Assembly (NCBI GenBank): GCA_029834535.1
Contig: JAQMWT010000636.1
Span: forward strand, 1-28,011
From: Chrysophaeum taylorii
Lineage: Eukaryota > Sar > Pelagophyceae > Pelagomonadales > Pelagomonadaceae
Direction: 5' to 3'
Length of the DNA stretch: 28,011 nucleotides
The notes beneath the pieces are model-generated. The model was not told the DNA's origin, did not search any database, and saw only the letters and a program-made list of their open reading frames with translations. Below are positions 1 to 28,011 of this stretch, piece by piece. How positions within the stretch are numbered: position 1 is the stretch's first letter; the number at the start of each line of letters is the position of its first letter. Position numbers and translations under genes: made by a program.

Positions 1-558
1 AAGAGGATATCCTCGGGGTTGCCGATCGACAGAGAGCCACATAGAGCTGGACGTGGCAGAAGACGGGCTTCGCCAAGAGGACGCCGACCTCGCGGGGCGT
101 CAGGCACTGGCTCTTGGTGATCGTTTGGCGTCGGCGGGCCTCAAGGGATACAGGTTGGAGGAGCCTCGGTGACAACGACACGATCGATCATGTATCTGGT
201 ACCGTTGCAGTGGCCGTGCGACGGGTCGAGGTTGCGAAGACATTAAGCTCGCGATCAAAGTCAGCATGCCGTTGGTTGTCAGGGAGTTGAAAACTCGACT
301 CTTGAGAGCGAGGCGTCGTCTTCCGACCCAACCTAATCGGCCGAAAAGAACTCCGACGCCTCGTCTCCGGGAAAAAAAGGCCGCGGTCATGCGCGCGTTG
401 TCAGCGTCGACAACATCGTTTCGACGGGGCGTGAGAATGGCGCGCTGAAAGAGCCGCCGCGGGTCGTGGAAACAGTCTGCGAGGTGCCGTAGACGGCTTG
501 GAGGATCACTGTCTGGCTCGCAGGCCTACCTGATCCTTACCCTAAATCGAGGGACAAA
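1..558 (-). mobile_element. Helitron-derived repeat, copy 1 (partial, decayed helicase)
   Basis: This segment is nearly identical to 14335-14890 and 26917-27470. On the minus strand it encodes broken pieces of the C-terminal half of a PIF1-like Helitron helicase: an RAILTPRRNDV-like block, then RNLDPSHGHCNGTR, then a KSQGQTPRE-like motif V region. The blocks fall in different frames, so it is not functional. Its tandem-repeat end would lie to the left of position 1, outside the window. The other boundary is the CCCTAAATCGAGGGACAAA end shared with the other copies. Family assignment comes from recognised motifs; the copy is not autonomous. Confidence 0.75.
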
Positions 559-626
559 CCACAGGGGTATATATAGCCCCGGGCACTCACACACACCATG
601 ACCGGCATTCCTACCCTTACCTTTTG
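557..626 (+). repeat. 70-bp direct repeat, unit 1, with TATA-like core
   Basis: This 70-bp segment recurs at 932-1001 with only two mismatches. It contains TATATATA (568-575) inside a GGGG...CCCC frame, followed by a CA-rich run. It looks like a core-promoter module but no gene clearly follows it. It abuts the end of Helitron-derived copy 1. Confidence 0.7.
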
Positions 627-630
627 GTTA

Positions 631-690
631 TGGGCCCTTAAAGCGCTCGAGGTGGATCGCGCGTTCGAATCCGCCCCACCGCTGCGCCGC
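631..690 (+). other. tRNA-like / pol III promoter-like stretch
   Basis: GTTCGAATCC at 663-672 is a perfect B-box (tRNA T-loop) consensus. Upstream, TTAAAGCGCTCGAGG resembles the D-arm end of a leucine-type tRNA. No anticodon arm or matching acceptor stem can be folded and the T-stem pairs poorly, so this is at most a tRNA pseudogene or a tRNA-derived SINE head. Chance is possible. Confidence 0.3.
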
Positions 691-931
691 AAGGAGTGTG
701 TGAGTGCCTTCGAAGCAGTTGCCATCGCCAACTGCTGGAGCCCCGTCGTCTAGCACACACACTAGACCCCCCTCATCTGGGCGCTTTCACTTACCAGGAC
801 CGGGTTTTCATCTCCAACGCAGGTGTTCATCTTAAGCAGATGGCGTCGTCGTCGTCTGCTGGGTCCCCACCGTCTCGCATACACATACATGCTTGACTCG
901 CCCCAGATGTTCACGTTTCACTATGATGGGG

Positions 932-1001
932 AACCACAGGGGTATATATAGCCCCGGGCACTCACACACACCAGGACCGGCATTCCTACCCTCACCTTTT
1001 G
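932..1001 (+). repeat. 70-bp direct repeat, unit 2
   Basis: Second copy of the 557-626 unit, 68 of 70 positions identical, with TATATATA at 943-950. The 305 bases between the two units hold no recognisable gene; they include a small CAGTTG/CAACTG inverted repeat near 720. Confidence 0.7.
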
Positions 1002-1004
1002 CAA

Positions 1005-1123
1005 ACATCCTTCATGCTCCCCACACACACCCCCCTCTTAGCAGTCGACATTTAAAGACAAGGCCCTAAAGACAAACATCCTTCATGCTCCCCACACACA
1101 CCCCCCCTCTTAGCAGTCGACAT
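1005..1123 (+). repeat. CA-rich minisatellite, two units
   Basis: Two tandem units begin ACATCCTTCATGCTCCCCAC and run into CTCTTAGCAGTCGACAT. The same unit occurs twice at 27478-27580 and, degenerate and reversed, at about 6590-6690. In two of three places it abuts a Helitron-derived copy, so it may belong to that element's outer end. Confidence 0.65.
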
Positions 1124-2592
1124 CCTAACTACTAATCGACCGATGTTTGTCTGTTTGTCTGTCTGTCTGTTTGTTTGTTTGTCCCTCGATTTAGGGTAAG
1201 GATCAGGTAGGCCCGCGAGCCAGGCATTGATCCTCCAAGCCGTCTGCGAGCCGACGCCACTCTACCCTGAACCGTGGTCGCGGTGGTATACTGTCACTGT
1301 CTCCACCTTTTAATGCTCTAACTCCAAGCGTTGCACCGACTAGTTCCCCTAATCGGAAACATCAAACCTATTTGTCGGTGGCGTAAGGACATCAATCTAC
1401 GCCCGTGACGCCCAAGGCGCCCAAGGCAACTGCCCAACAACAGTCTAAATCTCAAGCAGCAAAGTCCGAGTATTTCCTGCTCAAACACTGTAAGTTTGAC
1501 GTACTAGCGATGATGTCCGGGAACGTTACTGCTCTTGGTTCATCGCCACCCAATTTTCTCATTCCGCAACATAAGGATCCCCAGTGCGGGCTTAAGTCTT
1601 TGCAGCAGCTGCTGACGGAAGCACAACAGACAGAGTTTGTAGATAACGTCCAATACCTCAGTTCATTGCTGTGCGTCAAAGCAAAGCGCATTCCGAACGC
1701 CCCTGCTATATCTCCTAGTGAGGGGATACGCTTTCATCGCTTCCCGCCCATTAAAGGGGTTGTCAAAGTACATGTGACGTGTACAGAGTGCTACGATAAA
1801 GGTCTACGGCGACCTCGCAGACTATTTCCACGACCCGCGGCGGCTCTTTTGAGCCAGCGCGCCATTCTCACGCCCCGTCGAAACGATGTTGTCGATGATG
1901 ACAACGCGCGCGTGACCGCGGCCTTTTTTTCCCGGAGACGAGGCGTCGGAGTTCTTTTCGGCCGACTAGGTTGGGTCGGAAGACGACGAGCCAGGACCAG
2001 ACGCCCCGCGAGGTCCGCGTCCTCTTGCCCACAAGTCCGTCTCCTGCCACGTCCAGCTCTACGTGGCTCTCTGTCGATCGGCAACCCCGAGAATATGCTC
2101 TTCTGAGTCGACGACTCCACCCTACCCCACACGTGCTGCGCAATACCAATAAGCCCCCTCCCGGCGTCTACACGCGCACTGTAGGTTAGCTTACTGGAAC
2201 CAGGTGAACTTACTGGGGTTTGAGATTGGGACTAGGTGATTATAGTGACCAGGTGAACTTACTGAGACCAGGTGAGCTTACTGGGGGTTTTAGAGTAAAC
2301 TCAAGGGTTGGCGGCGCGAGCGGATCAAAGCAGCTTGGATTGGCGGGGGTGAGAGCGACGAGCTCAAAGGAGTGTGCGTGAGCACGAGTGGGTTTACGCC
2401 GAACTTACCGGAGTTAGAGATTTGGACTAGGTGAGCTTACTGACCAGGTGAAACTTACTGGGACCAGGTGAACTTACTGGGGTTAGAGATTGGGACTAGG
2501 TGAACTTACTGGCGAACTTACTGGCCTGCGCTTGTTTAAAGACAAACAGACAGACAAACCGACAGACAAACATCTGTCGATTAGTAGTTAGG
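1124..2592 (+). mobile_element. Helitron-derived repeat, inverted copy, with insertion and internal deletion
   Basis: This is the copy in opposite orientation to those at 1, 13911 and 26511; decayed helicase coding sense is plus. The left end (TCCTAACTACTAATCGAC, then GTCT/GTTT repeats) is matched in reverse at the right end (2550-2592), giving terminal inverted repeats of about 40-50 bp not seen on the other copies. Helicase remnants lie at 1802-2095 with about 200 bp deleted near 1988. From 2180 to 2530 there are tandem units of GGTGAACTTACTGG type. A 556-bp foreign coding fragment sits at 1246-1801. Confidence 0.7.
1246..1801 (+). pseudogene. Captured fragment of the copia-associated downstream ORF
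   Basis: The translation aligns over about 185 residues, without gaps in its core, to the N-terminal part of the minus-strand protein at 15793-16443 (shared blocks YFLLK.CKFD, MMSG, QQLLTEAQQ, AKRI.NAP, PPIKGVVKVH, CT.C). One in-frame TAA at 1385-1387 replaces a CAA glutamine of the relative. Both ends of the protein are missing. Many differences are at third codon positions, so the two copies diverged under protein-level constraint. GTCT occurs on both sides (1242-1245 and 1802-1805) in a helicase context that is continuous in the other copies, so this segment was inserted. Function unknown; the conserved C-x2-C could bind metal. Confidence 0.75.
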
Positions 2593-2593
2593 A

Positions 2594-2945
2594 TATACTT
2601 GTACTCCTGGAAGACCACGCGCATCTTGAGCCGGTCCTGGAGCTGCTTCACGGTGATGACGCCCTGCCACTCCGGGTGCTTGGTCAAGCACCTTTTCGCC
2701 CCGACGCCGTTCTCCTGACAGTACTTGACGACATCCGCGAAGACCTGCTGCGCACGCCGCTTCTTCTCAGCGTCCGCCGTCGCCGTTTTCACGTTGAATT
2801 TGCGCGCGGGCTTCGTCCTGGCCGCCTGGCGCTTCTCCCGCGCCGACGTTGGCCTTGGGCCCCGCATCTTTGGCACCAGGGCCTCGGCCCTGGCGACAGT
2901 TGTGGCTTTTGAAGTCTGGTTGCGACCGTCGGGGCGTCGAGTGTG
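2594..2945 (-). CDS. Hypothetical protein fragment, Lys/Arg-rich
   Basis: I do not recognise this protein. The frame is open from about 2945 to 2594, with an internal Met at 2867. It has a basic, Ala-rich N-terminal part and then a compact block, VVKYCQENGVGAKRCLTKHP, followed by EWQGVITVKQLQDRLK, which looks helical and DNA-binding-like. The frame runs into Helitron-derived sequence at 2592, so the original C-terminus has been replaced. It may be the N-terminal helix-turn-helix of a transposase, but that is a guess. Confidence 0.4.
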
Positions 2946-3479
2946 GCACGGGTGAGCAGGCTCACCGCACACGACGCCGCCAGCCGAGACGGGCTGGGGA
3001 TCTCAGTCGCGACGTTAGGAGGGACAGTCGTGGCCGGCGCATACGGGGCAGACCCTTTCGGGCGGATCGAAGCGGGCGCAGCGTATGTGTTCAATTCGAC
3101 CAGCCAGGTCGCCAAGCTGACCGCGAGCGACGGCGAGGCCTACGACTCTTTTGGGTGGTCGGTGGCGATTTAGGAGGAGAGGATCGTCGTCGGGGCAGAC
3201 GGCGACGACGACGCGGGCACGAGGGCCGGTGCTGTCTACGTCTTCGACAGCCCGTGCGGCGAGGAATGCAAGCTGACCGCGAGCGACGGCGAGGCCTACG
3301 ACTACTTTGGGTGGGGTGTGGCGGTTTTTGAGGGCACCATCGTCGTCGGCTCGCCTGAAGGCGACGATGGAGCGACCGACGCCGGTGCTGTCTACGTCTT
3401 TCAGGGCTGCGTCCAGGTCACTATTCTTGCGACGGAGCTTTTTATGTGGAGTCACTTCTTATTCGAAGCCGCCTGTTGA
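2943..3479 (+). pseudogene. FG-GAP repeat protein fragment
   Basis: One plus-strand frame holds three FG-GAP_2-type repeats, each with the pattern LTASDGEAYD.FGW.VA, then (T/R)IVVGA, then GAVYVF. Such repeats form beta-propeller blades in extracellular or surface proteins and are abundant in some algae. A TAG at 3171-3173 interrupts the frame between repeats 1 and 2, and no start or signal peptide is visible, so this is a truncated pseudogene unless the stop is a sequencing error. The frame ends with TGA at 3477-3479. An open minus-strand frame over the same stretch is a composition shadow. Confidence 0.75.
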
Positions 3480-3499
3480 GATCGAGGAGAACGCCCACC

Positions 3500-3525
3500 G
3501 AGACAGACAGACAGACAGACAGACC
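3500..3525 (+). repeat. (ACAG)n microsatellite
   Basis: About six ACAG units. The same tetranucleotide runs form the tails of the Helitron-derived copies near 1145, 2540 and 14890. The rest of 3480-3711 shows no gene; it is the 3' flank of the minus-strand HYOU1-like gene. Confidence 0.8.
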
Positions 3526-3711
3526 AGGGGAGGGTAAGGAAGAATCGCGAACTTGACTTCGGCGCACCACAAGAGAGCCAGCGCAAGTCTCTCTCTACCC
3601 CAAGATGGAGGGTAAACATGTGGAAACGCGAGGTGAGGTCGCTGCGTCGTGAGGTGTGTGGTGGACGTTGACATGCAAATATTAAATTCAAGACACCATT
3701 CGTTCGTTGCT

Positions 3712-6243
3712 TCAGAGCTCGTCGTTCGCGGCGTTGTTAGGTGTCGACGTGGTTTTTTCCCCCAAGGGCTGTTTGGTGGCGGCGTCGTCGTCATCGTTGT
3801 CGCTTTTTGTGTTGGTGGCATTGAGGTTAGCGGTGGCGTTAGAGGGAGGTTTTGGGACGGGCTTTGGTTTGAGTTCAAGTTTGGCAGCCACGGTCGCAAC
3901 GGGCTTGAGTTTTGGGACGATGTCGGCAGCCAAGAAGGCAGGCGTCTCGTGTGGTAATTTCGCCGCCTGTGCCTTTACCATGTCATCGAGCCAGGTTTGG
4001 GCCTTGTCGATGTTGGCTTTGAGGTCGTCGAGGTCGTCGGGCGGGAGCCAGGGCTTGGATTTTGGCCAGTGGATGGTAGCGTTGGCACGGGCGAGGGCGA
4101 GGGCCTTTTTGGCGGCGTCGACGGCGTTGGGGCGTTTGGTGCTCTCCTCATAGCGCACGAGGATTGCACGCCAGAGGTCTTCGAGATGTATTCGTTTGCG
4201 ATCGACGTCGTCGATCGTCGCGTGATCCGAGTCGTAGGCGAGCCAGTCTTCGGCGTCTCGGCAGGCCTTGGCGATTTCGTCGCGCTGGTCCTGGGTCGAG
4301 ACAGTCGAGATGTCGGCGTCGCGTTCGGCGAGGGCGTTGCGCGTCGCGTAGATGGTGGCCTCGAGGTCGTTGAGGCGCTCAGCGCGCGTGACGCGCGCTT
4401 CTTCAGCGCGCGACACGGCTGCGAGCCGCGCCGTCGCCTCGACGGCATCCGCAACGAGCATCTCGTACGCGCGGTCGCCCGCCATCGTCTGCGCCACGCG
4501 GAGCGTCCGCTTCAACGTCGTCTTCTTCGTCGTCGCGTTGGAGGACGACGCCGCACCAGCTGTAGGCGTCGTCGTCGTCGTGTCGGGAGGGGTCGCATCT
4601 TCGGAATCGTCGACGGCAGCAACCTCGGCCTTGGTCAAGGTGGTTATGCCTGAGGCATCGAGCGAGAAGGACAACTGGACCTTGGGTCGGGCGGAGATGT
4701 TGTTCTTGGATATGAGGTCGGCCTTGAAGGTGGCGATGCCGGTGATATTGTAGCGTGCGATCGAGCGCGGGACGTCAAGGGGGGGGGGGTCGTCGTAGGC
4801 GAGCTCGCAGTCGACGTCAAAATCGTGCTGGAAGGCAATCGTCTTGGGCTTGCCGTTGAGTTTCGCGCCCGCCTTGAACAAGGTGGCGCGCTTCGAAAAG
4901 CCGTCGGCACCCCAAACGCGCACACCGACGGCGTAGGGGGCGTAATCGACGAGGCCGACCTTACGGACCCGGAAGCTTGTCGAGACATTGGCGCCGTGAA
5001 ACGCTGCGCCAAGCGCAACAGCCTCGTCGCCGTTCAGGTGGACCCCCAGCTCGAGCGGGGGCTTGGTACGCTGCGAGGCCAGGTAAGCCCGGAGCGTGTG
5101 CTGGACCTTGGGAACGCGCGCTCCCCCGCCGACGAGCTCGACGGCGTCGACGTCGTCGCACTCGAGCCCCGCCGCCGAAAGCGCCATGTCGACTGGAATC
5201 GCGAGCGCCTCGAAGACCGACGCCCCGGCCTCCTCGAGTGTGGCCCGTGTCACCGTCGTCGAAAAATCGACGTCATCGTGGAGCGACGGAATGCTCACGT
5301 GGTACTCGGTGTTCGCCGACAAGATCTCCTTGGTCTTGCGTGCGCTCGCACGAATCTTCGCCATGGGCCGGGCGAGCTCGCGAATACCGTACCCGACCTG
5401 CGCCTCGAAGCGCGAAGCCAACACCTCGCTCAACGCGAGGTCCAACGCGAAGCTCCCCGCTTCGAGCGACCATCCCTTCCCCACCACCTCCAGCTGCCCG
5501 ACCGTCTTGTTATTGCCGCCCGACGACGACGACAACGAGACGCTTCGCTCGACGTAAGTCGAATACTCGACAACGCACGCGCGCGCGCTCTCCGACCCCA
5601 CGTCGTAAAACATCACACGACGCTTCGTCTCGAACAACCGATCCAGCCCGAAATGCACGGCGGCGGCCGTCGTGTCGTCCACCAACGACAACACCCGCAG
5701 ATCGGCGAGCCGCGCGGCCGCAAGCGCTGCCTCGCGCTCAGCTTGTGTCCACGACCCCGGCACCGCGATCACGCAATCCCGAACGACATTTCCACCGTAC
5801 GCCCGCGTCATCTCCTTGGCGTAACTCAAGATCATCGCCACCAACTCCTCCACCGTCCACTCGTCAAACCCGAGAGCGCCGCGCGTCTCATTCACTCGCA
5901 CCCGACGGCCCAGACCAGGACTGTGCGATACGAGACGACGAACCGACGGATGACCCAATGACCTTCCCAGCAAGCTCGTCACCCGCGCGTACGACACCTC
6001 GGGCTTGCGCGACAACATCCCGTACGCATCTGACCCAAACTGACGCTCACCCCGGACAAACGCCACGGCCGTCTCTGTCTTACGCTTTGAAAACTCGTTC
6101 GTTACGATCTCCAGGGGCGCACCCGGCTGCACCAAAGCCACCTTCATGTTCTCGTGACCCAAATCGATCCCAATCACATTCCCGTGCACCTTGAACCACA
6201 ACAAACCTACCGATAACAACACCCGACGCACGCTCTCCCTCAT
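3712..6243 (-). CDS. HYOU1: ER-lumenal HSP70-family chaperone, HYOU1/Grp170 (Lhs1) type
   Basis: Large HSP70-family chaperone of the ER lumen, expected to act in protein folding and as nucleotide-exchange partner of BiP. The chosen start at 6243 gives MRESVRRVLLSVGLLWFKVHG, a good signal peptide; an in-frame Met ten codons earlier (6273) would make it less typical. The ATPase domain has phosphate-1 IDLGHENMKVAL, FYDVGSE in phosphate 2, and the adenosine motif ELVGGGARVPKVQ. A substrate-binding domain, a low-complexity T/A-rich loop and a long charged helical C-terminal region follow. The protein ends in NDEL, the ER-retention form typical of HYOU1. Length (843 aa) fits the family better than BiP (about 650). 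No introns or breaks are visible. Two CCACG motifs (6265-6274) lie just upstream; any link to the unfolded-protein response is speculative. Long open frames on the plus strand here are GC-driven shadows. Confidence 0.92.
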   Translation of the reverse strand: MRESVRRVLLSVGLLWFKVHGNVIGIDLGHENMKVALVQPGAPLEIVTNEFSKRKTETAVAFVRGERQFGSDAYGMLSRKPEVSYARVTSLLGRSLGHPSVRRLVSHSPGLGRRVRVNETRGALGFDEWTVEELVAMILSYAKEMTRAYGGNVVRDCVIAVPGSWTQAEREAALAAARLADLRVLSLVDDTTAAAVHFGLDRLFETKRRVMFYDVGSESARACVVEYSTYVERSVSLSSSSGGNNKTVGQLEVVGKGWSLEAGSFALDLALSEVLASRFEAQVGYGIRELARPMAKIRASARKTKEILSANTEYHVSIPSLHDDVDFSTTVTRATLEEAGASVFEALAIPVDMALSAAGLECDDVDAVELVGGGARVPKVQHTLRAYLASQRTKPPLELGVHLNGDEAVALGAAFHGANVSTSFRVRKVGLVDYAPYAVGVRVWGADGFSKRATLFKAGAKLNGKPKTIAFQHDFDVDCELAYDDPPPLDVPRSIARYNITGIATFKADLISKNNISARPKVQLSFSLDASGITTLTKAEVAAVDDSEDATPPDTTTTTPTAGAASSSNATTKKTTLKRTLRVAQTMAGDRAYEMLVADAVEATARLAAVSRAEEARVTRAERLNDLEATIYATRNALAERDADISTVSTQDQRDEIAKACRDAEDWLAYDSDHATIDDVDRKRIHLEDLWRAILVRYEESTKRPNAVDAAKKALALARANATIHWPKSKPWLPPDDLDDLKANIDKAQTWLDDMVKAQAAKLPHETPAFLAADIVPKLKPVATVAAKLELKPKPVPKPPSNATANLNATNTKSDNDDDDAATKQPLGEKTTSTPNNAANDEL

Positions 6244-6321
6244 CGCTGGAGAGAATAGCACAAGCCACGCCACGTACGTTAAACATTTTGGAGAACCGGA
6301 GTTTGGGGGGGAGGTTCAAGT

Positions 6322-6578
6322 AGGGTCGGATAAGAAAACGAGACTAGCCCGCGCCGCAACGACGGGTCCTACAACGCGTGGGCTTTTTCCTTTTTTTGCG
6401 TGAGGGGACGAAAGGATGCCGACTTCACTATGGGGACTAGTTCCATCGCGACGATCTCGCGGCGTGGCGGCACATACTGCTTGAGTACAAATGAACATAG
6501 CTCAGCGATCCGTTGAGTATGTCTTAGTACAAACTGAAACATAATTAACGGCTCGTACGAACTTTCTTATCCGACCCT
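6322..6578. mobile_element. MITE with 16-bp TIRs and 9-bp target-site duplication
   Basis: A 257-bp element begins AGGGTCGGATAAGAAA (6322-6337) and ends with its exact reverse complement (6563-6578). It is flanked by perfect direct repeats GGTTCAAGT at 6313-6321 and 6579-6587. It has no coding capacity. A 9-bp duplication points to Mutator-like (MULE) mobilisation, although the TIR is short for that group. It sits about 80 bp upstream of the HYOU1-like start, so it lies in or near that gene's promoter. Perfect TIRs and TSD imply a recent insertion. Confidence 0.85.
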
Positions 6579-6587
6579 GGTTCAAGT

Positions 6588-6771
6588 TCGGCTGCTAAGA
6601 GGGGGGGTTTTTAATGGTCGACTGCTAAGAGGGGGTGGTGCGCGTGGGTGCTCACAAGTTTTTGGTGCGTTGTGTGGGGGCTCGAAGGATGTGCCTGGCA
6701 CCAGAACGGCGCAGATGGGTATGCGGGGCCTAGTCGGGGTCATCGCCGAGCCGCGGGGCAGGCGAATAGCG
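6588..6771 (-). repeat. Degenerate reversed minisatellite and unassigned spacer
   Basis: CTGCTAAGAGGGGG appears twice near 6591 and 6620, and GAAGGATGTG near 6683; these are the reverse complement of the unit at 1005-1123. The rest of the stretch up to the LTR-like start is GC-rich with no gene. Confidence 0.5.
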
Positions 6772-7240
6772 TGTGGCGGTAACTCCCGCTTCTTCGGGCT
6801 TGCCTTACTTCTTAGGGCTTAACCTGCTTCTTATGGCTTACCCTACTTCTTAGGGCTTACCCTACTTCTTAGGGCTTACCCTGCTTCTTAGGGCTTACCC
6901 TACTTCTTAGGGCTTACCCTACTTCTTAGGGCTTGCCCTACTTCTTAGGGCTTGCCCTACTTCTTAGGGCTTGCCCTACTTCTTAGGGCTTGCCCTACTT
7001 CTAAGGGCTTACCCTACCTCCTATTTCTTACCCCTTTCTGTGGCGGCTACGTCACAACCTCATAAGGAGCATCTCTTATCATAAACCAACACCCAGCCTC
7101 AAGTTGAGAGGTTTGGAGAGCGGGATCTTTGTGGCGACGAATGGCCGACCCCTAGCCTAGCGCCGGCCTCGAGCGTAGAGGTCTCCGGCGTGTCGGCGAA
7201 ACACCCCTGAGCCTGGTCAGGTGCCGTTTCTCCGGCCACA
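6772..7240 (+). mobile_element. Gypsy-A 5' LTR (putative)
   Basis: The segment starts TGTGGCGGTAAC and ends CCGGCCACA, so it has TG...CA termini and is followed two bases later by a plausible primer-binding site. A related TGTGGCGG start occurs internally at 7039, and others at 7590, 26085 and 26361 in or next to the gypsy elements. The matching 3' LTR is absent because Gypsy-A is truncated near 12950, so the left boundary is uncertain (6772 or 7039). It contains the 19-bp tandem array at 6799-7026. Confidence 0.5.
6799..7026 (+). repeat. 19-bp tandem array of small hairpins
   Basis: Twelve units in exact 19-bp phase, consensus CTTACCCTACTTCTTAGGG; eleven are good and the last is degenerate. 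Most units contain CCCTA-CTTCT-TAGGG, a 5-bp perfect stem with a 5-nt loop. A-to-G changes at position 4 are shared by the right-hand block of units, showing local amplification. The array lies inside the putative LTR. It is not telomeric (no 6-7 bp periodicity) and not a CRISPR (no spacers). Confidence 0.9.
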
Positions 7241-7242
7241 AG

Positions 7243-7262
7243 TGGTGGAGGGCACGAGATTC
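7243..7262 (+). other. Candidate primer-binding site for reverse transcription
   Basis: TGGTGGAGGGCACGAGAT begins two bases after the LTR-like CA end. Its reverse complement ends CCCTCCACCA and reads as a tRNA acceptor strand with CCA following a T-loop end (GAATC). A similar string, AGTGGTGGAGGATGCGA, lies at 8181-8197. The tRNA identity cannot be decided here. Confidence 0.45.
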
Positions 7263-8529
7263 CGGTGACTACATCGGTTGCCGCGAACGAGTGTCCTGCT
7301 CTACACGGTCGGAATCAGCGTTCGCGCCCTGATCAAGCGCGCCGAAGTGTTCCCGAACGACCGTTCCTTCGCGTGAGTATCTCCGCGTACTTTTTTCGTT
7401 TACGTGCGTTATCTTTACGATCGTACGGGCGTGTTTCGTTGTCGATTACGACGCGCTTATATTCCGCATTTTTTTCGCCGAGAGTGTCCGGCGAAGTGGT
7501 GTCGCGAACCATAGGCATCTGAAGTGTGCCAAGCGGAAGCGGTTTCCGCACACGTCTTGACGTTGGTTTTGGTCGACGTGAGTACGCACTGTGGCGGCAA
7601 CACCTGACCGCTAAGGCTTACCCTCCCTTTCTCGAGGCTTGATACCCGTTCAACGGGGCGCCTTGCCCTACCTTCCTAGTGACATCATACCTCTCTTGTT
7701 GTCTTGCAGCATTCTTGAGTCATTCTGATGCGTCTCTCTCGTTGAGTGGCTTGGTGAGCGTGACCAAGGGTGTTGCGAGCTGTGGTGTCGAGTCGGTGAG
7801 CCCGGCGTTCGCGTTCAGGACGAGTCGGTGAGTTTCCTGTCAGGGGGTAGGGAGTGGTCCTGTGAGCCATACGGTGGGGATCGGGAGCGACTACATCGGT
7901 CGCACGAGCGAGTGCTGCGCGTATTGTATACGTGGTCGGATTTGTGGTGTGCCCTTTTCAAGCCACGGCGTTCGTCGTCCGGTTTGTTTGAGAATATACC
8001 AACGCACACGGCGTTGCGAGTGGACACGCGTTTGCGTTGGAGACACGTGCTCGTTGATTGTGTTGGTGCGCGTGGAAGGTGTTTGCGAGTATCGCTACCC
8101 CACGTCATTTTTTCCTCGTTCAGTGAGGTCTGGAAACGGTGAGTACTGTTTGCACTGGGACGGGATGTTTTTGTGCGCCAAGTGGTGGAGGATGCGATCG
8201 TGGAACATCGGTCGCCGACGAGCGAGTGCTCCGACGATGTATTACGTGGATCAAAAGCCCGACGGACGTGGACCGGATTGCGTTGAGTATTTTGCCGCCT
8301 CGGTAGGAACGCGAGGGTGGTTCTTCGTGAGATGGCCGAGGAGTGACGACGATTCAAGCAGGTGCGTCCGGAGTCGAGGCATTCTGATTTTTCGAGGATG
8401 GTGTGAACGTGTGGGACTGCGTTTTTGGCGCCGTTGATTGAGTCCAACGACCCACCGTGGCGAGCGTTGACGAGTGAGCGCGGATCTGCAGCCCGAAGTC
8501 GACTTCGTGAAGACGCGAGCGGAGACGAA
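7263..8529 (+). mobile_element. Gypsy-A leader with repeated blocks
   Basis: About 1.25 kb between the candidate PBS and Gag. It holds three diverged copies of a block with core ACATCGGTYGC followed by CGAGYGAGTG (about 7270-7312, 7889-7930, 8212-8240). At 7590 there is a TGTGGCGGCAACACCTGACCGCTAAGGC-like start whose next 100 bases are shared with 26361-26490, which suggests a second, nested LTR-type sequence. Frames of 60-210 codons on both strands lack similarity to known proteins or conserved partners; I treat the region as noncoding leader. Confidence 0.45.
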
Positions 8530-9560
8530 ATGAAGCTGAGTTTTTGCCCGTGAAAGGGCTGAAGCGAAAGAGGAAGCGGCTCGACGAGAAGTTGATATGC
8601 TCAATGACGCCTTACAGCAAGAGATTGTGACCTCGAAGACCCTACGTGAAGAGGTTGTACGATTTTGTCGTAAACGAGATGATTTGTTAGCCGAACGTGC
8701 GCGTCGTGAGAGTAGCCGCGAACGACCCGTGAGTCCACCCGAACCGGAAACGCCCGTGAGACCGCCTGAACCGGAAAGGAACACTGAAACAGGGAATGAA
8801 CCTCCGCCCCGAGTCGATACGGAGACTGAGGGTAGGGCGGAAGTTGAGAATGAAGGTACGGAAATTTTACGGGAATTATCGCGGCGAATATCGCAGACGG
8901 TTACGGACGCCTTCGAAAAGGGCAACTTGAGCCGATCCCGTCGCCCCACCTCCAGTTTGAAGCCTGACAACTTCAAACTCGTCATCGACGGCCGAGATCA
9001 ACGGCGATTCAATTTGGATTCGGCAGCGATGATGCATACTTTAGCAGATGACCATTACTCGGTCGAGAAATTACGTTACCTACTACCAGTGCATATACGG
9101 GACACCGTTGCACCAATTTTTGAGGAGCACTTGCAGAAATACGAGGAGCTCTGCGATGAGCTACCGCACGGTCCGTCGTTTTACTTGAAATTGGATGCTG
9201 ACGATGAAGAGCATGGAGCCTCGGTTCGTCGCATCCGTCGTCTTAATAAGACGTATTGCGACAAAATTCTGGATTACTTTAGATCGACATCCCGACCTCC
9301 GAGCACGCAGCAGGAGCTGCTCGACAAGCAGGGGAAGGTCACCCAGGCTTCAGTTCCGAAGAAGTCTGGGCAGCGGCACGTCCAGACGTATTGTACCAGA
9401 TTCCAATCGGAGGCCTTGGAGTTTTGTTCCGTGTCCAGCCGCACGATTGATGATGTCGATATCCTCGACCAGCTTATCAGTGGATTGACATCCAAGGAGT
9501 TGAGGACCCGTATGCGGACTATGAGGAGCGGACATCCTGATAGTTACTTGACTTTTAAGT
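8530..9560 (+). pseudogene. gag: Gypsy-A Gag, N-terminal part
   Basis: Gag-like structural polyprotein. An open frame from the Met at 8597 starts with a coiled-coil, Arg/Glu-rich stretch, then a Pro/Glu linker (PPEPE repeats), then a helical capsid-like region (SYLTFK at its right end). The coiled coil extends upstream in the same frame. An ATG at 8530 would join it if one T of the run at 8541-8545 were extra, so the true start may be 8530 with a 1-base frameshift. At 9560 the frame is interrupted by a SINE-like insert; the next part resumes at 9967. It lies between leader and protease as expected for gag. Sequence similarity to a named Gag family is not evident by eye. Confidence 0.65.
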
Positions 9561-9966
9561 GAACCCCTAACCCTGCGATCGCTAACCGTTGGTTGCGATG
9601 GAGGACGGCGTCTAACACGCTTGCTCCCTGCGGCGGCCCCGGCCGTCCCGGAGTGAGACGGTGCCTGCTCGCCTCCCGGGCTGGCCGGTTAGCACCCGGA
9701 AAGTCCGCGCTGGGCTGGGGTTCGCTCGGTTGGGCAGAACGCGACGGACAGGTCGATTGTTCGTGGACCAACACGTTTGCGGCCTGCGACGCTCTTGCAC
9801 GACTTCGCACAAGACCGCGCGCAGTGGCGGTCCGTCATCAACGAGTCCTCGTCCCTCGCCTCTGCCCCAACTGCGTGATTGTCCTCTGTGATTCCGGATC
9901 GGCTCCTGCCTGTCCGGCCTGGCTCCCATGCTCGGGAGAGGCCTGGAGTTAGTTAGTTAGTTAAGT
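9561..9966 (+). mobile_element. SINE-like insertion 1 (in Gypsy-A gag)
   Basis: A 400-bp GC-rich insert flanked by TTAAGT at 9555-9560 and 9961-9966. Removing insert plus one duplicate joins AAG to TCG ATG in frame and restores continuous Gag. Its right end has a hairpin CTCCC-ATGCTC-GGGAG (about 9929-9944) and a tail GTTAGTTAGTTAGTTAAG. About 60 bases from GTGATTCCGGA to the tail match insertion 2 in the copia element (18248-18393). Weak A/B-box-like strings (TGGCCGGTTAG and GGTTCGCTCGG) lie near 9681 and 9720. Tail repeats, 3' hairpin and short TSD fit a SINE mobilised by a LINE. Confidence 0.8.
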
Positions 9967-12323
9967 CGATGGTGGCGCTTATCACGCGGCTCGAGAACGA
10001 CTTGCGAAAGTTGACGGAGGAGGAGAAGGACCAAGGCCCTCCTAATCTGAAATCGAATAAACCGCCGCGAGGGCGGGGAGGTCGAGCTATGGCCTCCGAT
10101 CAACAAGCCAAGCAAGATGCGGATAAACCGTCTGGGAATACGGATCCGCTGATCTTACGAGATCCTTTTTTGTGGGGCAAGACGACGTGCAAGGACTGCG
10201 GATTCTTCTGGACCACCCATGATGAAGATGAACACGGAAATCGCGTGGTTTGCAACCGCGATCCGGATCGTTCTTACTGTCCGATGTGGAAGCGCATTCG
10301 TAAGCAGAAGAAGCAACCCATATCGCGTTCCGATTGGGCGAAGCGCGATGATGCATCTCATGCGAACGCCACGCGCGGATCGGAGCCTTCTAAGGAAATT
10401 CAAACGGCCCTCACCGATCTTGGAACCACAATGGCGACCATGGTGAGCGAGGTCAGAGGCATCAAGGATGGCAAGTCGTCTTCTACACGACAGCGAGACG
10501 GACGATCACCTTCTAGACGATCGTCGCGCCGACATCGAAGCCAGAGCCCTGATCGAAAGGCAAATACCCCTCAAACCAGCCCGAGTCCCCGCCGTCGCCG
10601 GAGCTCTAGTCGCAATTCGCGCCGGCGCCGACGTCATCGACATCACGATGACGAGTATGACGGAGGTCGATATCAGGATAGTTCGGGACATTCGAGCGCA
10701 AGTTTCGCGTTCCAATCTTTATGCGACGCGCCGCCATCGTCGGGAGTTGTCTTTTACCCGACGGCGCGGCCCGCCCGAGTCTCCGATGATGTTGCCGATG
10801 TCGCTGTGACGAGCAGCCATCGTTTGCAACAGGAGCAAAATACCACCAACGCTCGGATCGTTCGGTGGCCTTCTACATCGTATGTGGAAGCAATATCAGA
10901 TGCTACTTTGGATTCTCCGCACTACTGGGAAGACTCAGATTCGGAGACCGACGACCCCATGCCGCAGGTTCCAGTGTCCCCCCATTCGTCAATGTGCATG
11001 TCTTGCAGGGCAGTTCACGATGATGACGTTAGACCTTATGAGTTGACGTCGGGGACGACGTCTTCTTTTCCTACGGGGCCCCCCGAGACAGTTTTAGCCG
11101 ATGCCGAGACCGTTTTAGCCGATGTTTTAGCCGATACAGTCTTGGTCGCAGCAGAGCAGACCACAGCGGCGCCGATGGAGGAGAAGTTGACGGAAATGTC
11201 CGATTTGATGGACGAGAAACGACGATTGCTAGAAGAGATAAAGGAGGAAATATATGTGCCTCCGATTGAGAAGCGTCAGAATTGGTTGTCAGCGAAACTG
11301 GGGAATGAGGAAGCAGCCGAAGCGGCGAGCGCCAGTATAGATTCAGAGGCGAGATGTGGAACGCCAGATATGGCAGCGGTGACGATGCAGATGCCGGGCG
11401 ATGCGAAGCCGGAGATACGATGTCATCACACTGCACTTTCGCCGAGCGATGGGGAAAAGATCGAGCAAGACCTCATCACCATCGGTTTTCTGGACCCTGG
11501 TACACTTACGTTTATAGTTGGTCATATTTATAGACGACGAGACGGGCCGAAGTTCGCAACGACTTTAGGCGTGGATGGAATGGCTGATGTCTCCTATATT
11601 TGTCGTGGGATGGTCGAAAAACTGGCAAAGGATAGCATCATCCTTGACCGGGGCGATCTTCCAGTCGAGCGCACACTGTACGGGTCAGGGTTGAATAAGA
11701 CGACTATCCACAAATGGGTCGCATTGCGGATTGCGCTTGCGGACGACGTGGCCGTTCCAGTTGTTGCTATTGTGGCCGATACTAATCATCTATTTTTGCT
11801 GGGAGCGCGCGATATTCGGGTGTTGGGAGGCATAGTGGACTACCCGCGAAATCGCATTGCGTTTCTCCGCACACAAGTCGCTTATGGGCGCAAGAAGTTA
11901 AAGGTGCAGGATCGACGAGTCGATTCTCCGATTTTGACGTTCAGAACAACTTATGACGAGCGCAATCCCGTGGTAGTTCAGGTTTATGGGCAACAGCACC
12001 GTGCGATGCAAAAGAGCCCGAGCACAGTTGAGAACCGAGTCTACGCTCGCTTGTGCAAGATTGAAGACCTCCAGCGTCCACCGCCGAAACGAGCGGCAGC
12101 TTCGACGACTTGGGGAATCCCTCCAGTTACGCCTTCTCAAAGTTCGAACAGCGATGCCTATGAAGTGCTAGCCTATGCTGCGCGCACGATGAAGGTCGAG
12201 CCTGGGCGCACCTACTGCGTGCCAGTCGCTCTTTCAGAGCCCATGGAAACTGGGCGAGTTTGTTGCTACGTCTTCTGGGTACGAGCAACTCGGGGTAGTC
12301 GATGGGATGTGTTCTTCTCCTGA
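9967..12323 (+). pseudogene. Gypsy-A Gag C-terminus and aspartic protease
   Basis: Continues Gag after the SINE-like insert. Numbering from the Met at 9969: a Cys/His cluster at residues 74-104 (CKDC, two His, two further Cys) is probably the nucleic-acid-binding finger. An SR-rich basic region lies at about 165-225, then an acidic linker. The protease domain is at about 520-640: its active-site string reads VDGMADVSYI (codons 11571-11600, Asp at residue 536), where retropepsins have D-T/S-G-A, and the second hallmark is LLGARDIRVLGGIVDY. Gypsy-B shares both features. The frame stops at 12323, but homology to the post-protease region continues in another frame from about 12301, so a frameshift lies there. 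Confidence 0.8.
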
Positions 12324-12627
12324 GGATCATGATAAGTTCGCAGCTCGAGTGGCGATATCCTCTACCCAGGATGTGCCGACCGTGATTACTCAAGGTGAAG
12401 TCCTTGCTTTGGGCGATATTGTTCGTTTTGATGACGAGCTCAATGCTGAGACGGTCGACGATTTAACGAAGGATGGTGATGCCGAATCTAACAAGGCTAG
12501 CCTATCATTCACTGTTTCGGTCGTAAGCCATCTGACTCAAGGCGATGCGGCTCCCGAACCGATGCTTTTGAGCTCGGTGCAGAAGGCGCCTCCTTCTGCC
12601 GATAAGAAGAAGAATTCTCGTCAATAA
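12301..12627 (+). pseudogene. Gypsy-A post-protease linker domain
   Basis: Continues in a new frame after the shift near 12300. The pattern of beta-strand-like segments and the VITQGEVLALGDIV block resemble the segment after protease in Ty3/gypsy polyproteins. Gypsy-B has the equivalent at 20760-21040 (VPMVEGQIISHEG). An in-frame TAA at 12625-12627 separates it from the methyltransferase part, which stays in the same frame. Confidence 0.55.
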
Positions 12628-12950
12628 TCGCTCGGTAACGACGATTTCGACCGACGAGCTGACGAGGAGGAAAAGAAATGCCGAGAAGTTACAGAAGGCG
12701 AGATTCGCCGAAGGTTTGAAAAGGTCCACTGGGTGCCGATCACGTATCGCAAGGTTGTGATGCTCTTTAGCGGCGCCGGAGGAAGTACTTTGGACTGCAA
12801 CGAGCGAACGAGTTGTGCGGGACGTCGTTTCGAGTCGCCCTTGCTCTTGACTCGTCGACAGCTGCCAACAAGGCTCTGGAGAGATTTGACCCTCTCCGGG
12901 TACATGGTAGAGACTGCGTGCAGTCTTAGGCGTGTACAGACCATTCCGCT
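12628..12950 (+). pseudogene. Gypsy-A C5 cytosine methyltransferase, N-terminal fragment
   Basis: In frame after the TAA, a charged stretch leads to VHWVPITYRKVVML and then FSGAGGSTL (12766-12792), C5-methyltransferase motif I (SAM binding). A 1-base shift near 12792 moves the continuation to another frame, where NELCGTSFRVALALD carries motif II (acidic residue for SAM ribose). Both match Gypsy-B (IPITHTFVVV, FAGAGGSTLG, NELYGTSFRVVLAL). The element is cut off at about 12930-12950, before the catalytic PPC motif, where copia-derived sequence begins. The fragment is dead but shows that this element had the same domain order as Gypsy-B. Confidence 0.8.
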
Positions 12951-13415
12951 TGTCACATGTTCCTACACAAGGTAGGGATTTAGGCCCTAACTCCTTAAGG
13001 ACATTAAGTCCCATAGAAGCGTTTACACTGACAACGAGGTACGAAGCCTCTCTTAATTAAACAGAAAACCCCGTACCTGACGGTACGCACCTGGAGGCCT
13101 ACTCCACATTGGAAAGAGCTTCAGACTAATACTTCATTGTCTTGAAAATAAGAATTGCGGAAGAGTAAGGGAGGAAAGAGGGAAAGCCGTATTGCGGAGA
13201 GAAAACCCTATAGTGGAGATAGGTGTGAAAGGAGTGAGGTGTTCCAGTGTCGTACACGTAAAAGTGTAGCGCTCTGGACCCCCTCGACGTGTGAAATAAT
13301 TGTTTGTGCATTTCAGACGTTCTTGAGGGCGGAGCTTGTGTATGATACATGAGAGCAGCGAACAGATTAAACTAACAACAACAATACAAAGGAAGAAGTA
13401 ACATAACAATTAAGT
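12951..13415 (-). mobile_element. Copia element 3' noncoding region, putative LTR
   Basis: AT-richer sequence downstream (minus sense) of the long copia-associated frame. No second LTR exists in the window because the 5' half of the element is missing, so LTR ends cannot be set. A GAGGGGG tract on the minus strand near 13280 could be a polypurine tract. Short minus-strand frames (65-90 codons) have no recognisable content. The junction with Gypsy-A lies somewhere in 12930-13020. Confidence 0.4.
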
Positions 13416-13910
13416 TTAGGAGGATGAAGTTGGACGTGTTGTGACATTGCGTAGGGAAGCGGCATCCACAACATCAGATGTGTGGTCCAACTCATCATCG
13501 CTATTATCTTCGAGTTCTTTTAATTCTGAAGATGGAGAATCATGATCTTCGGGTTGGTCATTATAAGTATTGTTTGTAGTGATAGCACCACTGAGGGCGA
13601 CCAGGGGTGCCATGACAGAAGATAGATAGGACATAGCTGCGTCCGGTGTTAAGGTATGCAAGTCTGCTGCAGGAATAACATGATCCTGTGCATCAGACAT
13701 AGCGGTATATAAGTTATTAGCTGTATCGTCGATTAGAGTTTGCTGTGCCTCTTCATAAGTATTTGGAGGAAACTGTCCAATAGACGAAATGAGCGATCGC
13801 GAGATTATGTGAACAAAGACAGCAAGGGTAGGCATCATAGTATCTTGGTGCATTTGGTAGCTTGATAGTATATTATCCAAGAGCGCAACATGTTTGATGT
13901 TTTCGGTTAC
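13416..13910 (-). pseudogene. Copia-associated downstream ORF, C-terminal part
   Basis: The frame is open from the end of Helitron copy 2 (about 13910) to a stop at 13416. It begins VTENIKHVALLDNILSSYQ, which continues smoothly the coiled-coil-like stretch that ends (NAQV) on the other side of the Helitron insertion at 14943. It ends in an acidic, Ser/Asp-rich tail (DSPSSELKELEDNSDDELD) and a Ser-rich terminus. No domain is recognised. Confidence 0.6.
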
Positions 13911-14942
13911 AAGTGCAGGCCAGTAAGTTCGCCAGTAAGTTCACCTGGTCCCAATCTCTAACCCCAGTAAGTTCACCTGGTCCCAGTAAGTTCACCTAGT
14001 CCCAATCTCTAACCCCAGTAAGTTCGACGTAAGCCCACTCGTGCTCACATCCACTCACCCCACTCTCCTTCGAGCTCGTCGCTCTCACCTCCGCCAATCT
14101 AAGCTGCTTTGATCCGTACACGCCGCTAGCCTTTGCGTTCACTCTAAAAACCCCAGTAAGTTCACTTGGTCCCAGTAAGTTCACCTGGTCACTAAGTTCA
14201 CCTAGTCCCAATCTCAAACCCCAGTAAGTTCACCTGGTCCCAGTAAGTTCACCTACAGTGCGCGTGTAGACGCCGGGAGGGGGCTTATCGGTATTGCGCA
14301 GCACGTGTGGGGTAGGGTGGAGTCGTCGACTCAGAAGAGGATATCCTCGGGGTTGCCGATCGACAGAGAGCCACGTAGAGCTGGACGTGGCAGAAGACGG
14401 GCTTCGCCAAGAGGACGCCGACCTCGCGGGGCGTCTGGCCCTGGCTCTTGGTGATCGTTTGGCGTCGGCGGGCCTTAAGGGATACAGGTTGGAGGAGCCT
14501 CGGTGACAACGACACGATCGATCATGTATCTGGTACCGTTGCAGTGGCCGTGCGACGGGTCGAGGTTGCGAAGACTTTAAGCTCGCGATCAAAGTCAGCA
14601 TGCCGTTGGTTGTCGGGGAGTTCAAAACTCGACTCTTGAGAGCGAGGCGTCGTCTTCCGACCCAACCTAGTCGGCCGAAAGAACTCCGACGCCTCGTCTC
14701 CGGGAAAATAAGGCGGCGGTCATGCGCGCGTTGTCAGCATCGACAACATCGTTTCGACGGGGCGTGAGAATGGCGCGCTGAAAGAGCCGCCGCGGGTCGT
14801 GGAAACAGTCTGCGAGGTCGCCGTAAACGGCTTGGAGGATCAATGTCTGGCTCGCGGGCCTACCTGATCCTTACCCTAAATCGAGGGACAAACAGACAAA
14901 CAGACAGACAGACAAACATCTGTCGATTAGTAGTTAAGACTT
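13911..14942 (-). mobile_element. Helitron-derived repeat, copy 2
   Basis: A complete-looking copy of about 1.03 kb inserted in the copia-associated ORF. The left third (13919-14272) carries tandem units of CCAGTAAGTTCACCTGGTC type around a unique spacer. The rest encodes, on the minus strand and in broken frames, the helicase C-terminus: RAILTPRR block, NSPTTNGM, RNLDPSHGHCNGTRYMIDRV, then TITKSQGQTPREVGVLL and QLYVALCRSATPRI (helicase motifs V and VI). The right end has ACAG repeats and CATCTGTCGATTAGTAGTTA. It lacks the 5' Rep/HUH part, so it is non-autonomous. Confidence 0.8.
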
Positions 14943-16443
14943 GGGCATTTAAAGTGGCATAAGCTACTTGTAGCTGAGTTATATTCCTCAAGGCATCAGA
15001 TAGTCGTTAGTCTCGTTCCATCAATTGCTGATCACTTTTAGTGATACGTGAAGATGGAGATAGAACTTCTTCTTTTTACTGGCGCAAAGATTCAACTACA
15101 TTATTGCTAAGTTCGTATGGCGTGGGTTCAACTGGTGCGGTTTCGACTGGTGCAGGTTTGTTATCCGCAGACAATTTAGTGTCGGAAAATGCGTCTATTA
15201 TGGCAGAGGGATAGCCAACCTGGACTAGTACGTTTTTGAAGGCGGTCTGATGCTCGGCTGAAAGTCGAAGAAAGTAATCCAACATTGGCGGCGGTAACAT
15301 CTCGTGAGAAGTGTCATTAAACGGGTGAAACACATCATTAACGAAACTTTCAACGAGCACATTAAGTAGCTCATCAGGATTGGTCACGACACAGACTTTA
15401 TCTTCGACAGACTGTAGTAATGATCAAGCCGCTACAAGAATCTCGAGGTTGACATTCGAGATATAAGGCAGCTGTAGCAAGGGGGGTGCGTTGTCGTTAG
15501 GATTCACCATAATTATATAAGCATTCAGATTATGGGTTGCCATACATTTCATGAGCGCCTCTTTAAGCAGCTTGTTGATTGCAATGGACTTTCCAATGCG
15601 GAGAATGCTGGCTCTCATGTGTGCAGCTGGATCATTATAGCTAGAAAGATGAAGCGACTGACGACTGTTCCTAATTAACGCTGTCCCGTGCTGTTGCAGA
15701 TTACACATGACACAGATCAAAATGAAAAATGGACGTGGCACGTCAAAACAATGCGAAGCATGTTGATCTGACGCAAGGTGGTCCTCGATTATTTAAATGA
15801 TTTTGTCTGTTTTAACTTCATCTTCGGTGCAAATGGCGAGTACGAGGGGCGTGCCCGGCGCATCGGTTTTATCTAAACATTTCGTACACATTATGTGTAC
15901 TTTGACAACGCCTTTAATGGGTGGGTATCGATGCAATCGAATACCCTCGTTTGCCGGTATGTTAGGAGCATTACGTATGCGCTTCGCCTTTAGACACAAT
16001 AGAGAGCTCAGGAAGTGGAGGTTGTCAACGCAGTTATTTTGTTGTGCCTCAGTAAGTAATTGTTGGATGGATTGATGCCAACATTGAGGATTCTTAGGTG
16101 ACGGTAGCAAAAAATTAGGTGGCTGGGTGCCAAGCGAGAGAACGCTCCCAGACATCATCGCCATAGCATCGAATTTACACTGCTTTAGAAGAAAGTATTC
16201 TGTGTTTGCAACATGAGATTTAGTATGGTGCTGTGTTGTTTGTGACTTGGGAGTCACTGGCGAGGACTGATTTCCTTGAGCAACGGAAAGATACGTTTGA
16301 TGCTTCCGATTAGGAGAACCAGTAGGAGCAATTCCTGGGTTTAGAGCATTAAACGGAGAAGATAATGATGATATGCCGCCACGTCCACGGTTCAATACAG
16401 AGTAACGTCGGCTCGCAGCATCCTTGTTCTTGGCAGGATTCAT
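14943..16443 (-). pseudogene. Copia-associated downstream ORF, N-terminal and middle part
   Basis: Starts ATG at 16443, 110 bp after the RNase H stop, and runs in one frame to 14943 with four in-frame stops (15793 TAA, 15424 TGA, 15076 TAA and a TAA near 15010). With the 13416-13910 part it makes about 650 residues. The N-terminal 216 residues contain YFLLKQCKFDAMAMMSG and VVKVHIMCTKC and have a diverged relative at 1246-1801. The end is coiled-coil-like (ITQLQVAYATLNAQ). No membrane segment is obvious. Some plant copia elements (Sireviruses) have an extra ORF in this place, but I see no similarity. Function unknown. Confidence 0.65.
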
Positions 16444-16553
16444 TTTATAGAAGTCCTCCCATTGCGTATTTCATTTCACATTTTGGCAAGCCACGGTGCC
16501 GTTTTCCATGAGGGTTAGTTTAACGTCATTTCGGACATAGTGAAGGGTAAGGA

Positions 16554-18545
16554 TTAAGCATCTTGCTGAGCTATGGGTTGTTGTAAACCAAGTAACGTGC
16601 GGAATCTAGTGAAAAGCGGAGCACCAAAGGGTTTAGTGAATCCATCAGCGATATTCTGAGTGCCGGAAACATGATGTAAGCGAATGCGTTTTAGATGTAC
16701 GTAATCACGAATACGAAACCAGCGTGTGCTAATAGCTTTGGCTTTAGTCGCACTGTCAGGATTGTTTGATAGATGGATAGCAGAAGCAGAATCCCCAAGT
16801 ATAGGGCTGTTGCGCATGAATGACATGTCTGATGGGAGAGGGGTGTCATGAGCATCATAATCTAATAACAAATCTTTCCCTGGAGGTTGGCGAAGATAGT
16901 ATTGTGGGTTTATAGCGAATGCCATTTCCGTTAACAATTTGCGCAACCAGACCACATCATCGGCGCACATATTAAGGGCGATGAGTTCACTCTCATGCGT
17001 GGAAGTAGCTGTGATAGGCTTTAGTTTGGACTTCCAGGTGATGAGAGAACCGAACAAAAAGATGGCATAGCTAGTTGTAGATTTGCGGTCTTGTTCATAA
17101 GCGGGTGCGTTATCAGCATCGACGAACGCAACCAGTGGATCAAAGTTACCTGAATCTACTTGTTCTTTCGTGTAATCCAACATGGTTGCCATATCAGTAC
17201 GATTGCCGATGAGAAGTCTAAGGTGGTCCATTAGAGCGGAAGAGCCAGAGTAGTACCATAGTCGAAGATTGCGATTTTCAGGCTTGCGCAAATAGCGAAG
17301 AGTTCCTGTTAATACTTTGACTTGCCAATATGCTGGATTGTGCATTCCTCGGTAACAACGACTAAGGCTTTGTGATAAATCAGGACGACATGCCAACTGT
17401 ACGAAAGTAAGCTTGTCAAGTAAGGTTGAAAAGGTGTGTAGGGTGAACTTGTCCATATCAGAAGATGGCTCTCCAGTTTTATCCGTGGTTGAGGGTGACA
17501 TAGGTGTAGAGGTAGGACGTAACTGCGTTCGAATGGGATACTCTTCAAACAATGCATCAATTTTAGCTTGACAGTCAAGTGAGATGGAACCATCAGTGGT
17601 GCGAGTTATGCGCATACCTAAGAGAGTATGAACTTCTTCAACGGTTTCGACTGGGTATTCCTTTTTCGTGGCTTGCTGGAATTCGCGACGTAGACTTTCC
17701 GAGGTACAAGTGATAACAACATCATCCACTGATAGCGTGCAAAGTAAAAACGTAGCATCAGCTTGGACTCTAGCATAGATGCATGTATATATTCGAAAGC
17801 GGGCATAGCCTAATGCGTCAAAGAAACCATTTATGGTTTGGTTCCAAAGGGCAGGACTCTGTCGTAATCCATAAAGAGATTTAAGTAGTTATGGGAGACG
17901 TCGTCCTATATATTTTACATCTGCAGGGTCGAGTAGGTAATTACCTTGTGGCAGTTTGACATAGACATGAGAATCTATGGGAGCTTGAACAAAAGCGTTA
18001 GGTGCGTCTACGTGGTAGACGGGTCGTCGTAGGTGAGCTGCAAGCGCCAGAACACAACGGATGCCAGTGAGCTGCGCCATAGGACTAAATGTGTCAAAAA
18101 AGTCTGTGCCCAAAGAAGCTAAGAATCCTCGTAGGACCAATCTTGCTTTATGTTTGATGTATTCACCGGCAGCATTGGTTTTTATACGTAATACCAGTCG
18201 GGTATCAATAGGCTTGGAGTTGACCATGGGCAACGAGAGTTTAAAGCTAACTAACTTAAACTAACTTCAGACCTCTCCCGAGCATGGGAGCCAGGCCGGA
18301 CCGACAGGAGCCAGTCCGGAATCACGGGCCTGTAGACGAGGAGCGCCGAAAGGTCGGTCGGCGGAGAGTGACCATCAAGCTTGTTTTTAAAGCAGCCAAA
18401 CTTAACAATATCAAAAATCTCCTTGGAAATAGCGGAGATATAAGCCTTACGATCAGCGTCTGAGAGACCTTTGAGGCAGGTTAACTCATATTCATCAATC
18501 TTGATATCTTTGGCTTGAATTTTATATTCGTCCGGACCAACAGTG
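16554..18545 (-). pseudogene. pol: Ty1/copia polyprotein: reverse transcriptase and RNase H (5' half missing)
   Basis: Minus-strand pol. The RT begins at 18545 (KGLSDADRKAYISAISKEI), is split by a SINE-like insert (18248-18393), and resumes with KARLVLRGF, FDTFSPMAQL, HVDAPNAFVQAPI, SLYGLRQSPALWN and SVDDVVITC, where SVDD stands for the usual YVDD. A TAA at 17889-17891 interrupts the frame. RNase H keeps all four acidic positions: VAFVDADNA, STHESELIAL, GDSASAIHL and IADGFTKPF. Gag, protease and integrase are absent: the sequence joins Gypsy-B head to head at about 18542. Domain order RT then RH, with this RH signature, is diagnostic for copia. Confidence 0.92.
18248..18393 (-). mobile_element. 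SINE-like insertion 2 (in copia RT)
   Basis: On the minus strand, 138 bp flanked by GCTTTAAA (18386-18393 and 18240-18247). Excision with one duplicate joins GGCTGCTTTAAA to CTCTCG in frame and restores FGCFKLSLPMV of the RT. Its last 70 bases match the 3' end of insertion 1, including GTGATTCCGGA, the hairpin CTCCCATGCTCGGGAG and a TTAG-type tail. The left part differs from insertion 1, so the copy is truncated or chimaeric. Same orientation as the host ORF. Confidence 0.85.
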
Positions 18546-19124
18546 CTGGATTGCTTGACCGCCATTCAAGAGGCGCTGTTGCTCCCTTGCCTACCTCGAG
18601 CTACGGCTGCGGAACTGGAGAAGGAATGGTTCAATCTCGAACAAGGTAATTTGCCACTCACCAAATATATCACTAAGTGGGTCCAGAAGTTTGGACGATG
18701 GCGAGCAGCATCAGGACGAAATACTGATCCCGCCTCGTTTCGGTCGCATTTTATCGCGGGGCTCAATTCTGAGCGTTTGCGGACAAGCGTCGAACTTGCC
18801 CAAGCTTCGCCTCGCGTGAAATCAGCCGATCTTACGCTCGACGATGTCATTCAGCTGACCGTTCAAGTTTCCAAGATTCTGGAAGCTAACCCAGCAGCTA
18901 ATATTAAGGATGCGATCAAGAAAGAGAAGATTCAAACGGAGCGCCCGACGCGGAGGAGGAAAGAATGGGCGCAGCAACAGCAACAACAGCGGGCTGGTTC
19001 TGTTACTGATTCGGGCCTTGGCTGCCCCCAGGGATTGACTCCAATTCGCGTCAAGCGGCTACGACGTGCCTTGACCGTGGGAGGAATGGCAATCTTGGCC
19101 ATGAGAACGGGACTTGCCCTCTAA
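18543..19124 (+). pseudogene. gag: Gypsy-B Gag fragment (5'-truncated)
   Basis: Open frame resembling a retrotransposon Gag capsid: ELEKEWFNLEQGNLPLTKYI, WVQKFGRW, then FRSHFIAGLNSERLRTSVEL. The N-terminus, leader and 5' LTR are missing; the frame starts right at the junction with the copia element. Near 19030-19065 the reading shifts by one base: in the next frame a zinc-knuckle-like string follows (C at 19066, His at about 19099, Cys at about 19114), in which the second Cys of the finger is Arg. A second shift near 19230 returns to the original frame. Confidence 0.7.
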
Positions 19125-19244
19125 CAGGCAACCCCCAGAGGAAGAGACGTGCCATCCGAGCGCTGAGGAATGCCGGCTTTCCGCCGACGCCAGAGGGACA
19201 GGAGCAGTATCGACAGGCTTTGTTAGCAGGCAGGACAGGCTTCA

Positions 19245-20573
19245 GTGACCCAGCGAACGCCACCCGTAGTGCAACAGCCACAGGTGGTCTACACAGCTGC
19301 ACAGGACACAGGTGCAGGCCAACAGCGAGTAGTCGCAGGCCCTCAACAGCACTTGGTTGCAGGCACTCAGCAGCAGGTGGTTCAACAGGAACCCGCAGCT
19401 CCGCAGACCGCGCAGACTTCGGTGCGCCTAGAGGATTTGGCGACGGCTCTCAATACGATGTCTTTGATACGTCAGGCGCAGACGACTCAAGCGACGAGGG
19501 AGCCGCCGTCACAGAGAGCGAACACTAGTAAGCGCAATGATGGATCCGCCGCTCGATGGCTCGAAGTGCCTGGAGATGACCAGGACAGCGCTAGCCGCTC
19601 TGACCACTGTGCGGTTCGGAACTCCGAGCTCATGGAAGGTAACGTATCTGATGGTGATGATGCTGGGGGTGACGATGATAGCTTTTATGCAGGAGGCTAC
19701 TTTCATGGTGAACCCATGAAGCCACCTTCCTTTTTGGTCATCACTGAAGATGCGTGGATGGCGGAACAGGGGCAGGGTACTGAAGTGTCTAAGATCCCAC
19801 CAAGAGCTCTCTCGGGAAGTGAAGTCGAACGCTGCGGATCGGAATATCCAATCGTCCTCAGGAGACGGGACACAGTGGTTGCTATTGATGTAGTGCCACC
19901 GAGGGAAGACTTTACCGAGCGTTCCGCTGTCTACCCCTCCATTTTATCGGATTTTGAGGATTTCTGCCCTCAGACCGCGCTGACCACCGCTCAAGGTTCA
20001 GATCGTCGTGAAAATAAGGCAGTGACGTACGATGGGACAAGATCCGCTTGCTTGACATACGTGCCTGTGGCTGTCTCTTCTTTAGATGGTTCGACGTATT
20101 CAGTCATCGCTGCCGGCTTGGACGGCATGGCTGACTCGCCGTATATCGATCACCGCGTATACAGCAGACTTGATCGTGACGGCAAAGTCATATATCGTCA
20201 ACCGCTTCCCACGACTCGTACTCTGAACGGATCAGGAGGTTCGGGCGCTGCTATCCGAGAATGGATCATCCTCCGGATTTCCTTGGCGCCAGGGACATCA
20301 ACGCTATTGATGCTATTTGTAGGACAGACGAACGGGCACTTACTTTTGGGAGCACGAGAGCTACGACTATTGGGTGCTATTTTGGACTATACGTCGGAGA
20401 CGGCCATTTTTCGACGCTCCGAAGTAACCATTGGAGTTGTCAAAAATCGGACCTCCAATTTGCCCCAAGACCAGCAGGGGGTTGTCCTCTACAATGAGGC
20501 GTTCGATGCGACTCCGACGGTAGTGCCGATGTTCCCGACGGCCAAGCGTGCCGTACAAGACGGAAATACCTAG
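19245..20573 (+). pseudogene. Gypsy-B Gag C-terminus and aspartic protease
   Basis: 442-codon frame. Residues 1-90 are Gln/Pro-rich, followed by an acidic linker. The protease domain (about 265-420) has LDGMADSPYI (codons 20118-20147; Asp at residue 293), then TRTLNGSGGSGAAIREWIIL and LLLGARELRLLGAILDY. Alignment with Gypsy-A is colinear through the whole domain, including the unusual D-G-M-A in place of D-T/S-G-A. The frame ends at 20573; the post-protease part continues in another frame, so a shift or stop separates them. The reading frame may really begin upstream, since it is part of the Gag frame. Confidence 0.8.
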
Positions 20574-20611
20574 CACTGGAGGCCATTCAATCCTCCGTGG
20601 AGCTATGACAG

Positions 20612-21262
20612 TTGGTCGCGCTCTATTCGTCCAGAGCCAATCACCAGCGAACCTACCGAGGGGGTTCCTGTGGGGATTCCTTGTTGGGCGATGACGGTCG
20701 TGAGATTACCGAAAAGCCGGGTGACCAACCTCAACGCCCTCCAGAGGACGAAGACGCCGTCCCGCATTTTGCGTACGTTACTGATACACGCTTTCTTCTT
20801 CCTAGCCAGCCGTATTTGTTGGAGCTTGAGTGTGATGTACCGCTGCTGAGAGGCCAGGCGCTCCGACCTTATCGGGCACTCCACCCGGATCTTCGTGTCA
20901 TACCAGGATCCTTCTCATCTTATTGCCCACAAGAACCCAGCGAAGTTCACGTCGCTGTGGAGCATGTTGGTGAAGGACCCATTGGTATCGACCCTGAGGT
21001 CCCTATGGTCGAAGGACAGATCATATCGCACGAGGGATGCGTCAATATGCATCTGGAAGCCGCTGTGGACGTTTGTTATGCGATGGCCGTGGGTGATGAA
21101 AGCGAAACTGGAGTTGAGGAGGACGTCTTAGGTGACAGATCTCCTCCTGAGCCCCCTCCGGGTGATGAAACGAAAAAAACACCCGAAATGGAGATGGAGG
21201 CGACTATCAAGGACCTGCTAGCTAAGCACGCTTCCTTGGTTTGGATACCCATTACACACACC
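20612..21262 (+). pseudogene. Gypsy-B post-protease linker domain
   Basis: Same frame as the methyltransferase that follows. It includes TDTRFLLPSQPYLLELECDV, then EPSEVHVAVEHVGEGPIGID and VPMVEGQIISHEG. Alternating hydrophobic strands and a final basic/acidic linker (PPEPPPGDETKKTPE) resemble the beta-rich segment found after protease in Ty3/gypsy elements. It corresponds to 12301-12627 in Gypsy-A. Confidence 0.6.
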
Positions 21263-22110
21263 TTCGTCGTCGTCTATTTTGCCGGCGCTGGTGGATCAAC
21301 TTTGGGCATCCGACGATGCAATGAGCTTTATGGCACATCATTTCGCGTTGTCTTAGCTTTGAACTCTTGCCCACAGGCACGAGCTACTTGTGAGCTCAAC
21401 TTTCCGAAGATTCCCGGTATCCTTCATGAGTCGGGCAGATCTCATCGTCGTACGTACGACTTGGTATTGTCGTACTTTCACCCGGACTATTGGAAGCACT
21501 CCTATTTTCATGCGAGTCCTCCGTGTGTCTACGGATCGACCGCTAACCTACACTACAGGGACGCGCGGAAAGGCGCTGCAATCACCTCTTGGGTCTTGCG
21601 CCACTTCAGGAATGCACCCTACGTGATCGGACGGTGGACGTTGGAACAGGAGCCATCTGTGATACCGTTCGTGAACTACAGCTTTTATGTCCCGTGCGTG
21701 GTCGACGCTCATAGTATCACGCCAGAACTGCGGTGTTCACACACGCGCCTACTTGCAAGCAACGTTCGGTTGTCACTGCCACTCTTGACACGCGCACCAC
21801 CTAACCTTCAGGATCGCTTTGGACCTGCATTAGGATTTCCAAGTGGCCACCCGTTGATTATCGTCAATGGCTTCTCGTCTACGCGATTGGCCATCGGCTC
21901 GCCTCTACAGTGACGCGCAATGAATTGCAGATGGGACATCCTTTCTCGAATACACGCTCACTTTCGTTGAAGATGCACCAATAAATCATGACCGTCCCTC
22001 CCACGTGGCAATGGGGTGAGAAAGTGTCACAGACAGCAGCTATGAAGATGCTTGGCAGCATGGTGCCACCCGCGACTACGACGCGGATCGCGCTGGCAGT
22101 GCATAGTTCA
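21263..22110 (+). pseudogene. C5 cytosine DNA methyltransferase domain of Gypsy-B
   Basis: Compact domain of about 280 residues. Motifs in order: I, FAGAGGSTLG (21278-21307, SAM binding); II, VVLALNSCPQA; IV, ASPPC with the catalytic Cys at 21524-21526; VI, WTLEQ (usually ENV); VIII, VVDAHSITPELRCSHTR; IX, LTRNELQMGHPF-like (about 21910-21945); X, MLGSMVPPATTTRIALAV from 22048 (usually GNxVPP). The main frame ends at TGA 21911-21913 and motifs IX-X are in the next frame; a third frame is also used between 21950 and 22015, so at least two indels break it. Motif II has Asn where an acidic residue is usual, while Gypsy-A keeps Asp. It lies between protease and RT. Such enzymes methylate C5 of cytosine in DNA. 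Confidence 0.85.
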
Positions 22111-22723
22111 TTTGACCCTTCGATCCGAATTCTTGGTAAGTTGCGGAATATTGTGACGACAACGATGGCAAATCTAGAGCATCATGTTTTAAGGTTTTCA
22201 CCCTTCGTTATCGAGTCGCGCATTCCAACACTTGACCCCGGCACCCGAAGCGTTTCATGGATCCTTCGAGGTGAACTGTACTCGCACGCTAGTCCAGCAC
22301 CCAGTACTGCACCATCATCTGCGCCCACCACCACCCCGCCACCACCTTCGGGTATATCGCCTGGCACGGCACCATCTTTTGCAGGGGGCACCGTCGCCAC
22401 TGCTGTTATGCAGAGCTACCACACCAGCAACCAAACCTCCGCAACCGCTGAAGAAGAAGGCACCGCGAAGGAGCGACCCGCGTATTTCAATAAGTACGAC
22501 GTTCCGTGGGCGGACGCGCCTCTCGACGAGCATGGTCAGCCTTTGCCAGCGATGCCTCCTCATTTGGCTGATCAGGATAGCATGAAGGTCATCAATCCGA
22601 CCGTCGTGCAGGTCGATGAGGTGATGGCTGAGTTAGATATTACAGAGCATCCTGCATAGGATTATAACGAGAAACTGATGACTGAAACATCTTATCTCGT
22701 ATTCGTGGGCATTTTTCGATGAT
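22111..22723 (+). pseudogene. Gypsy-B linker between methyltransferase and RT
   Basis: Continues the motif X frame to a stop at 22657-22659. A Pro/Thr/Ser/Ala-rich spacer (about 22290-22420) is followed by a more conserved-looking segment with YFNKYDVPWADAPLDEHGQ and PTVVQVDEVMAELDIT. No known domain is recognised. The last 60 bases up to the RT have stops in every frame. Confidence 0.5.
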
Positions 22724-23585
22724 GTGATGAGGCCTGTTGATTCACCCGAGGTTACCCTCCGGTTAAAAGAAGAGAACCCGACCCCCATCAAGCTCTCGCC
22801 GTATCGGTTGTCGAAAGAAAAGATTGAGTGCCTTAGGCTGCAAATCGTGGAATGGACCCGAGACGGAGTTGTCCGTCCCGTGAACTCTCCGCAGGGTTCC
22901 CCAATTTTGATGTTGCCCTAGAAAGGAGCTGAGCCAGCCACTTCCAGCGCTTAAGGGGCAGCTGTCGACCTGCGGCGTCTCAATGCATTGCTCAAGGATG
23001 ATAGCTGGCCGAGCGTGAGCATGGCCGACGCGTTGATGTTTCTCATCGACAAAACCTGTCGTTCGAGTTTCGATATCAGATGGGGCTATCGCAATTTGCG
23101 ACTGTCCTAGATGCGCAGGATGTGGTGACCTTCACCAGTCATTTGGGAGCATTGAGCTACACGTGTCTACCTTTGGGAGTCGAACCTGCTGGAAGTCTGT
23201 TCTGCAAGCAACTGAACCGACTTGTCGAAGTGGCTATATCGTGATCTCGTGGCATATATCGACGATATCCTTGCCGGTCACGCGGATACAAGGAATCATC
23301 TGCAATGCCTCGTGCAGGTTATTCCCCACCTTGCCTTGAAAGGGCACTGTGCCAAGAGAAAGAAGATCCACCTTATGAAAGAAGTCATCGAGTTTCTGGG
23401 TCATTTGTCCACACCGAACGGACTTCTTCCATCACCAAGGTCTTTAGAAGCCATCAGGCACATGCCAATCCCGGGCACTTTGCCAGATGCTGACCCTAAG
23501 AAGCAAGTGTGTTCCTTCCTTGGAATGGGGAGCTTCTGCCGTCGCTGTGTGCGAAACTTTGCGAAAATTAATGACGTTAAGACAG
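22724..23585 (+). pseudogene. pol: Gypsy-B reverse transcriptase
   Basis: Ty3/gypsy RT in several frames. Blocks in order: PIKLSPYRLSKEKIE and DGVVRPVNSPQGSPI; VDLRRLNALLKDDSWPS; SSFDIRWGYRNLRLS (holding the first catalytic Asp); then, in another frame, VTFTSHLGALSYTCLPLGVE; then in the first frame again LVAYIDDILAGH with the catalytic YIDD (near 23255). The thumb follows: EVIEFLGHLSTPNGLLPSP and CSFLGMGSFCRRCVRNFAKI. A TAG at 22919-22921 and at least three frameshifts make it inactive. Confidence 0.88.
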
Positions 23586-24150
23586 CTGACGTTGCCCGAC
23601 GTGAAATTCGAGTGGACGAAAGAGTGTCAGGAGGCCTGGGATGCAATCATTGGGGCAATTGTCACTTATAAAGGAGCCTACCATCCTGACTACTCGCTAC
23701 CCTTCTACATTCGAACTTATGCTTCCGCCCACGGATTAGGTGCTTACCTATTTCAGAAAGTACCAGTCGTTGACGACGATGTGAAAGAACGAGAGGAAGA
23801 GAGAGTCACTGAGTATTGGAGTCGAACTGTGCCCAAATCGATGGGGAAGTATGACCATCGGCGCTTGGAACTCCTTGCAGTACTCTCAGCTCTTGAGAAT
23901 TACCGCTTTTACATCGAAGGACATCAGACGAAATTGGAGACAGATCATCGTAATTTGACGTTCCTTCGGGATTCGAACCACACATCTGGACAGTTAGCGC
24001 GATGAGCTATGCGGCTTGCTGCATTTGACCGGGAGCTCGGATACAAGCCCGGAAATTCCCCTGGCATGCGCATCCCTGATTGCTTGTCGCGCAATCCCAT
24101 CGATAAGCTCTTTGAGCAAGATGAAGACGCAGAGTCGGTCAATGAAGCTT
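23580..24150 (+). pseudogene. Gypsy-B RNase H
   Basis: Follows RT after a frameshift near 23580. LPFYIRTYASAHGLGAYLFQ is the first RNase H motif, in which the catalytic Asp of TDAS is Tyr (codon TAT at 23718-23720). DHRRLELLAVLSALENY keeps the Glu and LETDHRNLTFL keeps the next Asp. A TGA at 24003-24005 (LAR-stop-AMRL) replaces the usual Trp codon of the LARWAL block. The domain then runs to GNSPGMRIPDCLSRNP at its C-terminus. Confidence 0.85.
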
Positions 24151-25400
24151 ATTCGATCTTTCAGGAGATTCCGACTGATGTTCCTGGCACAGCTTGCTTC
24201 ACCTTCTCTTCGGTGACAATGCCTGTACCGACGGACAGCGAGCCTACCTCGGCACTGGCAGCAGTTAGTACGCATCAAAACGTGCAGCCACCTCAATTTG
24301 CGTACGAATCCGACCAGTTGACCCCGTCGAACGTCCCCCTTTTGCAGACCAAGCTTAAGATGAGATCACCCTCGAGGAGATTGCCAAAGAGCAGACTGGG
24401 GACAAAACTTGCAGGCGAATCCGGCAAAACCGATTCGGAGCAGGAAGATCGAGACGAGCAGTCACCAATACTGTACGAGACTGACAACAATGTTTTGTAC
24501 AAAGTCGATGATTCAGACTCTCGACGTCTTATTGTGGTACCTCAATCGATGCAAAAGCGTGTAATCGCCATGCATCATCGAGGACTGTTTGGAGGCCATA
24601 TAGGACGAGATTCCACAGCGAATCAGATTTTGGAACGATATTGGAGGCCGAACATCCCATCTTCGGTCAATGAGTTCATCAGTGCTTGCATTGTCTGTCA
24701 AAAAGTTCGATCCACCGTGCCTAAGCGCCATGGCTTACTGAGCCAACCGAATCGCATCGGGGATTGCTATGTCCTAGGCATGGATCTTATTGGACCATTG
24801 CGATGTGCTGACTTGCACACGTATATCCTCGCGATGTACGACGGGGCTTCGCATTTTCGAAAACTGGCTTTGATTAACACCAATCATGACTACTCGATTT
24901 TGACCGCGTTTGCGGACAAGATTTTGCTCGAGGGATGTCACCCACGGTGTATAGTTGCGGATGATGGATATGAGTTTGCGAACAAGTTGTTTCGGACGTT
25001 CGTTCGTCAATTTAATGTCGGGTATCGAACTACCATCCCTTATCACCCTCAGAGCAATCACACCGAGCGTGTCAACCTATTCATCAAAGCCTTCTTGAGG
25101 GCTGCGATTGGTGAGCAGCGTCAACCGGATTGGTCGATTTTCATCCAGTATGTTGCGTTCGTGTACAACCGTATGTATATCCCTGGAACGAAAATCTCAC
25201 CTTTTATGATGCGTACCGGCAAGCAACCCCTGTTACCTCCTAGTTACAATATCTTGAGCGAACAGCGCGGTCTGCCTCAATCGCGTCAGCAGATACTGAT
25301 GGACTTCAAGAATAAGTTTGAACTTTATAGTCGTCTCGTTACACGAGCTCACCAAAAGGCCTAGGAGCGCCAGAAGATCAACTACGATGCTCACCAAATT
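24151..25400 (+). pseudogene. Gypsy-B integrase
   Basis: Retroviral-type integrase in frame with RNase H. The zinc finger is H-x6-H-x29-C-x2-C (HHRGLFGGHIG ... CIVC). The core has Asp in GMDLIGPL (24783-24785), Asp in VADDGYEF (24960-24962) and Glu in NHTERVN (25065-25067). D-to-E spacing is 34 rather than 35: one residue seems lost in the loop before TER. The frame is open from 24009 to TAG at 25362-25364, where a Gln codon is expected (KA-stop-ERQKINYD). It is the best preserved part of the element. Confidence 0.9.
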
Positions 25401-26049
25401 GACATCCAGCTTTCTCCATGCGATTATGTATTGCGTTTCGTGCATAAGACGCGCCACAAATTGCGGCCAATTTGGCGTGGACTTGGTCACCAAAAGGATC
25501 TCTCCAGTCGTTTGCGAAGTTAAGGACATCAACGACGATGATGCTGAGCCGGCTGTGGTGTGTGTGCAGCAGATTGTGCCTTTGAAAGTGCCGACCATCG
25601 ACACCTCTTCAGCCCCTCTGCATTTGCCTTCGGACCGCGACCGCTTCAAGCATGGCAAGTTCGTGATTTTTTGGGATAAAGGATGATCCAGCGCGTGGAA
25701 GAAGCGCATCTACGTTGCCGACGTCTACGATGACTACGACCACGACAACGACACTGCTGCGCTCCACTACTACACCGAGTTGGGACCGCGCGATGATCCT
25801 CGCGTTTTCGACCCTACCAAGCCTCTGGCCGAGCGACGTTTAAGACCAGAATACAAAGACCCTGACGGAGGTAGCTTCACTCGTCTACGAACGAATATGG
25901 ATGGCTGCGAACCTTGTGTAACTGACTTCCGACCTGATGAAATCGATGTCCTTGTCAGTAACTTCGGCCTCCACAGCAACAAAGTCCCTGTTGATGTCGC
26001 TGAACGAGCTTATCGTGCCATTCGTGAGCGTGACCTTCGTCACCCTTGA
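25365..26049 (+). pseudogene. Gypsy-B integrase C-terminal region
   Basis: Continues after the TAG with ERQKINYDAHQIDIQLSPCD and HKLRPIWRG, typical of the basic linker after integrase. After further frame changes comes a block with HGKFVIFWD, KKRIYVADVYDDYD, LHYYTELG and a charged tail to the stop at 26047-26049. This part behaves like an integrase tail with a small beta-barrel, but I cannot call it a chromodomain. At least two frameshifts and a TGA (25684-25686) are present. Confidence 0.6.
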
Positions 26050-26072
26050 AGTCGAGGACGACTTCATCTCAA

Positions 26073-26084
26073 GTAGGGGGCTCC
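26073..26084 (+). other. Candidate polypurine tract
   Basis: AGTAGGGGGCTCC lies immediately before the TGTGGCGGCAAC start of the LTR-like sequence, which is where plus-strand priming is expected. Confidence 0.5.
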
Positions 26085-26510
26085 TGTGGCGGCAACGCCT
26101 ACCCCCCAACTTACCTGCCTGTTACTTTCCTCTTACCTTGCTTGTTGCTCTGGTACTGGCCTTGCCATTTTGGGGGGGTGTTACCTTGACACCCTCGCCT
26201 GCTATTCCACTGAAACCAATGTACCAAGAATTTGTATTGCTCCTTGCTATTACCGTCAAAATAATTGTCTGATCTCGCGATGGCGCGAGCGTATACGCGG
26301 AGATTGGGCGTGTGGTGGTATCACCCGTGGTTTGGGCTGGGTGAAAGGGTTCGTTGTGACTGTGGCGGCAACTCCTGACCGCTAAGGCTTGCCCCGCTCC
26401 TCAATGCTTACACCCGTTCAACAGAACCCCTTTTCCTTACTTTCGTGTGACGTCATGGGATTCTATCCTACTGACATCACCCTGTTCTCTCGGTAAGAGT
26501 GTATAAGTGC
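26085..26510 (+). mobile_element. Gypsy-B 3' LTR-like region
   Basis: Begins TGTGGCGGCAAC at 26085, right after a purine tract. A second TGTGGCGGCAAC start at 26361 begins 130-150 bases shared with 7590-7700 in the Gypsy-A leader. So the LTR may start at 26361, or two LTR-type sequences may be in tandem. A perfect CRE palindrome TGACGTCA is at 26448-26455. The right side is cut by Helitron copy 3 at about 26511. No 5' LTR exists here to confirm the ends. Confidence 0.5.
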
Positions 26511-27477
26511 AGGCCAGTAAGTTCACCTAGTCCCAATCTCTAACCCCAGTAAGTTCGGCGTAAACCCGCACCCACTCACCCCACTCTCCTTCGAGCTCGT
26601 CGCTCTCACCCCCGCCGATCTAAGCTGCTTTGATCCGCACACGCCGCTAGGCTTCGAGTTTACTCTAAAAGCCCCAGTAAGTTCACACTTGGTCTCAGTA
26701 AGTTCACCTGGTCACTAAGTTCACCTAGCCCCAATCTCTAACCCCAGTAAGTTCACCTGGTTCCAGTAAGTTCACCTGGTTCCAGTAAGTTCACCTGGTT
26801 CCAGTAAGTTCACCTGGTCCCAGTAAGTTAACCTATAGTGCGCGTGTAGACGCCGGGAGGGGGCTTGTCGGTATTGCGCAGCACGTGTGGAGTAGGGTGG
26901 AGTCGTCGACCAAGAAGAGGATATCCTCGGGGTTGCCGATCGACAGAGAGCCACATAGAGCTGGACGTGGCAGAAGACGGGTTTCGCCAAGAGGACGCCG
27001 ACCTCGCGGGGCGTCTGGCCCTGGCTCTTGTTGATTGTTTGGCGTCGGCGGGCCTTAAGGGATACAGGTTGGAGGAGCCTCGGTGACAACGACACGATCA
27101 ATCATGTATCTGGTACCGTTGCAGTGGCCGTGCGACGGGTCGAAGTTGCGAAGACTTTAAGCTCGCGATCAAAGTCAGCATGCCGTTGGTTGTCAGGGAG
27201 TTCAAAACTCGACTCTTGAGAGCGAGGCGTCGTCTTCCGACCCAACCTAGTCGGCCGAAAAGAACACCGACGCCTCGTCTCCGGGAAAAAAAAGGCCGCG
27301 GTCATGCGCGCATTGTCAGCATCGACAACATCGTTTCGACGGGGCGTGAGAACGGCGCGCCGAAAGAGCCGGCGCGGGTCGTGGAAACAGCCTGCGAGGT
27401 CGCCGTAGACGGCTTGGAGGATCAATGCCTGCCTGGCTCGCGGGTCTACCTGATCCTTACCCTAAATCGAGGGACAG
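26511..27477 (-). mobile_element. Helitron-derived repeat, copy 3
   Basis: About 965 bp with the same ends as copy 2 on the tandem-repeat side (AAGTGCAGGCCAGTAAG). Tandem units at 26515-26838 include five in perfect register (26741-26830), more than in copy 2. The minus strand encodes TINKSQGQTPREVGVLL, KPVFCHVQLYVALCRSATPR and, in another frame, AVYGDLAGCFHDPRRLF, RAVLTPRRNDVVDADNARM. These are PIF1-like Helitron helicase motifs. No Rep domain. Confidence 0.8.
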
Positions 27478-27580
27478 ACCCCCCTCTTAGCAGTCGACAT
27501 TTAAAGACAAACCCACAAACCCACCCACATCCTTCATGCTCCCCACACACACCCCCCTCTTAGCAGTCGACATTTAAAGA
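27478..27580 (+). repeat. CA-rich minisatellite, two units
   Basis: Two units containing CTCTTAGCAGTCGACATTTA, the first 5'-truncated, the second with ACATCCTTCATGCTCCCCAC. Same family as 1005-1123; here too it abuts the outer end of a Helitron-derived copy. Confidence 0.7.
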
Positions 27581-27581
27581 C

Positions 27582-28011
27582 AAACCACACGCTCCCATGT
27601 ACGCTCACGGGCGGCCCCCGACGAGGACGCGGACGCACTTCGTGCATTGCGACTCGCTGAATCTGGCGACCTCTCTCGGGCGTGTCGTATTCTCACCAGC
27701 CTGGGCATCGCCGACCCATGCCACCCAGACGTCATGCGCCAACTCGTGTCCAAACATCCTGCTCGCAAGGAGGACCTTCACACTTTCCCCAACCACCCGC
27801 AAGGGCTCGCCACACTCTCGGTCGCCCTGCGTGAAACTTACCGCACGCTCCGGCCGAAGGCTGGTGTGGGCCCCGACCAGTGCCGCAATGAATTCCTCTC
27901 CGTTTTCACCCAGCCCTTCCCGAGCAACGTCAAGGCACGCTCGGCGATGGACAAAAATCGACAACCTTGAAGACCTTGTTCGTTCGTGGAACTCTTCCTG
28001 ACTGGTATTCT
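27582..28011 (+). pseudogene. Non-LTR (LINE-type) reverse transcriptase, N-terminal fragment
   Basis: Frame open from about 27582 to TGA at 27968-27970; the chosen frame reads DEDADALRALRLAESGDLSR, then ACRILTSLGIADP and LRPKAGVGPDQCRNEFL. This is the pattern before and at the start of the RT domain in many algal non-LTR elements (sheltered-Leu region, then a G-P-D/S block). Near 27950 the reading seems to pass to another frame (KIDNLEDLVRSW). The RT catalytic motifs would lie beyond the window. It could be the element family that mobilised the SINE-like inserts, but no 3' end is available to test this. Confidence 0.5.

Follow-up and report, generated by a model that had tools for sequence, protein, structure and literature searches.

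A predicted C5-cytosine methyltransferase domain within the Pol polyprotein of Ty3/Gypsy retrotransposons of an algal genome

Comparison of copies across one 70.8-Mb genome identifies a segment of a Ty3/Gypsy element as a predicted C5-cytosine methyltransferase (MTase) domain of its Pol polyprotein, and establishes the domain's place in Pol, its copy number and its conservation. The segment was read in the window, the whole stretch of DNA analysed (positions 1-28011 of contig C636), and on balance we lean towards a role in which the domain methylates the element's own cDNA or its insertion site. Retrotransposons are commonly countered by cytosine methylation, and an LTR element that keeps a DNA methyltransferase of its own therefore turns the question round. 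The finding brings in an algal lineage alongside the dinoflagellates and charophytes, with carriers in two LTR superfamilies of a single genome.

The window's Ty3/Gypsy copy, of a clade here called G1, lies on the plus strand from 18555 to approximately 26400 and comprises, in order, the end of gag, a protease-like stretch, the MTase segment, reverse transcriptase (RT), RNase H, integrase and a 3' LTR. Upstream lie remnants of a second Gypsy element, which belongs to the sister clade G2. The features are as follows.

8552-9556, plus strand: gag remnant of the second Gypsy element, G2 (tblastn of L057 gag, 30%)
11373-12881, plus strand: G2 remnant with a protease-like stretch (11373-11840) and the first part of an MTase (approximately 12685-12881, FSGAGGSTL; tblastn of L058 and L057)
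18555-19124, plus strand: 3' part of gag, G1 (L040 gag matches 18555-18956 at 48.5% identity by tblastn)
20040-20480, plus strand: protease-like stretch, G1, assigned at motif level (hub LDGMAD at 20118-20135, then LLLGARELRLLGAILD)
21239-21913, plus strand: predicted MTase domain, motifs I to VIII (open frame closed by TGA at 21911-21913)
21914-22110, plus strand: predicted MTase domain, motifs IX and X (other frame; frame change and stop just before 21985)
22260-22470 (ends approximate), plus strand: proline-rich linker from MTase to RT, by reading
22682-23569, plus strand: RT of Ty3/Gypsy type (PF00078 on 23216-23668, 23.1 bits, below the cut-off of 29.6)
23577-24005, plus strand: RNase H domain (PF17919, E 1.5e-19; PF17917, E 2.7e-18)
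24006-25364, plus strand: integrase, H2C2 zinc-binding domain and core (rve) (PF17921, E 8.3e-15; PF00665, E 3.6e-5, below its cut-off)
26084-26400 (ends approximate), plus strand: 3' LTR (matches the LTR of copy C421 at 76% identity over 26104-26356; polypurine-like AAGTAGGGGG upstream)

The G1 copy is truncated at its 5' end: the 5' part of gag and the 5' LTR were not found within the window, where the 5' side of the copy abuts a truncated Copia remnant on the opposite strand at approximately 18561 (blastn; L041:2662 corresponds to window 18561). Matches to RNase H and the integrase zinc-binding domain exceed their Pfam cut-offs in the window, and those to RT and the integrase core fall below. 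The RT aligns with that of L040 in one frame at 75% identity (tblastn) and is interrupted by stops at 22919-22921 and just before 23216. The Pol frame of L040 matches the window in five pieces, in frames 3, 2, 1, 2 and 3, with stops in addition (tblastn); the window's G1 copy is therefore dead. For the G2 remnant, tblastn of L058 and L057 against the window gave no match beyond 12881 up to the G1 copy. Adjoining the G2 gag is a repeat of approximately 400 bases with a (TTAG)n-like end (9568-9963), which is also present in L045, L060 and L043 and sits inside the MTase of copy C367. A probable host gene occupies 3712-6315 on the minus strand, with an 867-aa frame containing an Hsp70 domain (PF00012, E 4e-74).

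Within the window's segment, a single open frame (20609-21913) holds FAGAGGS (21278-21298), SPPC (21515-21526), EQE (21644-21652) and SHTR (21737-21748), which we take to be motif I, motif IV and VI-like and VIII-like stretches of C5 methyltransferases; MTVPPTW (21988-22008) and LGSMVPP (22051-22071), presumably motifs IX and X, lie in another frame. As originally predicted, the segment spans motif I at 21278 through motif X at 22071, and the predicted motif order (I, IV, VI, VIII, IX, X) is present in the sequence, across two frames and with EQE, not ENV, at motif VI. The 224-aa piece of the window scored 11.4 bits against PF00145 (E 0.21; cut-off 22); neither the second piece (motifs IX and X) nor the 434-aa and 224-aa window ORFs gave a match to this family. 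Because its pieces fall under the cut-off, the window alone is no proof of an MTase. The window copy also has N and H at the motif II Asp and the first Arg of RxR, both invariant in an alignment of five Gypsy MTase rows from G1 and G2.

In contrast to the window's own pieces, all 13 of the open-frame G1 domains scanned match PF00145 (best E 6.6e-10; 38 bits for L034). They come from the 30 G1 loci L009-L038, in 15 of which the domain is open from motif I to its end, L012 and L024 being left out of the scan. In L040, a natural frame of 1930 aa encodes the MTase (28.5 bits) together with RT (RVT_1, residues 1068-1231), RNase H (1302-1439) and integrase (H2C2, 1611-1669; rve, 1692-1781, the latter below cut-off), and in L039 the MTase (30.8 bits) is likewise found with RT in a natural frame. 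L058, a G2 element with a 2972-aa frame, contains RT, RNase H and integrase in one Pol, with rve above cut-off; its MTase scores 18.4 bits in the whole frame, below the cut-off, and 25.3 bits as the domain alone. The uninterrupted frames of L040 and L058 bear out the proposal of a C5 MTase inside a Ty3/Gypsy polyprotein upstream of RT, and the order MTase-RT-RNase H-integrase, sought among the genome copies, is found within the one natural frame of L040. The MTase domain of L057 (G2) has no Pfam match, yet it aligns throughout with the other Gypsy MTases. Compared by hhalign, five Gypsy MTase domains align with four other MTases from motif I to motif VIII (probability 97.6, E 3.3e-12). The five-row alignment is invariant at FxGxGG, NFP, PPC, EQE, RxR and PP, and the catalytic Cys of motif IV is present in all 30 G1 loci, the window included (PPC in 29, PSC in one), as well as in both G2 rows. 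With the NCBIfam model TIGR00675 (dcm), whose cut-off is 100.65, three Gypsy domains scored 18.3-22.6 bits, and L057 and the window had no match.

The segment had been described as flanked by protease and RT. The RT side holds; on the other side, the stretch upstream of the MTase is protease-like by its motifs. The hub D-G-M-A-D is found in all four aligned rows of the two Gypsy clades at 30-35% identity (window 20118-20135; L040, L041, L057, L058), where the retropepsin hub is D-[ST]-G-A. The stretch has no Pfam match, and its PDB matches are only to eIF1, at E 0.46 or worse.

The genome encodes at least 102 MTase stretches related to the window ORF 20609-21910 (G1; 97 of 877 candidates scored, a few copies giving two rows). 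The L040 RT finds at least 137 matches (137 of 1087 candidates scored), 90 at 82-100% (G1) and 47 at 62-64% (G2). In the G2 frames L057 and L058 the MTase is at the same Pol position as in G1, with 35-39% MTase identity between the clades, and the L058 domain detects at least 118 G2 stretches (118 of 1060 candidates scored), 95 of these 118 listed without a stop by hand count. A listed MTase lies upstream on the same strand for 51 of the 90 G1 RTs, 32 of them at a distance of 876-901 bp, and upstream for 24 of the 47 G2 RTs, at 559-585 bp. Among the 23 G2 RTs with no listed MTase, the three inspected all carry MTase sequence (whole in L057; from residue 102 or 181 on in the other two, within the 1.2 kb fetched). 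Copy C421 has direct LTRs of 332 and 328 bp that are 93.1% alike, and the LTRs of copy C311 match over 177 bp at 96.6%; no LTR pair was established for copy C225. On contig C634, a G2 RT occurs together with an LHC-like gene (L001; best PDB matches VCPI-6, FCP8 and PCPI-8), and it is on this ground that we call the host an alga.

Some copies do lack the MTase. Of the 39 G1 RTs without a listed MTase, four were inspected: two have one and two do not. The exact junction of an MTase deletion is found at four places, all among these 39 (C209:18565-18587, C248:16362-16384, C335 (L061) and C394 (L062)), with C84 as a fifth match with three mismatches. At the two junctions read, those of L061 and L062, 1108 bp (L040:5616 to 6723) are replaced by a single A, in frame in L062. 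The RTs of the four MTase-less copies are 95-98% identical to that of L040; C394 bears a second large deletion. Splicing as the source of these copies was rejected, as the missing piece reads GAAGCC...CACCG, not GT-AG, and an extra A is present. Most simply, the MTase was lost once and the shortened element then multiplied, alone or with help in trans. Four copies share the exact deletion, which speaks against a strict need for the MTase in every copy, unless these copies receive help in trans; since the MTase-less copies share one deletion and the sister clade has an MTase, the domain is most simply ancestral to G1 and G2. Copies without the segment, which the original prediction had named as evidence against it, exist at the four exact junctions, but they trace to one common deletion and G2 retains the MTase. 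That nearly identical elements occur naturally with and without the MTase makes the enzyme's purpose directly testable.

How the domain has been maintained bears on what it may do. By simple NG86 estimates, which are rough where dS exceeds 1, dN/dS between L040 and L041 is 0.062 for the MTase (282 codons), 0.059 for RT (100 codons only) and 0.092 for the protease-like stretch, with 0.215, 0.222 and 0.232 for the spacers and tail and 0.455 for the L040 counterpart of the proline-rich linker; dS between G1 and G2 is not estimable. The MTase is kept by selection as strict as that on RT. For other MTase pairs between subfamilies, the window's included, the values are 0.07-0.12. The 36 pairs within subfamily A have a ratio of means of 0.26, close pairs range from 0.10 to 0.40, and the very close pair L034/L035 gives 0.64 on few changes.

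In the reading that we prefer, the MTase would travel in the virus-like particle, since a single polyprotein yields it along with RT and integrase. It would methylate cytosines, either in the double-stranded cDNA or at the site of insertion, before or during integration, and the mark on new copies may hide them from the host's handling of foreign DNA, or tune that handling. Counting against this reading are EQE at motif VI with the altered motif X, the MTase deletion shared by four copies and a CpG record with no clear trace of deamination.

Three other functions can be considered. The domain might methylate RNA, either the primer tRNA or the element transcript, in the manner of the Dnmt2 family, whose C5-MTase fold acts on RNA; we regard this as unlikely. 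The five weak matches of a PDB profile search with the five-row Gypsy alignment include a tRNA (cytosine-38-C5) methyltransferase (E 2), and, in the accessible text of PMC5890265, the DNMT of a Symbiodinium LINE element gave no DNA methylation in yeast, with RNA suggested as its substrate. However, better matches in the same search are cytosine-specific methyltransferases (8yf3, E 0.017; 3g7u, E 0.33), the first of which is colinear with the Gypsy MTase at motifs I-IV and IX-X and is also found with a single Gypsy domain (E 0.04). Moreover, the Gypsy domain has a stretch of its own between motifs VIII and IX, the interval that contains the target recognition domain in DNA MTases.

Alternatively, catalysis may have been lost and the domain retained as a structural or nucleic-acid-binding module of Pol. 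Motif VI is EQE in all five aligned Gypsy rows, whereas the other MTases compared have ENV, and motif X, usually GN, is GS, AS or AA; these replacements make an altered activity possible. Such a loss is nevertheless improbable in our estimation, given that PPC, the glycines of motif I and the RxR pair show no variation among the five rows, that dN/dS is as low as for RT, and that motif VI keeps its first, catalytic Glu.

Instead of cDNA, the enzyme could target the wider host genome, or it could act on copies of the element as a self-restraint that lessens damage to the host. With 220 Gypsy and 118 Copia MTase stretches listed, the dose would be large, and self-restraint has been proposed for published elements (PMC5890265, in its accessible text). 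Against this, to which we give little credence, CpG depletion is absent: the observed/expected ratio ranges from 1.02 to 1.34 over nine element stretches, and two host loci have 1.26 and 1.46. Pairwise C/T differences within subfamily A likewise give no clear deamination signature, amounting to 7.7% at CpG, 7.7% at CpT, 5.7% at CpC and 4.6% at CpA, and on the opposite strand to 7.8% at CpG, 7.9% at GpG, 5.3% at ApG and 4.2% at TpG, such that CpG is not above CpT or GpG but is above the other four contexts (4.2-5.7%). The absent trace would fit recent copies, good repair, methylation in another context or an absence of methylation. Finally, an artefact, either a chance resemblance of motifs or a chimeric assembly of a gene and an element, could account for the window pieces being under the PF00145 cut-off, but it is refuted by the matches of all 13 copies, by an order that recurs on tens of contigs at near-fixed distances and by its presence in two diverged clades.

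A Copia family of the same genome also carries an MTase, in the order gag, a protease-like DGGAS stretch (motif by reading, with no Pfam match), MTase, a weak integrase match and RVT_2.

L059:3097-8952 (C96), L042 (C120) and L060 (C314): Copia carriers, with a predicted C5-MTase between the protease-like stretch and integrase

The Copia MTase matches PF00145 (38.6 bits in L042, 32.1 in L059), has TLPCQ at motif IV and ENV at motif VI, and is found in 118 listed matched stretches at 111 places. A whole-genome search with PF00145 returned at least 57 matches (123 of 474 candidates scored): 48 belong to the Copia family (46 overlapping Copia rows, plus L003 and L005 by tblastn), two are L001 and L002, and seven are others. 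None of these coincides by eye with a Gypsy row, and, as the search scores some of the candidates, we draw nothing from this silence on Gypsy copies. L001:1498-2577 and L002:1006-3537 are further C5-MTase genes (67 and 61 bits), outside elements as far as read. Comparison of the Gypsy and Copia MTases by hhalign found no kinship; because the Copia alignment also failed against known MTases, this silence is no sign of separate origin. Rather, it is the place and motifs of the Copia MTase that suggest a separate capture. More broadly, and tentatively, retroelements may have captured C5 MTases at least twice (between protease and RT in Gypsy, between protease and integrase in Copia) from a non-Dnmt3 source, now in more than 330 stretches; it is conceivable, if less than probable, that LTR elements of this lineage repeatedly evolve self-methylation of cDNA as a passport to the host genome, and that a small sublineage lacking the MTase exploits the enzyme made by related copies.

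A protein-database search with the five-row Gypsy alignment found one MTase, P0001 (317 aa, PF00145), which we read as bacterial; neither the G1 alignment A1 nor the MTase portion of the L040 polyprotein retrieved a match. P0001 shares DLFAGAGGSS at motif I and SPPC with the Gypsy MTase, and together with 8yf3 and 3g7u it is the best database match; unlike the Gypsy domain, all three are stand-alone enzymes, and P0001 has ENV and approximately 34% identity over 32% of the Gypsy domain. In the PDB, neither alignment A1 nor a single Copia MTase domain retrieved anything useful. A contig scan of other genomes with the five-row alignment revealed no relative; scans of viral contigs (IMG/VR) yielded the MTases L049 and L050 with alignment A1, at 31-35%, and none with the Copia MTase.

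As the original prediction noted, retrotransposons bearing DNMTs have been reported from dinoflagellates and charophytes: the accessible text of PMC5890265 (de Mendoza et al. 2018) describes them in Symbiodinium, within DIRS and LINE elements, and in the charophyte Klebsormidium, within a Gypsy element. There, de novo CG methylation by the element's DNMT was demonstrated for SymbioDIRS-Dnmt3, and methylation of cDNA before integration was proposed for dinoflagellate DIRS. SymbioDIRS-Dnmt3 and SymbioLINE-Dnmt resemble our element in being retrotransposons with hundreds of DNMT copies, but they are of the DIRS and LINE classes, with a Dnmt3-related enzyme in DIRS, whereas ours is an LTR Gypsy (PMC5890265, same portion). 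KnitGypsy-Dnmt3 of Klebsormidium nitens is likewise an LTR Gypsy with a C5 MTase in the Pol ORF under purifying selection (its Ka/Ks < 0.2). As far as the accessible text of PMC5890265 goes, its MTase is of the Dnmt3 class and its repeats are arranged as in DIRS, whereas ours has SPPC or TPPC, direct LTRs (C421), a different host and no Dnmt3 among its PDB matches at E <= 10, in searches that barely reach any MTase. Sola1-1_Ec32 of Ectocarpus, as presented in the accessible part of PMC12477816, is also a DNA MTase on a mobile element of a stramenopile alga, and has ParB; unlike ours, it is a DNA transposon in which a separate gene encodes a predicted N4-cytosine or N6-adenine MTase. Novelty is narrowed by two further reports, of which the portions available mention DNMT3 embedded in 'LTR Copia and DIRS' elements (PMC12344493) and Ty3/Gypsy and DIRS elements encoding DAM and DCM in several groups, including stramenopiles (PMC6338049). 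Titles and abstract openings of the literature covered, with preprints and most subscription papers outside its scope, mention no LTR element of an ochrophyte-like alga with a non-Dnmt3 C5 MTase between protease and RT. Retrotransposon DNMTs are thus known already, a Gypsy among them; the element described here appears to be another version, and its putative MTase is likely a separate acquisition from those of the published elements.
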